Below are positions 1 to 64,000 of a DNA stretch of 64,000 nucleotides, piece after piece. Location: the NCBI RefSeq assembly GCF_001434115.1, contig NZ_AZDW01000013.1, forward strand, positions 248,001 through 312,000. Direction: 5' to 3'. The DNA comes from Levilactobacillus zymae DSM 19395 (GTDB taxonomy: Bacteria; Bacillota; Bacilli; Lactobacillales; Lactobacillaceae). The notes below the pieces were generated by a model. It did not search any database. It was not told the origin of the DNA and saw nothing but the letters and a program-made list of their open reading frames with translations. Made by a program: the position numbers and the translations under genes. Positions within the stretch are counted from its first letter, which is position 1. Each line of letters starts with the position of its first letter.

Positions 1-290
1 AATCCGCAACCATGGGGGACAACGTGGGCGTGACCCAGTTCTGGGCCGAACACAATGACCTGATTGCCGTGGTCAGCACGTTGAATCCCGAATTGATGAG
101 TGCTTTTGGCTACTCGCATGCGGATAAAGAACATGTCGCCGAACACGAACTGGGACACGCGATGGGCTTGAATCACAACCCATCCAAGGACAGTGTCATG
201 TACTATCGAGACCGTTCGGTGGGCATCCAGAAGGTCGACGTCTTAGGCGTGGAAGAACGTTACCACACCCCAGCGGGCGAATCCGATTAG
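1..290 (+). CDS. Matrixin-like secreted zinc metalloprotease, C-terminal part (cut by window start)
   Basis: Only the C-terminal portion lies in the window. The frame is open from base 3, so the real start is upstream. It contains the metzincin zinc site HELGHAMGLNH (HExxHxxGxxH, bases 144-176), followed by a Met-turn-like SVMYY, the arrangement of matrixin-type proteases. In this family the three histidines bind zinc and the glutamate activates water. A complete relative with the same motif is at 36522-37151. Substrate is unknown. A hairpin terminator follows directly, so this is the last gene of its transcript. Family assignment is fairly sure; secretion is inferred from the relative. Confidence 0.75.
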   Translation, partial: SATMGDNVGVTQFWAEHNDLIAVVSTLNPELMSAFGYSHADKEHVAEHELGHAMGLNHNPSKDSVMYYRDRSVGIQKVDVLGVEERYHTPAGESD

Positions 291-297
291 GTAAAAA

Positions 298-331
298 AAC
301 CGCTTGGTCTATCATGGCCGAGCGGTTTTTC
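298..331 (+). terminator. Rho-independent terminator after the metalloprotease
   Basis: Arms AACCGCTTGG and CCGAGCGGTT enclose a 10-nt loop and are followed by a T run. Confidence 0.8.
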
Positions 332-417
332 GATGTAAATAGTTGCTATTTGGACGTAAAAACGTACACTAAGGGTAGCACTAATTAGTTGTGTGCAATT
401 GATTAGGAGGGATTCCC

Positions 418-891
418 ATGAGTGAACAAGCAAAATCGACCCCAACCGAAGCACTGAAGCAGCGGTTGACGACCGAAGAATACGCGGTGACCCAACAAGC
501 GGCCACCGAACCGGCCTTTACGGGCAAATACGACCAATTCTTTGAACCCGGCATCTACGTCGACGTGGTCAGCGGGCAACCGCTCTTTAGTTCGACGGCC
601 AAGTATGATTCGGGGTGTGGCTGGCCGGCCTTTACCCAACCCATCGACCCACAAAACGTGGTGGAACACACGGACCATTCGTTTGGCATGGTCCGCCAGG
701 AGGTCGTGAGTCGCGAGGCCAAATCCCACCTGGGACACGTGTTTAACGATGGGCCCGCAGACCAGGGGGGCTTACGGTATTGCATCAATTCGGCGGCCCT
801 CAAGTTTATCCCGGCGGATCAGTTGACCGCCGCGGGTTACGGTGACTTTACTCAACTCTTCGCCACTAAGGGAGGTCAGCCAGATGACTAA
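418..891 (+). CDS. msrB: Peptide-methionine (R)-S-oxide reductase MsrB
   Basis: Reduces the R form of methionine sulfoxide in proteins, part of cytoplasmic oxidative-damage repair. The 157-residue product has the SelR/MsrB fold signature: SGCGWPAF near residue 65, LGHVFNDGP near 105 and RYCINSAAL near 120. C122 is the expected catalytic cysteine and C67 the likely recycling cysteine. There are no other cysteines, so the zinc-binding CxxC pairs found in many MsrB proteins are absent. The start is backed by TTAGGAGGGATT just upstream. The stop overlaps the msrA start by 8 nt, so the two are translated as a pair. Confidence 0.95.
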
Positions 892-1411
892 GCCAACTTT
901 CGACACGGCCATTTTTGCCGGCGGGTGTTTCTGGTGCATGGTCAAGCCGTTCGACACCCAACCCGGCATCGAAGCCGTCGTTTCGGGCTACACCGGGGGC
1001 CACACGGTCAACCCGACGTACGCTCAGGTCGCGTCGCACACCACGGGCCACACGGAAGCCGTAAAGATCACGTTTGACCCGCAAGTCATCAGTTACGCGC
1101 AACTGGTCGCCATCTATTGGCAGCAAACCGATCCCACCGATGCCAGTGGGCAGTTTCAGGACCGCGGCGACAGTTACCGCCCGGTGATCTACGTCAATAG
1201 TCCCGCCCAACGCAAGGTAGCCGAGGCCTCGAAGGCGCAATTGGCGGCCAGTGAACGGTTTGACGCGCCCATCGTGACTCAGATTGAGGACGCCCAACCG
1301 TTTTATCCGGCGGAAGACGAACATCAGGACTTTTACCGCCGAAACCCGCTGCGCTACCAGATCGAGGAAATGGGCGGCCGGGAAGCTTTTATTCGGCAAA
1401 ATTGGCGTTAA
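884..1411 (+). CDS. msrA: Peptide-methionine (S)-S-oxide reductase MsrA
   Basis: Reduces the S form of methionine sulfoxide and complements MsrB. The GCFWC signature (residues 14-18) holds catalytic C15, followed by YTGG and GHTEAV family motifs. The product is 175 residues, normal for the family. I chose ATG 884 because GGGAGGT lies 7 nt upstream and it gives the usual short N-terminus before the GCFWC motif; the longer in-frame start at 842 lies inside msrB. It overlaps msrB by 8 nt, indicating translational coupling. Confidence 0.95.
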
Positions 1412-1447
1412 AATCTGCTACACTAGACCTAAGGATGGTGATGGCAG

Positions 1448-1897
1448 ATGGGTTATGTCTTGGATTTGCGGCAAACGGTGGGTTCTCGCCCGTTGATCGT
1501 GGTGGGCGCGGCAGCGTTGGTGGTTCAAACGGGCCAATTGTTGCTGGTTAAACGCCGGGATAACGGCCTTTGGGGCTTACCGGCGGGTTCTAAGGAACTC
1601 AACGAAAGCTTGGCGACGACCGCCCAACGCGAACTGCGCGAAGAAACTGGCTTGATCGGTCATCAACCCAAATTGTTGGGCGTGGTCAGCGGCACACACA
1701 TGCAGTATCAGTATCCCAACGGTGACCAGATTGACTCTGTCACGGCCACGTACGCATTACAAGCCATTGGTGAACCGCAAGCCAGCGATGAGACCAGTGA
1801 AGTTCGGTTATTTGATTGGCAGCAATTGCCAGCGGCGTTAACGCCAATCACCAAACATATTTTAAACGAGTTGGAACTAAGCGACTTGAAAGCTTGA
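1448..1897 (+). CDS. Nudix hydrolase
   Basis: A 149-residue protein with a complete Nudix box (GX5EX7REUXEEXGU): glycine and first glutamate in GSKELNE, then REL-REETGL, near residues 57-80. Nudix enzymes cleave nucleoside diphosphates linked to another moiety; the metal is held by the REUXEE glutamates. The substrate cannot be told from the sequence. It begins 36 nt after msrA with GGATGGTGATGG as ribosome site and ends at a terminator, so it may be read with msrBA. A house-cleaning role next to methionine repair is plausible but is inference. Confidence 0.85.
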   Translation: MGYVLDLRQTVGSRPLIVVGAAALVVQTGQLLLVKRRDNGLWGLPAGSKELNESLATTAQRELREETGLIGHQPKLLGVVSGTHMQYQYPNGDQIDSVTATYALQAIGEPQASDETSEVRLFDWQQLPAALTPITKHILNELELSDLKA

Positions 1898-1903
1898 ATT
1901 TTT

Positions 1904-1944
1904 AAATCCGTGAGTCAGTGATGCAGCTGGCCACGGATTTTTTT
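1904..1944 (+). terminator. Terminator after the Nudix gene
   Basis: AAATCCGTG and CACGGATTT arms with a long loop, then seven T residues. Confidence 0.75.
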
Positions 1945-3222
1945 ACGGATCAATTTTGTTTGGTGATTGGTGAACGGACAAGTCAGTCATGTATCACAAT
2001 AAAAACAAATTTAAAATCAAAGAACATAGAACATGCGAACTAGAAAAACTGGCTGGTGAGGTGCGGCGAAATACGCAAAAGTACTACTTTTGATAATATA
2101 TATTATGTAAAGTAGAAAAAGAAAGTTATTTTCGGCCGGATTTAGGGCCGGCCCTCTTGGTGACGATTCCGTCTTATTTATTGGGAATCCATTCAACTGC
2201 TTTTTCTTGTCGTCTCAGCAGTCATTATTTTTTGTTGCAACTGTGAGCCATGTCCGGATATGTGGGACAAACCTGGTCGGCAAGATCAACTCACCGACCG
2301 AAGCCACGTAGTCGTTAAATTCAGATAAACCACAAAATTACAGGCGTTGCTGAGCGCATTTAGACGCAGAACTACCCATCCAACGTGCGAACGTGTCGTC
2401 AGAATCGACGTCTATTATGAGCGCTTAGCTAAACGCCGTGCTGACGGGATTTATGAGCTGCTGCACCAGCGGTTCCGGTCAATATGAACTCATTAGCTGC
2501 TGTCGGCGTTAAGAACACCGATGACTGTCGTGGCATTGGCGGTTGCGCGAACCACTAATCAGGCTAAAATTAGTAAGTCGGTTGTCGCGAATAAAACCAG
2601 TGCTGCAGCCAGATTTGAACCATGTTGAAGCACTTTTGATGGTCAGCTGTAGCTATTCTGGTTAAATAATATATTATGGTAGAAAGTTACCAGATTTTGC
2701 CACTGAAACTGGCTATAAATGCTGTTAAATCAACGATTATAGTTAATTTGGTAACCAACAAGGCGGTCTCAAATCTTCGACTAAACTAGTCATGAGCCAT
2801 TTATTAGGCACAAGTGATTACCAGCTAGAAGCTGACTTCTTCAAAGGACTGTGAAAAGTTCCCAACGACTACTTTCATTAAAATGTGGATTTTAAAGATA
2901 CTATTAAATAAGACTAGTTGGCCTAAACTAAGTGCGTCATTATTTTGGTCAACGACAATAAAGTGATGAACAAATTCCCAACGAGACTGCTAGCGTCTCC
3001 TGGATGGCTGGCATGGATAAACACTTTTGGCTCCTCCTGGTCCATCACTAAGGAATTAATTTACCGGGAAATTTTTCCCGGTTCCGCCTACTCGCGTGCT
3101 CCCTTTTTCTTGACCGTTTTACACAAATTATTATCTTTTAAGTGCCCCAGTCTCCCTTCGGTCATTCCTTCTAGGCGTACTTCTCTAGCGAAACCAATTT
3201 TCTCGCTCCTCACCTCCTCGAA
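1945..3222. other. Eroded intergenic region without an intact gene
   Basis: About 1.3 kb with no convincing coding sequence. Short open stretches on the plus strand read like decayed coding sequence: around 2401-2486 a protein-like run is open for some 28 codons, and around 2780-2920 frame changes join segments. None has a ribosome site or a recognisable family. At 2084-2115 there is an inverted repeat, CTACTTT and AAAGTAG, with an AT-only centre, shaped like a repressor site but with no gene beside it. I read the region as a graveyard of one or more lost genes; identity is unknown. Confidence 0.4.
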
Positions 3223-3225
3223 ATC

Positions 3226-3258
3226 AAAAAGAACCCAATTCGTAAACGAATTGAGTTC
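3226..3258 (-). terminator. Terminator of the S-layer gene
   Basis: On the minus strand, 12-bp arms GAACTCAATTCG and CGAATTGGGTTC (one G-U pair) with loop TTTA are followed by TTTTTG. The 3' half is shared with the terminator at 40626-40655 after another secreted-protein gene. Confidence 0.85.
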
Positions 3259-3318
3259 TCGGATTCCCTCATCAACCTTGGTTGACAAAGTGTTCATATT
3301 TTTTAATTAAAGATCAGT

Positions 3319-4614
3319 CTACTGGGCATCGGCGACGAAAGCACCGTTGTTGACGGAAGCCTTAACCGTTCCCTTAGTTGCCGTGTAGAAAATGTTGGTC
3401 GTTGTCTTGGAACTAGCCACCGTGTTAACGGGCGTTTCCAGCTTAAACTGGTAAGCCACTGAGCCCAGGTTGTCGGCCGTTGGCACCGTCTTAACGACGA
3501 ATTCCTTCAAGTTGGCCTTAGCCAGGTGCGTGTCAATCTCGGTTCCCTTCACAACGGTTCCCTCGGCGGGACTAAAGAAGTCATCCTTCTTCAAAGCGTC
3601 CTGGTTGGCCGTTGAATTCCAGGCGGAGTTCAAAATCGTTTGCGCTTCGGCTGGAGCGTTAGCGTTAAAGACCTTCGGCGTCATGTTCATCAGCTTAGTT
3701 GGGTTCTTGATCAAGTAAACGACGATGGCACCGCCCTTCGCAACCGACGAACTGGACCCCATGAGGGAGTAAGTGTAACCGGCTGGAATGTTGGCGTTGG
3801 CTAACTGAATGGCTTGATAGTTGGTGACCGAGTCAGTGGTCCCCTTAGGCATCGCCACGACCTTGCTCGAAATGGCGGAACCCGTTGCCTTGTCGACGAA
3901 GTTCAACGTAATCCCGTCCTTGGCATCGATGGTGTTCGCATCGGCAATCTTCAAAGCGTCCGCGTAAACCCACCCGTTCACGTTAGGGTTTTGGGCGTCT
4001 TCCACGTAGTAGTACAACCAGCCTTCGCGGGTCTTAGTGGCGGCCTTAGTGATCTTCAGCGTATCCTTAGCGTAAGGAACGGTACTCTTGACCATCTTCT
4101 TGGCCTTGTATTGCGTGTACTTTGGCGCTGCCCAGGTGACGTTCTTGGTTCCGGGTTTTGCGAACGTAGCCGTGGTCGTTGCCGGTAACTTGGCATCGGT
4201 CATGGTGTTGGCGGCTTGAACCCCACCAGCATATTCGTTAGCGGTCTTCCCACCGTAGATGTAGCCCCGGTATTGACCACTCATGGACACAACCTTGTAG
4301 TAGATGGATCCCCGGTTGGTCTTGACGATCCGGTAAGCCCGGAAGTAGTAGGCGGAATTCTTGGAGTTCGCCAAGTTACCCGCAGTATACTTGGATGCGA
4401 CGACCCGGGCACCGGCAGCGGTCCCTGGCTTAGTGTAAATTGCGTTACTCCCCGTCAATGCGACGTTTCGAGTAGTGGGATCGCTCTTCATCGTCGTATT
4501 GGAAACAACATACGCCTTGCTCTTAGCGCTGGCCGTAGTCGCAACTGAAGCGACAGCTCCGAAACTTACAGCGGCTAATCCAAGGTATAATGACTTAGCT
4601 AAACGTGATTGCAT
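3319..4614 (-). CDS. S-layer protein, SlpA family of the L. brevis group
   Basis: A 431-residue exported protein. A Sec signal peptide ends near TTASAKS (residue 31). The N-terminal half carries the features I know from L. brevis Slp proteins: RNVALTGSNAIYTKPGT, YFRAYRI, NRGSIYYKVV, RGYIYGGK, APKYTQYKAKK and TKTREGWLYYYV. These make the SH3-like cell-wall-binding repeats; the more variable C-terminal half should form the self-assembling lattice. Such proteins coat the cell surface and are usually among the most abundant proteins of the cell. The gene stands alone with a strong ribosome site (AGGGGAG), its own AT-rich promoter and a good terminator. Codon use is strongly biased, consistent with high expression. 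Confidence 0.9.
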   Translation of the reverse strand: MQSRLAKSLYLGLAAVSFGAVASVATTASAKSKAYVVSNTTMKSDPTTRNVALTGSNAIYTKPGTAAGARVVASKYTAGNLANSKNSAYYFRAYRIVKTNRGSIYYKVVSMSGQYRGYIYGGKTANEYAGGVQAANTMTDAKLPATTTATFAKPGTKNVTWAAPKYTQYKAKKMVKSTVPYAKDTLKITKAATKTREGWLYYYVEDAQNPNVNGWVYADALKIADANTIDAKDGITLNFVDKATGSAISSKVVAMPKGTTDSVTNYQAIQLANANIPAGYTYSLMGSSSSVAKGGAIVVYLIKNPTKLMNMTPKVFNANAPAEAQTILNSAWNSTANQDALKKDDFFSPAEGTVVKGTEIDTHLAKANLKEFVVKTVPTADNLGSVAYQFKLETPVNTVASSKTTTNIFYTATKGTVKASVNNGAFVADAQ

Positions 4615-4658
4615 AAGTATATCTCCCCTTATCTGTATTAATAGTTTAATACAAAGTT

Positions 4659-4687
4659 ATTATAACAAATTAACACGTGCAAATTAA
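4659..4687 (-). promoter_or_regulatory. Likely promoter of the S-layer gene
   Basis: A perfect -10 hexamer TATAAT (4659-4664, minus strand) lies 45 nt upstream of the ATG. A weak TTAATT sits 17 nt further up. L. brevis slp genes are known to use more than one promoter; I can support only this one. Confidence 0.5.
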
Positions 4688-4813
4688 CTAAGTCATCAGA
4701 GGGTTACGCTGGGGTAACTCATTTGTAAAAAAACCAGGTAAATGTTGGATAAACGACATGGGTTTGTGGTTGCATTTTAGAAAACGTTTGCTAGTCTTAA
4801 GTAACTTTCTAAA

Positions 4814-4872
4814 TCCAAAATGGACGACAACTTATGAGCTTTAACGGCCAATAAGTTGTCGTCCATTTTGGA
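4814..4872. repeat. 22-bp perfect inverted repeat
   Basis: Arms 4814-4835 and 4851-4872 are exactly complementary around a 15-nt spacer; the left arm begins TCCAAAATGGACGAC. It lies 50 nt after the last Wadjet gene and upstream of the S-layer promoter, so it can act as the Wadjet operon terminator. The arms are longer than usual and no long T run follows on either side, so another role (recombination or mobile-element scar) is possible. Confidence 0.85.
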
Positions 4873-4921
4873 ATCGTTTTGACTCAGCGATGGTTAACTC
4901 ATCACACTCCAAATTTACCAG

Positions 4922-5734
4922 CTATTCGCGTAACCACCGCTCAATCTTTGCCTCGTACGCGGCGATTAACTGCTCCTGTTCCACAAAGTTACCCAGCGTG
5001 TGAATGACTCGTAGTTCTTCGCGCAGTAGTGGCGTTTGAACGGTGACTTGCCGGGTCCGGCGAGCATCCGTTTTTCCCTCGCCGTATAGTGTCAACCATT
5101 CGACCACCTGCTGGGGCGCTTGGAGGGCAAATAAGTCGTCGGCCGCGACCTGCGGCAACAAGCCTTGGACCCGATCGGCAATCTGAATGCCGGGGCTATC
5201 CAGGTCTCCCAGGTACGTGACGGTCAAGCCACGGGCGACCAACTGGGGCAAGAGCTGGCAATACGCGGCGTTAAAGTTGTTTCCCGCCTGGTCAATCAAC
5301 GGCCACGTGGGATGGCGGTGATGGAGCCAAACGAACACCCCGTTATTTTCTAGGATCACGGCCTTGGTCGCCATGAGGGGGATGGTTGCCATCGCCGCGG
5401 CCTGCCAAGGATTTAGCGTGATTGGTTGCGGTAAGTTGGTCTGAAAGACGTTTGCACTGACGAAGGCGGTCCCCACCAACTGTGCGGTGAGTTCTCGCAC
5501 GGGATGCGCGACAAGACAGTTAGCCAGCACCCACTGGTAGTAACGATAAACGGCCGGATTCTCTTGGGGATCGCTTAACGTATGCGCCGTGAACCCGGCG
5601 TCGACGCTTTGCTGACCCCGGGGTGGTAAGTCCTGGTCCGCCGCAATCGCCGCAAACAAGGGCGTGAGGTTCGCGGCATTTTCCGGTGCCGGGTGGCCGG
5701 TCGCTTGCTGGTAAGCCGTCTGGTAATCAATCAT
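4922..5734 (-). CDS. jetD: Wadjet subunit JetD (TOPRIM nuclease), short form
   Basis: Last gene of a four-gene Wadjet defence operon. JetD is the nuclease subunit: in studied systems the JetABC condensin-like motor recognises small circular DNA by loop extrusion and JetD cuts it. The TOPRIM acidic residues are visible: E129 in AVILENNGV, and D177/D179 in YLGDLDSPG. At 270 residues it is shorter than the roughly 400-residue type I JetD and resembles DUF2399-type proteins, so the DNA-binding arm is reduced or absent. ATG 5734 overlaps jetC by 8 nt (ATGATTGA). The Wadjet subtype is not certain; a type II/III-like JetD is my best reading. Confidence 0.85.
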   Translation of the reverse strand: MIDYQTAYQQATGHPAPENAANLTPLFAAIAADQDLPPRGQQSVDAGFTAHTLSDPQENPAVYRYYQWVLANCLVAHPVRELTAQLVGTAFVSANVFQTNLPQPITLNPWQAAAMATIPLMATKAVILENNGVFVWLHHRHPTWPLIDQAGNNFNAAYCQLLPQLVARGLTVTYLGDLDSPGIQIADRVQGLLPQVAADDLFALQAPQQVVEWLTLYGEGKTDARRTRQVTVQTPLLREELRVIHTLGNFVEQEQLIAAYEAKIERWLRE

Positions 5735-8700
5735 CGGGCTTGACCTGCCAAATCAGTGCCGGTCGGACCACGTTGGGGTGAAACCGGCCGTCGTTTTTCT
5801 GGGTGGGCGCCAACACGTCGTACGCGATGTTTTCGACCCCGTCCGCCAAGACCTTGTTTTGCGCCCCACTCGGCATGGTCGCAATAAAGTTGAACCCAAA
5901 ATGGTCAATGGTCCGCGCAAACGATTTAGCGGTTTCGGGATCGAGTTTATCGGCGAATTCGTCAAACATCACCAGGTGTGGCACGTCGGCTTGCCGGGAG
6001 CGTTGCAAAATCATCTTGGGAACTAACAGTAACGGGAGGACCATGGCTTGCGCCTTCTCCGCCCCGGAACCACCGGATTGAACGAACTTATCGTCGACCT
6101 CTTCAAAATCATCGACGGGACTTTGGCGCCGGTGAATCCAAATCTTAAACGCCGACCATTGCCGAATATCGAGCAATTGGTAAGCCTCGTCCATGAATTT
6201 CGCATCGTCGTTGTCGATGGCCACCTCGTTAGCCAACCGCTCGAGCCGGCGTTGAATCTCGGCCAACAGTGCGGGACGTTCCGTTAAGTGCGCGTCGCAG
6301 GCTTCATCGATTACTTGCTGGTCGACGTCGACCGGCGCTAGGGACACCTTCAGTCGAATCTCCTGGTCGCTTTGAGTCCCCTTCGCCAGCATCTCGTTGT
6401 AGCTGGTAATCAGGCGGTACTGATCCGCAATCTGGTGAATGGCGGCCCCGAGATAGGTCTTCTGGGCGATATCGTTCCCCGAAGCCGACTGGTCTAGGGC
6501 GTTGGCCACGGCGGCTTCATCGGCCGCGAGGAGGGTCTGGGCCTGCTTAAGGTCAAACGCCACTACCCGAAACCCTAAGTCGCCCAACGGAATGGCCCGT
6601 TGCTGGCGCATGGCACTGGCAATCGCGGAGTGCCCCCGTTCCTCGAAGATGGTGTCTAAGGCATACCGGTCAAGGCCATTTTCATTGTTATGGTGGATCA
6701 ACCGCCCAATCTGATCGGTCAAGTCGCTATACCCGTGACTGCGCAGTTCGCTACCGTGACTATGGGTAAACGCTAGTGCGGCGGTCAAATCGGTCAAGGC
6801 CACGTCCGTGGGAAAATACGGGGTCAGGTCATGCAACCCCGCGTGTCCGGCTTGGACGAGCTGGTCTAGTCGCTGGGTGACCGTTTGGCGTTGCTTGGCA
6901 TTGGAAGTTAGGTTGGCCTGGTGCGTCGCCTGCTGGGCGCCCACTTTTTGTTCCTGATGGCGATATTTTTGCACGTCCGCCTGGGCTTGCGCTAACTTAT
7001 CGTCGATTTGCGGGTCTAAAACGAGCTGCTCAAGTTGTGATTGGCGTTGCGTCACCTGCGCTTGCGTGGCGGTCACGTCAAAGTCAGCGAAATCCGTGGT
7101 TAACACGGTTTTAGTCGCCGTGACCTGCTGCTGCGCGTTTTGCAGTTGAATGGCCAGTTGGTCAAGTTGGGCCTGGAGCTGAGCAAATTGGGTGACCAGG
7201 TCGCTTAACGCGTGGGCCGCTGTTTTAAGGGTCCCCAATAGCTGATCATCGGTCAAATAGGCCTTTAAATCTGGGTTCTCGTGAATCAAAGTGACCCGTT
7301 GCTGTTCTAGCTGGTTGAACCGGGCACTCATCTTCGCCGACCCTGCCTGATGGACGGCCAGGTTATCCGTATGCAGGCCCTCACGAAACCGGCCGAATAC
7401 CGGATTTTGCACCCGTTGGTCGATGCGGTCGTCCAGGTCGTGACGCATGTCCGTAACGATCTTAACGTCTTCGTTAACGTGTTGCTGGCTGGCTTGGATT
7501 TCGTGGACCTGCGTAATGAGCCGGTCCATCTTGCGCAGGTAGTGCTTTAGGGCTCGACTTAGTTCGGCGGTGTCGGTCGCCGTCATCACGTCTAGTAGCA
7601 TTGGCATCCCCGCCGTTTTAGCCGCTAGCTGGGCCTGCAGTGGCCGCAACTGTTCCTGGCGCAAGGCGGCTTGCTGTTGGGTAATGACCGTCCGTTGTTG
7701 CGTAAACTCGGCCAAGACTTGCTGTTGCTGGGTGAGTTGCTGTCCCAGTCGTTGATACCGCGTAATCCGGTCCGTTAATAAGCTGATTTCATTTTTTAAG
7801 CCCTGCCGGCGGGCCTTCAGGTCTTCTTGAACGGCCTTCTCCTGGACGTATTGACTGACCGCACTTTCGGCCTTTGCCAGTAGCGGCGACAGTTGCGCCA
7901 GCGTTTGCTGTGCCGCGGTGAGCCTCTGTTGTTCGGTTGTTTGGACCTGTTTAAGCTGGTCGAGTTGCTGACTAGTGGTCGTATACGGCGTCAGGACCAC
8001 TTCTTTGAACCGGTTCAAGTTACGCCAAAAGATTTCCTTTTTGAGGCGATTGAGTCGGTCTTGGGCCCGGACGATACGTTCGTGCAACCCGTTCATTTGG
8101 TTAAGCTCCCGTTGGGTCGCCGCGACATTTTCGATCACCTGGCGATCGATGCCTTCCTGGGCGTTTTTCAGGGCATTTTGAATGGGCGTAAAGCGGGCAT
8201 TCCCGGCCGTCAAGATTGGGGAGGCCAGTAGCCGATAGGCCGTGGCCAACTGGTTCAGGTTCTCGATCCGCGTAAAACCGTAAACGTGTTCGGCCGCGTA
8301 ATTGCGATAGCCTTCCATCTGGTTAAACACCTTGAAATGCTGACCCAACTGCTGGTTAGCGGCGATAAAGGCGTCTTTTTCCAGACTTTGCCCCGCAGCG
8401 TCGGTGGTCACCAGTTGAATGGGGGCCTGCTCCCGCGGGACGCTGGCAATAAACCACCAGGTCGGTTTGCGGTGGTCCCCGACCGTTCGGTGTGCGCCTA
8501 AGCCCATGACGACTTGGCGGGTCGCCGATTCCAGTACCATGTAGCTGTACCCGGTACGAACCTTCATGGCGCCACTCCCCCAACCCAGCAGCATACTGTC
8601 GAAGTTGCGGGATTCGCGCGAACTGTTCCGAGCACTCCCCGTCTTGTCCAGCCGGTCGGTCCCCTTGGCGGGATTAAAGGACGGCGTCGCAATCGATCCG

Positions 8701-8867
8701 TCGATCAGCATGGGGAAAAAACAGTTGGCTAGCGTGGTCTTCCCCACGGCGTTTTCCCCGACTAACGTGAGGTTTCCCCGTTTAGAGGCAACCAAATCTA
8801 ATTTAGGATACTTGTTAAAGTTACGCAGATGAAAACTAACGGGATGTAACGTGGTTAGCTCACTCAT
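5727..8867 (-). CDS. jetC: Wadjet subunit JetC (SMC-like ATPase, MukB/MksB type)
   Basis: A 1046-residue condensin-like ATPase, the motor of Wadjet. Walker A is GENAVGKT (residues 37-44). Two long glutamine-rich coiled coils (about 240-430 and 520-650) flank a hinge-like centre. The ABC signature is SGGSGAEKA (near 931) and Walker B is PHLVMFDEFAD with D969/E970. These head-domain motifs at the two ends of the chain are the SMC arrangement. Nearby JetB and JetA supply the KITE- and kleisin-like subunits. It overlaps jetB and jetD by 8 nt each, so the operon is tightly coupled. SbcC is excluded because no SbcD nuclease is present and the partners fit Wadjet. Confidence 0.9.
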   Translation of the reverse strand: MSELTTLHPVSFHLRNFNKYPKLDLVASKRGNLTLVGENAVGKTTLANCFFPMLIDGSIATPSFNPAKGTDRLDKTGSARNSSRESRNFDSMLLGWGSGAMKVRTGYSYMVLESATRQVVMGLGAHRTVGDHRKPTWWFIASVPREQAPIQLVTTDAAGQSLEKDAFIAANQQLGQHFKVFNQMEGYRNYAAEHVYGFTRIENLNQLATAYRLLASPILTAGNARFTPIQNALKNAQEGIDRQVIENVAATQRELNQMNGLHERIVRAQDRLNRLKKEIFWRNLNRFKEVVLTPYTTTSQQLDQLKQVQTTEQQRLTAAQQTLAQLSPLLAKAESAVSQYVQEKAVQEDLKARRQGLKNEISLLTDRITRYQRLGQQLTQQQQVLAEFTQQRTVITQQQAALRQEQLRPLQAQLAAKTAGMPMLLDVMTATDTAELSRALKHYLRKMDRLITQVHEIQASQQHVNEDVKIVTDMRHDLDDRIDQRVQNPVFGRFREGLHTDNLAVHQAGSAKMSARFNQLEQQRVTLIHENPDLKAYLTDDQLLGTLKTAAHALSDLVTQFAQLQAQLDQLAIQLQNAQQQVTATKTVLTTDFADFDVTATQAQVTQRQSQLEQLVLDPQIDDKLAQAQADVQKYRHQEQKVGAQQATHQANLTSNAKQRQTVTQRLDQLVQAGHAGLHDLTPYFPTDVALTDLTAALAFTHSHGSELRSHGYSDLTDQIGRLIHHNNENGLDRYALDTIFEERGHSAIASAMRQQRAIPLGDLGFRVVAFDLKQAQTLLAADEAAVANALDQSASGNDIAQKTYLGAAIHQIADQYRLITSYNEMLAKGTQSDQEIRLKVSLAPVDVDQQVIDEACDAHLTERPALLAEIQRRLERLANEVAIDNDDAKFMDEAYQLLDIRQWSAFKIWIHRRQSPVDDFEEVDDKFVQSGGSGAEKAQAMVLPLLLVPKMILQRSRQADVPHLVMFDEFADKLDPETAKSFARTIDHFGFNFIATMPSGAQNKVLADGVENIAYDVLAPTQKNDGRFHPNVVRPALIWQVKPDD

Positions 8868-9885
8868 GATGGGACTCCTCCTCGGGGGTGGTCTTGGCTA
8901 AGAAACGTTGGGCAATGGGCGTGGCGACGACAAACGCGTCCCGAACGGTCACTAGCCCTAATTCCGCTAGGGCCTGCTTAACCAGTGTGGGACTAATAGT
9001 CGCGTCGGGAAACAAAACGGCAGTAACCTGTTTGATTTTGGCCATCAACTTGGCTGCGGGCAGACCCACTTCGCCAATTTGGCGGGCAACGGCAATGGCT
9101 ACCACCGTGGGTTTCGCCCGACTAGGCGTGCGGGTTCGATCCAAAAGTAAGGCGTAATCGTCCCCGCACTCCAGGTCGAACCGGCCTAATTCGGCCCACT
9201 GCTGCGCTAGTTCGGTACGATGCTCCTGCAGCGTCTGCCAGAGCTGCGGGGACGTGGTCGCCCGACTCAACGACCGCTTGATCAGTAAGGCTCGGTTCAG
9301 CCGTTGCAGGCGGGTTAACGGTGGGGTGGCCACTTTAGTCGCCAGGCGAGTCACGAGTGCTTGGGCGATGCGATTAAAATCGGGATCAACGTTCCAGTAT
9401 TCGATCACTTCTTGGTCCTGATCGAGGGGCACGTACTCCGGCGTATCCGGGGTAAACAACTGAAACCGGTCCACAAACAGTTGGGTGATTCGGCGGTGGA
9501 TTTCCCGTTCATCCAGTTGGGGTACTTCGCTGTGGACCTGCCGCACGATGGTTTGCGTGAGGACGGACCGGTCAGCGCGATTCCCCTGTAATTCCGGCAC
9601 GTTGATCACCGCCTTTAGGGTGGCTAACAGGATGTGGACCGTTTCGGCGTCTTCCTTCGGCGGCCCCACCAGCCAGACCAGGTTTTCCTGATAATTCTCC
9701 GGGATGGTACCGACTAATTCTTGCAGAAAATGGTTCACGTGTTGCTGGACGACGGTCTTCTTCAACGCTTTGACGGCATTGACTGTCGCTTTTGGTGTCT
9801 GGGCGGTTAAGGTGCTGGTGAAGAGATTGCGGTCAATCAGCTGATTGACAATGTCTCGTTCGGCACCGCGTAAATGTGTCACCAT
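8860..9885 (-). CDS. jetB: Wadjet subunit JetB (MksE/KITE-like)
   Basis: A 341-residue protein between jetA and jetC, the place of JetB/MksE in all Wadjet operons. Family-like features are the winged-helix-rich C-terminal half and the segment FDLECGDDYALLLD near residue 235, followed by a helix-rich stretch. The N-terminal 100 residues are helical. KITE proteins dimerise and bind the kleisin JetA to build the complex. ATG 9885 follows GGAGGT and shares one base with the jetA stop (TAATG). Assignment rests mainly on gene order and size; sequence motifs in this family are weak. Confidence 0.8.
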   Translation of the reverse strand: MVTHLRGAERDIVNQLIDRNLFTSTLTAQTPKATVNAVKALKKTVVQQHVNHFLQELVGTIPENYQENLVWLVGPPKEDAETVHILLATLKAVINVPELQGNRADRSVLTQTIVRQVHSEVPQLDEREIHRRITQLFVDRFQLFTPDTPEYVPLDQDQEVIEYWNVDPDFNRIAQALVTRLATKVATPPLTRLQRLNRALLIKRSLSRATTSPQLWQTLQEHRTELAQQWAELGRFDLECGDDYALLLDRTRTPSRAKPTVVAIAVARQIGEVGLPAAKLMAKIKQVTAVLFPDATISPTLVKQALAELGLVTVRDAFVVATPIAQRFLAKTTPEEESHHE

Positions 9886-11393
9886 TAGTCACTGACCTCC
9901 TGATTGGCAAACGTGATGGTAAACCCACTGGGTAATTGGACGCTAAAGGCTTCTCCGGCGTAGTGCAACCAGACGGGGTGGCTGTTGGGTAAGGCGGTCA
10001 CCGCCGTTACCGGCCGCCCGAACGGCGCAAAGCTTTGGTAATGGTCGTAGCCGGTGGCGCTATACAACCGGACGATTTCGTCACGCGCTAAGGCCGTTTG
10101 AAACTCCAGGTCGTGGTCGACTCTACCGTGGGTGGCGTCGGTCATCACTAACCGTTGGAACTCGGCTAATCCCCGTTGCCGGTGGTCCGCGGTCACGTCG
10201 ACGGGGGCCACCACGGGATTGTCCGCGGCCGTCGCCACCAATCGTTGTTGCCGGGTGGCCAGGTACTTGACCGGTCCCATCGTCGTGGCGTTTAACAGGT
10301 CCGTGGTATCGGAGACTAGCCGGTCTTGCGCCAGATGTTTAGGAATTGCCCGCGGAATCGTGAGGGTGTCATAATGGGCCAGTAAGGTGTCGATTTGGCC
10401 GGTCAACTCCCGGATGTCGATGGTCTGATCCTGAATGTGGTCGTACGCTCGCCCCAGTAGCTGAATCGCGCTGAGAATCGTTTGAAAGACCGTGTAAATG
10501 GAGTCGTAGTTACTGTCGATGGCACTGGCGGTAGGCTCAAAACTCGCCGAGAGTCGCTGTAAATGAGTCTGGACGTACTGACCGTCTTGCTGCAGTTGTA
10601 AGGTGAGCGCCGTTTGGTCGTCGAGCGCCCGGTTGACGTCTAGGCTATCTTGTCCCTGGCGACTACGCGCGACTTGCTCGAAAAACGTGGTCGAGTTCGC
10701 CATGGCCTGCAGTAAGGGACCCTGGGTCATCAGGCGTTCAAACGCGGGGATGGCCTTGTGGTGGAGCATCTGTTGGAGGTGTTGGGCGGCGTCACTACCG
10801 TGATCAAAGGCCAAGTCGTTGGCGAGATCGTCGAGGTCCTCGTCAAGCTTGTGCATCCCCTTCATCACGTCGGTGTAGGCTGACAAGAGATTATTAAAGT
10901 CGTTATACAACCGGGTCGACGTACTGTCCTGAATGGGCTGACCTAAGCGTTGCACCAGGGCACAATATTCATCGATGCGGGCAATGTTGGCTGTGACGGT
11001 ACTCTCGGCATCTAGGACCTTAGGCATCAATGTCAGGTACTCGATGCCTTGACTGGTAATGCGGTACACGGGCGCCTGTTGTAAGTGAAAGGCCCCACTT
11101 TTCATCTTCATGCGGACTTTCCGCGGCGATACTTCGATGAGGCGGGCCGTTTCGCTCAGCTCACTCAAGACGTTTTTTAAAATCGCGTCCGTGAGTGGCC
11201 GCTCATCGGTGTCTAAATAGTTAGCGTTGTAGTGTTGACTGAGATAGTTAAAGGTTTGGGGTTCACCGGTGTGGTCCCCGTAAAGAATCGTTAAGATGAA
11301 CCAGCCGGCTAGCGGATGATCGCGACTGTGGCCTAAATTAACGGCCGCTAAAAGGTGTTTCAATTCTGGTTGCATGGTCATGGCGATAAGCAA
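9885..11393 (-). CDS. jetA: Wadjet subunit JetA (kleisin-like, MksF type)
   Basis: First gene of the Wadjet operon, 502 residues. The N-terminal ~120 residues look like winged-helix modules (LPAYR-type turn at QAPVYRITSQGIEYL), the middle is long helices, and the C-terminus is a small beta-rich domain. This is the layout of kleisin-like JetA, which bridges the JetC heads. I prefer the TTG start at 11393 because AAAGGA lies about 7 nt upstream; the ATG at 11381 is too far from it. Upstream is a 270-bp gap with no other gene, so the operon promoter should be there. Confidence 0.8.
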   Translation of the reverse strand: MLIAMTMQPELKHLLAAVNLGHSRDHPLAGWFILTILYGDHTGEPQTFNYLSQHYNANYLDTDERPLTDAILKNVLSELSETARLIEVSPRKVRMKMKSGAFHLQQAPVYRITSQGIEYLTLMPKVLDAESTVTANIARIDEYCALVQRLGQPIQDSTSTRLYNDFNNLLSAYTDVMKGMHKLDEDLDDLANDLAFDHGSDAAQHLQQMLHHKAIPAFERLMTQGPLLQAMANSTTFFEQVARSRQGQDSLDVNRALDDQTALTLQLQQDGQYVQTHLQRLSASFEPTASAIDSNYDSIYTVFQTILSAIQLLGRAYDHIQDQTIDIRELTGQIDTLLAHYDTLTIPRAIPKHLAQDRLVSDTTDLLNATTMGPVKYLATRQQRLVATAADNPVVAPVDVTADHRQRGLAEFQRLVMTDATHGRVDHDLEFQTALARDEIVRLYSATGYDHYQSFAPFGRPVTAVTALPNSHPVWLHYAGEAFSVQLPSGFTITFANQEVSD

Positions 11394-11610
11394 TCACCGA
11401 TCCTTTCTGATCTGTTCTGACTAGTCGACCATCAGTATGCCGTTTTTGTAAAGCTAGGTTAGCTAATTCCGTTAAATCGTCGCATTTTCCATTTAGTCAT
11501 CCCCACAAAACGGGCGCTTGAGGACCCCCATATCTTTAAGTCCGCGGAACGACCACTAGATTTTCCAGATTATCCCCGTTTTTTCTAGGCACCAATATAA
11601 ACCCCGAATA

Positions 11611-11648
11611 AAAACCGATGGTCCCCTCACTTAGGGGGCCATCGGTTT
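11611..11648 (-). terminator. Terminator after the DUF1835-like gene
   Basis: Minus-strand arms AAACCGATGG and CCATCGGTTT extended by a C-run/G-run pairing, then TTTTT. Confidence 0.85.
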
Positions 11649-11670
11649 ACTGCAAATATTAAGCGATACC

Positions 11671-12366
11671 TTACCGCGACAATTGATCTAACCGATACAA
11701 ATACCACCAGTCGGGCACCCCAATTGGGTACTGCCCCAACGTTTCGCCCACGATGCGAATTGGTGACCAATCTTGACCAGCTGGTTTTACCAACAGACCG
11801 TCATAGAAGGCTTCATCGACTCCGATGAGGTGGCCGTTGACCGTGGCTCTGACCGGCGCATTCTCTGCCAACAGATTCGCCCACACGTACTCGTAGACTT
11901 GGCGGTCGGCTAACGACACGTCCTTGGTCGTGGGCAAATATTGGGGAATCTCGTCAACGCCGATTTCACCGAGGTTTGCCCATTCTCGAAAGCCCAAGGT
12001 TTCGCCAATTTTTGGTGCCGTCATGGGTACCTTCACCTGAGATAATTGATTGAGGTGGCCCTTCAGTTGGTCACACAGCCAGTAAAAGCCGCTCAAATCA
12101 TCGGGTGTTTCACTCCACCAGACGCGCAGCGGTTCTCCCGCCGCAATGGCCGCTTGAACGTCCTTAATTTTCTGGATGCTAACGTTAAAATAATCCGGGT
12201 TCGTCGGATCTTGGTCGTAGCGGGCCTTTAAGCTCCAAAAGGGTGCCTTAGCGTTTTCAAACCGATGCAAATCTCCCAGTTGAAGGTCTAAGGGCAAACC
12301 AATGACGGGTTGGTGCAGGGCTTGGACGAGATTATTAGCGAAACTTTCGTTAAACGTGATTTCCAT
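11671..12366 (-). CDS. DUF1835-type protein of unknown function
   Basis: A 231-residue cytoplasmic protein. The N-terminal half has the DUF1835 pattern: MEITFNES, then VIGLPLDLQLGDL, then RVWWSETPDDLSGFYWLC, with the family's conserved GEIG element near residue 140. A DUF3658-like half follows (DRQVYEYVWANLLAENAPVRA). The biochemical role of this family is not established. It stands alone with ribosome site AAAGGATG and its own terminator. Family assignment is good; no function should be inferred. Confidence 0.75.
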   Translation of the reverse strand: MEITFNESFANNLVQALHQPVIGLPLDLQLGDLHRFENAKAPFWSLKARYDQDPTNPDYFNVSIQKIKDVQAAIAAGEPLRVWWSETPDDLSGFYWLCDQLKGHLNQLSQVKVPMTAPKIGETLGFREWANLGEIGVDEIPQYLPTTKDVSLADRQVYEYVWANLLAENAPVRATVNGHLIGVDEAFYDGLLVKPAGQDWSPIRIVGETLGQYPIGVPDWWYLYRLDQLSR

Positions 12367-12557
12367 GAAGTAACATCCTTTCAGGTCAGTGTACTGTTCC
12401 CATTATCGCGTAACCGGTTACACCTGACAAGCCTCATCTCGGGTCGCTACAACGGTTACTTGCCTTGCGGTTAAAACGATTAGCCAGTTTTTTGGTATTA
12501 TTTTGGTTCCTGCGAACCGGCGCCTTCACCGTTATCATTGTGAATACGTGACCAGCT

Positions 12558-12597
12558 AAAAAACGCCCGCCATTCCACCGAATGGACGAGCGCTTTT
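12558..12597 (-). terminator. Terminator of the flavodoxin gene
   Basis: Minus-strand imperfect hairpin, with CCATTC and GAATGG at its top, ending in GCGTTTTTT. Confidence 0.7.
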
Positions 12598-12663
12598 CAA
12601 GCCTAAACAACTTTAATTAACAACGGATTTTCGGCATTTCATGAGCTCTGTTAACCCGGACAC

Positions 12664-13131
12664 CTATCCCGTAACGGTTTGCACCCAAGCGGTTAACTGA
12701 TCTGCGGATTGTCCGTGGACCTCTAGTCCGACCTTAACGGTGGCTTGTTTAACCAGGCCGGCAAAGTCCTGTTCATACTGCCCAGCGGTCCCCGCGTCGG
12801 TGTAAAACGGCGCGACGGTGCCCGTGTACGTGGCTAAGTCTTTCATTAGGCGCCGCACCGGTGTGGCAACCATTGAACTCCAAACGGGGCCACCAATCAG
12901 AATCGTAGTGTACGACTTAAAGTCGGGCAATGCGTTGGTTAACGGCGGTAGCTCTCCCGTGCGGAGCTGGTCCTTAGCGATGTCTGAGGTCGCAAACATA
13001 TCGCTTGGGAAAGTCTGACTGGCGACGGTTAATTCAACGACGTCCGCAGCCATGGTATTCGCAATGGCCTGGGCCGCACGTTTGGTCGTGCCGGACCACG
13101 AATAATAAATAATCAGTGTTTTAGTTGCCAT
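12664..13131 (-). CDS. Flavodoxin-fold protein
   Basis: A 155-residue flavodoxin of the flavodoxin_4 type. The phosphate-binding loop is YYSWSGTTKRAA near residue 8-19, and the flavin-contacting IGGPVWSSMVATP is near 77-89. It should bind FMN and act in low-potential electron transfer or as a small reductase; the partner is unknown. I use ATG 13131 because GAGGAGAG sits 8 nt before it, not the TTG two codons upstream. The SDR gene lies 39 bp upstream on the same strand, so they may form one transcript. Confidence 0.85.
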   Translation of the reverse strand: MATKTLIIYYSWSGTTKRAAQAIANTMAADVVELTVASQTFPSDMFATSDIAKDQLRTGELPPLTNALPDFKSYTTILIGGPVWSSMVATPVRRLMKDLATYTGTVAPFYTDAGTAGQYEQDFAGLVKQATVKVGLEVHGQSADQLTAWVQTVTG

Positions 13132-13169
13132 GCGCAATCTCTCCTCTTTAATGATTAGTTAGTGATGAC

Positions 13170-14009
13170 TTAGTCGCCCACTGGGAAGTTCGTGGAGGCC
13201 GCTAAATCGGCTTCGGATTGGTATTCGGCTAAGCGTTCCTGTAACCGAGCGATGGTCTTTTCGCGGGCGTCAGAGCCCAGGACCATGTGTAATGGGGCCG
13301 GCGTCTGATCTACGCTTTCGATGATTCGAGCCGCCATCCTTTGCGGGTCGCCGGGGGCCAAGCCGTTAGCGGGGTCTAGCATGGCTAAGAAGGCGTGGGC
13401 GGGGTTATCGTCATAAGCGGGCATGAGGTTGGCCACTTGAGCACTGCCGTACCGGAATTCGGTCCGGGCGCCACCGGGTTCCACAATCGTCACACCAATG
13501 TTAAACGCGGCAACTTCCTGGGCAACGGATTCGCAGAAGCCTTCAATGCCAAACTTCGCGGCGTGGTACATCGAGTTACCCGGGTAGGCGACCTGACCAC
13601 CGTACGAAGAAATTTGGATGATCCGGCCGTGATTTTGTGCCCGCATGTAAGGCAACACGGACCGAATCATTTGAATGGAGCCGGTGAGATCCGTGGCGAT
13701 AATCTTGTCAACGTCTTGGTCGCCCAATTCTTCTGCGGCCCCAAATAACCCGTAGCCCGCGTTGTTGACCAGCACGTCGATGTTGTGCGTCGCGGCCAGT
13801 CGGTCCACTAAGCGGTGAATCGCGGGAACGTCCGTAACGTCTAAGGTTTCACAGATGAAGGTGTCAGGATAATCGTCGATGAGGTCTTGCACCTTGGTCG
13901 TGTTCCGAACGGTGCCAATCACCGTGTTGCCCGCTGCCAATAATTGGGTCGTCATTGAACGACCGAAACCACTGCTAACCCCCGTAATTAACCAAGTTTG
14001 TTTTGCCAT
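13170..14009 (-). CDS. Short-chain dehydrogenase/reductase (classical SDR)
   Basis: A 279-residue oxidoreductase. The Rossmann motif TGVSSGFG is at residues 9-16, NNAG at 82-85, and the catalytic triad is S134 or S135, Y148 and K152 (YHAAK). The longer C-terminus (family near 280 residues) fits the DltE/oxidoreductase SDR subgroup. The substrate is not determinable. ATG 14009 is preferred over 14024 because GGAGG lies 8 nt before it. It probably shares a transcript with the flavodoxin gene downstream. Confidence 0.9.
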   Translation of the reverse strand: MAKQTWLITGVSSGFGRSMTTQLLAAGNTVIGTVRNTTKVQDLIDDYPDTFICETLDVTDVPAIHRLVDRLAATHNIDVLVNNAGYGLFGAAEELGDQDVDKIIATDLTGSIQMIRSVLPYMRAQNHGRIIQISSYGGQVAYPGNSMYHAAKFGIEGFCESVAQEVAAFNIGVTIVEPGGARTEFRYGSAQVANLMPAYDDNPAHAFLAMLDPANGLAPGDPQRMAARIIESVDQTPAPLHMVLGSDAREKTIARLQERLAEYQSEADLAASTNFPVGD

Positions 14010-14122
14010 ACTATTTTCCTCCAATGTTGACTTCGAATTGATGTAACCAAGTTTAGGTCCTTAAAGTAACTTCAAGGCAAGCGTCTTTTTAAAGTTAACT
14101 CATTTAGGTCGGTTCACTAAGC

Positions 14123-14494
14123 CTAGTACGTGCTGGCGACCTGACTGGTAATCCGCCACTGCCCGGCCTGCTTACGGTAGGTCATCCGCATCTGTAACGG
14201 CCAGGTGTGTTCCCCACCACCCCAGATTTTCGCTTGGACCCGGTTCTGACCAACGAGGCTAGCTTGATTCCCGTCGATGTGGACGTCCTGGATGGCTTCT
14301 TCTTGCGAAGCAAGGTATTGCATCTCATCATTTTGAATCTGGTCAATCCACTCGAACTTGGGTTGAACGTAACCCGTCATGTGGGTTAAGGTCATCCCGT
14401 CTGCCAAAATTTCGTTTAACCGGCTGATGTTTTTTTGGACCATCGCCGTATTTTCATCGCGGTATAGTTGGATGATAACTTCTTTATCCGTCAT
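14123..14494 (-). CDS. NTF2-like (SnoaL-type) small protein
   Basis: A 123-residue cone-fold protein with the nuclear-transport-factor-2-like pattern: an N-terminal helix pair (LYRDENTAMVQKNISRLNEILADGM is the region), THMTGYVQ, and a C-terminal sheet ending WRITSQVAST. Members serve as small isomerases, hydrolases or ligand carriers, so the function is open. The protein at 25043-25420 is a clear paralogue, with the same WP-L-Q-M-type sheet and terminal YS/Y-ending. It lies between an SDR gene and a LysR gene, all on the minus strand. Confidence 0.75.
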   Translation of the reverse strand: MTDKEVIIQLYRDENTAMVQKNISRLNEILADGMTLTHMTGYVQPKFEWIDQIQNDEMQYLASQEEAIQDVHIDGNQASLVGQNRVQAKIWGGGEHTWPLQMRMTYRKQAGQWRITSQVASTY

Positions 14495-14589
14495 ATTGGT
14501 TCACGCTCCCGTTTAGATTACAAAGAGAATGATAACGAAATGATGCGTTAGGAGCTATTCCGAATTCGCCGGTGATAGATAAGTTCAGC

Positions 14590-15471
14590 TTATGCAAAAT
14601 TTTGTTTCAATAATTCTGCAAAACTTTCGATATAGTACCCCGAATTATCGGCCTTCCAGTAGGCGTAGTACTGCTGTTTCAATTGCCGGCCGCCCTTAAC
14701 CAAGGGAATCAGGTGAACGATATCGTGATCTAATTGGGTTTGGGTCCGCTGGTTGGTAATGAGATAGCCTTGGTTTGCCGCAATTAGCATTTGGGCGTCA
14801 TCGTAGTTTTTCGCCTGAACAAAGTCCCCCTGCACCCCCAGAACTTCCCGGTAGTAGGCTTCTTCGGTGGCTGCCTGTTGGGCGTCCTCAACGATCAAAA
14901 TACACGGCAGATCCGCCAGGTCCTTACTCTCAATCTGATCGGTGGCCACGGGTAGGCCTTGGTTGACCGCCACCATAAAGGGACTGGCCGTCAAAAATTC
15001 GTTTTGATACTCGTTGGACAAAGCCCGCCGTTGATCCGAAAAGTTCAGCTCAAGCTGGTCGGTCCTTAGCAACTCGTAGAGGCCCTCGTGGCCCCCACTC
15101 GTGATCTTGACTTTAACCTGGGGGAACGCCTTGGAAAATTGGGCCACCGTCTGCAGAAATTCGGCCGTACCAAAACTCCGTAGGTAGCCGACGCGTAATT
15201 CGACGGTGTCCGGCTGGGCCACCTTGACCGTTTGGCTGACGAGTTGGTCGACGTCGGCTAAGATAGTTTGACTATGCGTGTAGAAGTACTGCCCCGCTGC
15301 CGTGACGTCAAAGCTGCGCCCCCGGCGATCTAAGAGTTTAACGCCTAAGCGACTCTCCAGTTCCTTCATTTGCTGGGAAATGGCGGATTGCGAAATATGA
15401 CAATCGACCGCTGCCTGCGTAAAACTGTGATTTTTAACAATGGCGATAAAGTATTGCATCTGTTGGAACAT
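14590..15471 (-). CDS. LysR family transcriptional regulator
   Basis: A 293-residue regulator. The N-terminal winged HTH (residues 1-60) is typical: FTQAAVDCHISQSAISQQMK followed by LESRLGVKLLDR. Residues from about 90 form the two-lobed effector-binding domain. LysR proteins sense small ligands and usually activate nearby genes. The neighbours on both sides are NAD(P)-linked enzymes on the same strand, so they are the likely targets, but there is no divergent partner to point to one. Ribosome site GAGGTG precedes the ATG. Confidence 0.9.
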   Translation of the reverse strand: MFQQMQYFIAIVKNHSFTQAAVDCHISQSAISQQMKELESRLGVKLLDRRGRSFDVTAAGQYFYTHSQTILADVDQLVSQTVKVAQPDTVELRVGYLRSFGTAEFLQTVAQFSKAFPQVKVKITSGGHEGLYELLRTDQLELNFSDQRRALSNEYQNEFLTASPFMVAVNQGLPVATDQIESKDLADLPCILIVEDAQQAATEEAYYREVLGVQGDFVQAKNYDDAQMLIAANQGYLITNQRTQTQLDHDIVHLIPLVKGGRQLKQQYYAYWKADNSGYYIESFAELLKQNFA

Positions 15472-15635
15472 GGGCTACACCTCAAGTTAGTTTTTCTTAA
15501 TTATAGCAACCTTTTAACGGGTTGCGTTTTTTAGCTACCTGAAGGACGCCCAGTGAGCAGCTAGCGTCCGTAATCCATCCCCTTCTTTGGACATTAGCGG
15601 GTTTACAAGCTGGTTTACAGCCCTTCTTAGGAATG

Positions 15636-15664
15636 CAAAAGGCCCGGTTTCCCGGGCCTTTCTC
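15636..15664 (-). terminator. Terminator after the NAD(P)-binding protein gene
   Basis: Perfect 11-bp arms AAAGGCCCGGG-type around a short GAAA/TTTC loop, with a T-rich flank on the minus strand. Confidence 0.85.
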
Positions 15665-15733
15665 AGCTTTTAGTGCTCTAGGTCTACATTGTTAGGAGCA
15701 GCATTAAACTCAACTAATGTGGGTCGTTACGGG

Positions 15734-16330
15734 CTATTTCGTATTCAACCCCACACTGTCGTGGGCGTAGTAGCCATCATCTGCGATGGCTCGTTTAACA
15801 AAGTCAGCAATGGAACTCACCGACACGTCATGGCCACCAAAGGGTTCGCCCTTGCGCGTGACTTCATAATTAACGGGACCGCTGGTAAACCAGCCCGGCC
15901 GAATTACGGTGTAGGTCAAGTCCGAGGATTCCACCACGTCAGCGGCTTCCCGGTACGGGTGTAAGACATCATTATGATTCAGGTTCCCGTTACTGCCAAC
16001 GGAAGCTGGAATTTCGTTATAGATGCCCATTGACGTGATAAACAGCAAGCGTGAGACCTGGTTACGGTCCATCGCCGCAACAATCTTACGGGCAAATTGA
16101 CCTAACGGACCGCTCAACGCGACAAAGACGGCATCTTGGTTGGCCAACGCCCGGTCTAAGTCGGCATCGTTGGTCACATCCCCGGCAATCACCGTTTCCC
16201 GGTCACTGGGTTGGAGCCGGCCGGTACTTCTGGCAAACAGGGTCAACTGGTCATCCGTTTCGTTCAAGAGGGTTTGGCACACGGCACCGCCAATGGTTCC
16301 CGTAGCCCCAATAATCAAGACTTTTTTCAT
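15734..16330 (-). CDS. NAD(P)-binding protein, atypical SDR (NmrA/YwnB-like)
   Basis: A 198-residue Rossmann protein. The nucleotide loop is GATGTIGG (residues 8-15), VALSGP is near 70, and YTVIRPGWFTSGP near 140 is the atypical-SDR signature. It has no canonical YxxxK. Such proteins are NADPH-dependent reductases or redox sensors. The protein at 22407-23009 is a close paralogue sharing GEPFGGHDVS and the same length. It sits just downstream of the alcohol dehydrogenase (15-bp gap), so the two are co-transcribed. Confidence 0.85.
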   Translation of the reverse strand: MKKVLIIGATGTIGGAVCQTLLNETDDQLTLFARSTGRLQPSDRETVIAGDVTNDADLDRALANQDAVFVALSGPLGQFARKIVAAMDRNQVSRLLFITSMGIYNEIPASVGSNGNLNHNDVLHPYREAADVVESSDLTYTVIRPGWFTSGPVNYEVTRKGEPFGGHDVSVSSIADFVKRAIADDGYYAHDSVGLNTK

Positions 16331-16345
16331 CAGGTTAGCTCCTTT

Positions 16346-17383
16346 TTAATCACTAATCACTAACAACGACTTAATCGCCTGCCGGTGGTCCATGGCTTCA
16401 TAAGCCGCTTGGACCTGATCCAGGGTGAAACGTTGCGTGAAGACCTTACCGGGATGGATGTCGCCCTTAAGGACGGCGTCTAATAAAATCTTCCGGTCGT
16501 CGGACGTCACGGAGGCAATGCCGCCTCGCAGCCCAACGTTTTTCCAGAACAAGTTGTTGGTGTTCATTTCTGGCTTCTGTGGGACCCCCACGCGCCCGAC
16601 AACGGCTCCGGGACGGCCAACCTTAACGGCGGTATCGATAGACTGTTCCGTCCCCACACATTCGAGGACCGCATCGGCGCCAGCGCCGGTCAAGGCCATC
16701 ACCTTGGCCACGGCTTCGTCCCCGCGTTCGGCGATAATGTCCGTGGCGCCAAATTCCTTGGCTAACTGTTGCCGGTCGGCGTGGCGACTCATCGCAATGA
16801 TGCGCTTGGCACCCAACAGCTTCGCCGCAATCACGCCACACAGGCCCACGGCCCCATCACCCAGTACAACAACGGTGTCATCTTTTTTCACTTCGGCGCT
16901 GGCCGCGGCGTGGTAACCGGTCGCCATCACATCGGCGAGAGTTAAAAGGTTGTTTAACATTTCGTCGGAGTAATCGGCGGGTTGTCCGGGAATCTTGACG
17001 AGTGCCCAGTTGGCGTTGGTAAAGCGCAGATATTCACCCTGGTAGCCGCCGTTGCCGCCAGCTTCTTGGTTCAAACAATCACCGTCAAAGCCCGCCAGGC
17101 AAGCGGCACAGTGACCACAACCGTGGGTGAAGGGCGCAATCACAAAATCGCCGACTTGCACGTCCTTGACGTCCGTCCCCACGGCATCAACGATTCCGAT
17201 GGCTTCGTGCCCGGTAGTTGAGCCGGCTTCACGTTGAGAAATGCCGCGGTACCACCACAAATCGGAGCCGCAGACACAGGCCCGCACAATCTTGATAATC
17301 GCATCCGTGGGCTTTTGAATTTCGGGTTTGGCATAATCCTTAACGACCATTTTGCCGGGTGCCAAAAACGTTGCTGCTTTCAT
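16346..17383 (-). CDS. Zinc-dependent alcohol dehydrogenase family protein
   Basis: A 345-residue MDR enzyme. Catalytic zinc ligands C38 (CGSD), H59 and E60 are present. The structural zinc lobe has four cysteines at 89, 92, 95 and 103 (CGHCAACLAGFDGDC). The cofactor loop is VVLGDGAVG near residue 170. It oxidises or reduces an alcohol/aldehyde pair with NAD(P). The closest type, by the zinc lobe and YRGIS region, is the threonine-dehydrogenase-like group; the substrate is unsure. It is the first gene of a two-gene unit with the NAD(P)-binding protein and has ribosome site AAGGAG. Confidence 0.92.
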   Translation of the reverse strand: MKAATFLAPGKMVVKDYAKPEIQKPTDAIIKIVRACVCGSDLWWYRGISQREAGSTTGHEAIGIVDAVGTDVKDVQVGDFVIAPFTHGCGHCAACLAGFDGDCLNQEAGGNGGYQGEYLRFTNANWALVKIPGQPADYSDEMLNNLLTLADVMATGYHAAASAEVKKDDTVVVLGDGAVGLCGVIAAKLLGAKRIIAMSRHADRQQLAKEFGATDIIAERGDEAVAKVMALTGAGADAVLECVGTEQSIDTAVKVGRPGAVVGRVGVPQKPEMNTNNLFWKNVGLRGGIASVTSDDRKILLDAVLKGDIHPGKVFTQRFTLDQVQAAYEAMDHRQAIKSLLVISD

Positions 17384-17587
17384 TTTAAAATCTCCTTCAT
17401 TGTTAGACTTAATTGATAGATCCTAGTTTACCCGCTCAACGCTCAGCCACCAATTCCAAATGAACGGGTCATTCATTAGTTTTACTTATGAAAGATTACC
17501 CCCAAGCTTCCAGAACCTTTGGTTGTCATTCCCGCCGGTTTCTTGGTATCATAAAGCCATTAGAACAAACGTTTGGAGGCCCGGTTC

Positions 17588-18652
17588 ATGGAAAAACAAC
17601 ACTACTTAAAATTGATCGATGAAGAACTAGCCACCGCGCCCTGGTTCGTGCAAGAATACTACCAGGCCAAGGCCACGATTCCCCTGTCACCGGCCACGCT
17701 GTACCAGTACCTCACGGAGTTTCGCCGCTTCTTCACCTGGCTGATTCAAGAAGGCCTGACGCCGGCCAAACAACCGGCCGACATCCAACTCGACGTCCTG
17801 GCCCATTTAAAAAAGGAGACCGTGGAGTTATACAAATCCGCCCTGTTGAACCAGACCAAGGCCAACGGCGCTCCGGGGAGTCGGTCGCACCCGACCATCA
17901 ACCGGTCGTTAAACGCCTTGTCGTCGCTGTTCAAGTACCTGACCGAAGACACGGAAGACGAGCACGGCGAGGCCTACTTCGACCGCAACGTGATGCATAA
18001 GATCGCCCTGGTGCGGACCAACGAGACCTACGCCACCCGGGCGGCCAACCTCAAGACCAAGCTGATGCTGGGCAATACCGACCACGACTACCTGGCCTTC
18101 ATCGACGAGAAATACGAAGCCCAGCTGACCCCAACGCAAAAACGCTACTTTCGGCGCGACAAGGTCCGTGATTTAGCCATCAACGCCCTCTTACTGGGGA
18201 GTGGCCTGCGGGTCTCGGAAGCCGCCAACGCGGACTTGCGGCATTTAAACTTGAAGACTAGCACGATCGGCGTGATTCGTAAGGGCGGCCAACGCGATAC
18301 GGTGCCGATCGCCCCCTGGACCATGCCCTACATCCAGGCTTATGTGGACCAACGCGCCGCTCTGTATCACGCGGCACCCGGGGACCGGGCGTTATTTTTG
18401 ACCATCTACCGTGGTCAGGCATCACGCATGCAGGCCAACACCATCGAAAAAATGGTCGCCAAGTACTCGGCAGCTTTCAAGGTCCGCATCACGCCGCATA
18501 AGCTGCGGCACACGCTGGCCTCGAAGCTCTACCTGGCCACCAAAAACGAGCAACTCGTGGCCACCCAGCTGGGGCAAAATTCGACCAGTGCGACCGGGTT
18601 GTACACCCACATGATCGATGAGGAGCAGCGGGATGGGTTGAAGAAACTGTAG
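17588..18652 (+). CDS. xerS: Tyrosine recombinase XerS
   Basis: A 354-residue single-protein Xer recombinase, the length typical of XerS (about 356). The N-terminal SAM-like domain (1-120) binds DNA; the catalytic domain has R208 (SGLRVSE), K232, H304 and R307 (HKLRH), and nucleophile Y339. The second histidine site is Q330 (LGQNS), a tolerated variation. XerS resolves chromosome dimers at a dif-type site in streptococci and some lactobacilli. ATG 17588 is preferred because GGAGG is 9 nt upstream. I did not find a convincing dif site beside it. A phage integrase is less likely given the length and absence of phage genes. Confidence 0.88.
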   Translation: MEKQHYLKLIDEELATAPWFVQEYYQAKATIPLSPATLYQYLTEFRRFFTWLIQEGLTPAKQPADIQLDVLAHLKKETVELYKSALLNQTKANGAPGSRSHPTINRSLNALSSLFKYLTEDTEDEHGEAYFDRNVMHKIALVRTNETYATRAANLKTKLMLGNTDHDYLAFIDEKYEAQLTPTQKRYFRRDKVRDLAINALLLGSGLRVSEAANADLRHLNLKTSTIGVIRKGGQRDTVPIAPWTMPYIQAYVDQRAALYHAAPGDRALFLTIYRGQASRMQANTIEKMVAKYSAAFKVRITPHKLRHTLASKLYLATKNEQLVATQLGQNSTSATGLYTHMIDEEQRDGLKKL

Positions 18653-18682
18653 TTAACGACTCATTATGAAGGGGATAAAAGC

Positions 18683-18847
18683 ATGCCAAAATTTGAAATT
18701 GGGGCTTTAGTTAAACTACCTAAGCCATACACCGGCGTCGTGGGGACCGTTATCAGCTACTACGCCGCCAAAGATCAATATCTTGTGCGTTTTGGAGCAA
18801 ATCAACAATTATATTTCAAACCCAACGAGCTCACTCTCTGGAAATAA
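18683..18847 (+). CDS. Small conserved-looking protein of unknown function
   Basis: A 54-residue ORF, ATG with AAGGGGAT 8 nt before it. It starts MPKFEIGALVKL and has alternating hydrophobic strands (VVGTVISYY, YLVRFG, QLYFKPNELTLW), which suggests a small beta barrel of SH3/KOW type. It follows xerS by 30 nt and may be on its transcript. I do not recognise the family; the good ribosome site and strand pattern argue that it is real. Confidence 0.65.
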   Translation: MPKFEIGALVKLPKPYTGVVGTVISYYAAKDQYLVRFGANQQLYFKPNELTLWK

Positions 18848-18911
18848 GACCCAATTTGTCTCTTCTTTGAGCAATCATTAATCCTGGGTTCCAAGAAAGG
18901 AGCCAGCCAGC

Positions 18912-19403
18912 ATGTCAATCATTAAAATCCGGTATTCCGAACTACAAGATTTACCCCAACTATTTGCCATCGACCAAACCATTTGGAATACGACCAACAG
19001 CCCCGGACCCATCCGCCTTAAAAGTCTGGCAGCTTACGGCCAACATTACCCCGTGGGCAGTCAATTGGTCGCCGTGCGGGGCACTCAGGTCCTGGGGATG
19101 ATCTCTTGGAACCCCCAGTCGCCCTACCCGTCAATGCACCGTACCTGGAATATCGGGATTGGCGTGGCCCAAGCCGCCCAACATCAGGGCGTCGGTAGCC
19201 AGCTAATGACCGCTTTGAAAACCGAAGCGCGCCGGCAAGGGATTCACCGCATCGAATTAAACGTCCTGGCCACCAACCTAAGTGCCCGTCAGTTCTACGC
19301 CCAACAGGGTTTTCAGGTTGAGGGACGGGCCAGAGATGCCTTTTATCTCAATGGGCACTACGTTGACGACTATAGTTTGGCTTGTTTGCTTGAACCGTTG
19401 TAA
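18912..19403 (+). CDS. GNAT family N-acetyltransferase
   Basis: A 163-residue acetyltransferase. Motif A, which holds the acetyl-CoA pyrophosphate, is QHQGVGSQLM (near residue 95). Motif B-like NLSARQFYAQQGFQVEG is near 122-138. The substrate is unknown; the pattern is closest to RimI/SpeG-like small GNATs acting on small amines or proteins. The ATG follows AAAGGAG. It is 12 nt upstream of the RHH protein and may be co-transcribed with it. Confidence 0.85.
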   Translation: MSIIKIRYSELQDLPQLFAIDQTIWNTTNSPGPIRLKSLAAYGQHYPVGSQLVAVRGTQVLGMISWNPQSPYPSMHRTWNIGIGVAQAAQHQGVGSQLMTALKTEARRQGIHRIELNVLATNLSARQFYAQQGFQVEGRARDAFYLNGHYVDDYSLACLLEPL

Positions 19404-19415
19404 GGAAGGAACATA

Positions 19416-19649
19416 ATGAAGGTAACTAAGACCAGAAATGTTTCGCTGGAATTCACCAATGATCAATACCAACGGATTAAAGCCATGGCTGATTTTCACG
19501 GTGTTACGGTGCCCACGTATCTGCGGACGGCTATTTTGGCCCGAACGGCGGACGATGCGGATTACCGCGATGCCATGACTAACTTAAAGCTAAGTCATGG
19601 TGAGACGGTTTCTCGGCTTCAGATTCGTCAGTGCTTAGGGTTAGAGTAA
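19416..19649 (+). CDS. Orphan ribbon-helix-helix antitoxin-like protein
   Basis: A 77-residue protein. Residues 6-45 give a ribbon-helix-helix pattern: a beta strand (NVSLEFT), helix A (DQYQRIKAMADFHG), a turn (VTV), and helix B (PTYLRTAILART). The C-terminal tail would bind a toxin in RelB/DUF6290-type antitoxins. No toxin gene follows; a terminator comes 25 nt later. It may be a solitary DNA-binding repressor or the remains of a toxin-antitoxin pair. Confidence 0.7.
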   Translation: MKVTKTRNVSLEFTNDQYQRIKAMADFHGVTVPTYLRTAILARTADDADYRDAMTNLKLSHGETVSRLQIRQCLGLE

Positions 19650-19673
19650 CCGTAGGCCCAACTCGTCAAATAT

Positions 19674-19712
19674 AAAGGTCGTCTGAATACTGATTTCAGG
19701 CGACCTTTTTTC
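19674..19712. terminator. Bidirectional terminator between convergent small genes
   Basis: AAGGTCGTCTGAA and TTTCAGGCGACCTT arms followed by TTTTTT on the plus strand; the A run on the left serves the minus strand. Confidence 0.85.
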
Positions 19713-19722
19713 TGTTTAGAAC

Positions 19723-19899
19723 TTAGTTTGAGCGACGGGACAATTGCGGAGATACCGCTTTATCGGCCACCTTCTGCTGCTTAGTTTGTCTAGCCGCAAC
19801 GGCTCGAACGAGTTGCTCATTTTGTTTTTCAAAACCCGCTTTGATCCCAGGGCCCTGTAATTCACGTTTCAAAAAATCATCAAATTTAACGTTAGCCAT
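19723..19899 (-). CDS. Truncated Xre-type antitoxin-like small protein
   Basis: A 58-residue ORF with ribosome site GTGAGGT. Its start, FDDFLKRELQGPGIKAGFEK, has the layout of the N-terminal arm of HigA-type Xre antitoxins (F--FL---L-DP-----YE). Residues 34-56 (VAARQTKQQKVADKAVSPQLS) resemble the first half of an HTH but the chain stops before the domain is complete. It may be an eroded antitoxin or a small functional protein. No partner toxin lies beside it. Confidence 0.5.
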   Translation of the reverse strand: MANVKFDDFLKRELQGPGIKAGFEKQNEQLVRAVAARQTKQQKVADKAVSPQLSRRSN

Positions 19900-20052
19900 C
19901 TGACTACCTCACTTTAATGGTTACTATCATGGCGCCAGCTTGACCCCTCATTTTCCCCTACCCAAGCGAGCCAAAATCAAATTAAGACTGGCGGTTCGTG
20001 CTATGCTTATCCTATAACTTCACGGTTAAGACAACCAGAAAGGAGCCTTCAA

Positions 20053-21342
20053 TTGGCCTTTAACACCCCTCTCGCCGACCAGCTACGGCCCCAATCATTG
20101 GACCAGATGGTGGGGCAACCCGCTCTTTTAGACCCCGGGCAGCCCCTGCGTCAAATCATTGACCAACACGTCAACATTCCGCTAATTCTCTGGGGTCCCC
20201 CGGGAACCGGCAAAACCAGCTTGGCCCGGCTCATTGCCGCCAACAACAAGTATCCGTTCGTCGCGTTTAACGCCTCGACCGAAAATAAGGCCAAGCTCAC
20301 GGACGCCATCGCTGGGTACCCCCATCAGTCGTTCGTCTTGCTGATCGACGAGATTCACCGCATGACTAAAACGCTACAGGACTTTCTCCTGCCTCACCTG
20401 GAAAACGGTCACGTGATGCTGATCGGGTCCACGACCGAGAACCCCATCATGTCCATCGTTCCGGCCATTCGCTCCCGCTGTCAGATCTTTGAATTTCAAC
20501 CGCTCGACGAGGCGGCTATTAAAACCACCCTGCAGCGGGCGGTCACCACGGTTTACCAGTGGGATGACGACCAGGTCGAAGCGTCCGCCCTCGACCTGAT
20601 TGCCACCGCGGCCGACGGGGATCTCCGAGTGGCCTTAAACATCCTGGAGACCCTGCACGCCATCGACGGCACCAAGCTCACCGTGGCGGCCGTTCAACAC
20701 TTTGCCCGGCAACAGCATTTCAGTTACGACCGCAAGGCGACGAAGCATTACGACTACCTGGCCGCCTACTCGGACTCGATGGCCGGCTCGGATACCGACG
20801 CCGCTCTGTACTACTTGGCGGTTCTCCTCAAAAACGATGACCTGCCCTCGGTGGTCCGCCGCTTACGCGAGATTCCCTACACCTATATCGGCCTGGCCAA
20901 CCCGCAACAGGTCACCCAGATCGTGGTCGCTGCCAACCAGGCCGAAAAGGTGGGCATGCCCAAGGCCAAGTATCCGTTGATGTTTGCCACGATGCTGATG
21001 TGTATCTCGCCCAAGTCCGGGTCGTTTGATGAGACCTGGGAGCAGCTGGATCAAGATACCGAGCACCCGAACCTGCACCCGATGCCCCGTGGCCTGCGCG
21101 ACATGCATTATAAACACTCCGAAGAAATCACGGGCGGCGGCTTGATCGACAGTCCGTTTCAGCAACCCCACCAGATTGCCCAACAAAACTACATGCCCCA
21201 GGGCCTCGAAGGTCGGCAATACTACCACCCTAAGGATAATCAGAACGAACGGAAGCTGGGCGCACAGTACTTCAAGCTTCACAAGTTTATCTATGGTAAG
21301 GATTATCGAGATCAAAACCGGAACAATTCCCCGAAATCCTGA
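20053..21342 (+). CDS. rarA: Replication-associated recombination protein RarA (MgsA), AAA+ ATPase
   Basis: A 429-residue AAA+ ATPase acting at stalled replication forks. Walker A is GPPGTGKTS (48-56), Walker B is VLLIDEIHR (D99, E100), and the sensor-1 region is STTENP near 136. The C-terminal MgsA domain contains the conserved YHSEEITGGG-like stretch (residues 355-365) and YLPQGLEG-like MPQGLEGRQYY. The start codon is TTG 20053, supported by AAGGAG 7 nt upstream and by the family's usual PLADQLRP beginning. The gene is monocistronic and ends at a strong terminator. Confidence 0.93.
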   Translation: MAFNTPLADQLRPQSLDQMVGQPALLDPGQPLRQIIDQHVNIPLILWGPPGTGKTSLARLIAANNKYPFVAFNASTENKAKLTDAIAGYPHQSFVLLIDEIHRMTKTLQDFLLPHLENGHVMLIGSTTENPIMSIVPAIRSRCQIFEFQPLDEAAIKTTLQRAVTTVYQWDDDQVEASALDLIATAADGDLRVALNILETLHAIDGTKLTVAAVQHFARQQHFSYDRKATKHYDYLAAYSDSMAGSDTDAALYYLAVLLKNDDLPSVVRRLREIPYTYIGLANPQQVTQIVVAANQAEKVGMPKAKYPLMFATMLMCISPKSGSFDETWEQLDQDTEHPNLHPMPRGLRDMHYKHSEEITGGGLIDSPFQQPHQIAQQNYMPQGLEGRQYYHPKDNQNERKLGAQYFKLHKFIYGKDYRDQNRNNSPKS

Positions 21343-21407
21343 TAGTTGGCTGAATTAGTCGTGAGTTACCAGGTTAGTGACGGTTGACTAAACGAAAATT
21401 CAATCAC

Positions 21408-21473
21408 AAAATACCTCTTTGCGTTTATTTAATGGTTACTAACCAATCAATAAACGTTAAGAGGTATTTTTTA
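21408..21473 (+). terminator. Long terminator hairpin after rarA
   Basis: Outer arms AAAATACCTCTT and AAGAGGTATTTT, inner arms CGTTTATT and AATAAACG, topped by GGTT/AACC, then a T run. The A-rich left side can also serve the minus strand. Confidence 0.85.
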
Positions 21474-21482
21474 GTGAGTAGA

Positions 21483-21540
21483 AGTGGGGTAACCGACTAA
21501 TCTACCTAATGAGTGGGGTAACCGACTAATCTACCTAATA
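21483..21540. repeat. 29-bp tandem duplication at the 3' end of the aldo/keto reductase gene
   Basis: The unit beginning AGTGGGGTAACCGACTAATC occurs twice head to tail with a 29-bp period. The second copy runs into the minus-strand stop codon of the next gene (21535), so the gene end itself has been duplicated. Confidence 0.85.
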
Positions 21541-22389
21541 ATTGAACTTGAAATTTCCCAATTGTTTCACCGCTTCAGGATCATGAGCATTACCGAATAA
21601 ACTTTGCTTTTCGTCCAGTGCAGCCATACGTTGCATCTCAGCTGCGGTCAGTACGAAATCGTTGATTTGAGCGTTTTCCTGAATCCGCGCAGTGTGCACG
21701 GACTTAGGAATTACGACAATCTGACGTTGATTCAACCACTTTAAAATGACCTGACTGGTAGTTTTGCCGTGAGCCGTTGCGATGGCTTGAATTTCGGGAT
21801 TGGTGAAGATGTTCCGTTGTCCCTCAGCAAACGGTCCCCAAGCTTCTGGAACAATATCGTGGTCCAGAAGCCATTGAACCCGTTGCGGTTGCTGATAAAA
21901 CGGATGGAGTTCAATCTGATCAACAGCGGGCTTAATCTCGTTGTGCATCATCAAGTCTTGCACCCGATCATTTTCAAAGTTGGCAACCCCTAAGGCCTTC
22001 AGGCGGCCATCGTGGTAGGCTGCTTCCATGGCCCGCCATGAGCCATAAACGTCGCCCAATGGTTGATGAATCAAGTAGAGGTCCAGATAATCCAGCCCCA
22101 AGCGATCCAAGGACGCCTGAATAGCGGCCTTAGTAGCTTCTTCACCGGCATCTTGAATCCATAACTTAGTTGTCACAAAGATCTTATCACGCGGGATGCC
22201 ACTTTCGCGAATGGCGGCGCCCACTGCACGTTCGTTGCCGTACGCGGCAGCCGTGTCAATTAGGCGATAACCTTGTTGTAGGGCCGTTAAAACGGCCTGT
22301 TTGCAGTCTTCGAAGTCGGGAATTTGGAAGACGCCAAATCCCAGTAAGGGCATTTTGAGACCATTGTTTAACGTGAGTTCATTTTTCAT
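21535..22389 (-). CDS. Aldo/keto reductase
   Basis: A 284-residue AKR with TIM-barrel pattern. All four catalytic residues are present: D45, Y50, K75 and H108 (LIDTAAAYGNE, FVTTKLW, YLIHQP). The cofactor-binding tail VVIPKSVHTARIQEN near 230 marks an NADPH enzyme. The substrate is probably a small carbonyl such as a 2,5-diketo-D-gluconate-like or methylglyoxal-type aldehyde, but it is not determined. It is the last gene of a three-gene minus-strand run with the NAD(P)-binding protein and the SnoaL-like protein. Confidence 0.92.
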   Translation of the reverse strand: MKNELTLNNGLKMPLLGFGVFQIPDFEDCKQAVLTALQQGYRLIDTAAAYGNERAVGAAIRESGIPRDKIFVTTKLWIQDAGEEATKAAIQASLDRLGLDYLDLYLIHQPLGDVYGSWRAMEAAYHDGRLKALGVANFENDRVQDLMMHNEIKPAVDQIELHPFYQQPQRVQWLLDHDIVPEAWGPFAEGQRNIFTNPEIQAIATAHGKTTSQVILKWLNQRQIVVIPKSVHTARIQENAQINDFVLTAAEMQRMAALDEKQSLFGNAHDPEAVKQLGNFKFNY

Positions 22390-22406
22390 TGATTGTATCT
22401 CCTCTT

Positions 22407-23009
22407 CTATTCTGGTGTATTGATACCGACGCTGGCTTGGTTGTCTAGCGTTGAGTCGTTGATTAAACGAATCACGTAATCCGCGATGCTCTGACGCGAA
22501 ACGTCGTGGCCGCCAAAGGGTTCTCCCTTTTGCGTAATTTCGTAATTGATGGGACCGTTAGTATACCAGCCGGGACGGATGATGGTGTAGTTTAAGGACG
22601 ACTGTTCGATCCGGTCAGCCGCTTGCCGGAAAGACTTCAAAATGGGATTGTGGTATGGCTCCGGTGAATCGCCCAACCACGCCGGAATTTCTTGGTAAAT
22701 GCCCATGGTGGTGATAAAAATTAGTCGGTGGACGTTGACCCGTTCCATGGACGCCACGATATGTGTGGCAAAGTTGGCCATATCACCACTCAGTGCCACA
22801 AAGACGAAGTCCTGGCCGGAAATGGCCTGATCTAGCTGCTTGTCATCTAAAGCACTGCCGGCGACTGCTGTTTCTCGCTTAGCGTCCAGCTTGAGTCGAT
22901 TGGCCCGCCGGGAATAGAGGGTTAAATGGACGTCGGTTTGTGCCAACATCATTTTTCGCACGGCCCGGCCGATTGAACCGGTCGCCCCAATAATTAATCC
23001 ATTTTGCAT
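22407..23009 (-). CDS. NAD(P)-binding protein, atypical SDR
   Basis: A 200-residue paralogue of 15734-16330, with GATGSIGR (residues 7-14), VALSGD, YTIIRPGWYTNGP and GEPFGGHDVS. Expected to bind NADPH and reduce a quinone or other small carbonyl, or to sense redox state. I use ATG 23009, which has GGAGG 10 nt upstream and starts one base after the previous stop; the longer reading from 23078 lies inside the neighbour. Co-transcribed with the genes on either side. Confidence 0.85.
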   Translation of the reverse strand: MQNGLIIGATGSIGRAVRKMMLAQTDVHLTLYSRRANRLKLDAKRETAVAGSALDDKQLDQAISGQDFVFVALSGDMANFATHIVASMERVNVHRLIFITTMGIYQEIPAWLGDSPEPYHNPILKSFRQAADRIEQSSLNYTIIRPGWYTNGPINYEITQKGEPFGGHDVSRQSIADYVIRLINDSTLDNQASVGINTPE

Positions 23010-23010
23010 G

Positions 23011-23451
23011 TTAGTGAACCTCCTCCGTATGCCAGATAAAGTTGGAATTACGTTCGGCAATATACCACCGGCCATCAATTTTTTCGTAATGGTCTTGATA
23101 GCGCACTCCCTCGTTAGTCGTAACGGTTTGCCCGTGGTCGTTGGTCTTAACCAGGGTTACGTAATTGTAGGCAATCCCATCCGCATGGGTAGCGTCTTTA
23201 AAACTAACGGTTTGTTGACCACTCATGTGAAAGACAGCGGAATAGTCATCCATGGAAGAACTGAAGGCGTTTAGAATGGCCTCCCGTCCGTCTAGCGTAA
23301 ACGTGACCTCACCATCATTGATGATATTAACGCGACCGTTCGGGGTGAACAGCTGGACCTGCTTGTCATTTTCCTTGGTGTCCGAGTAATTAGAAAATAA
23401 ATCAACAAGTTCCTTCAAAGCTAACCGATCTGCGATTTCTTGAGTATTCAT
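23011..23451 (-). CDS. SnoaL-like / NTF2-like protein
   Basis: A 146-residue SnoaL_4-type protein. The N-terminal helix IADRLALKELVDLFSNYSD is typical of polyketide-cyclase-like and dehydratase-like NTF2 folds, followed by the strand pattern ending YEKIDGRWYIAERNSNF. The exact reaction is unknown. It is the first gene of the three-gene unit with the NAD(P)-binding protein and aldo/keto reductase, which suggests joint handling of a small carbonyl or aromatic substrate (inference). Confidence 0.8.
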   Translation of the reverse strand: MNTQEIADRLALKELVDLFSNYSDTKENDKQVQLFTPNGRVNIINDGEVTFTLDGREAILNAFSSSMDDYSAVFHMSGQQTVSFKDATHADGIAYNYVTLVKTNDHGQTVTTNEGVRYQDHYEKIDGRWYIAERNSNFIWHTEEVH

Positions 23452-23574
23452 AATTTGTAACTTCCCTTCTTGATGACAATGTCATTATCTCGTGAATTGA
23501 GTTCTGAAAAAATGGTCAATGATTTTGATACCGGGACTTATGCCCCGCTTTTGATGGAAACGACGCTTATTGTT

Positions 23575-25029
23575 TTACCGAGGTTGTTTGGCGGGTTCTT
23601 TCCGGGTGAGGTTGATGAAAATGGCTAAAATGACGAGGACCAAGCCAATCCCCATAATCAGATGCAAACCGTTGAATAAAATGGTCCGTAATTGGGGTAA
23701 CAGGGTTTGAGGTAAATGACGAGCTGAGCTGGCGTCGGTCAATTGGTTCATCATCCGCGTGGTGAGCCGACCGCCGACCTGACTAGCCGTGCTTAGACTC
23801 AAAACTGCCCCAAAAATGGCGGACATAAACGTCTGGCCCAAGGTTCTAAAAAGTAAGCCGAATGTGGTTGAGACGCTAATTAAGTCTTGCCGTACACCGT
23901 CTTGTAACGACACCTGCATGGGGGTAAAGGCCAGCCCCATTCCCAGGCCGTTAAAGCCCCCACTAACCAACAACCACCAATAAGGAGCGGATTGGGTCGC
24001 CAGTGTCATGGCGACTGCTGACAATAAAACGCTAAGACTGCCTAGCATGACGATGCGTTTGTAAGGAAGCTTCTCCATAAGGTGCGCCGTGTAGCGCGTT
24101 CCAATAAGCAGTAGCACGGAACCGGCAATTTGAGTCAGCCCCCCGTAAGTCGCGTTGGTTCCTAAGAGCCCTTGCGCCCACATTGGCGCGTAAACACTGT
24201 ACCCGATGAAAAAGCCGTTAATTAAGAACATGATGACGTTCTGGGATTGAATCTGCCAGTTTTTTAGTAGTTCAATGGGCACTAAGGCGTGGGTTTGATG
24301 TTTTTCGACGTGATAGAAGACGCCCATGAGCACTAAACCGATGATGACCAACACCAGTGTTTGACCGATATTGGTCGCAATCGAGTCACTGGCGAATAGC
24401 AAGACGACCAAGGTCGCAATCAGTAGACCGGAGCCTAAGTAATCAAAGTGGTTTTGTGAGGCCGCACGCTTCCCTTCACGGTAGGAAAATTGTAAAAGGA
24501 GTAATGAAATAATCCCGATGGGTAGGTTAATGAAAAAGACCCAGTGCCACGAGAGCGTATCGACCAACCAACCCCCAATTAGTGGTCCCACAACGGTCGA
24601 TAAGGTGTAAAATGCGGTCACCCATCCCAAAGCACGAGCCCGTTCAGCTGGATTGGCGTACAGATCGGCGTAGATGATGAACGGAATAGAGACCATCCCC
24701 CCGGCCCCAATCCCCATGAAGGCTCGGGCGACGATTAACATCAGCATGCTGGTGGACAAGCCGCCGACCAACGAACTAACAATAAAAAGAATCACTGAAA
24801 TCTGAAAAGTTCGTTTGTTGCCAATCGCTTCACCGACGCGGCCCCATAAGACCGTGGTCACCGCCGTTCCCAGTAAAAAAATAGAGCTGATCCAACCAAT
24901 GAGTCGAATTCCGTTAAGGTCGCTGGTAATGGCCGGTAAAGCCGTATTAACGATGGTGGCGTCTAAGCCCCCCATAAAGTTTGCAATGAGTAGCGCGATG
25001 GTCGCGATGGCCATTCTTCTTTTTGTCAT
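23575..25029 (-). CDS. MFS drug exporter, DHA2 family (14 TMS)
   Basis: A 484-residue inner-membrane proton antiporter. The family start is MGGLDATIVNTALPAIT, motif A-like GRVGEAIGNKR is near residue 65, and motif C, the antiporter signature, reads STVVGPLIGGWLV near 140-152. There are about 14 hydrophobic segments. DHA2 proteins export drugs, dyes or bile salts. It is 13 nt downstream of the NTF2-like gene 25043-25420 and a TetR gene lies upstream on the same strand, so TetR control is likely. Confidence 0.9.
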   Translation of the reverse strand: MTKRRMAIATIALLIANFMGGLDATIVNTALPAITSDLNGIRLIGWISSIFLLGTAVTTVLWGRVGEAIGNKRTFQISVILFIVSSLVGGLSTSMLMLIVARAFMGIGAGGMVSIPFIIYADLYANPAERARALGWVTAFYTLSTVVGPLIGGWLVDTLSWHWVFFINLPIGIISLLLLQFSYREGKRAASQNHFDYLGSGLLIATLVVLLFASDSIATNIGQTLVLVIIGLVLMGVFYHVEKHQTHALVPIELLKNWQIQSQNVIMFLINGFFIGYSVYAPMWAQGLLGTNATYGGLTQIAGSVLLLIGTRYTAHLMEKLPYKRIVMLGSLSVLLSAVAMTLATQSAPYWWLLVSGGFNGLGMGLAFTPMQVSLQDGVRQDLISVSTTFGLLFRTLGQTFMSAIFGAVLSLSTASQVGGRLTTRMMNQLTDASSARHLPQTLLPQLRTILFNGLHLIMGIGLVLVILAIFINLTRKEPAKQPR

Positions 25030-25042
25030 ATTTCCTCCTTAA

Positions 25043-25420
25043 TTAATACATCGAAGCGTGGGCTTCAATAATTTGCCAGCCGTGTGGTCCCTTAACTAAT
25101 GTGATTTGCGATTGTAGCGGCCAAGTGTTGCGGAACCCGTAAATGCGGGCATCTAGTTCGTTACGCACAATGACCTGAGCCTGATCACCCGTCACAGTAG
25201 CCTGAAACAAAACCTCCCGACTGCTAAAATAATGCATTCGGCCTAACCGAATCTGGCGTAACCACTCCGTCTTACTTTGAACTTGTCCCGTAATGTGAAA
25301 GAACTTGGCATTCGGGGCAATGACCTGGTCCAGTAACGCTAAATTCTTGGTGAGCATCCCTTGAACCTGCTGGTGAACTACCTGAGTGACCGCTCGTTCT
25401 TCATTAAGTTGTGTTGACAT
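25043..25420 (-). CDS. NTF2-like small protein
   Basis: A 125-residue NTF2-fold protein and paralogue of 14123-14494: FHITGQVQSKTEWLRQI and the C-terminal WQIIEAHASMY match the other copy. It is the first gene of a bicistronic unit with the DHA2 exporter, ATG after ACGGAGG. A role linked to the exported compound is plausible but not shown. Confidence 0.75.
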   Translation of the reverse strand: MSTQLNEERAVTQVVHQQVQGMLTKNLALLDQVIAPNAKFFHITGQVQSKTEWLRQIRLGRMHYFSSREVLFQATVTGDQAQVIVRNELDARIYGFRNTWPLQSQITLVKGPHGWQIIEAHASMY

Positions 25421-25550
25421 TTTCTGATAACCTCCGTGATTTGGTTGATGGCTTTATTATGCAAGGAACCCCACGGCAAAAAAATGGGCACTCTTTTTCA
25501 AAGCGAGACATATGCCACCCTTTTGAGGAATGTGACGCATAAAACTACCA

Positions 25551-25588
25551 AAAAACGGTGATTATCGAAAAAATTCGATAATCACCGT
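25551..25588 (-). terminator. Terminator of the TetR gene
   Basis: Perfect hairpin ACGGTGATTATCGAA and TTCGATAATCACCGT, followed on the minus strand by TTTTTT. Confidence 0.88.
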
Positions 25589-25600
25589 CTGAACGGCCAT

Positions 25601-26185
25601 CTATTTAGTTAAATTCAAATACTGAGTTACCCCACCTTGCATCAATGCCGTGGCTGCCCGAATCACGTCGGCTAACGGTTCGACTCGCCCGTTGGCCACC
25701 CAAGTGGTGTAAACCTTTAACCCCGTCTGTTCCACAAAATTCAATAAAATTTGTTTTTGCCAGTCGGCTAATTGGTTAAATTCCGGGGATTGTCCCCAGG
25801 TTTTAGTCATCACATCATTGATCATTTGTTGCCGAATGCCCACGTAAGACCCCACCGTGCAAGTGGTAATTCGGTCGTAAGCCTCGCCTTGGCTGGCAGA
25901 ATAGGTAAAAAAGGCTGCCACACTCTTGGCCAAATCACGTGGGTAGCGTAAATCAGCAATCTCGTCGAGGTAGGCCTTCGAGTACTGAGCCTGTAACTCA
26001 CGAAGGAGATCGTCTAATGTCGGATAGTAACGGTAAAACGTCTTTTTATTAATCCGTGCTAACCGCGCGAGCTCGGTCACGGTAATTTTTGAATAATCTT
26101 TTTCACAAATGAGTTGTTTAAACGCGTCGTAAATACTGGTAATCGTGCGCTGGACGCGTAAATCCTGATAGTCATTAACCTGCAT
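25601..26185 (-). CDS. TetR/AcrR family regulator
   Basis: A 194-residue regulator. The HTH is at residues 30-50: ITVTELARLARINKKTFYRYYPTLDDLL. The C-terminal part (from 80) is a ligand-binding helical domain with C-terminal TetR_C-like segment. It lies just upstream of the NTF2-like/DHA2 exporter unit on the same strand and ends at its own terminator. It probably represses the exporter and itself through the inverted repeat at 26189-26219. Confidence 0.88.
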   Translation of the reverse strand: MQVNDYQDLRVQRTITSIYDAFKQLICEKDYSKITVTELARLARINKKTFYRYYPTLDDLLRELQAQYSKAYLDEIADLRYPRDLAKSVAAFFTYSASQGEAYDRITTCTVGSYVGIRQQMINDVMTKTWGQSPEFNQLADWQKQILLNFVEQTGLKVYTTWVANGRVEPLADVIRAATALMQGGVTQYLNLTK

Positions 26186-26188
26186 TCG

Positions 26189-26219
26189 ATTGACCTCCTA
26201 ATGAACTTGTCAGGTCAAT
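26189..26219. promoter_or_regulatory. Candidate TetR operator
   Basis: Inverted repeat ATTGACCT and AGGTCAAT, 15 nt apart, directly before the TetR ATG and covering the ribosome site. Position fits autoregulation. Confidence 0.5.
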
Positions 26220-26374
26220 TATATAGAACGAACGGCTTGAAGGCTAGTTGAGACTCGTTGCCTGCTGCCATTAAAGGATTGCAAGCATTCTACAAATCAG
26301 GAAGTCTCGAGGTTGCAGGTAGAGTTTTGGTTAGCCTATTATCAAGCTAAAAAGTTGTTTTTGGTTCGCATAGA

Positions 26375-26394
26375 CTGTACAGTATAGCGTACAG
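26375..26394 (+). promoter_or_regulatory. Operator-like palindrome before the yefM-yoeB remnant
   Basis: CTGTAC and GTACAG spaced by 8 nt, 17 nt before the antitoxin start. TGTACA palindromes are the known operator elements of yefM-yoeB modules, so regulation survives although both genes are broken. Confidence 0.55.
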
Positions 26395-26410
26395 AGTGGA
26401 GTGATTTCGA

Positions 26411-26664
26411 ATGGACGCTGTTAACTACACAAATTTTCGGCAAAACCTCAAATCCTTTATGAAGACTCCGAACCACTGATTGTCACCACTAAAAAAGGAG
26501 AAGATGACGTCGTGGTTTTGTCTAAAGACGATTACGATGCAATGACCGAGACCATGCGCATTCTTTCGAACCAACCCCTAATGGACAAGATTAGGCGTGG
26601 GGAGGCCCAATTTGCCAAGGAGCAAGGCAAACAACATGCCCTCATAGACCCCGAGGATGACTGA
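26411..26664 (+). pseudogene. yefM: YefM antitoxin gene with frameshift
   Basis: The start reads MDAVNYTNFRQNLKSF, the classic YefM N-terminus, then a frame change at about base 26460. The other frame continues EDSEPLIVTTKKGEDDVVVL and SKDDYDAMTETMRILSNQP to the stop at 26662-26664. About 10 nt appear to be deleted, leaving a stop in the first frame within eight codons. So the DNA-binding N-terminus and the toxin-binding C-terminus are no longer in one chain. The gene is inactive unless the sequence has an error here. Confidence 0.85.
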
Positions 26665-26665
26665 G

Positions 26666-26923
26666 ATGGGAATTTATTGGTCAGATGACGCTTGGCAAGA
26701 TTACAGGTACTGGTAAGACCCGGGTGACAAGAAAAAAATTCGCAAAATCAATGCGCTGATTAAAGACATTACTCGTCACCTTTTTTCGGGACAAGGTAAG
26801 CCTGAACCCCTAAAACATGAGCTGACCGGCAAGTGGTCGCGGCGGATTACCGGCGAGCATCGGTTGATTTATCGGATCGAAGGTGGCACGTTGTATTTAT
26901 ACTCGGCTCGTGATTATTATTGA
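26666..26923 (+). pseudogene. yoeB: YoeB toxin gene with nonsense codon 17
   Basis: Reads MGIYWSDDAWQDYRYW, then TAA where YoeB proteins have glutamine, then DPGDKKKIRKINALIKDI and a normal remainder to YLYSARDYY (84 residues with stop). YoeB is a ribosome-dependent mRNA interferase; the catalytic part lies after the stop, so the toxin should not be made. The change is CAA to TAA. It overlaps nothing but starts one base after the antitoxin stop, the usual arrangement. Both genes of the pair are therefore dead, as expected if antitoxin loss demands toxin loss. Confidence 0.85.
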
Positions 26924-27035
26924 TCACAATTTACTTACTTCAAAATGGTAAATAGCCAGTAAAGCGGTCGTTGAGAATCGCCTTACTGGCTATTTGTGCG
27001 ATATCGATTTAAACCATCAGGATTCGTAGCGTTGA

Positions 27036-27863
27036 TTAGAGAATCGTGCGGATAGCGTCCACCAGTGAATTCAATGGATGGCCGAGAACTGTCTCGAAGG
27101 TCGTTTGGGTGACTGCCGCTTCCCCATTGTCCCCGTGCTGAACGTACGCTTGCATGGCAGTTTCAAAGTTGGTGGCGGTGTACGGGGCTAACCAGGCCTG
27201 ATAAGTGGCCGCATCGACCTGTTGAACGCTTAGTGGTTGCTCCGTGGCGGTGGCTAACGCGTGCGCAAGCTCCCGATGGGTAAAGGCATCCCGTCCCAGT
27301 TCCACGACCGCACCAAACTGAGGATTGGCAATCACCCGCGCGGCGGCCTCGGCGTATTCCTGACGGGTGGCGTAAGAGACTTTCCCCTGACTGAGGGTGT
27401 CGTAAACGCCCGTCGCCAAAGCGGCCTTGAAGGGATTCTTTTCCATTTCAAGGTACCAACTGTTTCGAAGGAAGGTATGCGGGATACCTGTCGCGGTAAT
27501 CAGGGCCTCCGTTTGACGGTGGTTCTGTTCTAACCCGACCTTGGGATAGGCAATGCCGTTAATACTGGTATAGGCGATGAACCCAACATTAGCCTGTTGA
27601 GCCGCGGTGACCACGTTCGCCTGAAGTTCAGCCTGGGGCACCGAGATGAACAAGAGACGGTCCATCCCCGTCAGGGCCGTGACCAGACTGGCCGGTTCCG
27701 CGTAGTCTCCGCGACGGGCGATGACCCCCTTTTTCGCCAGTTTTTGGGCCGCTTGCGTGCTGCGGGCCAGCCCAAACAGTTGCGCTTGTGGGGCGAACTG
27801 TTTGAGATAATCGATCACATAAGTTCCCAGTTATCCGGTAGCGCCTGTAATAAAAATATTCAT
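27036..27863 (-). pseudogene. NmrA-like NAD(P)H-binding oxidoreductase gene, stop at codon 11
   Basis: The full frame starts at ATG 27863 with ribosome site ACGAGGTC and reads MNIFITGATG, then TAA, then LGTYVIDYLKQF. The stop falls inside the nucleotide-binding GATGxLG loop, where the family has glutamine (CAA to TAA). The remaining 260-codon frame is otherwise intact, with TSINGIAYPK and HTFLRNSWYLE typical of QOR2/SDR_a5 NADPH:quinone reductases. A product starting later would lack the cofactor loop. It is divergent from the TetR gene 27995 and is its likely target. Confidence 0.8.
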
Positions 27864-27934
27864 AAGACCAAGACCTCGTTTCTAATAGTTGAGGCCATTA
27901 TGCCGCTGAGAAGACCAAGTCGCACCTGATAAAA

Positions 27935-27949
27935 TTGACTATCCGTCAA
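27935..27949. promoter_or_regulatory. Candidate operator between the divergent NmrA-like and TetR genes
   Basis: Inverted repeat TTGAC-tatcc-GTCAA in the shared promoter gap, 46 nt before the TetR start. Confidence 0.5.
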
Positions 27950-27994
27950 GAAACTTTATAGAATACAGTAAATGACAAACAAGGAGGGGTTAAT

Positions 27995-28549
27995 GTGGCA
28001 CTGAAAACGCTCAGTCAGCGGGCCTTTGCAACGGCCCTAGAAGACCTTTTACGCACCATTCCCATGGAACGGATTCGGGTGACCCAGTTGGCCAAGCTGG
28101 CGGGGGCGACCCCGCAGGCTTTCTACTACCACTTTCGGGACAAATACGATTTGGCGGCCTGGATCTATCTTCAGGATTACGCTGCCGTCGAGGCGGACGA
28201 GCCGCAATCCTTTAGTCCCCAACAAATTGACCGCATGATGGCTCAGTTTGAAAAACGCAAGACCTTTTATCAACGGGCCTTCACCGATAAGTCGCAAAAT
28301 TCCATTGAGGGGTACGTCAACCAGCATAGTTATTCAATGGCCCAAGCTGCCGTGGAACGGCTACAGGACGGTCCCCTGACCACGCAACAGAAGATGGCCA
28401 TTCGGTACCATCAATACGGCGTCATGGGGCTGTTCAAAGATTGGATCTTTGAGCGTCTCGACATGAGTCGGTCCCAACTCGCCGAATTCCAATACCAACA
28501 GACCCCGGACTTCTTGAAACGGGCGTTATCACAGCAAAGTTTCACTTAA
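27995..28549 (+). CDS. TetR/AcrR family regulator (DhaS-like)
   Basis: A 184-residue regulator with an HTH near residues 28-47 (VTQLAKLAGATPQAFYYHFRDKYDLAAW). The C-terminal part resembles the TetR_C_7 group. GTG is the start, with AAGGAGGGG upstream; the ATG two bases earlier is out of frame. It is divergent from the broken NmrA-like gene, so its probable original target no longer makes a full protein. Confidence 0.85.
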   Translation: MALKTLSQRAFATALEDLLRTIPMERIRVTQLAKLAGATPQAFYYHFRDKYDLAAWIYLQDYAAVEADEPQSFSPQQIDRMMAQFEKRKTFYQRAFTDKSQNSIEGYVNQHSYSMAQAAVERLQDGPLTTQQKMAIRYHQYGVMGLFKDWIFERLDMSRSQLAEFQYQQTPDFLKRALSQQSFT

Positions 28550-28616
28550 ACGCTGAGCAAATTTTTTACGTTGTCATGATGGCGCAAGGAATTGAAAGAT
28601 TTTTACAAGCCATAGT

Positions 28617-28654
28617 AAAAGGGCCACAACAGTTTTCCCTGCTGTGGCCCTTTT
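28617..28654. terminator. Bidirectional terminator
   Basis: Arms AAAAGGGCCACA and TGTGGCCCTTTT between the converging TetR and serine hydrolase genes. Confidence 0.88.
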
Positions 28655-28670
28655 GCTAGTAATAACATTT

Positions 28671-30083
28671 TCAATAAACGATTTTCTGCACGTGCTCGGC
28701 GATTCGCGCGATCCGGGGGTAACCACTAAATCCGTGTTGACCGCGACCCCAGGTCAGAACGGCTAGTAAGTACCGTTGGCCGTTGGGCAGCGTCACGATG
28801 CCGGCGTCGCCATTGTTGTCGTTCAAGAACCCGACCTTATCCCGCACGACCGTCCCCTTGTCCGCTCTGGCCACCCCCGTGGGGATGCCGCGGCGATAGA
28901 CCTGCCGTTTCATCAAACTCAAAATGAAGGCCCGGTCTTGTCGGTTGGTGAAGGCCTGCTGCCCCAGCTGGAGGTCCTTTAAGACCTTGACCAGGCTGTT
29001 CGCCGTGGTCCGCGAGGCGCGCGCCGCACTGAACGGGTGGCCGTAATAGCCCTGGGCCGCTACCCAATGGTTAATAGACGTTCGGCCGTGGCGTCGCAGG
29101 ACGCTGACCGGGTAATCGTTGGCCGATTTAACGATCATCCGGGTCATCCCCGCCCGGTTCGCGCGGGTCCAGGAGAAGCGGTGGCGTTGTTTTAAGTGCA
29201 TTAAATACGCGGCGATGTAGAGTTTATAGGTGCTGGCGGACGTGGTGACGTGACTGCCCCGGGCGTTAACGGCCAGTTTCCCCTGCCGATAGACCGCCGC
29301 GTGGGGCGCTTTAGCTGCACGACTGTCTTTGACGGGAGTGAGATTGTAAAAGGCGACCGCGGCGGTCCCATCCTTAGTCACCGAATTCAGGTATTTTTGG
29401 AGCTTGGCCTTAATGGCGGCTTGGTGGTGCGTCACGTTGTAGGCGGTCCCACGTTTCAAATCCGCTTGCCAGACCCAGCCGGTGGTCTTCCCGCTAGTGA
29501 CGTGCAGGTAGGTATAGGCCTTCCCGGCTTGGTAATAGGTCCGGCGCTGAGTGACCCGGTAGGTCTTGTCCCGCTGCAAGCTTGCCCGGGCTTGCCAATG
29601 CATGGCCTGCCGCTGCCCGACCAACCGGTAAACCTTGCGAGTCGGCACCGGGGCGGCTTTAAACGACTTCACGGCCACGTAGTTTTGGGCCTTAACGGCC
29701 TGCGGCGCGGTCGTCTGGTAGGTGCGTCCCGGTTGAAGATTAGTGGCGGCCGTCCACCCTTGTACGCCATCTTGGGCGCTACTTATGTAGAGATACCGAT
29801 TGGTCTGGCCGGTCGTGGTGGGCACGTCGGTTTGGGCCGTGGCCGTCCAGGTGGTGGGCGTGGTCCGGGCTAACGGGTGAGCAGCCGTCATCCCAGTCGC
29901 GGTCAGGTCGGCGAGTTGTCCGTCCTTTACGGCGTAATACGCGGTGGGCGGTAGCGGCGTGACCACACTAGCCGCCTTCGCCGGGGTGTTAGCGCTACCA
30001 ATTAACGGTATTAACCCCAGGAGGACGCCTATGATGAGGGCCCCGCCGCTCCGCAGCCGGCACTTTCTCTGCTTGGTCTTCAT
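28671..30083 (-). CDS. Secreted serine hydrolase (beta-lactamase-like) with N-terminal SH3-like repeats
   Basis: A 470-residue exported protein. The signal peptide runs to about residue 38 (GSANTPAKAAS). Residues 45-230 hold three or four wall-binding GW/SH3-like units, recognisable by YLYISSAQDGVQGW, TYLHVTSGKTTGWVW and spaced aromatic residues. The C-terminal ~230 residues are a class A beta-lactamase-like fold: S-x-x-K at TSASTYKLYIAAYL, an SxN-type SANDYP, and a KxG-type DKVGF near 430. It likely acts on peptidoglycan or an ester at the wall; it is not a resistance enzyme by these criteria. It is monocistronic with ribosome site AAGGAG. Confidence 0.8.
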   Translation of the reverse strand: MKTKQRKCRLRSGGALIIGVLLGLIPLIGSANTPAKAASVVTPLPPTAYYAVKDGQLADLTATGMTAAHPLARTTPTTWTATAQTDVPTTTGQTNRYLYISSAQDGVQGWTAATNLQPGRTYQTTAPQAVKAQNYVAVKSFKAAPVPTRKVYRLVGQRQAMHWQARASLQRDKTYRVTQRRTYYQAGKAYTYLHVTSGKTTGWVWQADLKRGTAYNVTHHQAAIKAKLQKYLNSVTKDGTAAVAFYNLTPVKDSRAAKAPHAAVYRQGKLAVNARGSHVTTSASTYKLYIAAYLMHLKQRHRFSWTRANRAGMTRMIVKSANDYPVSVLRRHGRTSINHWVAAQGYYGHPFSAARASRTTANSLVKVLKDLQLGQQAFTNRQDRAFILSLMKRQVYRRGIPTGVARADKGTVVRDKVGFLNDNNGDAGIVTLPNGQRYLLAVLTWGRGQHGFSGYPRIARIAEHVQKIVY

Positions 30084-30187
30084 AATTATTTCTCCTTTTT
30101 AGCTGGTCTAGCTGTTGCTAAATTCATTATACGTTATCCAGGCGCTAAAGAACATGCTGCCGGCAACTGCCGGTCCGAGAGTTCGCC

Positions 30188-30218
30188 AAAAAGGACCAGC
30201 CGTGCCCCGACTGGTCCT
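30188..30218 (-). terminator. Terminator of the small basic protein gene
   Basis: Minus-strand arms GGACCAG and CTGGTCC with TTTTT following. Confidence 0.8.
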
Positions 30219-30237
30219 CCTGGAACTAATTTTAGCC

Positions 30238-30366
30238 CTACTTGTTGAAAATCTTGGGGCCCTTGCGCATGTTCTTGCGGTCGTTTTTGGCCGCAGTGTG
30301 TTGCGTGTTATGGCCGTTTTGCTTCTTCTTGGCAATGAGCGCCAACATTTTTTCTTTTTCCGTCAT
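30238..30366 (-). CDS. Small basic protein, 42 residues
   Basis: Short ORF reading MTEKEKMLALIAKKKQNGH at the start and RKNMRKGPKIFNK at the end; strongly positive. It has its own terminator 20 nt after the stop and a weak GTGAAG ribosome site. Similar short lysine-rich proteins ending KNMRKGPKIFNK are, from memory, common in lactobacilli, without known function. It probably binds nucleic acid or a membrane surface (guess). Confidence 0.6.
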   Translation of the reverse strand: MTEKEKMLALIAKKKQNGHNTQHTAAKNDRKNMRKGPKIFNK

Positions 30367-30488
30367 TCAATCTTCACCACTTTCTGGGTCGGTTGGCGGT
30401 CTTAGACGGCTAACGCTTGCGCCGCCCTAACGCCAAGGCTTTCTATTTTAACAGATTACTGGGAGTCATTGTCGGTTTAATGAAAAAT

Positions 30489-32675
30489 TCAGGCCTGGGG
30501 CGCTTGCCGCATGGTCAATTGGATCCGCTGCCGCTGTTCGTCGACACTCATCACCCACACGGTTACCACATCCCCAATCGTGACCACCGTGCTGGGGTCA
30601 CTGACGTAGTGGTCGGTCAGTTGCGAAATGTGGACCAGGCCGTCCTGCTTGACGCCGATGTCCACGAACGCCCCAAAGTCGACCACGTTGCGGACCGTCC
30701 CCTGGAGTTCCATTCCCGGTTGCAAGTCCGCCATGGTCAAGACGTCCTGCCGCAACAGCGGGGCCGGCATGCTATCCCGCAAGTCACGGCCGGGTTTACT
30801 GAGGCCGTCGCAGATGTCGGCCAGCGTCGCGGGTCCCACATCGAGTTGGGTGGCCCACTGCGCGCGGTTCAACTGCGCTAATTCTTGCTGCAACTTGGGC
30901 GTGCCGATGGCTTGGGGCGTCACGTGCAGGTCCGTTAAAAGTTGCCGGGCGACCGGGTAGCTTTCCGGGTGAATGTCCGTGTTGTCTAACGGGTCGCTCC
31001 CGGCAATGATCCGCAGAAAGCCCACCGCTTGTTGGTAGGCCTTGGGTCCCAAACGGGGGACCTTTTTCAAGGTTTGCCGGTTCTTGAAGGCCCCGTGGTC
31101 GTTACGGTAGGTCACGATGTTTTGCGCGGTGGTCGCCGTTAACCCGGAGATGTGGGTCAAAAGTTCCGGGCTGGCCGTGTTGACGTTGACGCCGACCTGG
31201 TTGACCGCCGTTTCCACCACCCGGTCCAGCTGTTCGTCGAGGGCCTTTTCGGGAACGTCGTGTTGGTACTGCCCCACCCCGATAGCCTTGGGGTCGACCT
31301 TGATCAACTCGGCTAAGGGGTCCTGCAGGCGCCGCCCGATGCTGACGGCCGAGCGTTCTTCGACGTGTAAGTCGGCGAATTCGGCCCGCGCGTTGGCACT
31401 GGCCGAATACACGGAGGCACCGGCTTCGTTAACAATCACGTAATAGACCGGGTGATCCAGGGTCTTAAGAATATCGCTGACAAACTCTTCAGATTCCCGG
31501 CTGGCGGTCCCGTTGCCGATGGCGATCATTTCGACGTGGTACTGGGCCAACAGGCGTTTGAACTCGGGACCGGCCGCGGCGCGTTGCTTGGCACTGGCGG
31601 GCTTGTGCGGGTAAATCACCTGCTTGGCCAAGAACCGGCCGTTGGCGTCCATGATGGCCAGTTTACAGCCGGTCCGGTACGCCGGGTCGAAGCCCATCAC
31701 GACCTTGCCCTTCAGCGGCGCTTGCATCAACAGGTGGTATAAATTGTTGCCGAAGACCTGAATGGCGTGGGTATCGGCCGTGTCGGTCAGTTGGCGCCGT
31801 AGTTCGCGTTCGATGGCCGGCCCCAAGAACCGCTTGTAGGCGTCGGCAAACGCGGCCGTGATTTTAGCGACGGCCGGACCATGGTGTTGCCCGACTAACC
31901 GAAAATGTCCGTATTGTAAGATCGACGTGGGGTCCACGGCGATGCCGACCGTGAGGACCTTTTCGCGTTCCCCGCGGTTAAGCGCCAGGACCCGGTACGG
32001 CGGCAGTTGTTTTAACGGCTGGTGGAAGTCGTAGTAGGTGGCGTAGACCTGTTGCTCATCTTCGGCGTGCCGCTTGAGCTTGCTGGTCAGTTCGCCGTGT
32101 TGCCAGGTGTAGCGGCGGATCCATTCCCGAAAGGCGGCCTGCTCGCTAAACGTTTCGGCCAGGATCTCGTGGACCCCGGCCCAGACCGCGGCGACGTCCG
32201 GCAGGTCCTGATCCGCGTTTATGAACGTACGGGCCCGCTGGTCAAGCGCGCTTTGCGGAAAGGTCAGCAGCCATTGGGCCAAGGGTGTCAACCCGGCTTC
32301 ACGGGCCACGGTGGCCTTAGTCCGGCGCTTTTGCTTATAGGGTAAGTACAAGTCCTCGACCTGTTGTAAGGCGGTCGCTTGGGTCAACTGCTGCTTAAGT
32401 TGCGGGGTGAGTTTCCCCTGCTCCGCAATCAACTTTAACACGTCTTGGCGGCGCTGGTTCAGTTTTTGAAGTCGGTGGGCCTCGTCTTCGATCTCACGAA
32501 TGGCGACCTCGTCCAACGTCCCGGTGCGTTCCTTGCGGTAACGGGCGATAAACGGGACCGTATTGCCCTCATCGAGGAGGGTCAAGACGGCTTGAATCTG
32601 GTGTACGCGATATTGACTGAGTTGTTGGTGAACCGGTTGGGAAAGGTCCGCCAGCGTGGTAGTAGCTGTTGCCAT
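30489..32675 (-). CDS. tex: Tex family transcription accessory protein
   Basis: A 728-residue RNA-binding protein. In order: an N-terminal helical region (HQIQAVLTLLDEGNTVPFIARYRKE), a YqgF-like RNase H fold (near 320-450, with VMGFDPAYRTGCKLAI), a helix-hairpin-helix pair (near 490-560) and a C-terminal S1 domain (FGAFVDIGVKQDGLVHISQL, near 655). Tex binds RNA and affects transcription and stress tolerance. ATG 32675 with GGAGG is preferred over the TTG four codons upstream. Confidence 0.93.
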   Translation of the reverse strand: MATATTTLADLSQPVHQQLSQYRVHQIQAVLTLLDEGNTVPFIARYRKERTGTLDEVAIREIEDEAHRLQKLNQRRQDVLKLIAEQGKLTPQLKQQLTQATALQQVEDLYLPYKQKRRTKATVAREAGLTPLAQWLLTFPQSALDQRARTFINADQDLPDVAAVWAGVHEILAETFSEQAAFREWIRRYTWQHGELTSKLKRHAEDEQQVYATYYDFHQPLKQLPPYRVLALNRGEREKVLTVGIAVDPTSILQYGHFRLVGQHHGPAVAKITAAFADAYKRFLGPAIERELRRQLTDTADTHAIQVFGNNLYHLLMQAPLKGKVVMGFDPAYRTGCKLAIMDANGRFLAKQVIYPHKPASAKQRAAAGPEFKRLLAQYHVEMIAIGNGTASRESEEFVSDILKTLDHPVYYVIVNEAGASVYSASANARAEFADLHVEERSAVSIGRRLQDPLAELIKVDPKAIGVGQYQHDVPEKALDEQLDRVVETAVNQVGVNVNTASPELLTHISGLTATTAQNIVTYRNDHGAFKNRQTLKKVPRLGPKAYQQAVGFLRIIAGSDPLDNTDIHPESYPVARQLLTDLHVTPQAIGTPKLQQELAQLNRAQWATQLDVGPATLADICDGLSKPGRDLRDSMPAPLLRQDVLTMADLQPGMELQGTVRNVVDFGAFVDIGVKQDGLVHISQLTDHYVSDPSTVVTIGDVVTVWVMSVDEQRQRIQLTMRQAPQA

Positions 32676-32790
32676 AAATGCCTCCAATAATGCCGTTTTT
32701 AGTGACCCGCATTTGAGTCACACAATACCACTATCTTACCATAAGGGTTCGCCGGAACGCTGCTAATCAACCGCCACCTCACGCGGTTGG

Positions 32791-33039
32791 TTAACCAACG
32801 TCCTCCACGTTGGTAAATCCCGAATCATCCTTTTCACGGGCGTTTACCTTATCCAAAGTTCCCGTTTGGACCAAATAGAGGGTTTCTTGTAGCGCATCCC
32901 AATCACTTTTGGACACAATCACCGTATCTAAAGCTTCATCCTTTTGCTGAATGGTCACCGGCTTATGCTCCGTCGCCACCTGTTTAAGTAGGCGATAGAG
33001 ATTCCTTCTAGCTCCGGTTGGCGTGTAGGCTTCTTGCAA
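32791..33039 (-). CDS. Orphan Phd/YefM family antitoxin
   Basis: An 82-residue YefM-like protein: YTPTGARRNLYRLLKQVAT, then KPVTIQQKDEALDTVIVSKSDWDALQETLYL, the DNA-binding and SKxD/ETLYLL signatures of YefM. I place the start at TTG 33039, 9 nt after GGAGG; a longer in-frame start at 33081 lacks a ribosome site. No YoeB-type toxin is downstream (the next gene is tex, 103 nt away), so it is a solitary antitoxin. It may silence a toxin elsewhere or simply be a relic. Confidence 0.75.
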   Translation of the reverse strand: MQEAYTPTGARRNLYRLLKQVATEHKPVTIQQKDEALDTVIVSKSDWDALQETLYLVQTGTLDKVNAREKDDSGFTNVEDVG

Positions 33040-33209
33040 CTTAACCCCTCCTCGAATGTTTTGTACGCGTAACCCGTACACAAGCTCTTTGCCCCCGTGT
33101 TAGCATTTTGAATAATCGGTACTTTAAGACAGACATTGGTCCCTTCACAACTTAATTTTAAAAATTAGGTGCATAATAGTGAAAGAACAGTCCAAGGAGG
33201 TATTTACTA

Positions 33210-33713
33210 GTGAACAAATCCGCCATCTACGCCCTACTTAAGCAACGACATCTCTGGCACGAAATCACCGAACATCCGGCCGTCTATAACATGGCGGAGG
33301 TGACCGCCGTCAAACTGCCCTATCCGGAGGCCGAGGCTAAAAATCTCTTGGTTTGCGATGATCACCATCGGACCTACTATTTGTTAACGGTTAAGGGGGA
33401 TCAGCGGGTGGACCTCAAGGCCTTTCGGCAACAATTTCACACGCGGCGCTTAACGTTTGCGTCGGCGCAAGACTTAAAGGTTCGATTGGGTGTCATTCCC
33501 GGGGCGGTCACCCCACTGGGTCTCTTAAACGACGATTCGCGACGCATTAACTTTTTCATCGATCAAGCCTTCCTGGCCGCGCCGGGGCTCATTGGCGTGC
33601 ACCCCAACGACAACACGGCCACAGTCTGTTTAAAAACAACCGACCTATTAGCGCTGATTCGCCAACATGGTAACCCTGTGACTGCGGTCAACTTTTCGGC
33701 ACTAATCAAATAA
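33210..33713 (+). CDS. YbaK/ProX-type aminoacyl-tRNA deacylase
   Basis: A 167-residue protein of the INS/YbaK domain family that hydrolyses wrongly acylated tRNA (usually Ala-tRNAPro or Cys-tRNAPro). Diagnostic parts are EAKNLLVCDDHHRTYYLL near 44-60 (K45 region), LGVIPGAVTPLGLLND near 92-108, and GVHPNDNTATV near 131-141. It is a stand-alone form. GTG is the start (33210), 10 nt after AAGGAGG. Its terminator also serves the converging next gene. Confidence 0.88.
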   Translation: MNKSAIYALLKQRHLWHEITEHPAVYNMAEVTAVKLPYPEAEAKNLLVCDDHHRTYYLLTVKGDQRVDLKAFRQQFHTRRLTFASAQDLKVRLGVIPGAVTPLGLLNDDSRRINFFIDQAFLAAPGLIGVHPNDNTATVCLKTTDLLALIRQHGNPVTAVNFSALIK

Positions 33714-33742
33714 ACGGGTTCCCCACACTGGGACCCGTTTAA
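33712..33742. terminator. Bidirectional terminator
   Basis: Arms AAACGGGTTCCC and GGGACCCGTTT between converging genes. Confidence 0.75.
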
Positions 33743-33753
33743 GAAAAAGTCGC

Positions 33754-34347
33754 TTATTTCAGTTTAAAATTAGCCAGTAATTGCTGCCGTTCGGCTAACG
33801 ATTTTTTCTCGACCTGGGCGAAGTTCTGCCACCGCACGTGCCACAGCCGGGTCTTATAAAACGTTCCGCGCCGGAGTGCCTTGATCAACGGGGCACCGAA
33901 CACCCAGCGGTACGCCCAATTCGGCGTACTCATGGTGGTAATGATCCGAATCTGGGGATGCTTGACCAGTTTCGTTTCCATCGACGGGGCCGCGTAGAGT
34001 TGCCCCTTGGCGTAGACCTTATCCAAAAAGCCCTTGGTCATCGCTGGCATGACCTCCCACCAGACCGGAAACATGAAGATAATCTGGTCGGCTGCTAATA
34101 GGCGCCGCTGATAATCGACCACCTGGTCGTTGACCGGCTTACCCTGACGCCAACGGCCCAGTTCGGCCGCTGACATCACCGGGTCAAAGTGGTCGGCGTG
34201 CAGGTCGATCAGGTCGACTTCTTGGTGTTGCGCCGCGAGTTGTTGGGTGACCTGGCGGGCCAACGCCGCGAGGAAGGCCCGGTGGTGGGGCACGTTTTCG
34301 CTGGCCGTTGCCGTGTAGGGATGGTCGAAGATAATCACTGTTTTCAT
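33754..34347 (-). CDS. NAD(P)H-dependent oxidoreductase, flavodoxin fold (KefF/MdaB-like)
   Basis: A 197-residue flavin quinone-type reductase: the FMN loop is FDHPYTATASEN (7-18), and the conserved QIIFMFPVWWEVMPAMTKGFLDKV is near 88-112. GxPSMETK and the C-terminal ERQQLLANFKLK complete it. It should reduce quinones or azo/nitro compounds with NAD(P)H. It is divergent from the broken Crp/Fnr gene, its probable regulator. A decayed second copy of its C-terminus lies at 35793-35940. Confidence 0.88.
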   Translation of the reverse strand: MKTVIIFDHPYTATASENVPHHRAFLAALARQVTQQLAAQHQEVDLIDLHADHFDPVMSAAELGRWRQGKPVNDQVVDYQRRLLAADQIIFMFPVWWEVMPAMTKGFLDKVYAKGQLYAAPSMETKLVKHPQIRIITTMSTPNWAYRWVFGAPLIKALRRGTFYKTRLWHVRWQNFAQVEKKSLAERQQLLANFKLK

Positions 34348-34410
34348 AGTTAAAAGCCCTCTTTATCGAATTTGATGGCTTTAGTTTACCCGCGGGCCCC
34401 CGGTCACGCA

Positions 34411-34424
34411 TTAACAAATGTTAA
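34411..34424. promoter_or_regulatory. Palindrome in the divergent gap upstream of the Crp/Fnr gene
   Basis: TTAACA-AA-TGTTAA, a 14-bp perfect inverted repeat between the flavodoxin-fold gene and the Crp/Fnr gene; candidate regulator site. It is closer to the regulator's start than usual for a Crp site. Confidence 0.4.
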
Positions 34425-34441
34425 GGGATGGAGTGAAAACC

Positions 34442-34959
34442 ATGGCAATTGAATTACCCGCCTATTTACGGGCCCAGTTTCCGGAGTTAGCGGCACACTG
34501 GACCAGCGTCCAATCTAAATTTAAAACGGCGTCAATCCCCGCCCAGACCACCTTACTGGCGGCCGGTGACGTGGCCACCAACCTCTATTTGATCGTTCAG
34601 GGCAGCCTACGCATGTGGCGGACCACCGCCAGCGGCCGGGACATCACGTTTCAGTTTTTCTTCGAGAACCAACCCGTCGCGTCGTTTGAAAGCTTCTACC
34701 TGCAGCGCTCCGGCAAGCCTACCCGGAATTCGAAACCAGCCTCAATCGGTGGTTGTGCGAGCGGTTCATGGCCTACCGTCAACGGGTCTACACCCAGCTG
34801 CAAAGTACCCCGACCGGGCGCTATCAGGCCTTGGTCGCCGACAATCCCGAGGTGCTCGACCGGGTGCCGCTCCACGAGATTGCGACCTACCTTGGGATGA
34901 CGCCCGTGTCGTTGAGCCGGATTCGCTCCCGGTTGAGTCGGGAAACGCCACCAGAATAA
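34442..34959 (+). pseudogene. Crp/Fnr family regulator with internal deletion and frameshift
   Basis: The first part (from ATG 34442, ribosome site GGATGGAG) is a cyclic-nucleotide-binding-type domain: LLAAGDVATNLYLIVQGSLRMW, then FFENQPVASFESFYLQR. At about base 34710 the frame changes; the continuing frame reads AYPEFETSLNRWLCERFMAYR and ends with an HTH, LHEIATYLGMTPVSLSRIRSRL. Roughly 35-40 codons between the halves seem lost compared with usual ~190-200-residue relatives. Neither part alone makes a regulator, so the gene is likely dead. Confidence 0.75.
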
Positions 34960-34966
34960 ATTTAAA

Positions 34967-35006
34967 CACGCTACCCTGACGGTTTCGAAACCGTCAGGGT
35001 AGCGTG
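34967..35006. terminator. 40-bp perfect palindrome, bidirectional terminator
   Basis: CACGCTACCCTGACGGTTTC is exactly mirrored on the other side with a loop-free TTTCGAAA centre. It sits between the convergent broken Crp/Fnr gene and the Doc toxin gene. The minus strand continues into TTTAAATTT. Confidence 0.8.
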
Positions 35007-35019
35007 CTTAACTTAGTTT

Positions 35020-35421
35020 CTAATTTTTATGATTGACACAATGCTTTTTTAACCATTCCGCGAGGGTTAACATAATTTCTTCATTATCAGGACTGTTGGT
35101 CACGCTTAGAATCAAACTTTCCCCCTCATCGCTGGTAAACGAGAGGCGATAACCGTTAACTTTTAAAAAGGTCAATCCCGCTAGTAACGCCGTTCGTTTA
35201 TTACCATCCTGGAAAATATGCTTCTTCGTAATTTTCTGGATAATGAATGCCGCTTTGATCCAGATATTAGGATAGAGGACGCGGCCAAACAGAACTTGGC
35301 CAGGTTGCTCAACCACAATATCCAATCCTTGAGGATACTGGACACCAACGACCGAACTATTGGCCTTGCGTAAAACCAGTTGATTAATGCTAATGTATTC
35401 TTCTCGCGTTAAGTAAATCAT
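35020..35421 (-). CDS. Doc-type (death-on-curing) toxin, Fic/Doc fold
   Basis: A 133-residue protein with the Doc motif HIFQDGNKRT (H68 to R76, form HxFxDGNKR). Doc proteins phosphorylate EF-Tu and stop translation. It lacks the second arginine of AMPylating Fic proteins, as expected. ATG overlaps the stop of the antitoxin gene by 4 nt, and it ends close to a palindromic terminator. The pair is AT-richer than its surroundings, suggesting transfer. Confidence 0.88.
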   Translation of the reverse strand: MIYLTREEYISINQLVLRKANSSVVGVQYPQGLDIVVEQPGQVLFGRVLYPNIWIKAAFIIQKITKKHIFQDGNKRTALLAGLTFLKVNGYRLSFTSDEGESLILSVTNSPDNEEIMLTLAEWLKKHCVNHKN

Positions 35422-35672
35422 AGATCTTCCAACCGTTTCATCAAGTCAGCGTGTTCATCAAATAATTCGTTAGCGGCTTCTAAAATATTAGGACGAGTCG
35501 TTTTAACCTTTTTAAAGGTAATGGACTGACCATCTGGCGAAACTACTTTTTCGAATTTTGTCTGGTCATCCACGTCTAGAAACTCCCGATCCTTTTTAGA
35601 CACCCGAAAAGCATAAGAATTTCCATTTTTAAATAATTTAACTTCTTGAGTGAGGTCGTCAGGATTAATCAT
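35418..35672 (-). CDS. Antitoxin of the Doc pair (AbrB/MazE-like)
   Basis: An 84-residue protein. Residues 6-30 look like a SpoVT/AbrB-type swapped-hairpin DNA-binding domain (VKLFKNGNSYAFRVSKKDRE), and the C-terminus is two helices (ILEAANELFDEHADLMKRL) that could bind the toxin. Real Doc antitoxins (Phd) have another fold, so this is a swapped partner, though such pairs occur. ATG 35672 is used because AAGGTGGG lies upstream; the in-frame upstream extension has no ribosome site. Confidence 0.75.
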   Translation of the reverse strand: MINPDDLTQEVKLFKNGNSYAFRVSKKDREFLDVDDQTKFEKVVSPDGQSITFKKVKTTRPNILEAANELFDEHADLMKRLEDL

Positions 35673-35792
35673 GAGAAATCCCACCTTTCTTCGTGTGTAC
35701 ATATTATAACAAAATACAGACGAAGTCTATCGAAACATCCTTTATTTTATGAACTAGTAGAATTATTCACTAGTCTCGATCACTTTATTGGA

Positions 35793-35940
35793 AAAATAAA
35801 CGGACCTCGTCAGTCGAGACCCGTTAGAAAATCAATTGGTTTAAAATGAAATTGACTAGAAATTATTGTCGCTTAGTCAACGATATTTTCTTCACCTGTG
35901 CGAAATCTTGCCACTAAACACGCTATATTAACGGGCTTCA
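35793..35940 (-). pseudogene. Remnant of a second flavodoxin-fold reductase C-terminus with its terminator
   Basis: Bases 35837-35940 align by eye with the 3' end of 33754-34347: WQDFAQVKKISLTKRQ then stop and FLVNFILN, against WQNFAQVEKKSLAERQQLLANFKLK. The stop is again in a CAA position. At 35793-35826 there is a terminator-like hairpin (minus strand, TCTCG and CGAGG arms, T-rich end). The rest of the gene is gone. So a duplicated or related reductase gene decayed here. Confidence 0.55.
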
Positions 35941-36051
35941 AAGTGGTGATACTTCGGGAGTACTTAACTGAACGCCGTTACACATCTACTTATGGAAATG
36001 TCTATGTTGCTAAGCAGAATTCAGTCATAGTTGGACGAGAAAATTTTGAAG

Positions 36052-36525
36052 TTATTTAACGCGTAAATAAAGTTCAGTTAGCCGGTTAGGTTGAGCAATA
36101 GTAATATGGTTTTTTGATACTACATGAATCGTAAGGTTAAGCACTTTAGAATACACGTTTAACCTATCACGTCCTGTATATATAGCGCTACCTTTAATTT
36201 GGTATTTCTTTTTTGATAACTGCTTATATTTTATATGTGTATACGGCGCCGCAACACCGACGTAATTAATCTTTTTATGCTTATTAAGCATTACGGAAAT
36301 CTGACTAGCAAAGGAATTCGTTAAATAGAATCGAGATTCTCTATATCCAGTAAAGTGCTTTCTTTTAGAATCGTCATAGTTTTTAAAAGCCCCACCATCC
36401 CATTTACCCCTGAGAGTTTTGGGAACGCCCTTGTGCCAGGTCGCGGCTTGAGCAATGTTAGGAACACAAAAGACAATGGACCACATAATGGCTAAAGCCA
36501 TGATTATTTTTAGTGATTTTTTCAT
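36052..36525 (-). CDS. Secreted protein of unknown function
   Basis: A 157-residue protein with a signal peptide (MKKSLKIIMALAIMWSIVFC, cleavage near AQAA-TW at 28). The mature part is lysine- and tyrosine-rich with WHKGVPKTLRGKWDG at its start, a pattern seen in small secreted lactobacillus proteins of unknown role. It is translated by a 4-nt overlap (ATGA) with the metalloprotease gene, so both are likely made and exported together. Base use is more AT-rich than average for the window. Confidence 0.7.
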   Translation of the reverse strand: MKKSLKIIMALAIMWSIVFCVPNIAQAATWHKGVPKTLRGKWDGGAFKNYDDSKRKHFTGYRESRFYLTNSFASQISVMLNKHKKINYVGVAAPYTHIKYKQLSKKKYQIKGSAIYTGRDRLNVYSKVLNLTIHVVSKNHITIAQPNRLTELYLRVK

Positions 36526-37151
36526 TTGATTGGTAACCCCTTATAAATAATCTTAAGACCTGCAATATCAGATTTTGATAATTTTGATGCCCGCCAGTAA
36601 TTCATAACTGAATCGGGATCACTAAAATTATGAGCCAGGCCTAATGCATGTCCGGTTTCATGAACGGCGACTTGACGCGAGTAAGACGGATGAGCTCGAT
36701 TCATGGCGGCGATATAAGGATCATGGGTTACGGTAGTTCCTTTGTAGTCAATGTGGGTATTAATATTACCGGGGCCACCATGACCAGAAGCATCCAAACC
36801 ATTTTCCTTCTTTTCATTGGTGTACATTCCAAAACGTAAAACTTGATGACGACCTGTTTGAGATGGTTTCATAGATGCTGGCTTAGGTTTTAAGTACACA
36901 ACTTTAGTGCGATTAAAATCTTTGATTGCATATCTGAAAGCTGATTTGGCCTTAGCTGGCATTTGTGAATCAAAGTAGTAATAGTATGTACGATTAAAAT
37001 GATTTTTGGAATATAACGGAGTAGTTGGTATTGTGCCTAATTTGAAGGGTTTAATTGAAAAACTATAGTCTGCTTTTGCCGATATGTTGTCGAATTGACA
37101 AAATAGTCCTAGCACTAGTATCCCTAAACCAAAGGCGTACTTTTTTAACAA
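36522..37151 (-). CDS. Matrixin-like secreted zinc metalloprotease
   Basis: A 209-residue exported protease. A hydrophobic start (residues 5-25) serves as signal peptide. The zinc site is HETGHALGLAH (HExxHxxGxxH, near residue 170), followed by Met-turn DSVMNYW. HNF-DP spacing is typical of matrixins. A related protein ends at base 290. I use TTG 37151 because GGGAGTG lies 6 nt before it; a GTG at 37160 touches that ribosome site and is less likely. The substrate may be a surface protein or the co-encoded partner (inference). Confidence 0.8.
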   Translation of the reverse strand: MLKKYAFGLGILVLGLFCQFDNISAKADYSFSIKPFKLGTIPTTPLYSKNHFNRTYYYYFDSQMPAKAKSAFRYAIKDFNRTKVVYLKPKPASMKPSQTGRHQVLRFGMYTNEKKENGLDASGHGGPGNINTHIDYKGTTVTHDPYIAAMNRAHPSYSRQVAVHETGHALGLAHNFSDPDSVMNYWRASKLSKSDIAGLKIIYKGLPIK

Positions 37152-37543
37152 ATAAATCACTCCCTATTGATATTAAGATCCCTATATAGTAAATTTTATC
37201 ACATATTCTATTGGTTTAGACCTACACTGTAACCTAAAGTAGTCGATTTATTACTGCGAATATAAGGTTATTGAAGCCAATAAGCTCGAAAAATTTAGTG
37301 AATTAGATATAGTGAGCTTCAAGGCTATTTAATATCATACTCAAAAAAGCGGTCAGTTGGCCGCTTTTGGGGTTTTAGAGTATTTAATAGATTTATCTAA
37401 TTATCCTTATACATATCTAACTCTATGACAGCAAACCGTCAGTTTTTTAATTTATTGATTAACGCCACAGTAATATCAGATGCTATATTGCAATGAACGA
37501 ATAATCTTATCAAATTCAATCAAAAGCGTGGGTTGACTTAAAC
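37152..37543. other. Intergenic, with a terminator at 37345-37368
   Basis: About 390 bp, AT-rich. The only clear element is a hairpin AAAAGCGG and CCGCTTTT at 37345-37368, minus-strand T run following, which ends the dehydrogenase/aminotransferase operon some 175 nt after its last stop. A short plus-strand open run at 37260-37328 has no start or ribosome site. I see no gene here. Confidence 0.6.
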
Positions 37544-38536
37544 TTAAATCGTGTGTTCGCTGGTCCCGCCCTGCACGATAGTCAACACGTCGTCGAGACT
37601 AATGTCGACCATGTTCTTGACGGCCAGGTTGGTGTAAAAGCCCACGTGCGGGGTAATCATCACGTTAGGCATCTGCATCAACTGGGCAATCAACGGGTCC
37701 TGTAACACGTCGTCGGAGTGGTCCTGGTTAAATAACGCCGCTTCGCCTTCGACCGTGTCGAGCGCCGCCCCGGCCAGTTCCCCGGCCTTTAAGGCGGCGA
37801 CCAAATCGGCCGTCACGATGACCGGTCCCCGTGAGGCGTTGACCACGAAGGCGTCATTTTTCATCTGCTTGAACGCGGCTGCGTCTAATAAGCCCTGCGA
37901 CGTGGGGTTCAGGTCCACGTGGAGGTCCACCACGTCGGCTTGGCGTAACAGGTCTTCTTTCGTATCTACATAGGTCAACACGTCCGTTAATTCGGCGTGG
38001 TGGACCGGGTCAAAGGCAATTACCTTGGCGCCTAACCCGTGGAACAACCGGGCGGCCACGCCCCCAATGCGGCCGGCCCCGATGATGCCGACCGTTAACG
38101 AGCGAATCTCGCGGGCCTGCAGCCCGGCCCACTGGAAGTTCTGCTGGCCGATGCGCCGGTCGAACAGTTCCAGGTTGCGAATCAACCGCATGGTCTGGGC
38201 AACCGCCATTTCGGCCACCGAATTCGGGGAATAGGCCGGCACGTTGGTCACCGTTAACCCGGCCGCCTTGGCCGCCGCCACGTCGATGGTGTCCACTCCC
38301 GCGGTCCGGCTGGTCAGTTGCTTAAGGCCCCAGTCGGCTAACTGCTGGTAGACGCTGGGGTCATCCCCGATGGCACTACGTTGTTGGATGATCAGGCCGT
38401 CGTACCCCTGGGCCAGGTGGGCGGTGTCCGGGTGAAACTCCAAGTCGTTGGTATCGACCTGGACCTGATGCCGGTCCGCCCAGTCGTGAATGGCGGCCTG
38501 TTCGTCGGGCCGTACGCTGTACATTAAAATTTTCAT
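37544..38536 (-). CDS. D-2-hydroxyacid dehydrogenase (D-LDH-like)
   Basis: A 330-residue NAD-dependent enzyme. The cofactor loop is GIIGAGRIGG near residue 150, the substrate arginine is in NASRGPVI near 232, the catalytic glutamate region is GAALDTVEGE near 257, and the histidine is in ITPHVGFYT near 296. D-LDH-type enzymes reduce 2-oxoacids; in lactobacilli this branch makes phenyllactate or hydroxyisocaproate. It begins 2 nt after the aminotransferase stop, so the pair works on the same oxoacids: transamination then reduction. Both follow the attenuator-like leader. Confidence 0.92.
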   Translation of the reverse strand: MKILMYSVRPDEQAAIHDWADRHQVQVDTNDLEFHPDTAHLAQGYDGLIIQQRSAIGDDPSVYQQLADWGLKQLTSRTAGVDTIDVAAAKAAGLTVTNVPAYSPNSVAEMAVAQTMRLIRNLELFDRRIGQQNFQWAGLQAREIRSLTVGIIGAGRIGGVAARLFHGLGAKVIAFDPVHHAELTDVLTYVDTKEDLLRQADVVDLHVDLNPTSQGLLDAAAFKQMKNDAFVVNASRGPVIVTADLVAALKAGELAGAALDTVEGEAALFNQDHSDDVLQDPLIAQLMQMPNVMITPHVGFYTNLAVKNMVDISLDDVLTIVQGGTSEHTI

Positions 38537-38538
38537 CG

Positions 38539-39738
38539 TTACGATTCCTCCTTGGTTAAGCCCTTCGCCGCCACGTAGGCCGTCATCCGTTCGACGGCCG
38601 TTTTCAAGTCGGCCATGGAAGCGGCGTAACTGATCCGCACGTAGCCTTCCCCACCGGGGCCAAACGAACTCCCGGGAATCAACGCCACGCGGGCCTCGTG
38701 GGCCAGTTCGCGACAGAAGGCCATACTGTCTTGCGGCAGGCCAGCCGGAATCTTACTGAAGAGGTAGAACGCCCCTTCCGGTTTCGCCGACTTGAACCCA
38801 ATCTGGTCCAGCGCGGCCACCAGGTAATCGCGGCGCGCCTGGTATTCCTGTTTCATTTTTTGTCCGTCATCGAGACCGTTAGCCAGCGCTTCGGTCGCCG
38901 CGGCTTGGGCGTTCGTGGTGGTCGACGTGATCGTGAATTGGTGAATCTTGCCCAGTTGGGCCGTGATGGCCTTTGGCGCACACATCAGGCCGATCCGCCA
39001 ACCGGTCATCGCGTGGGACTTGGAGACCCCGTTAAGCAGAATGGTCTGGTCCGGCAGGTACTGCGCAATCGACACGTGGGTCGCCCCGTAGGTCAGTTCG
39101 CTGTAAATCTCGTCGGACAAAACGAAGACCGGTTTATCGGCCAAGACGGCGGCTAACGCCTGCAGGTCGGCGGCTCGGTAAGTCACCCCGGTCGGGTTAG
39201 ACGGGAAGTTGAGCACGACGGCCTTGGTCTTGGGATGGGCGGCCAGGGTGGCTTTCAGCTTTTCGGGTGTTAAGACGAAACCGTCCGCCGAGGTATCCAT
39301 GAAGACCGGCACGGCCCCGTTGACCTGCGCCACGGCGATGTACAGTGGGAAAATCGGCGTGGGGATCAGGACCTCGTCGCCGGGATTTAGGATCGATGTT
39401 AACGCCGTGTAGATTCCCTCGGTGGCCCCGGCCGTGACGATGACTTCGGTGGCCGGGTCGTAGTGCAGGTCGTATTTGGTGGCTAAGAAGTTCGCCGCGG
39501 CCTGCCGCAACGCCGGCGTCCCGTTCGATGGTGCGTAGTGGCTCTCGTTGTTTTCGATACTGCGGATGGCAGCCTGTTTGACGTGTTCGGGTGTGTTGAA
39601 ATCGGGCTCGCCCAGCGTCAAGCGGACGATACCGGGGATGTTGGCGATTTCGGCGTTGAAGGCCAAGATGTCGGACGGTTGAATTCCGGCGATGGCACGA
39701 TTCATGTGGTGGGTTAAACTTTCGGGACTAATGGACAT
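38539..39738 (-). CDS. PLP-dependent aminotransferase class I/II (aromatic/PatA-like)
   Basis: A 399-residue aminotransferase. The PLP lysine is in NGVSKSHAMTGWRIG near 238, the PLP-contact aspartate in LSDEIYSELTYG near 206, and the family's NFPSNPTG near 175. Of subgroup I-gamma type (aromatic or branched substrates). It makes 2-oxoacids that the next gene can reduce. I take ATG 39738, which has GAGGAGG 9 nt upstream; the ATG at 39744 is too close to it. A leader with two terminator-like elements precedes it. Confidence 0.92.
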   Translation of the reverse strand: MSISPESLTHHMNRAIAGIQPSDILAFNAEIANIPGIVRLTLGEPDFNTPEHVKQAAIRSIENNESHYAPSNGTPALRQAAANFLATKYDLHYDPATEVIVTAGATEGIYTALTSILNPGDEVLIPTPIFPLYIAVAQVNGAVPVFMDTSADGFVLTPEKLKATLAAHPKTKAVVLNFPSNPTGVTYRAADLQALAAVLADKPVFVLSDEIYSELTYGATHVSIAQYLPDQTILLNGVSKSHAMTGWRIGLMCAPKAITAQLGKIHQFTITSTTTNAQAAATEALANGLDDGQKMKQEYQARRDYLVAALDQIGFKSAKPEGAFYLFSKIPAGLPQDSMAFCRELAHEARVALIPGSSFGPGGEGYVRISYAASMADLKTAVERMTAYVAAKGLTKEES

Positions 39739-39789
39739 AAACATTCCTCCTCAGATTGTGGATCAATGATGGCCGCGACATGACCAATT

Positions 39790-40049
39790 AAAAAACACAC
39801 CCTTAGCTGGTTAAACCAAGGGTGTGTTGCTTAAAAATCTGATGATGACACCCCTGGATTGAAATACATCCATGGGCGTTGGGACCTCACAAAAAACCTT
39901 TGGCACGCCGCATCGATGCAAAGCACAGAATCGTGTTTGCACCTCAGTAGCGGGCACAAACACTAGCGAAAATACCAAAGGGCGAAACGCGAGTTACCGT
40001 TTAACGTGATTCCCAATAATGTCATATGATGAGCTCCTCATTAATTCTT
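39790..40049 (-). promoter_or_regulatory. Structured attenuator-like leader of the aminotransferase operon
   Basis: Transcribed leader of about 260 nt. In order: a 20-codon ORF (39963-40025); a hairpin GTGTTTGTGCC/GGTGCAAACAC (39933-39963); a stem of CCTTTGGTA (39973-39981) with TGCCAAAGG (39897-39905) followed by six U; hairpin CCATGGAT/ATCCAGGG (about 39852-39876); and a last terminator AACACACCCTT/AAGGGTGTGTT plus U run (39790-39828). GGGGTGT (39848-39854) can pair with ACACACC of that terminator and so act as antiterminator. No T-box or SAM consensus is visible. Exact fold is my hand pairing. Confidence 0.65.
39963..40025 (-). CDS. Candidate leader peptide with W-Y-F run
   Basis: A 20-residue ORF, MTLLGITLNGNSRFALWYFR, with GAGGAG 8-10 nt upstream and a strong promoter before it. 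It ends with Phe-Ala-Leu-Trp-Tyr-Phe-Arg, so all three aromatic residues are adjacent. The codons for Ala-Leu-Trp-Tyr form the 5' arm of the first terminator-like stem, so a ribosome stalled there would stop that stem from forming. This is the logic of classical amino-acid attenuators. Function is inference. Confidence 0.55.
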   Translation of the reverse strand: MTLLGITLNGNSRFALWYFR

Positions 40050-40055
40050 AATCTA

Positions 40056-40084
40056 ACTATAATGTTCTGCCCGGTCCCTGTCAA
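40056..40084 (-). promoter_or_regulatory. Promoter of the aminotransferase operon
   Basis: -35 TTGACA (40079-40084), 17-nt spacer, -10 TATAGT (40056-40061), minus strand. Start expected near 40049. Confidence 0.8.
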
Positions 40085-40096
40085 GGTCGGTTAAGG

Positions 40097-40519
40097 TTAA
40101 CCGGGATTGATCTGGTCGATGCCCTTGATCCGCAGGTCGGCCAGACTCGCCAACGGTTCGGGGTAACGCATGATGAGTCGGGTCAGGCCTTGAACTTCCT
40201 TGACCTGCAGCATTTGGCACTGGACCAGGATGGCCACGTCGGCGTCAAAGTCGCTGCGGTCGATCCCGTCCCAGTCCCGACTAAAGGTGTCGTCGTGCAC
40301 CACCGCATAAGGGACGTGCGTCTTCTTGGTGGTCTTATTACCGTACAGGGCGTGGAACAGGATGACGCCCCACCGCCGACCGGCGCGGGCGGTCAGCGTC
40401 GCAAACTTCTCGGGGTCGGTCTTTTGCACGTTGGCGGGACTGACCGCGATAAAGGACGCGTTGGGGTCCGGGTTGATGGTCTTCAGGTAGGCAAAGTAAT
40501 CACGATATTTTCGTTGCAT
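40097..40519 (-). CDS. Conserved-looking cytoplasmic protein of unknown function
   Basis: A 140-residue protein without signal or membrane segment. Recognisable features are WGVILFHALYGNKTTKK and AVVHDDTFSRDWDGIDRSDF, repeated helical/strand alternation. I do not recognise the family. ATG follows GAGAGGACC. It ends just before the promoter of the aminotransferase operon and is a separate transcript. Confidence 0.6.
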   Translation of the reverse strand: MQRKYRDYFAYLKTINPDPNASFIAVSPANVQKTDPEKFATLTARAGRRWGVILFHALYGNKTTKKTHVPYAVVHDDTFSRDWDGIDRSDFDADVAILVQCQMLQVKEVQGLTRLIMRYPEPLASLADLRIKGIDQINPG

Positions 40520-40625
40520 GGGTAAGGTCCTCTCTTTTGGTGAAGTGTTAGTTCTTTTATAGCAGGTTTTAGGGGGCGCTGTAAAGGGCTGGATTTATTA
40601 AAAAGTCTAGGTTGAATTTAAAATT

Positions 40626-40655
40626 AAAAAGAACCCAATTCAATGAATTAGATTC
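40626..40655 (-). terminator. Terminator of the phosphatase gene
   Basis: GAATCTAATTC and GAATTGGGTTC arms followed by TTTTTAATTT on the minus strand; 3' half identical to the S-layer gene terminator at 3226-3258. Confidence 0.8.
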
Positions 40656-40709
40656 TATTCTTAATCAGCCTAGAAATATATAGTTATAATCTCGTAATGA
40701 GGTATTTGC

Positions 40710-42257
40710 TTATGCTTTGATCAACTTCACAAAGTTCTTTTGAATCCAACGTAGGTGTCCACGTGGACTTTTGATTTGATAGAAAGTTTTAACCTTGCCA
40801 TTAACTTTAATTTTAGCCGTCTTCATTAATTTCCACTTGGCCTTAGGGTGAAATCCGGTTTTCCCTGATTGGCCAACTTTATGTTTAAGCTTCATATCAT
40901 AGAAGTAGGCTCGATGCCCCTTTAAGTGAACAAATTGAGCCCTTTTAATCTTCTTCACAGATATAATTTTAACCTTAGTCCGTGCTTTCTTATGTTTTGT
41001 AGCCTTCTGAGTTGGTTGGCTTACGGTACTTGAATTTACTTTATTAGAAGTACCAATTGATTGATTTTCAGTAATTGGTTTCTTAATCGATTCAATTACT
41101 TTATTAGCAGGTTTAGGCTCTGATGGTACAACATTTACCGATGTATTAGGTGTTACTACGTTAGGGGTAGATGGTGCCGGATAAGCTGTATTTTTACCAT
41201 CATTAGAAACTAAGTATTTAGATTTCAGTAGCTCCTGTTGTTTGGGTGAAAAGTCCAGTGCCTTGGTGATATAGTTTTGCATGTCACCATAATATTCTTT
41301 GATTTCACGATAATATTCCTTGATCCAGCTATAATCAACGTGATGCCAATATGAATCTGACAACATATAATCGTAAGCAGCCGTTTTAGGATCAATCCCC
41401 AGCGCTGACATCAAGATGAAACTGGCAATACCTGTCCGGTCTTTGCCTGAAGAACAATGAAATAGTGTAGCACCTGAATTAGTAAGCAATCTATTAAGAA
41501 ATGTATGGTATGCATCTAGCGAGGTCTTACTAAATTCTACTTGATGATTATAAAAGCCGCCACCCTGTGCTGGTGTTGGATTATCAGGAAACATTCCATT
41601 TGCATCGGTATTAAATCCATTGTCAGCAGTATCACCTAGAACTGAAAGATTTTCCCAGGAAACGCCAGCAATTTTTCTATCCGGTCGGCTATTAATTTGT
41701 CCCGGAGTTCGTAAATCAATAATATGCTTTAAGCCGTCTTTTAATAGAATTTGCATACCCGTATCTGATAATTTATCCAAAGATTCCGAGCGAATTAACT
41801 GATTAGACCTGATTTTCCATTTTTTATTGGCCGTTACATAGCCACCTAAGTCACGATCGTTAGTTAAACCGGTCCCTTTAATCCGGGCCCCTGGCTGACC
41901 ATCTGTTGGAATGACCAACACGGAAACACCATAACCATCGACCTTGTCTTTATCATTAGTTATTTCACCAATATCTGACAGTTTGTCTGGTAATGGTGCC
42001 CATACGCTGGGATCTAGAGTGGGATTTACTTTGGGCTTAGCTTTCTTTTTATCAGTTATCCCGCTATTGTTAGCTGGCTGTTTAGCAGATGGACTATTTT
42101 GTTTTTTACTTGAATCCTTATTCGATGCACTCGTATCATTCTTCTCAACAGGTTGTTGGCTAGTTGCTGCCAGTGTGGAAACAATTGGCATTCCAGCACT
42201 AGTTAAAGTCAAGGTTAGCATTGCGACACTTAACGTACGCTGTAATCTATGATTCAT
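40710..42257 (-). CDS. Secreted tyrosine phosphatase with wall-binding C-terminus
   Basis: A 515-residue exported protein. A signal peptide ends near LAATS (31), followed by a lysine/serine-rich linker. A Y_phosphatase3-type domain (about 95-330) has the C-x5-R active site HCSSGKDRTG with C268 and R274, and the RDLGG element near 135. The C-terminus (from 430) is a KxRRxRV-like SH3/GW module for wall attachment (KGHRAYFYDMKLKHKVGQSG). Family members in Listeria and mycobacteria dephosphorylate phospho-tyrosine or phosphoinositides. The gene is AT-rich, unlike its neighbours, and stands alone. Confidence 0.85.
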   Translation of the reverse strand: MNHRLQRTLSVAMLTLTLTSAGMPIVSTLAATSQQPVEKNDTSASNKDSSKKQNSPSAKQPANNSGITDKKKAKPKVNPTLDPSVWAPLPDKLSDIGEITNDKDKVDGYGVSVLVIPTDGQPGARIKGTGLTNDRDLGGYVTANKKWKIRSNQLIRSESLDKLSDTGMQILLKDGLKHIIDLRTPGQINSRPDRKIAGVSWENLSVLGDTADNGFNTDANGMFPDNPTPAQGGGFYNHQVEFSKTSLDAYHTFLNRLLTNSGATLFHCSSGKDRTGIASFILMSALGIDPKTAAYDYMLSDSYWHHVDYSWIKEYYREIKEYYGDMQNYITKALDFSPKQQELLKSKYLVSNDGKNTAYPAPSTPNVVTPNTSVNVVPSEPKPANKVIESIKKPITENQSIGTSNKVNSSTVSQPTQKATKHKKARTKVKIISVKKIKRAQFVHLKGHRAYFYDMKLKHKVGQSGKTGFHPKAKWKLMKTAKIKVNGKVKTFYQIKSPRGHLRWIQKNFVKLIKA

Positions 42258-42578
42258 AACTTAAGCCTCCGGATATTGTATTTTAGTACATTTTAAGTAT
42301 GACAAACTGATGTTTAAATATTGTATAAGCAACGTATTTATTGCGTAAAGCAAATATTTTGTCGATTTTGAAATCGCTTTAATAAAATTCAATATTGTTT
42401 TATTTGTAAATTCGGAAGTATTAAATTCAAATCATCCAAAACAGGATTCATTTTTAATTTAATGAATCCTGTTTTGCGGATAATGCAATTGATCCTTTCA
42501 TTTAACCAAAAACGAGCACCGCCCAACCTGATAACCATATCAGGTCGAACTGTGCTCGTTGACTAACGTTTAAACGGT
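42258..42578. other. Intergenic, AT-rich, with hairpins
   Basis: 320 bp upstream of the phosphatase gene. It contains its promoter region, a 15-bp perfect inverted repeat at 42438-42475 (AAAACAGGATTCATT and AATGAATCCTGTTTT, 8-nt spacer), and the terminator of the next gene at 42507-42560 (GAGCAC and GTGCTC arms, CCTGAT/ATCAGG top). I see no gene. Confidence 0.6.
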
Positions 42579-43385
42579 TTAGTCGTAGTTCAAATGCTTG
42601 TCTTGGTCTAAGCCGTTGATTTCCTTGATTTCATCGGCGGTCAGGTTAAACCCAGAGATTTCAAAGTTTTCCTTGACCCGCGCCGGCTTCGAAGACTTCG
42701 GGAAGACCACGAAACCGGTGTCGACTTGCCACCGCAAAACAATTTGGGCCGGCGTCTTGCCGTACTTAGCCGCTAACTTGGTAATCACGGGGTCCTCTAA
42801 GATCAAGTGACCGTGACCAATTGGGGAATACCCTTCGTTAACAATGCCGTTATCCGTGTCGAACTTGCCCAGTGCGGCTTGGACCTTGTACGGGTGCCGT
42901 TCGATTTGGTTGACCATCGGCTTGACCTTGGCCATGGCGAAGACCTTTTCCAGTTGGTCTTGCGAGAAGTTGGAGACCCCGATAGCCCGCACCTTCTTTT
43001 GTTGGTACAGGGTTTCCAGGGCGCGCCAAGTGTCTAAGGTCAAGTCGAAGTTCTTTTCGTTTGGCCAGTGGATCAGGTACAGGTCCAGGTAGTCTAATTC
43101 CAAGTCGTGGAGCGTCTTGTCAAAGGCGGCTAAGGTCTTGTCGTAACCTTGGTCGGCGTTCCAGACCTTCGACGTGATGAACAGGTCGGACCGGTCCACG
43201 CCGGACGCCTTGATGGCCGCACCCACGGCGGGTTCGTTGCCGTAAATGTGGGCACAATCTAAATGCCGATAACCGGCATCCAAGGCGGTCTTGATGGCCG
43301 CGGGGACGTCCTTACTGTCAATTAAGTAGGTCCCGAATCCTAACATGGGGATGGTGACGCCGTTGCTTAACTGTGTCGTTTCCAT
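42579..43385 (-). CDS. Aldo/keto reductase
   Basis: A 268-residue AKR with D43, Y48, K73 and H106 all present (HLDCAHIYGNE, ITSKVW, YLIHWP). VVFPKSSKPARVKEN near 235 binds NADP. The group is the 2,5-diketo-D-gluconate reductase-like one; substrate unknown. ATG 43385 has GAGGTA upstream; the extension to 43442 has no ribosome site. It is divergent from the flavin operon, with a 320-bp gap containing only weak hairpins. Confidence 0.92.
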   Translation of the reverse strand: METTQLSNGVTIPMLGFGTYLIDSKDVPAAIKTALDAGYRHLDCAHIYGNEPAVGAAIKASGVDRSDLFITSKVWNADQGYDKTLAAFDKTLHDLELDYLDLYLIHWPNEKNFDLTLDTWRALETLYQQKKVRAIGVSNFSQDQLEKVFAMAKVKPMVNQIERHPYKVQAALGKFDTDNGIVNEGYSPIGHGHLILEDPVITKLAAKYGKTPAQIVLRWQVDTGFVVFPKSSKPARVKENFEISGFNLTADEIKEINGLDQDKHLNYD

Positions 43386-43708
43386 GAAATTACCTCGCTC
43401 TTCAATATTTAAGTCATGATGCATAAGACCATGATACACCACCGCGTAAGCAGTTTCATGGATTTCGCTTCTATCGGCAGAAATTTCATGGCGGGAGCCG
43501 CGCTCAAGTCAAGCCTAATCGAACCTTAAAGTCCCTGGTCACAAAACGCCTCCTGAAAAAACGCGCAACGCTAGCGCGCCGTAAGTCTCCCGCCCGCTCC
43601 CAAGTCCCCCAAGGATGAGAACTCACCCGTTTCTTAATCTTTCGGCCACACTTTGGTCACAAACGCTGATTAGACTACGAATCAAAAGATCAAGGGAGTG
43701 TTTTGCTG

Positions 43709-44185
43709 ATGAAAAAAATAATTCCAGGAATTCTCTCAGTTGCCGTTGCCGGAGCCGTGGCCCTCGACGGTTATTGGCTTTTCGTGAAGGACCATGTCAC
43801 CGCCGCCACGGGTAATCAGGTCCAATCTAGTGCCTCGTCCAGCTCAACGACCAGCTCGTCGCAAGCGTCCAGCACCAACGCTAGGACTGCCACCAGCGGG
43901 ACCTACAAGAACGGCACCTACACGGGTAAGGCCACGTCCACCCAATGGGGCGACGTCCAGGTCCAGGCCGTCATCAAGAACGGCAAAATCACCACTATCA
44001 ACGTGTTGGAATACCCCAACGATAACCAGCACGACAAGCAGATCAACAGTCAGGTTTTGCCGACCTATAAGGCCGAAGCGTTGAAGAAGCAAAGCGCCAA
44101 GATTCAACTGGTCTCGGGCGCTAGTGAGACCTATAAGGGCTTTACCGGGTCCCTGCAAAACGCCTTAGACCAAGCGGAGGTGTAG
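43709..44185 (+). CDS. FMN-binding domain protein, membrane-anchored, flavinylation substrate
   Basis: A 158-residue extracytosolic protein. An N-terminal membrane anchor (residues 5-24) is followed by a Ser/Thr-rich linker and an FMN_bind domain (GTYTGKATSTQWGDVQVQAVIKNGKI is the start region). The covalent flavin attachment motif SGASET (S/D-G-A-S/T-x-T) is near residue 137. ApbE attaches FMN to the threonine through a phosphoester. The gene leads an operon with apbE and the ferric-reductase-like gene. ATG 43709 is used; a TTG two codons earlier is possible. Confidence 0.88.
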   Translation: MKKIIPGILSVAVAGAVALDGYWLFVKDHVTAATGNQVQSSASSSSTTSSSQASSTNARTATSGTYKNGTYTGKATSTQWGDVQVQAVIKNGKITTINVLEYPNDNQHDKQINSQVLPTYKAEALKKQSAKIQLVSGASETYKGFTGSLQNALDQAEV

Positions 44186-44188
44186 CTC

Positions 44189-44965
44189 ATGATAACACAC
44201 ACGTTTACCTTAGAAGCCATGGCCATGCCGTTTACCGTTAAACTGAAAGCCACCCCGGAAATGGGCCTTTCCGCCCAACGCGTGACCACTTACCGCCAAT
44301 TGATCCAGCAGGAACTCGACCGGCTGAATCACGAGTTTTCCCCCTTTCGTCCCGATTCGTTGGTCCGCCGGTTTGCCCGCCAAGAGCTGACGGCGGCTCA
44401 ATTAACGCGTGACTTTCAAACCGTCTACGGGTGGGCCGTACGGGCGCAAGACCAAACGGCGGGGGCGTTCAACCCGTTTTTTGCGGGCCATTACGATCCG
44501 ACCGGCCTGGTCAAGGGTTGGGCCATTCAACGGGTCTTTGAGCAGTATCTCCGGCCGGCGCTAACGCGTGGCGACCTGGTGGCCGCGGCCATCAACGGCG
44601 CGGGCGACGTTCAGACCGGCGTGGCGCCCGGAAGCGATTTTTACTGGCGGGTCGGCATCGAAAACCCGCTGGACCCGACCAGGCCCACCTACGCCTATCG
44701 GCTTCAGAACGCGGCCGTGGCCACGTCGGGCACCCGCCAGCACGGTGATCACATCGTCCGGCAAGTGCCGGCCTCGCTCCAACAAGCCACCGTGGTCTGC
44801 CCCACCCTGACCCCGGCGGACATCTACGCCACGGCCGCCGTTGCGATGGGCCGGTCGCGCTTTTTAACCTTTAGCCGCCAGCACCAGCTATCGGGGCTCC
44901 TGGTGACCACCGGCCCACACGCCCAAGTGGTCCGCATCGAGGGGGGCGTCAGCCATGACGCCTAA
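44189..44965 (+). CDS. apbE: FAD:protein FMN transferase ApbE
   Basis: A 258-residue ApbE-family protein. Family motifs are DPTGLVKGWAI near 108-118, INGAGDVQ near 140 and the T-G-x-Q-x-x-H-like TSGTRQHGDH near 183. It moves FMN from FAD to a threonine of the adjacent FMN-binding protein. No lipobox is visible at the start, so location may be cytosolic or the signal is unusual. It starts 3 nt after the previous stop and overlaps the next gene by 11 nt. Confidence 0.9.
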   Translation: MITHTFTLEAMAMPFTVKLKATPEMGLSAQRVTTYRQLIQQELDRLNHEFSPFRPDSLVRRFARQELTAAQLTRDFQTVYGWAVRAQDQTAGAFNPFFAGHYDPTGLVKGWAIQRVFEQYLRPALTRGDLVAAAINGAGDVQTGVAPGSDFYWRVGIENPLDPTRPTYAYRLQNAAVATSGTRQHGDHIVRQVPASLQQATVVCPTLTPADIYATAAVAMGRSRFLTFSRQHQLSGLLVTTGPHAQVVRIEGGVSHDA

Positions 44966-46235
44966 GTTATCTTATCTGCGAGGCTTGGTCTGGGCCGTGA
45001 TCCTTTTTCTCCTGCCCTTACCCTTGATTCAGGCACTCGCGTTGGGGTTACCTTCGATTTACGCCGGTGAGGCCTTCGCCATTCAGTTGGGGTCCATCGC
45101 CTACGTCTGGTGGTTGGCCGCCGTGTATCTGGCGACGCGACCCCGGTGGCTGGACCGTTTGATTGGCCTGCCCAGTCTCTACTTGATTCACGGCCTGCTT
45201 AGTCTGTTGGCCTTAGTACTGGCCTACTTCCACAAAACCCAGACCTCCTCGTTCGGGTGGATCAAACGCACCGGCAACTGGGCCTTTGACTTATTCGTCG
45301 CTCTGATGGCTTATTCGTTGATTTTTCTGGCCGGTTGGTTGACCAGTCGGTCGCGGTTGTTGACCCGGCTAAAACGACAACTCGAGCGGGTCTTTCATCA
45401 TGAACTATCCATCTGGTTGCACCGGCTAAACCTGGTCGCTTTAGCGTTGGTGTTCGTTCACGTACAGCTGATTGGATACGTGACTAGCATCACCAGTTAC
45501 ATTTGGCTGTTTAACGGCTACACGATTGTCGTGGTGGGTGCGTACCTCTACCAGAAGATTACCCACGTCTGGCGCTTACCGGCCGCCAAGCTGACGGCTA
45601 AACGAAAATTGGCGCCCAATTTTTACGAATTTACGCTACAGCTCCGGCGCCCCCATCAACTCGCGGTGCGCCCCGGCGATTACCTGTTCGTGAACTTTCC
45701 GCACCACGACGGATTAAAGGAACTCCACCCGTTTTCGGTGGTCAATGCCGTGACCGCGGACGGGCAAATCGTACTCGCCATTCGCGGCGACGGGGACTTC
45801 ACCCGCCAGATTCAAACGCTAGCCGTGGGCGCCACCGCCCGGTTGGAAGGGGGTTACGGCCGGTTTGCCCCGACGATTCAAGAAAATGCCCACGACCGGT
45901 TGGTCTTAATCGCCGGTGGATCCGGCGTGGTGCCGATGATGGCCATCATCGCGGCCTTTCCCACGAAACCCATCACGTTGTACTACACGGCCCACACGGC
46001 GGCCGCACTGATCTACGCCGACGAACTGCGCCAATTAGCCCAACAGCGACCGCAACTGACGGTCCATTTACGGGTCGGTCGGTTCCCCGTAGCGACTACG
46101 GTGGCCCAAGCCGTCGCGCCGCATACCACCTACCTGCTATCGGGCCCTCGTCCCTTGGGTCACGCCTGGATGCAAGCGTTGTTCCAGCAACACGTGGCGG
46201 CCAACAAGGTGTATTACGAGGAATTCACGTGGTGA
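44955..46235 (+). CDS. Ferric-reductase-like membrane oxidoreductase
   Basis: A 426-residue membrane flavoprotein. The N-terminal ~210 residues have about six hydrophobic segments with paired histidines (YLIHGLLSLLALVLAYFH and LHRLNLVALALVFVH) that can hold two haems. The C-terminal 200 residues are an FNR-type module: FAD loop HPFSVVNA near 256 and the nucleotide loop AGGSGVVPMMAII near 315. It should pass electrons from NAD(P)H through FAD and haem to the outside, most simply to the flavinylated partner. Such clusters are described as extracytosolic flavin transfer systems; the final acceptor is unknown. Confidence 0.85.
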   Translation: MTPKLSYLRGLVWAVILFLLPLPLIQALALGLPSIYAGEAFAIQLGSIAYVWWLAAVYLATRPRWLDRLIGLPSLYLIHGLLSLLALVLAYFHKTQTSSFGWIKRTGNWAFDLFVALMAYSLIFLAGWLTSRSRLLTRLKRQLERVFHHELSIWLHRLNLVALALVFVHVQLIGYVTSITSYIWLFNGYTIVVVGAYLYQKITHVWRLPAAKLTAKRKLAPNFYEFTLQLRRPHQLAVRPGDYLFVNFPHHDGLKELHPFSVVNAVTADGQIVLAIRGDGDFTRQIQTLAVGATARLEGGYGRFAPTIQENAHDRLVLIAGGSGVVPMMAIIAAFPTKPITLYYTAHTAAALIYADELRQLAQQRPQLTVHLRVGRFPVATTVAQAVAPHTTYLLSGPRPLGHAWMQALFQQHVAANKVYYEEFTW

Positions 46236-46296
46236 GCCTTGTCAGGACCAACGACGCTATGGTAATTTAAGCGTAAACCTTAAAGGAAGTGGCCCC

Positions 46297-46722
46297 ATGG
46301 ATATCTGGGAACAACTGTACCAAGCGGCTAAACCGCTCTACCACCCCGAGGACGTCAACCAATTCATCTACGCGCACAACGTGGTGTGTGCCTTACAAAG
46401 TCAGTCTGGGCAGATCTACACCGGTTTTTGCGTCGAGAGTGCCTGCGGGGCGCTCAACTTGTGCGCCGAACGGGTGGCCTTACTGGACATGTTCACCCAT
46501 AGTGGCGAAACGCAGGTCCGGCGCATCATTTCGTTTCGGGACACGGCCCCGGCCGGCGTCGGCGGGATGCCCTGTGGTGTCTGCCGCGAGGCGTTGCTCG
46601 AATTCAACCCGGCTAACCGGGATACGCAGATTATGGTGGACTATGCGACCCGCCAAACCGTCACGTTAGACGAGCTAATGCCGAATTGGTGGGGTCCGGC
46701 GAAAGTACGGACGCCAGATTAA
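46297..46722 (+). CDS. Cytidine deaminase family protein
   Basis: A 141-residue zinc deaminase: zinc ligand C56 and proton shuttle E58 in NLCAERVA, zinc ligands C93 and C96 in PCGVCREAL. Of CDA/blasticidin-S-deaminase type. It lies 60 nt after the flavin operon with its own AAAGGAAG ribosome site and may be separate. The substrate is probably cytidine or a related nucleoside; an antibiotic is less likely but cannot be excluded. Confidence 0.85.
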   Translation: MDIWEQLYQAAKPLYHPEDVNQFIYAHNVVCALQSQSGQIYTGFCVESACGALNLCAERVALLDMFTHSGETQVRRIISFRDTAPAGVGGMPCGVCREALLEFNPANRDTQIMVDYATRQTVTLDELMPNWWGPAKVRTPD

Positions 46723-46747
46723 GCATCAAACTAACCGATGAAACGAC

Positions 46748-46800
46748 AACCAGGCACTCAATTCTTCTCTTAAAGAGGAGAACTGAGTGCCTGGTTTAAT
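46748..46800. terminator. Bidirectional terminator
   Basis: Arms AACCAGGCACTCA and TGAGTGCCTGGTT, with TTCTTCTC/GAGGAGAA top, between converging genes. Confidence 0.88.
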
Positions 46801-46816
46801 TTTATGGTCTTCCCGC

Positions 46817-47239
46817 CTAATCGGCCGTCTTCGCAGACTGCGTCTGTTCCTTTAAGACCTGGGTCACATCAATGGTCGGTAAGATCAGCGCTGGATAATC
46901 GTTGGACGCATTAGTCAAATTTGAAACCAACGCCCGTACGTACGGGTACAAAATCGCGACAGCATTATTTCTGATCAGTGTGTCCACGCCTAGCCCAGCA
47001 CGATCTTGGCTGGCGTGGTACAAGAATTCGCCCTGAAGTTGAACGACGACCGCAAACGGATCGTGCGCTAAAGTCCCAACGTGAACTCCAAGCAGCACGT
47101 TGATCGTGTCACCGTCAAGGGCGGTGGTCACGGTCAACCGCGGTTTTAGGTCAAGCGGTCGCCCCGTGGTCTTAAATTTTTTATTTCGCTGATAACGTTG
47201 TTCTTCCACCGTATAACCTGTAAATTCTAAAGCCGGCAT
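46817..47239 (-). CDS. SecB-like chaperone of a TAC system
   Basis: A 140-residue SecB-fold protein: an N-terminal strand pair (LEFTGYTVEEQRYQRN), VVVQLQGEFLYH, and the C-terminal signature LIRNNAVAILYPYVRALVSNLT with LPTIDVTQVL, as in SecB (I--LPT-N-x-x-L). In lactobacilli this family is annotated as DUF1149/SecB-like. Third gene of the toxin-antitoxin-chaperone order, it overlaps the antitoxin stop by one base (TAATG). The role would be to hold the antitoxin and protect it from degradation. It could also assist export in general, but the gene order argues for a TAC. Confidence 0.85.
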   Translation of the reverse strand: MPALEFTGYTVEEQRYQRNKKFKTTGRPLDLKPRLTVTTALDGDTINVLLGVHVGTLAHDPFAVVVQLQGEFLYHASQDRAGLGVDTLIRNNAVAILYPYVRALVSNLTNASNDYPALILPTIDVTQVLKEQTQSAKTAD

Positions 47240-47799
47240 TAGGCCATCCCTCCCGAAAGTTTACCAATTTCAAAGTAATTCGTCCGACCCAACTCACGCG
47301 TCATATAAGTTTGGCGTCTAGGCTTTAGATTTTCAGTCGGTCGTGCTGCTAGCGCCTGGGTCAACAGAGTCCCCGGGTCTTGGGGCGCCGGGTAGGCGGT
47401 CAAGAAGCCTTGTTGCTGATAATCCTGCTGGGCCTTTCTAAAAGAAATTTCTTGAGAAAGCGTTTGGATACGCTTATTGTTTTCAATCTGAGAAAGCTTG
47501 GCATAGCTGAGACCTAACCGACGCGCAAATTCGCGCACGGATAAGCCTAATTGATGGCGGAGAGTCTTAATCTGCTGGGGTTGTAGGTACCCTTTTCGCG
47601 CTCGATAAGCCGTAAAAATACTTCTGAAATTTTCGTTAGGATCGTTAAAATCTAACCACAGTTCGCCATCTGCATCTTGCCAATAATGAGTGCGCACCAG
47701 GAGATCCTTAACGTCTTTAATCGGGACAACTTCATACTGCCAAACTTCAGTGTAATCACCCGTCGTTTCGGTCTCCGGATTAAAAAAAGTTTTTTTCAT
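47239..47799 (-). CDS. HTH antitoxin of a TAC system (MqsA/HigA-like)
   Basis: A 186-residue DNA-binding protein. Residues 75-125 hold an Xre-type HTH (IKTLRHQLGLSVREFARRLGLSYAKLSQIENN). The N-terminal 70 residues have no zinc cysteines, unlike E. coli MqsA. The C-terminal tail of about 60 residues ends in TNYFEIGKL and may be the chaperone-addiction sequence that SecB-like chaperones bind. It lies between the toxin and the chaperone genes. ATG follows GGGGAGGAA. Confidence 0.8.
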   Translation of the reverse strand: MKKTFFNPETETTGDYTEVWQYEVVPIKDVKDLLVRTHYWQDADGELWLDFNDPNENFRSIFTAYRARKGYLQPQQIKTLRHQLGLSVREFARRLGLSYAKLSQIENNKRIQTLSQEISFRKAQQDYQQQGFLTAYPAPQDPGTLLTQALAARPTENLKPRRQTYMTRELGRTNYFEIGKLSGGMA

Positions 47800-47843
47800 C
47801 GTTAAATTCCTCCCCGTTAAAAGTTAAGGTATTGTCGCCGACA

Positions 47844-48188
47844 TCATCTAAAGGGATAGTGTAGCGGATAGGCTGCCGGATGGGCTGAAATCCAAAAAAC
47901 GATGTGGTGTGCCTTAAGTTGAAACTTCAGATAACACTCAGTCGCTTCCAATATCATCCCAAAAATCCAAATATCACCGGGAATGGGTGGGTGATGGTTA
48001 TCCTTTTCCGGTCCACTAACATAATCTTGCCAGGTAATCCCCGCGTAAATTTCGTTTAGAATTTCATCTGCATCAATTCCTAAAGTAGCCATCGCCATCA
48101 AATTTTTACCACGACGACTAATTCGCCACTTGCTTTTGTCATGTTTAATCTGGTCAATTAGCTGCTTAAGTTCAGTTTCTCGAACCAT
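47844..48188 (-). CDS. MqsR-like toxin of a TAC system
   Basis: A 114-residue protein. The pattern DIWIFGMILEATECYLKFQL and HHIVFWISAHPAAYPLHYPF is the C-terminal sheet of MqsR-type (RelE-fold) toxins found in many Firmicutes pairs; LGIDADEILNEIYAGI is the helix before it. MqsR toxins cut mRNA. It is first in the operon, 44 nt upstream of the antitoxin, the toxin-first order seen in MqsRA and TAC units. The ATG has only a weak ribosome site (GGGTTATTTGAA), so toxin translation may be low. Confidence 0.72.
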   Translation of the reverse strand: MVRETELKQLIDQIKHDKSKWRISRRGKNLMAMATLGIDADEILNEIYAGITWQDYVSGPEKDNHHPPIPGDIWIFGMILEATECYLKFQLKAHHIVFWISAHPAAYPLHYPFR

Positions 48189-48233
48189 TTCAAATAACCC
48201 ACAATCGGAATTTCTCCTAGATTTAGTTTAGCA

Positions 48234-48261
48234 CGTCATGTTACCTCTGGGAAACATGACG
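48234..48261. promoter_or_regulatory. Operator palindrome upstream of the TAC operon
   Basis: CGTCATGTTACC and GGAAACATGACG with a 4-nt spacer, one mismatch. It overlaps the probable promoter (extended -10 TGCTAAACT on the minus strand), fitting autorepression by the antitoxin. Confidence 0.65.
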
Positions 48262-48616
48262 ATTAACTACTAACAAAGAAATCATCCGGATTATTCAGGG
48301 CAATATTTTATGTTGCCTAAAAATTTAATGAAAGAACCCAGTTGTTTCAATCGAATTTAGGTTCAATAATCTGCAGCATTAAGTTTAATTTCAGATTAAA
48401 AACGACCCACCTGTCTTTAATTAAGTATTCGTGTGATATTCGCCCCGCAACCGCAGTAACTCCCGGTATAACAACCTTTAACACGCCTTGGGTGCACTCA
48501 AGTTGCGCGAAAATAACTTGCTATTTGCGAAATGCTTTAACTTAGTTGCTTGTAGGAGCGCCCCCACTAATCGATAGTAGATTTAGAACATTGACTACGG
48601 TTAGGAGGAAATGCTC
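48262..48616. other. Intergenic region before the ABC operon
   Basis: About 350 bp, AT-rich in its left half. At 48331-48361 a weak minus-strand hairpin (GAACCTA and TGGGTTC) resembles the terminators at 3226 and 40626, but no minus-strand gene precedes it; it may be the end of a lost gene. The right half contains the ABC operon promoter. I find no convincing gene. Confidence 0.5.
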
Positions 48617-49504
48617 ATGTTAACTGTTCAACACGTCGAGACCTATATTCGGCGAAAACCCATTGTCAAAGACATCACCTTTACGATTGCCCCCGGCAGT
48701 ATCGTGGGACTGATTGGTCCTAACGGGGCCGGCAAAACTACGCTGATGAAAACGATTCTAGGATTGACCAAGTTTAGTGGCACCATTCAGATTGCCCAAG
48801 TTTCGGTCACCGAAACGGACCACCGGGCGTTGCGGCGTGTGGGCGCCCTCATTGAACATCCCGCCATCTACCCCTTTTTGACCGGACTGCAAAATTTAGA
48901 ACTTTATTCCCAGAGCCCGACCGACCGGCAACAACTGATTACCACACTAGAAATGGACGGTTATATTCAGCAAAAAGCCAAGGGGTATTCTCTAGGGATG
49001 AAACAGAAACTGGGGATTGCCATTGCCTTTCTTAACCACCCCCAACTGATTATCCTCGACGAACCTATGAACGGCCTCGACGTTGAAGCCACCATTGGCG
49101 TCCGCCAACTCATTCACCAATACGCCGCTCAGGGAACGGCCTTCCTGATCTCCAGCCACATTTTAAGCGAACTCCAGCGGGTGATGACCCAGGTCATTCT
49201 GATCAATCACGGCCAACTCATCGTCAATCAACCCCTGGACCAGTTTAATCAATTGCATCATCAGAACTACCAATTTCGCACTACCGCCCCGCAGCAGACA
49301 CGTCAACTGCTGGAAGCCCAACGGATTTCATTCACGACTCACCAGTCCTATTTCTCCGTGCGCCGGGAAACCATCTTTGCGCTACAGGACCTACTAGCCA
49401 CTCATCACATTTACTTAGAAGAATTAGCCCCCGTTGAGCGTAACTTGGAACAAACGGTAGTCGCCATTTTGGCGCAACAACGGGAGGCCGCTCATGAAAA
49501 CTAG
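48617..49504 (+). CDS. ABC transporter ATP-binding protein
   Basis: A 295-residue ATPase. Walker A is GPNGAGKTT near 35-43, the signature is YSLGMKQK near 125, Walker B is LIILDEPMNGLD near 147-158, and the H-loop is ISSHI near 182. The C-terminal extension is typical of bacitracin/lantibiotic-type exporters. ATG 48617 has AGGAGG 8 nt before; ATG 48611 is too close. It overlaps the permease gene by 11 nt. Forms an exporter with the two permeases and is followed by a regulator. Confidence 0.9.
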   Translation: MLTVQHVETYIRRKPIVKDITFTIAPGSIVGLIGPNGAGKTTLMKTILGLTKFSGTIQIAQVSVTETDHRALRRVGALIEHPAIYPFLTGLQNLELYSQSPTDRQQLITTLEMDGYIQQKAKGYSLGMKQKLGIAIAFLNHPQLIILDEPMNGLDVEATIGVRQLIHQYAAQGTAFLISSHILSELQRVMTQVILINHGQLIVNQPLDQFNQLHHQNYQFRTTAPQQTRQLLEAQRISFTTHQSYFSVRRETIFALQDLLATHHIYLEELAPVERNLEQTVVAILAQQREAAHEN

Positions 49505-50252
49505 CCTCAAAGAAGAACTGTTCAAGTTCACGCGGCAAAAAACGCCCGTTTACGGCCTGCTCACCTTACTGGTGCTCATGAGCTATAGTGCTTTGACTGC
49601 GCCGATTACCCCCACGCAACTCATTTTCGAATTTGGGGCCGTCCAGTGGGTCACGATTATTATGATTGCCGTTAGTTCAGCGTTTCTGGCAATGGAATAC
49701 CGTCAGCACACGATTATCCTACTAGTCGCTAAACATCCACGGCGATTCCAAGTTTATCTGGCCAAACTACTGGTACTTTGGCTCTACAGTCTTGTCCTCA
49801 CGGGACTGGCGACAGTGTTTACGGTCGTCCTTAAAACAATTTTTGTGGGTCACCGCTACGGGTGGTTCCACCCCGTCGCCCACCACCAGACGCTTTTCGC
49901 GTTATTAAGCGGTAACGTGTTGGGGACACTCCTCTATACGTTATTCATCGTCGCCCTGTCCTTACTATTAATTACCCTCGTTAAAAGTAACGCGATTGTG
50001 ATTGGCATCGGGCTGGCTCTGGGGTTCATGGGCGCGGGCTTTTCGGTGGCTTTTATGCACACCTTTGCCGCCCAAGTAGCCCTGATTCGGTGGAACCCGC
50101 TGAATATGATTTTTATTACCCAACAATTAGCCAATCCGCCCTACGCAGCCATCTCACACCTCAGCAACGGGCAGGTGATCAGCGGCACCCTGCTGTATAC
50201 CGTGGCCTTTATCTTGGTCGGATACTGGCTATTTAAAAAACGTCCAGTTTAG
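49494..50252 (+). CDS. ABC-2 type permease
   Basis: A 252-residue membrane protein with about six hydrophobic segments, starting with an amphipathic cytosolic stretch (LKEELFKFTRQK). FLAMEYRQHTIILLVAK is the conserved coupling-helix region of bacitracin-type permeases. It pairs with the preceding ATPase and with the next permease, which is a homologue. Substrate unknown, possibly an antimicrobial peptide. Confidence 0.85.
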   Translation: MKTSLKEELFKFTRQKTPVYGLLTLLVLMSYSALTAPITPTQLIFEFGAVQWVTIIMIAVSSAFLAMEYRQHTIILLVAKHPRRFQVYLAKLLVLWLYSLVLTGLATVFTVVLKTIFVGHRYGWFHPVAHHQTLFALLSGNVLGTLLYTLFIVALSLLLITLVKSNAIVIGIGLALGFMGAGFSVAFMHTFAAQVALIRWNPLNMIFITQQLANPPYAAISHLSNGQVISGTLLYTVAFILVGYWLFKKRPV

Positions 50253-50273
50253 ACCGTTAGGAGGGAAATTCAA

Positions 50274-51038
50274 ATGCGACTTAGTTTACGACAGGAGTTT
50301 TACAAGCTCCGCCACCGTAAAATCATTTGGCTGGCACCCATCATCCTCCTCGTTCTGATGGTCATGACCGGCTACACAATAGGGTATAATGAAACTAAAT
50401 TGTCAATGGCCACTAGTTACGACGCCCCTGATTGGCTCATGTTGATCTTAGTCGTGGTCGGCGCCACTACCTTCTCCATGGAATTTCAAAATCACGCCAT
50501 TTTGACCCTGCTGTACAAGGCACCTGCCAAACGAGACGTGTACCTCGCCAAATACATCGTCATTCTGGGGTACAACGTTTTCCTGCACGGCGTTGCCATC
50601 TTATGGACGATGCTCCTGTGCCAAACGCCCCTTAATCGCCCCGTCGCCTGGTCAACCGTCTACCTTTACCACCAGCCGCTCTGGGAAAACCTGCTCAAAA
50701 CCATGGCGGTAGACGTTGTGACCACCACCTTGATCATTAGCCTAATTTTTCTGCTCTCGTGCCTGATTAATAATAATGCAATCGTCATTAGCGTGAGTCT
50801 ACTCGTGGTCTTTATGGGCCAGTTTGTGTCGTCTAATCTGCTGATGGCCAACCAAGGCGTATGGTTGTTGCGCTGGAATCCCTTTAACATGACCAACTTA
50901 ACGCGGGAGTACTACAACTACACTACCTATTACGCCACCAGTCACCTGCAAAACTCACAACTTTTACTAGGTACCTTACTTTACACGGGGCTCTTTGTCG
51001 TGAGTGGGTATCTCATCTTTAGAAAAAAGCGTTTTTAA
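50274..51038 (+). CDS. ABC-2 type permease
   Basis: A 254-residue homologue of the previous gene: LRQEFYKLRHRK start, FSMEFQNHAILTLLYKAPAKRD coupling region, WNPFNMTNLT near the C-terminus matching WNPLNMIFIT of the partner. About six membrane segments. It follows with a 21-nt gap and GGAGGG. The two likely form a heterodimeric channel. Confidence 0.85.
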   Translation: MRLSLRQEFYKLRHRKIIWLAPIILLVLMVMTGYTIGYNETKLSMATSYDAPDWLMLILVVVGATTFSMEFQNHAILTLLYKAPAKRDVYLAKYIVILGYNVFLHGVAILWTMLLCQTPLNRPVAWSTVYLYHQPLWENLLKTMAVDVVTTTLIISLIFLLSCLINNNAIVISVSLLVVFMGQFVSSNLLMANQGVWLLRWNPFNMTNLTREYYNYTTYYATSHLQNSQLLLGTLLYTGLFVVSGYLIFRKKRF

Positions 51039-51058
51039 CGCCGCCGGAGGTTATCACC

Positions 51059-51439
51059 ATGAACCAATTTCCCCAACAACTCAAAAAACTTAGAAAAGCC
51101 ACGAATACTACCCAGGACGACCTAGCTAGTCAGTTATTCGTGACCCGCCAGGCCATTTCCAAATGGGAATCCGGGGACTCCACGCCCGACCTGACAAACC
51201 TGATCAAGTTAACCGATATCTTTAACGTCAGCCTCGACACACTAGTTTTTGGTCGTGACGAGCAGGACTCAAAAGTCGATACGAGTGAATTCGTATTCGA
51301 TCCCAAGCGGAACCGTTACGTGCGCCGGTTCGGCAACATGAACTTTTGGGATTTTCTGGCCGGTTATTGGTGGGTCCTGGTGATTCTGGCTTTTATCATC
51401 GGATTCTTTTCAATCTTCTGGGCGGCGTCGGCACATTAA
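51059..51439 (+). CDS. Xre-type HTH regulator with C-terminal membrane segment
   Basis: A 126-residue protein. The N-terminal HTH (residues 8-62) reads LKKLRKATNTTQDDLASQLFVTRQAISKWE, the classic Cro/CI form. The C-terminus (about 100-121) is a hydrophobic helix WVLVILAFIIGFFSIFW. Membrane-linked regulators of this type are often found with lantibiotic ABC exporters and sense cell-envelope stress. It is the last gene of the ABC operon. Confidence 0.85.
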   Translation: MNQFPQQLKKLRKATNTTQDDLASQLFVTRQAISKWESGDSTPDLTNLIKLTDIFNVSLDTLVFGRDEQDSKVDTSEFVFDPKRNRYVRRFGNMNFWDFLAGYWWVLVILAFIIGFFSIFWAASAH

Positions 51440-51448
51440 CTCCCGTCC

Positions 51449-51703
51449 TCACATCACCCAAAACCAGGGGAATAACAGAAACCGCCACAGCACACACCCT
51501 AACGTATCCCCGTATGCCGGTTCCAGCTTTTCTCGCTGGTTCTCGAGGTAAACGGCCGGAAAGCCAATGAGGAAAAACAAGGTGCCAGAGATTCTGGTGT
51601 TACTGTTCAACCGCCAAAGATCGGCGATGACCCAAATCAACGTGATGACGTAAACCAGCCGAACGCCCCACAACAGGCCCTTAATTTTAGTCAGCGCGTT
51701 CAT
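51449..51703 (-). CDS. Small membrane protein of unknown function
   Basis: An 84-residue protein with a hydrophobic segment (about 9-30, LLWGVRLVYVITLIWVIADLW) and a second one near 40-52 (GTLFFLIGFPAVYL). ATG follows AAGGGGGATGG. It converges with the ABC operon. No family recognised. Confidence 0.6.
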   Translation of the reverse strand: MNALTKIKGLLWGVRLVYVITLIWVIADLWRLNSNTRISGTLFFLIGFPAVYLENQREKLEPAYGDTLGCVLWRFLLFPWFWVM

Positions 51704-51753
51704 GGTGCCATCCCCCTTCTAAGTCCAGCATACCGAAAGCTACCGACCAACGC

Positions 51754-51796
51754 AAAACGCCTCCCAAGCGGCATCATGCCGTCTGGGAGGCGTTTT
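51754..51796 (-). terminator. Terminator of the methionine operon
   Basis: Arms AAAACGCCTCCCA and TGGGAGGCGTTTT, with CGGCAT/ATGCCG top, after hom. Confidence 0.88.
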
Positions 51797-51823
51797 AATT
51801 AGGGTTACTTCTATATTATAAGG

Positions 51824-53104
51824 TTACCCGATAGCTGCGCGCGAGATTGCCTCGCGGTCTGCCGCGACTTCCGGCCACTGCACCGTCCCGGCAATCGGGA
51901 CAATCTGGAGATCCTCGGTGGCCCGCAGGATTCGCACCTGTTGGGGGTTCAAAACATCGGTGCGGTACACGCCCGCAGCCACCGGCGTCAAGACCAATTG
52001 GTTGGTCGCCGCGTAGCACTGCAGGTCGACCGGCGCCAGGTCACTGAATAAGAGGTAGCTTTGCGCCAACGCCGCCAGGTTGGTCACCGGTAACTGTTGG
52101 ACCGGCGCACTCAACGCGGTACCACGGACCCCCTGTTGCAGCCGACGGGTGGCGACCAGCACGTCGTTTAAGACGCTGTTGGCCGTGGCCGTACTGCCGG
52201 CACCGGGGCCGGTATACAGGCTTTCGCCGATGGCCTGGCTCCGGATGGCGACCCCGTTTTGCACGCCCTGGACCTGGCTTAAAATCTGGGTCGTCGGCAC
52301 CGCGACCGGGGCGACCCGGCAGTACAGGTGATCGGCGTGGCGTTGTGCCTGGGCCAGTAACTTGATCTGCCAGCCGTGTTGCGCGGCGAATTGACACTGC
52401 GCGGCCGTCACGGTGGTGATGCCGACCGGGCGAATCTGTTCTCTGGTCAGGTGTTGGCCGAACGCCAGTTGGCCGAGAATCATCAATTTATAGGTGGTGT
52501 CCAGACCGCTGACGTCGTTGGTCGGGTCGCTTTCCGCGTAGCCCGCCCGTTGTGCCGCCGTGAGTGCCTGGTCGTAGGACTGCCCCGCCGTCATGGCGCT
52601 TAAGATGTAGTTGGCGGTCCCGTTTAAGATTCCGGTCACGGCCTGCACGGTGTCGGTGGCGTAGCTGTCCGTGAGCGTCCGTAAGATGGGGATGCCCCCG
52701 GCCACGCTGGCCTCGTAAAATAGGTCGCAGTGCTCGCGCCGGGCTAAGGCAATCAACTCCTGACCGGCCGTCGCAATCAGGTCCTTGTTGGCGGTGATCA
52801 CGGACTTGCCGTGGGTCAACGCCGCCACGATGGCCTGTTTGGCCGTCGTCAGCGTGCCCATTACCTCAATCACCAATTGAATCTGCGGGTCCGCCACCAC
52901 GGCGGTGATGGAATCGGTCAGGTGCGTTTCCGGGGGTAAGGGGACCTGCCGGGCGCGGGCTAAATGGGCCACGGCCACCTTAGTCAGTTGTAACTGAATG
53001 CCTTGAGTCTCTTCAATCGTGGTCACGGCTTGCGGCCAACGGGTAATCACCCCGCTGCCGACGGTCCCTAACCCCAACATGCCAACTTGAATGGTCGTGG
53101 TCAT
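51824..53104 (-). CDS. hom: Homoserine dehydrogenase
   Basis: A 426-residue enzyme reducing aspartate semialdehyde to homoserine. The NAD(P) loop is GLGTVGSG near 10-17, the conserved TANKDLIA near 104 and the catalytic lysine region AGYAESDPTNDVSGLD near 190. The C-terminal regulatory ACT-like part is present. It is the last gene of the T-box-controlled metA-metY-hom unit and supplies homoserine for MetA. ATG follows AAAGGAG. Confidence 0.92.
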   Translation of the reverse strand: MTTTIQVGMLGLGTVGSGVITRWPQAVTTIEETQGIQLQLTKVAVAHLARARQVPLPPETHLTDSITAVVADPQIQLVIEVMGTLTTAKQAIVAALTHGKSVITANKDLIATAGQELIALARREHCDLFYEASVAGGIPILRTLTDSYATDTVQAVTGILNGTANYILSAMTAGQSYDQALTAAQRAGYAESDPTNDVSGLDTTYKLMILGQLAFGQHLTREQIRPVGITTVTAAQCQFAAQHGWQIKLLAQAQRHADHLYCRVAPVAVPTTQILSQVQGVQNGVAIRSQAIGESLYTGPGAGSTATANSVLNDVLVATRRLQQGVRGTALSAPVQQLPVTNLAALAQSYLLFSDLAPVDLQCYAATNQLVLTPVAAGVYRTDVLNPQQVRILRATEDLQIVPIAGTVQWPEVAADREAISRAAIG

Positions 53105-53120
53105 TGGTCAGCGCTCCTTT

Positions 53121-55279
<2,159 letters not shown>

Positions 55280-55312
55280 GTGATGACTTCCTTTCAATTA
55301 AATTTCGTCAAA

Positions 55313-55600
55313 GAAAAAAGCTTCCGTCCAATTAGTCTCTAATCATTAGAAACTAACGGACGAAAGCTTTCGCGTTACCACCGTAATTTACGACTACCTC
55401 GCGATAGCCGTCTCGACAAGTACCCCGGGAAATCCCGGGAGACTCCGCAAGATATCGGTTGCCTCCGCACCCGTAGCCTTGCGACCCGGGTCATGACTCC
55501 AAGCTCATCTTCACGCGGCTGACGATTGCTTCTCGCACCAAATCGAAGCTCTCTGGAAATCGTCGGCGTTGCTACTCTTCTCTTCAACGTCTTTAATCAT
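55313..55600 (-). promoter_or_regulatory. Methionine T-box riboswitch
   Basis: A T-box leader upstream of metA. The T-box sequence is GGTGGTAACGCG (55371-55382). Stem I is visible in the 5' part: GCTTC...GAAGC at its top with ACGATT/AATCGT below. The specifier loop GTGAAG-ATG-AGC has the methionine codon ATG at 55506-55508. A terminator hairpin with U run follows (55313-55370, arms AGCTTTCGTCCGTTAGT-like and ACTAATTGGACGGAAGCT). Uncharged tRNA-Met would prevent termination and switch on methionine synthesis. Confidence 0.9.
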
Positions 55601-55616
55601 TTTTTAATTTAAAGCT

Positions 55617-55645
55617 AATCTACCACCAGATTTTATTAGTGTCAA
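55617..55645 (-). promoter_or_regulatory. Promoter of the T-box/met operon
   Basis: -35 TTGACA (55640-55645), 17-nt spacer, -10 TAGATT (55617-55622), minus strand. It places the RNA start at about 55610, just before the T-box leader. Confidence 0.75.
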
Positions 55646-55848
55646 CTCATTTTCTGAAAAAAGTTGCTGGTGGTCACGGGTAACCCGTGTAGGCAGATGC
55701 GGGCTCGTTCCCGTTGTGCCGCCGGTTCGGTACTGGCTGGACGATCTTCCGGGCGTTGGAAAAAAAGTCCGGTTCACGTGACACCGCCCCACCGGCCCAA
55801 CTGAAAAAATTGGACCCCGCAATTAATCTGTGCAACCCGATTTTTTAG

Positions 55849-56715
55849 CTATTTTTGCCACAAGAATTTGATCAGTAGCCGATTGACCTGCGCATTATCG
55901 TGTAACTTACTGTGTTGAGCGTTGGCCCCCACGATGCGGCGTTCCTGGTACGACTTAGCCCGGTCGGCCACCAGATAACGCAGCGACTTGGACGAGGCGT
56001 TGCTGACGCGGCCGTCCGAATGGGTGCCGTTGTTCAGGTCGCCATAAATGTTAAGCACCCGGGCCTGCCGCGGATAACGTTGCCGCAACGCCAACAATTG
56101 CTGGTAGTCGCGGTCCATCTTCGTGGGCTTCCCCGCCGCCGTTAATTTCATCCGGTTGGGCTCGTCGTTCATCCCCAGGATGCCGTTAAAGTGCCCGGCG
56201 ATGTCGACCTGTCGCTGCAGTTGCGGCAAGTGACTGTTCTGCGCGTTTTTCAAGAGGTAAAAGACCATGGCCATGTTGCCCATCGAGTGCCCCACCAGGT
56301 TGAACCGGGTGATGTGGTAGGTTTTCTGCAACCCGGTGATCACGTTTTTGGCCCAGTCGGCCGTGGTGCGATAATCACCGTCGCGGTTGGCCGTGAACTG
56401 GACCGCCACGATGGGATGATAGTCGCCGGCCTTAAACCGCCCGCGCCAGCTGACGTGACCGTCCTTGGCGACGGTGGCGTGCAAAACGGTGCGGGTCACC
56501 CCGGCCTTTTGCGCGGCGCGAATCATTGGCATCTCGGCGTTGGCACTACTGCCGTAACCGTGAAAGAACAGTGTCGGGACGTACTTGGCCCCGTCGAGTT
56601 TGGTGGTGCTGGCTTGCGGCCCCGTTTTGCCGCGCGCCGCACAACCGCCGAGAATCAGTAAGATGATGAGACCGAGACTGAACCAAAAGTGTCGTTTGCG
56701 TAATTGTCGTTTCAT
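55849..56715 (-). CDS. Lipoprotein alpha/beta hydrolase (DUF915)
   Basis: A 288-residue exported hydrolase. The hydrophobic start and LGGC (lipobox, cysteine near 25) predict a lipid-anchored protein. DUF915-type: FFHGYGSSANAE near 50 and nucleophile serine in NLVGHSMGNMAM near 140. A histidine in AQHSKLHDN near 272 may complete the triad. It probably acts on an ester at the cell surface. Monocistronic with GGGAGC ribosome site. Confidence 0.85.
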   Translation of the reverse strand: MKRQLRKRHFWFSLGLIILLILGGCAARGKTGPQASTTKLDGAKYVPTLFFHGYGSSANAEMPMIRAAQKAGVTRTVLHATVAKDGHVSWRGRFKAGDYHPIVAVQFTANRDGDYRTTADWAKNVITGLQKTYHITRFNLVGHSMGNMAMVFYLLKNAQNSHLPQLQRQVDIAGHFNGILGMNDEPNRMKLTAAGKPTKMDRDYQQLLALRQRYPRQARVLNIYGDLNNGTHSDGRVSNASSKSLRYLVADRAKSYQERRIVGANAQHSKLHDNAQVNRLLIKFLWQK

Positions 56716-56811
56716 GTGACTAATCGCTCCCCTAGCAATTAATTTATTTATTTTAGTATACGGCGAATTGTCCGCGGCGTCACGGGATCACCTTGCCACA
56801 ACGTAAGGCAC

Positions 56812-56856
56812 TAAACGCCGTCCGGATCTCCACAGAGAAGATTCAGACGGCGTTTA
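56812..56856 (-). terminator. Terminator after the degenerate aldo/keto reductase gene
   Basis: Arms TAAACGCCGTC and GACGGCGTTTA, extended by GGATCT/AGATTC. Confidence 0.75.
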
Positions 56857-56858
56857 CT

Positions 56859-57653
56859 TTACCAAAAATTTTCGGTCGGGTTCCGCAGCGTGGCGAACCG
56901 GTGCAGGTCATTCACCGAAAGGGGCCCGGCCAACCGGGTGTCCGTTGCGAGTTGCGCGGGTGTTCGCGCCGTCAAAAGGGGCAAGATACCCCGTTGCACG
57001 CAAAACCGGACCGTCAACTGGGCCGCACTCACCCCGTACTTTTCGGCCATGAGGCGCACGCCGCGGTTACGCACCGGCTTTTCCGCGACTACCGGGGCCG
57101 CGATTAACAAGTGGTGGGCCCGCGCAAAGGGTAACAGCTGGCCCAGTGGTCGACCGATTAGCCCAGAAATTTGGACAACGGCCGGCGGAACGGTCGCGTG
57201 ACGCCAGAAATTTTGTAAGTCCGGTAGGGTTAAGCCAGCGACGCCAATGGCCCGTACCAGCCCGGCGCGCGTGAGTTCTTCTAGGTTCCGCCGCGCGGTG
57301 AGCCAATCTTGCCCGGTCCGGTCCGCGGTCCACACACACAAATCCACCGTACTCAGGCCGAGACACTTCAGCGCGCCCGTCACCGTCGGTCGAATGGCGG
57401 TGGGCGCTACCGTGGAGGCCAGCTGAACGGTCACAAAGATGGTCGACCGCCGGAACCCCGATTCTCGAATCGCTTGCCCGACCTGGGCCGTATTGGTGGC
57501 CGGCAGGGTCAGGTCCAGCTGGCGGTAACCCAGGCGCAAGGCCGCTAAGACCAGTTGCCGGGTCCGACCTACCGGGAGTTGCTGGGTACGAAGGCCCATC
57601 TTGGGGATGCGCGCCCCGGTATTTAACCGATAATCCGTCGTTAAGTTAGTCAT
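56859..57653 (-). CDS. Aldo/keto reductase-like protein lacking catalytic residues
   Basis: A 264-residue relative of the aldo/keto reductases at 21535 and 42579 (MGLRTQQLPVG start, RAIGVAGLTLPDLQNFW, PLGQLLPFARAHHLLIAAP). The catalytic set is mostly gone: aspartate D47 remains, but the tyrosine position is A52, the lysine is Q77 and the histidine is T109. The barrel strands are otherwise kept and the frame is intact for full length, with ATG after GAAGGCAA. It may be a binding or regulatory protein, or a gene on its way out. Confidence 0.8.
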   Translation of the reverse strand: MTNLTTDYRLNTGARIPKMGLRTQQLPVGRTRQLVLAALRLGYRQLDLTLPATNTAQVGQAIRESGFRRSTIFVTVQLASTVAPTAIRPTVTGALKCLGLSTVDLCVWTADRTGQDWLTARRNLEELTRAGLVRAIGVAGLTLPDLQNFWRHATVPPAVVQISGLIGRPLGQLLPFARAHHLLIAAPVVAEKPVRNRGVRLMAEKYGVSAAQLTVRFCVQRGILPLLTARTPAQLATDTRLAGPLSVNDLHRFATLRNPTENFW

Positions 57654-57674
57654 GGAGAATTGCCTTCTTTACAC

Positions 57675-58526
57675 TTATAGGGTGGCCGTTAAAATGCTCC
57701 CGGCGACGATCAGCACCAGGCCGCTAATGGTCAGCCGTAACTCCCGGGGACTTTTCTTTTCGTGGAGAATGAAGATAGCCCCTAAGGTCGAAACTACCAC
57801 GCTCAACTGGGTGATGACGAAAACCGTAGCGATACCGGCCGCCTGGGCCGCAAAGATGTAGGCCAGTGACGACAGGCCAAAGACCAACCCAATCAAACCG
57901 TTGCCCCAGCTAGCCGGTTCGGCGAAGGCCCGCCCCTTAGTTTGCCAGAAGACGTACACTAGCGCCCCACAAAAGATGCCCAACATTTCGGGGAAAAACA
58001 GGTGGATGCCCGCGGCGTCGATCGTTTTGGGTAAGGCGCTGTAGGCCCAATACCCGATGGTGGTCGGCACCAGGATCGCCAGCCCGGACGTTAACGAAGA
58101 TTGCCCCGTGCTTTTAGTGTCCGTGATGGCGGTCAGCGCGACCCCGGCCACCACTAAAATGATGGCAACGGTCCCCAGCAAGCGGGCGGTGGTCCCGGCC
58201 CATTCACCGAAGATCAGCACCCCGATCAGCGACGTGCCAACGATTTGTAGGCCCGTGGAAATGGGCATGGTACGGGTCACGCCGATGCGGGTGAAGGCCA
58301 CGAACTGCCCGACCTCGCCCCAGGCCCACAGGAAGCCCGCCGCAAAACTCAACCAAAAGTTAAGCCCGTGAACGCTCCCAGAGAAGAGCCCCACCAACAA
58401 GCCGACCAGCCCAGCCCCCATACCGGTCCCTAAGACCTGATTCGTGGGACTGCCCCCGACCTTGCGGGCAATCAGGGGTTGGGTCCCCCAGCCCAGTGCC
58501 GGAATTAGTGCGAGTAAGATACCCAT
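57675..58526 (-). CDS. GRP-type sugar uptake permease (GlcU/RbsU-like)
   Basis: A 283-residue membrane protein with ten hydrophobic segments, starting ILLALIPALGWGTQPLIARKVGG. This is the glucose/ribose porter (GRP) family of drug/metabolite-type transporters; GTGMGAGLVGLLVGL and LSSLAYIFAAQAAGIA are typical. It imports glucose or ribose with ions. ATG 58526 is preferred; upstream ATGs overlap the ribosome site. It is 21 nt from the degenerate aldo/keto reductase gene and they may be co-transcribed. Confidence 0.88.
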   Translation of the reverse strand: MGILLALIPALGWGTQPLIARKVGGSPTNQVLGTGMGAGLVGLLVGLFSGSVHGLNFWLSFAAGFLWAWGEVGQFVAFTRIGVTRTMPISTGLQIVGTSLIGVLIFGEWAGTTARLLGTVAIILVVAGVALTAITDTKSTGQSSLTSGLAILVPTTIGYWAYSALPKTIDAAGIHLFFPEMLGIFCGALVYVFWQTKGRAFAEPASWGNGLIGLVFGLSSLAYIFAAQAAGIATVFVITQLSVVVSTLGAIFILHEKKSPRELRLTISGLVLIVAGSILTATL

Positions 58527-58787
58527 GTCACCATCCATCCCTTCTAGGCCCCTCATTCATGACGGGGCCCTTTGTGTTAAGTACGGTCATGCTTCAGCTT
58601 TCCCGTCCACTGTACCCCGATTCGCGGGAATGCCCCACCAACGGGGTACTAAATCCGACACAAAAGAAACCTGCCAAATTAACGCTGGGATCCGTTGATT
58701 GACCACCGAAAGCCTATCCACTTGAATTTAAGGCAAAATAAGCTATTATTAAGCATATACTTAAATCAATGCAAAGAAGGGAACTTT

Positions 58788-59570
58788 ATGACCCAGAAAT
58801 CCCGCCTCGCCCAAATCATGACCCACTTGCAACAACGCCAAACGCTCAGTCTCCACGACATCATGGCCCTCACCGGCACCTCCCGGGACACCGCCCGCCG
58901 CGACATCATCAAGTTGGCCGATAGCCAGTTGGCCGAACGCAACTACGGCGGCATCAGCCTGCCCAACACCTTTAATAAGCTGGACCAGTACCTGGACCGG
59001 CAAAACGACCTGCTGACGGTCAAGCGCGCCCTAGCGCAACGGGCCAGTACCCTGTTAGCCGGTCAACGGCTACTGTTTCTCGACGTTTCGTCCACGGTGA
59101 CCTGTCTCCCCCAATACCTGACTACTAAACCCGCGGCCCCCGGCCTACTGGTCACCAATTCGCTCGACGTGGCCGACCAAGCCCTGCGCCATGCCGCCTA
59201 CCGTACGCGCATTCTGGGCGGGCCGCTCAACGCCGAACAGCGGTGCGTTCAGGGCCCCGATAGCATTTTAGACCTCACCAAGTTTCATTTTGAGACAGCA
59301 GTGTTGAGTTGCGCGGGCTTAACGGCTGACGGGGTGTACTACGCCTACGAAGACGACATCGCCGTGAAGGCCGCCCTCAAGCAACAAAGTACACAGCTCA
59401 TGTTGCTGGTGGACCACACTAAAGTGAACGTGACCCACAACTTTCGGCTCTTTAAGCCCAGCGACTTCGCCACCATCGTGACCGACCAGCCCCTACCGGC
59501 CGAAATTGCCGCCCAGATTCCGGCGGACCGGTTGGTGGTCTTTGAAGGAGGAACTACTAATCATGACTGA
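58788..59570 (+). CDS. DeoR family transcriptional regulator
   Basis: A 260-residue regulator. The HTH is at 18-40 (LSLHDIMALTGTSRDTARRDIIKL), followed by NYGGISLPN. The C-terminal DeoR sensor (75-235) has GxLNAE-type GGPLNAEQRCVQGP and TKF. DeoR proteins sense sugar phosphates. ATG 58788 has AAGGGAAC upstream. It overlaps the Nudix gene by 8 nt. The divergent neighbour is the GRP sugar permease, a natural target, but the inference is by position only. Confidence 0.88.
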   Translation: MTQKSRLAQIMTHLQQRQTLSLHDIMALTGTSRDTARRDIIKLADSQLAERNYGGISLPNTFNKLDQYLDRQNDLLTVKRALAQRASTLLAGQRLLFLDVSSTVTCLPQYLTTKPAAPGLLVTNSLDVADQALRHAAYRTRILGGPLNAEQRCVQGPDSILDLTKFHFETAVLSCAGLTADGVYYAYEDDIAVKAALKQQSTQLMLLVDHTKVNVTHNFRLFKPSDFATIVTDQPLPAEIAAQIPADRLVVFEGGTTNHD

Positions 59571-60177
59571 CGACCTACTAACCACCCAACGCAACATGCT
59601 GGCCCTGATTCAAAGCGGCCTGGCGTTTACCCAGGACCCGTTCGACCGGGACCGCTACCAAAAACTCCAAGCCTTTCTCCTACAACAAATGGCCCTCAAT
59701 CCCCAGGTGAACGTGGCTCAACTGAAAACGGCGCTAACCCAAGATACCGGGTACGTGACGCCCAAGGTCGACGTGCGCGCGTTGATCCTAAAAGCCGACC
59801 GTGTTTTGCTGGTGCAAGACGTGCCCACGCAGACCTGGGCGCTTCCCGGCGGTTACGCGGACGTCGGTTATTCGCCCCGGGAAAACATTCAGCGCGAAGT
59901 CCGCGAGGAGACCGGTTTGGCCGTGCGGGTCCGCGGCCTGTTACATATCTTTGACACGGCCCGGCGTCCCGACATCCCCCAGGTTGCCCAGTTTTACAAG
60001 TTGGTCTTCGCGTGCGACCCGCTGGATGGTCACTTCGAACCCAACATGGAGGTCGACCGGATCGGCTATTTCGACCTAGCCGCCCTGCCGCCGTTGTCGT
60101 TGAACCGGACCACACCGGAACAATTGACCACGCTGCTACAAGCGCAACGCACGCAGACGCTCAGCCGAACCGACTAG
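59563..60177 (+). CDS. Nudix hydrolase with NUDIX_N domain
   Basis: A 204-residue protein. Residues 1-65 form the NUDIX_N region (helical). The Nudix box is GGYADVGYSPRENIQREVREETG near 100-122: the REVREETG part is intact, but the first glutamate of GX5E is tyrosine, a rare change. NUDIX_N proteins are often ADP-ribose or sugar-nucleotide pyrophosphatases. It is translationally coupled to the DeoR regulator (8-nt overlap), so the substrate may relate to its sugar signal. Confidence 0.85.
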   Translation: MTDDLLTTQRNMLALIQSGLAFTQDPFDRDRYQKLQAFLLQQMALNPQVNVAQLKTALTQDTGYVTPKVDVRALILKADRVLLVQDVPTQTWALPGGYADVGYSPRENIQREVREETGLAVRVRGLLHIFDTARRPDIPQVAQFYKLVFACDPLDGHFEPNMEVDRIGYFDLAALPPLSLNRTTPEQLTTLLQAQRTQTLSRTD

Positions 60178-60382
60178 TTATCCGCTCTCCGCTCGACCCG
60201 TTGCGGCGCCAAATTCTCGTAAAAGTGTGATGTTTTCGTGACCACGACCTTGTGATTTCATTAAGCCCCCAAAGAAACCGTAAAGACCACCCCCAAACGG
60301 TGTTGTTAGCGGGTCTTCTGCGCTAGTATGGGAAACATATTCAGTTACCCGCTGATCTCAATTCTCAAACGGAGGTGGTTAT

Positions 60383-60904
60383 ATGCGCTGGGAACCCTTA
60401 CTCATCATCTTACTTGTGGCCAGTCTAAGTGGCCTGACCATTCTGACTACGGTGGTCAATCGGCAACATCGTTGGTTTGCCTTAATCACCTTAGGCTACT
60501 TAACCAGTTTGGCCGCTATCGTGTTCACCCCCTTAGCCTTTACCGGCACGGCCGTTTACATCATGCCGCCCGGCACGGGACGCGTGAACCTGACCCAACT
60601 CGACTTATTTAACCTGGGCTTTGCCGAAAATATCCTGATGACCCTGCCACTCGGCCTGCTGGTCAAATGGCTGTGGCCGCGCCTACCGCTGATTGGCGTG
60701 ACCCTCTTCGGGTTCTTCGTCGGCGGCAGTATCGAAACCATGCAATACGTCCTGTCCCACCACTGGTTGATCAACCGCAGTAGCGACATCAACGACGTCT
60801 TAGCCAACATGCTGGGTGTCTTGGTGGGCGGCGCCTTAGTGGCCTTGTACTACCACTTCAGACCGGTGCGCCAACGCAAGCTGGCCGCCGCTCAGGACAG
60901 TTAG
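60383..60904 (+). CDS. VanZ family membrane protein
   Basis: A 173-residue protein with four hydrophobic segments. The VanZ hallmarks are NILMTLPLGLL near 87 and RSSDINDVLANMLGVLVG near 132. VanZ-like proteins lower teicoplanin binding in some hosts; in lactobacilli the role is not known. Monocistronic with CGGAGGTGG ribosome site and a terminator. Confidence 0.88.
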   Translation: MRWEPLLIILLVASLSGLTILTTVVNRQHRWFALITLGYLTSLAAIVFTPLAFTGTAVYIMPPGTGRVNLTQLDLFNLGFAENILMTLPLGLLVKWLWPRLPLIGVTLFGFFVGGSIETMQYVLSHHWLINRSSDINDVLANMLGVLVGGALVALYYHFRPVRQRKLAAAQDS

Positions 60905-60926
60905 CCCCTTGTTAACGACAACTCAC

Positions 60927-60963
60927 AAAAGTCCCGTCGGTCAGCTCGACCGGCGGGGCTTTT
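60927..60963 (+). terminator. Terminator after vanZ-like gene
   Basis: AGTCCCGTCGGTC and GACCGGCGGGGCT arms with TTTT following. Confidence 0.82.
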
Positions 60964-61032
60964 GCCGTAGTTGCAATCCACCAGCACCCAGCGTAAACTC
61001 AACGTATTACCTGCTTTGGAGAGGATGTTTGC

Positions 61033-62088
61033 ATGTTACCTAGTTTAAAACGCGCCTGGCAAAACCCGTTAACGGCCTATTACCTGGCGCTGGTGCTCCT
61101 GATCATCATCGCGTGGTGCGCCCGGGGCTTCCTGTCGCTGGCGTTGTTCACGGTGATCTTTATTTACCTGGCCAATGCCGCCATCACGGGGATCGAGCGC
61201 CATTTACATCTGGGACATCTGTTGGCGACCCTACTGGTGTACCTGATTTTTCTGGGCATCTTAGTGGCGGCCTTCGCCCAGATCATTCCCCCGCTAGTCG
61301 ATGAGGTGGAAAACCTGCCGCACGCAGTCAACCGCCTGATTCAGACCTACCCGCAGCTGGAAACGTCGGCCAAGAAGTTACTGAAAAATCTGACGCAAAA
61401 CGCGTCCGTGATCAGTAACAGTAAGACCCTCTTCACCTCCGGCATCGGGAAACTTTCCCGGTTGAGTTCCGGGGTCGAAACCATCGTGTTGGCGTTCTTC
61501 TTCAGCTTTATTTTCAACCTAACCAAGGCTCAACTTCAACGCTTCGTCCACGCCTTTACTAAGAGTCGTTTCGCGAAACTGTTCGTACCGATGGGCGACC
61601 TGATTCTCAGCTTCGTTCAGATCTTCGGGACCGTGATTGAGACCCAACTATTAATTTGTTCCATCAACACGGTATTGATGGTCTTAGGCCTCTGGATTCT
61701 GCACATGCCGAGCCTGCTGATCTTAGGGATTGCCGTGTTCTTCCTGGGCTTGATTCCGGTGGCCGGGGTCCTGATCTCGCTGATTCCACTGACCATCATC
61801 GCCTTCGTGACCGGCGGCGTGTTACGGGTCTTGGAGGTCCTGGTCTTGGTCATCCTGGTGCACCTGTTTGAATCCTACTTCCTGCACCCCCGCTTGATGG
61901 CCAACGCCACCAACCTGCCGATCTTCGTGACCTTCATTACTTTGATCGTCAGCGAGCAGATCTTCGGCACCTGGGGGCTGATCGTTGGCGTGCCGCTGGT
62001 GGCCTTCTTCCTGAAGGTCTTTGACGTCCAGCTCACGACGCCCAAGCAACCACACCAACCGAAAATGACGAGTTCACCTTCTAAATAA
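61033..62088 (+). CDS. AI-2E family transporter
   Basis: A 351-residue membrane protein with seven or eight hydrophobic segments. Family features are a long extracellular helix after segment 3 (PPLVDEVENLPHAVNRLI), TQLLICSINTVLM near 208 and SYFLHPRLMANATNLP near 296. Members export autoinducer-2 or act as Na+/H+-type antiporters; the exact substrate is not established. ATG follows GGAGAGGA and it ends at a terminator. Confidence 0.9.
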   Translation: MLPSLKRAWQNPLTAYYLALVLLIIIAWCARGFLSLALFTVIFIYLANAAITGIERHLHLGHLLATLLVYLIFLGILVAAFAQIIPPLVDEVENLPHAVNRLIQTYPQLETSAKKLLKNLTQNASVISNSKTLFTSGIGKLSRLSSGVETIVLAFFFSFIFNLTKAQLQRFVHAFTKSRFAKLFVPMGDLILSFVQIFGTVIETQLLICSINTVLMVLGLWILHMPSLLILGIAVFFLGLIPVAGVLISLIPLTIIAFVTGGVLRVLEVLVLVILVHLFESYFLHPRLMANATNLPIFVTFITLIVSEQIFGTWGLIVGVPLVAFFLKVFDVQLTTPKQPHQPKMTSSPSK

Positions 62089-62095
62089 TAGATTT

Positions 62096-62144
62096 AATCC
62101 CGTTGACCAGGAGCTCCCCTTGGGTTCTGGTCAACGGGATTTTT
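62096..62144 (+). terminator. Terminator after the AI-2E gene
   Basis: Arms AATCCCGTTGACCAG and CTGGTCAACGGGATT, then TTT. Confidence 0.88.
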
Positions 62145-62198
62145 GGGTCGTAACGTCGGCCCTGACGGTTGTTTGGTGAACTTATGCTATACTAACTG

Positions 62199-62211
62199 AT
62201 AGATATCTAAT
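62199..62211. promoter_or_regulatory. MarR operator at the regulator's own promoter
   Basis: TAGATATCTA palindrome just after an extended -10 (TGCTATACT, TATACT at 62187-62192). The same site occurs twice before the exporter. Confidence 0.75.
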
Positions 62212-62231
62212 CATTTAAGGAGTCTTAACCC

Positions 62232-62654
62232 ATGACTAACCCACAAGCACGACAATTAAGTAATCTCCTCCGCAAGATCACGATTGGTGAACAACACTTG
62301 GTTACCGAGCAGTCCAAAACTTTAGGGGTCACCGAACAACAGGCACGGACCCTGGGGGTCATCAACGCTCACCCGGGAATTATTCAGCGAGAACTGGCGG
62401 ATCGGTTTAACCGCCGGGGGGCCAGCATTTCTAACATGCTCAAGAACTTAGAACACGACGGCTACGTGGAACGTCGGCGATCGCCGCAAAACGACCGCAA
62501 TAAACAACTCTTTCTCACGGCCAAGGGGAAAGCCCTGGTCGCGGCGGTCAATCAAATTTTTGACACCACCGAAGCGGCCCTGATCAAGGACCTGACCCCC
62601 GCCGAAGTCCAAACGCTAATTACGACCCTACAAAAAATCCACCTTCCCGATTAA
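62232..62654 (+). CDS. MarR family transcriptional regulator
   Basis: A 140-residue winged-HTH regulator. The recognition helix is near residues 58-72 (RRGASISNMLKNLEHDGYVERRRSPQNDRNKQLFLT), the family's wing being the RRRSPQNDRNKQ stretch. It should bind the TTAGATATCTAA palindromes upstream of itself and of the DHA2 exporter, repressing both until a ligand is bound. ATG follows AAGGAG. Confidence 0.92.
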   Translation: MTNPQARQLSNLLRKITIGEQHLVTEQSKTLGVTEQQARTLGVINAHPGIIQRELADRFNRRGASISNMLKNLEHDGYVERRRSPQNDRNKQLFLTAKGKALVAAVNQIFDTTEAALIKDLTPAEVQTLITTLQKIHLPD

Positions 62655-62703
62655 CTGCCCCTCATCCGCCACGTGCGGATTTTTTTATTAGAATGATTGA
62701 CAA

Positions 62704-62715
62704 TTAGATATCTAA
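62704..62715. promoter_or_regulatory. MarR operator 1 before the exporter
   Basis: TTAGATATCTAA palindrome 76 nt upstream of the exporter ATG. Confidence 0.75.
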
Positions 62716-62737
62716 CTATTAAACTAATGCCCTGTAA

Positions 62738-62751
62738 GTTAGATATCTAAC
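62738..62751. promoter_or_regulatory. MarR operator 2 before the exporter
   Basis: GTTAGATATCTAAC, a 14-bp perfect palindrome, 34 bp centre-to-centre from operator 1, that is on nearly the same face of the helix after three turns. Confidence 0.75.
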
Positions 62752-62779
62752 ATTAAATCATTTCGGAGGTTATTGCACC

Positions 62780-64000
62780 ATGCAAACCAAAACTGTTCCA
62801 ACTGAGAAACGCTTCTGGCTAGTCGCCATGGTGGTCTTGGGCGCGTTCGTCACCATGCTCAACCAAACCGTCTTAGCCGTGGCTCAGCCCCAACTGATGA
62901 CGGCTTTAAACGTAAATACCACCACGGTCCAATGGCTGTCGACCGGTTACACGTTAATTGGTGGCATCCTGATTCCCGTCACGGCCTGGTTGGCTGATCG
63001 GTACCATACCAAGTGGCTCTACGTCACCTGCCAACTGATTTTCGTGATTGGGACCGGGATTGCCGCGACCGCCAACTCGTTTAGTATTCTGTTAGTGGGT
63101 CGCCTGATTCAAGCCGTTGGCGCCGGGGTCTTAAGCGGTCTGGCCATGGTCATTCTCTACTCCGTTTACGACCGGACCGAGCGGGGCGTTCCCACCGCCT
63201 TAATGGGCATGGTCTTTGGCCTCGCCCCCGCCATTGGGCCGACTTTAGGTGGTTACCTGGTCGATCAATTTGGTTGGCGGAGCATTTTTTACCTCGTTTT
63301 GCCCATCGCTTTGTTAACGTTGTTAGGCAGTCTGTTCTTCCTAAGTGACGTGGTCGCTCACCGGACGACGCCGTTAAATTGGCCGTCCGTTGGGCTATCC
63401 ACCTTGGGCTTTGGGAGCCTGCTGTACGGGTTTTCCACCATCGGGACGGCCGGGTGGTGGGCCGTGAGCAGCACGTTACCAATTGGCATCGGCGGCCTTC
63501 TGGTGGCTTGGTTTTTGTACCGGCAAACCCAGTTACCGCACCCCGTTCTGCAAGTTCGGGTGTTTACTTCCTGGAACTTTAGTTTAAGTGCCATTCTCAG
63601 CGCCATTGCGCAAATTTGTATGGTCGCGATCGAATTCATTTTACCGCTTTACTTGCAAAACTTGCGGGGCCTGACCGCCATTCAATCCGGGTTGACCCTC
63701 TTACCCGGAGCCCTCGTGATGTTTGTTCTCGGGCCCGTTGTCGGTCAACTGATGGCTAAAAATAAGGGCCGCCAAATGGTCCTGGTGGGCACCGTCACGA
63801 TGACCGTGGCCACCATTTGCCTGAGTCTCATCTCGTTGACCACCCCGATTTGGCTAATTGTCTTCATCTACGCGTTGCGAAACATCGGCCTCTCCTTTGT
63901 GATGATGCCGGCCGGAACCATTGGCATGAATGCGTTATCGCAAGAACTCATTAGCCACGGTAGCTCGGGCAACAACATGGTGCGCCAAGTGGGAGCCGCC
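62780..64000 (+). CDS. MFS drug exporter, DHA2 family (cut by window end)
   Basis: The first 407 codons of a 14-TMS proton antiporter; open to the end of the window. Family start MLNQTVLAVAQPQLM, motif-A-like WLADRYHTKWLY near residue 72 and motif C-like GLAPAIGPTLGGYLV near 150. ATG 62780 follows CGGAGG. It has two MarR operators upstream and so is the likely main target of the adjacent MarR protein. A second DHA2 gene at 23575 is similar in type. Drug range unknown. Confidence 0.9.
   Translation, partial: MQTKTVPTEKRFWLVAMVVLGAFVTMLNQTVLAVAQPQLMTALNVNTTTVQWLSTGYTLIGGILIPVTAWLADRYHTKWLYVTCQLIFVIGTGIAATANSFSILLVGRLIQAVGAGVLSGLAMVILYSVYDRTERGVPTALMGMVFGLAPAIGPTLGGYLVDQFGWRSIFYLVLPIALLTLLGSLFFLSDVVAHRTTPLNWPSVGLSTLGFGSLLYGFSTIGTAGWWAVSSTLPIGIGGLLVAWFLYRQTQLPHPVLQVRVFTSWNFSLSAILSAIAQICMVAIEFILPLYLQNLRGLTAIQSGLTLLPGALVMFVLGPVVGQLMAKNKGRQMVLVGTVTMTVATICLSLISLTTPIWLIVFIYALRNIGLSFVMMPAGTIGMNALSQELISHGSSGNNMVRQVGAA

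Follow-up and report, generated by a model that had tools for sequence, protein, structure and literature searches.

The aromatic leader region of the window (the whole 64,000-nucleotide stretch of Levilactobacillus zymae DNA that was analysed) raises the question of whether a short open reading frame (ORF) with adjacent Trp, Tyr and Phe codons, together with the mutually exclusive helices that follow it, forms a device by which translation controls transcription of a downstream operon. The verdict reached is that the leader is a genuine, widely conserved leader-peptide attenuator, with the reservation that stalling and termination are without experimental data. The ORF, its conservation, the pairings and the target genes can be read from the sequence; stalling, termination, the direction of regulation and the response to scarce charged tRNA are inferred, in the absence of expression, ribosome-profiling or starvation data. 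The elements on which the argument turns are as follows.

40056 to 40084, minus strand: promoter TTGACA-17-TATAGT, kept in aligned relatives
40034 to 40039, minus strand: Shine-Dalgarno sequence GAGGAG of the leader ORF, unchanged across 27 aligned leaders
39963 to 40025, minus strand: leader peptide ORF, 20 codons, MTLLGITLNGNSRFALWYFR followed by a stop codon, with orthologous peptides in many genera
39966 to 39983, minus strand: segment A (codons A-L-W-Y-F-R), partner of E
39952 to 39965, minus strand: segment B, which starts with the stop codon UAG, partner of C
39933 to 39945, minus strand: segment C, partner of B or D
39907 to 39926, minus strand: segment D, partner of C or F
39891 to 39906, minus strand: segment E plus U6, 3' arm of A:E, candidate terminator 1
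39867 to 39880, minus strand: segment F, partner of D or G
39847 to 39861, minus strand: segment G, which includes GGGGUGU, partner of F or H
39813 to 39828, minus strand: segment H, 5' arm of terminator 2, partner of G or I
39790 to 39807, minus strand: segment I, 3' arm of terminator 2 with its U tract
38539 to 39744, minus strand: class I/II aminotransferase, best NCBIfam model PRK07309 at 564 bits, just under the cut-off of 576
37544 to 38536, minus strand: D-2-hydroxyacid dehydrogenase, closest solved relative 4XKJ

The initial annotation of this region had described several of these elements, and all those that it described are present: the 20-codon ORF ending in ALWYFR lies at 40025-39963 on the minus strand, and the promoter is there, matching the consensus at 11 of 12 positions rather than perfectly as had been claimed. 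The first stem pairs the Leu-Trp-Tyr codons (CCUUUGGUA) as its 5' arm with UGCCAAAGG, after which six U follow, and the second terminator beside the gene spans 39828-39794 and also ends in six U; the possible antiterminator GGGGTGT, read as GGGGUGU in segment G, is complementary to the 5' arm of that terminator. The structure of the leader is beyond chance, the minimum free energy of the 301-nt leader being -107.3 kcal/mol compared to -79.6 +/- 5.2 kcal/mol in dinucleotide shuffles (z = -5.3). A second small ORF over segments F to H (MDVFQSRGVIIRFLSNTPLV in the window) was rejected because it is not kept in relatives.

The reading preferred here, which is regarded as highly probable, is a ribosome-mediated transcription attenuator of the his/phe type, consisting of seven overlapping segments (B, C, D, F, G, H and I) and an outer helix A:E. 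Three tests of membership in this class are met: a short ORF with a Shine-Dalgarno sequence lies just 5' of the structures (a prediction from sequence, for which there are no translation data), its run of codons specifies an amino acid with which the operon is concerned, and mutually exclusive helices make a terminator ahead of the gene dependent on where the ribosome stands. Two layouts of such leaders are found, a five-segment one (A, B, E, C, D, T5, T3) and the seven-segment one of the window (A, B, C, D, E, F, G, H, I), in which the alternative helices are B:C, C:D, D:F, F:G, G:H and H:I, or D:T5 and T5:T3. Because the number of segments after the ribosome is odd in both layouts, the sign of regulation would be the same in each.

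In this scheme the ON state would comprise B:C, D:F and G:H, and the OFF state C:D, F:G and the terminator H:I. When charged aromatic tRNA is ample, the ribosome would reach the stop codon in B and cover that segment, upon which C:D and F:G would form and H:I would end transcription. When charged Phe or Tyr tRNA (in the window perhaps also Trp) is scarce, the ribosome would stall upstream and block A:E; B:C would then form, D would pair with F and G with H, and the operon would be transcribed. In the absence of translation, helix A:E, in which the aromatic codons are paired, would together with its U tract probably act as terminator 1 and silence the untranslated RNA.

The dependence of the helices on ribosome position was examined by folding the window's leader as far as segment H while a model ribosome occupied 28 nt. 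With the A-site at Leu16 or Trp17, helices B:C, D:F and G:H are obtained (11.6, 9.6 and 10.0 pairs at Trp17), and with the A-site anywhere from Tyr18 to the stop codon, C:D and F:G are obtained and G:H is nearly lost (10.9, 8.1 and 1.8 pairs with the ribosome at the stop), so that the window's leader switches between codons 17 and 18, the exact switching codon being dependent on the ribosome footprint assumed. When no ribosome is present, the fold contains A:E and B:C and would retain G:H, which makes terminator 1 (A:E plus U6) the candidate silencer of untranslated RNA, a role that would account for the presence of two terminators. The initial annotation had stalling block terminator 1; this has to be modified, as the main switch appears to be the chain of overlapping helices that decides the fate of terminator 2, with terminator 1 probably confined to untranslated RNA. 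Comparable switching is seen in the ribosome-position folding of four relatives (L044, L054, L262 and L265), and three others (L036, L042 and L045) do not switch with ribosome position in equilibrium folding, for which reason co-transcriptional kinetics must be assumed.

The pairings themselves were evaluated by comparing native duplex energies with those of cross-locus duplexes, using about one leader per genus. In the seven-segment set, native pairing is the stronger for A:E (-10.4 versus -5.8), F:G (-14.9 versus -9.6), G:H (-15.1 versus -8.7) and D:F (-12.5 versus -10.1, p 0.027), and also for H:I, and in the five-segment set p is 0.00005 for all helices. B:C and C:D are without covariation support in the seven-segment aminotransferase group because B, C and D hardly vary there. 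The predicted antiterminator is the best partner of the 5' arm of the last terminator, taken from anywhere 3' of the ribosome site, in 19 of 19 cases (Fisher p 3e-6 and 5e-8), and the predicted partner is the strongest upstream partner of each segment in 6-8 of the 8 leaders with seven segments and in 10-11 of the 11 with five. Among 26 aligned leaders of the transporter type described below, 88-98% of cells are paired in the seven helices, compared to 21-61% when the arms are slid by 1-3 columns, and every helix contains double changes. The native pairings thus exceed the cross-locus, shuffled and slid controls, with the caveat that the segments were delimited by hand and that related sequences are not independent.

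These data also bear on an improbable alternative in which A:E with its U6 is the only regulated terminator, with the later segments and terminator 2 forming a barrier that is constitutive or unrelated. The A:E pairing is indeed conserved and covaries with the codons (a C-G to U-A compensation separates the window from its closest relative), and U6 follows it in the window, but a U tract 3' of E is not universal; many relatives lack it, yet keep D:F, F:G and G:H with compensation.

Attenuation by a ribosome at aromatic codons, as the initial annotation had proposed, is supported by aromatic leader peptides that occupy the corresponding position across many genera, together with the conserved pairings, and by the fact that the codons follow the target, with Trp before trpB and TrpX-like genes and Ile before a branched-chain aminotransferase. 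The operon is present in only 3 of 36 genomes of the window's genus, all three of which have the leader. Peptide and stems, whose conservation had been named at the outset as a check on the proposal, recur at 75-80% DNA identity in relatives from another genus and, with different sequence, across many further genera. Leader peptides lie 5' of aminotransferase orthologues in Lactiplantibacillus, Agrilactobacillus, Secundilactobacillus, Loigolactobacillus, Lentilactobacillus, Pediococcus, Liquorilactobacillus, Weissella, Bombilactobacillus, Sporolactobacillus and others; examples, each running to its stop codon, are ..SFYFWYFR, ..CRYYFWFFQI, ..NNFYYYFGFFR and ..WRYYFRFFM. In a leader pattern scan of 398 family genomes, the aminotransferase follows 49 of the 60 matches that were fetched.

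The Trp-Tyr-Phe run stressed in the initial annotation is conserved only in part. The Phe and Tyr residues that flank its middle residue are kept in relatives, and the middle residue (W, G, R, Y or S), which is Trp in the window and Ser, Arg, Gly or Tyr in relatives, covaries with segment E, the pairing partner of its codon. Because the two change in step, the window's Trp would be at least partly dictated by base pairing. The signal across the family is Phe/Tyr and not Trp; stalling at Trp17 may still be relevant in the window's own leader. Matches to the pattern YYFWFFFA/FYFWFFFA in two other genera (L195-L197) were rejected as leaders, since they lie just 5' of another gene, whose product we take to be RpoB, and the weak peptide-model matches L227-L229, L290, L291 and L299 were likewise rejected. 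Separately, Bifidobacterium relatives of the aminotransferase (L051-L053, 58-59% identity), followed by the dehydrogenase, have upstream a small ORF, MQGTRFTYWWHGFDL, closed by a stop codon.

A peptide profile extends the family beyond this operon, to leaders that precede TrpX-like ABC transporter genes, both within the window's genus and in further families of the order, and to leaders 5' of DAHP synthase and transketolase genes; the leader type also precedes aroE and pheA genes across Lactobacillales. At two loci (L286 and L293), a leader ending in ..NNSYYYFWFM and a stop codon, with an attenuator-like structure, lies 5' of a transketolase gene. The transporter-type leaders match Rfam family RF02863 ("Enterococcus sRNA 2410"), which has matches in 130 of 246 genomes of the order and whose gathering threshold is met by these relatives and not by the window. 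Of the 36 RF02863 loci that were fetched (L325-L364), 35 encode an aromatic (Phe/Tyr) leader peptide, such as one ending in ..QLNNYYFSYFR, mostly terminating at model position 17, and the genes that follow these 35 are TrpX-like or encode shikimate dehydrogenase or prephenate dehydratase; a strict leader pattern with a Shine-Dalgarno sequence fits 31 of the 36 and none of 1800 control windows. The remaining locus (L350) encodes MKTFSTHTFKLATIISIIR (..LATIISIIR, then a stop codon), with Ile codons, before a branched-chain aminotransferase, and is a natural codon swap. RF02863 therefore looks like a misfiled attenuator.

The trpB motif, RF04312, scores above its cut-off in 52 of 295 genomes of the order (its gathering threshold is not met in the window), and all 29 loci examined (L365-L393) have a Trp-codon leader peptide 9-27 nt before the model start, typically ending in SWQNWRR and a stop codon. 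The pattern W(Q/N)xW fits 26 of these 29 loci, compared to 5 of 1229 control windows, and this riboswitch candidate is probably a Trp attenuator. Sub-cut-off matches outside the order (L353-L355) were rejected, as they are plain terminators without a leader. It is quite likely that in Lactobacillales a single modular attenuator, with an exchangeable codon cassette (Phe/Tyr, Trp or Ile) on a chain of overlapping segments, governs an amino acid regulon of uptake, shikimate, Phe, Tyr and Trp genes, of which RF02863, RF04312 and the window's leader would be three branches.

It is very unlikely that the leader is a riboswitch for a small molecule, or an RNA that binds some other ligand, and that its ORF is incidental. 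A conserved complex structure with a terminator would fit such a reading, and the trpB motif (RF04312, SRC-39-1) has been rated a strong riboswitch candidate, without a classic attenuator being ruled out by its authors (PMC11109978). Against this, the ORF is kept as a peptide whose codons fit the target gene (Phe/Tyr, Trp or Ile), and the segments vary freely while remaining complementary, leaving scant room for a fixed ligand pocket. The match to a known riboswitch model that would have counted against the initial annotation did not appear: no Rfam family matches the window's leader, a snoU61 hit at E 0.23 being due to chance. It is scarcely credible that the leader responds to an aromatic amino acid as a T-box or through tRNA binding of another kind, the GGGUGG that relatives carry in segment G being a degenerate T-box; AAGGGUGG in Lactiplantibacillus leaders does look like the T-box sequence AGGGUGGNACCGCG, but this likeness was rejected because a search of the window and 15 relatives returned no Rfam match, so that the T-box score required for membership is not reached, the specifier stem is absent, the window has GGGGUGU, and in other genera segment G is free to change along with F and H. 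That the small peptide is itself the functional product of the ORF, or that the leader is a gene for a trans-acting sRNA, has little beyond the Rfam filing of RF02863 as an sRNA in its favour and is hardly tenable, given that the leader lies 5' of and in line with genes for aromatic or other amino acids, that a terminator ends it before the gene, and that its codons track the target. TRAP regulation is considered unlikely, as the conserved elements are paired segments; G/UAG triplets were not scored.

The physiological role of the attenuator is inferred from its operon, which provides the cell with an aromatic aminotransferase together with a D-2-hydroxyacid dehydrogenase. Relatives of the dehydrogenase sit after the aminotransferase in 23 fetched loci, and its closest solved relative, 4XKJ, is DLDH744, a D-lactate dehydrogenase of Sporolactobacillus inulinus that converts phenylpyruvate to D-phenyllactate only (PMC4580590). 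The phenyllactate pathway as the physiology of the operon remains an inference. DAHP synthase and prephenate dehydrogenase (tyrA) are encoded in the window's genome and prephenate dehydratase is not, from which it is inferred that an aromatic aminotransferase would have a use in tyrosine synthesis at least. A paralogous aminotransferase of the same genome (L002, 52% identity) has no aromatic leader within 500 bases. Elsewhere in the window, also on the minus strand, are a predicted secreted protein with the metzincin-type zinc protease motif HETGHALGLAH (36522-37160) and a predicted secreted protein of the tyrosine-phosphatase family (PF13350) with a long linker and a basic C-terminus (40710-42257).

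If attenuation holds, it would account for the control of aromatic amino acid uptake, synthesis and turnover in lactic acid bacteria, the last of these with a likely path to D-phenyllactate, which is antimicrobial and occurs in fermented foods. Two catalogued families, one filed as a small RNA and the other as a riboswitch candidate of unknown ligand, would be reassigned to a directly testable mechanism, for which natural codon-swap variants (Phe/Tyr, Trp and Ile) are available on one scaffold.

The kind of regulation is known. In the enteric his, pheA and trp attenuators, the leader peptide contains codons for the end product, its stop codon lies beside the first pairing segment, and alternating overlapping helices, which in his also form a multi-segment chain, end in a terminator. 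The window's leader shares the related codons, the placement of the stop codon and the alternating helices with these systems; it differs in taxa and sequence, in its seven segments after the ribosome site, in the outer helix A:E that pairs the codons, in its second terminator and in its target, an aminotransferase/hydroxyacid dehydrogenase operon. No aromatic leader-peptide attenuator of lactic acid bacteria was found in the literature, although subscription papers were mostly outside the search and absence is not proof; within the literature searched, the variant, the taxa and the regulon seem new. Among Firmicutes, ribosome-mediated attenuators are known for other amino acids and operons, with leader peptides for branched-chain amino acids in S. 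aureus, Listeria and Lactococcus (PMC6123439) and for His in Bacillus (PMC2965389; see also PMC9413887). The uORFC-13-1 motif 5' of aroF in Acholeplasma (PMC8632094), an upstream-ORF candidate, resembles the window's leader in placing Phe codon(s) ahead of a terminator and of a gene of the shikimate pathway, in other taxa and with a simpler structure. RF02863, filed as a small RNA and not as an attenuator, is the transporter, aroE and pheA version of the same device, which the window's aminotransferase-type leader does not match, and the trpB motif, 5' of TrpX-like transporters and trpB, is a related but shorter scaffold with its antiterminator in P1, whose leader peptides with W(Q/N)xW codons make it the Trp version.
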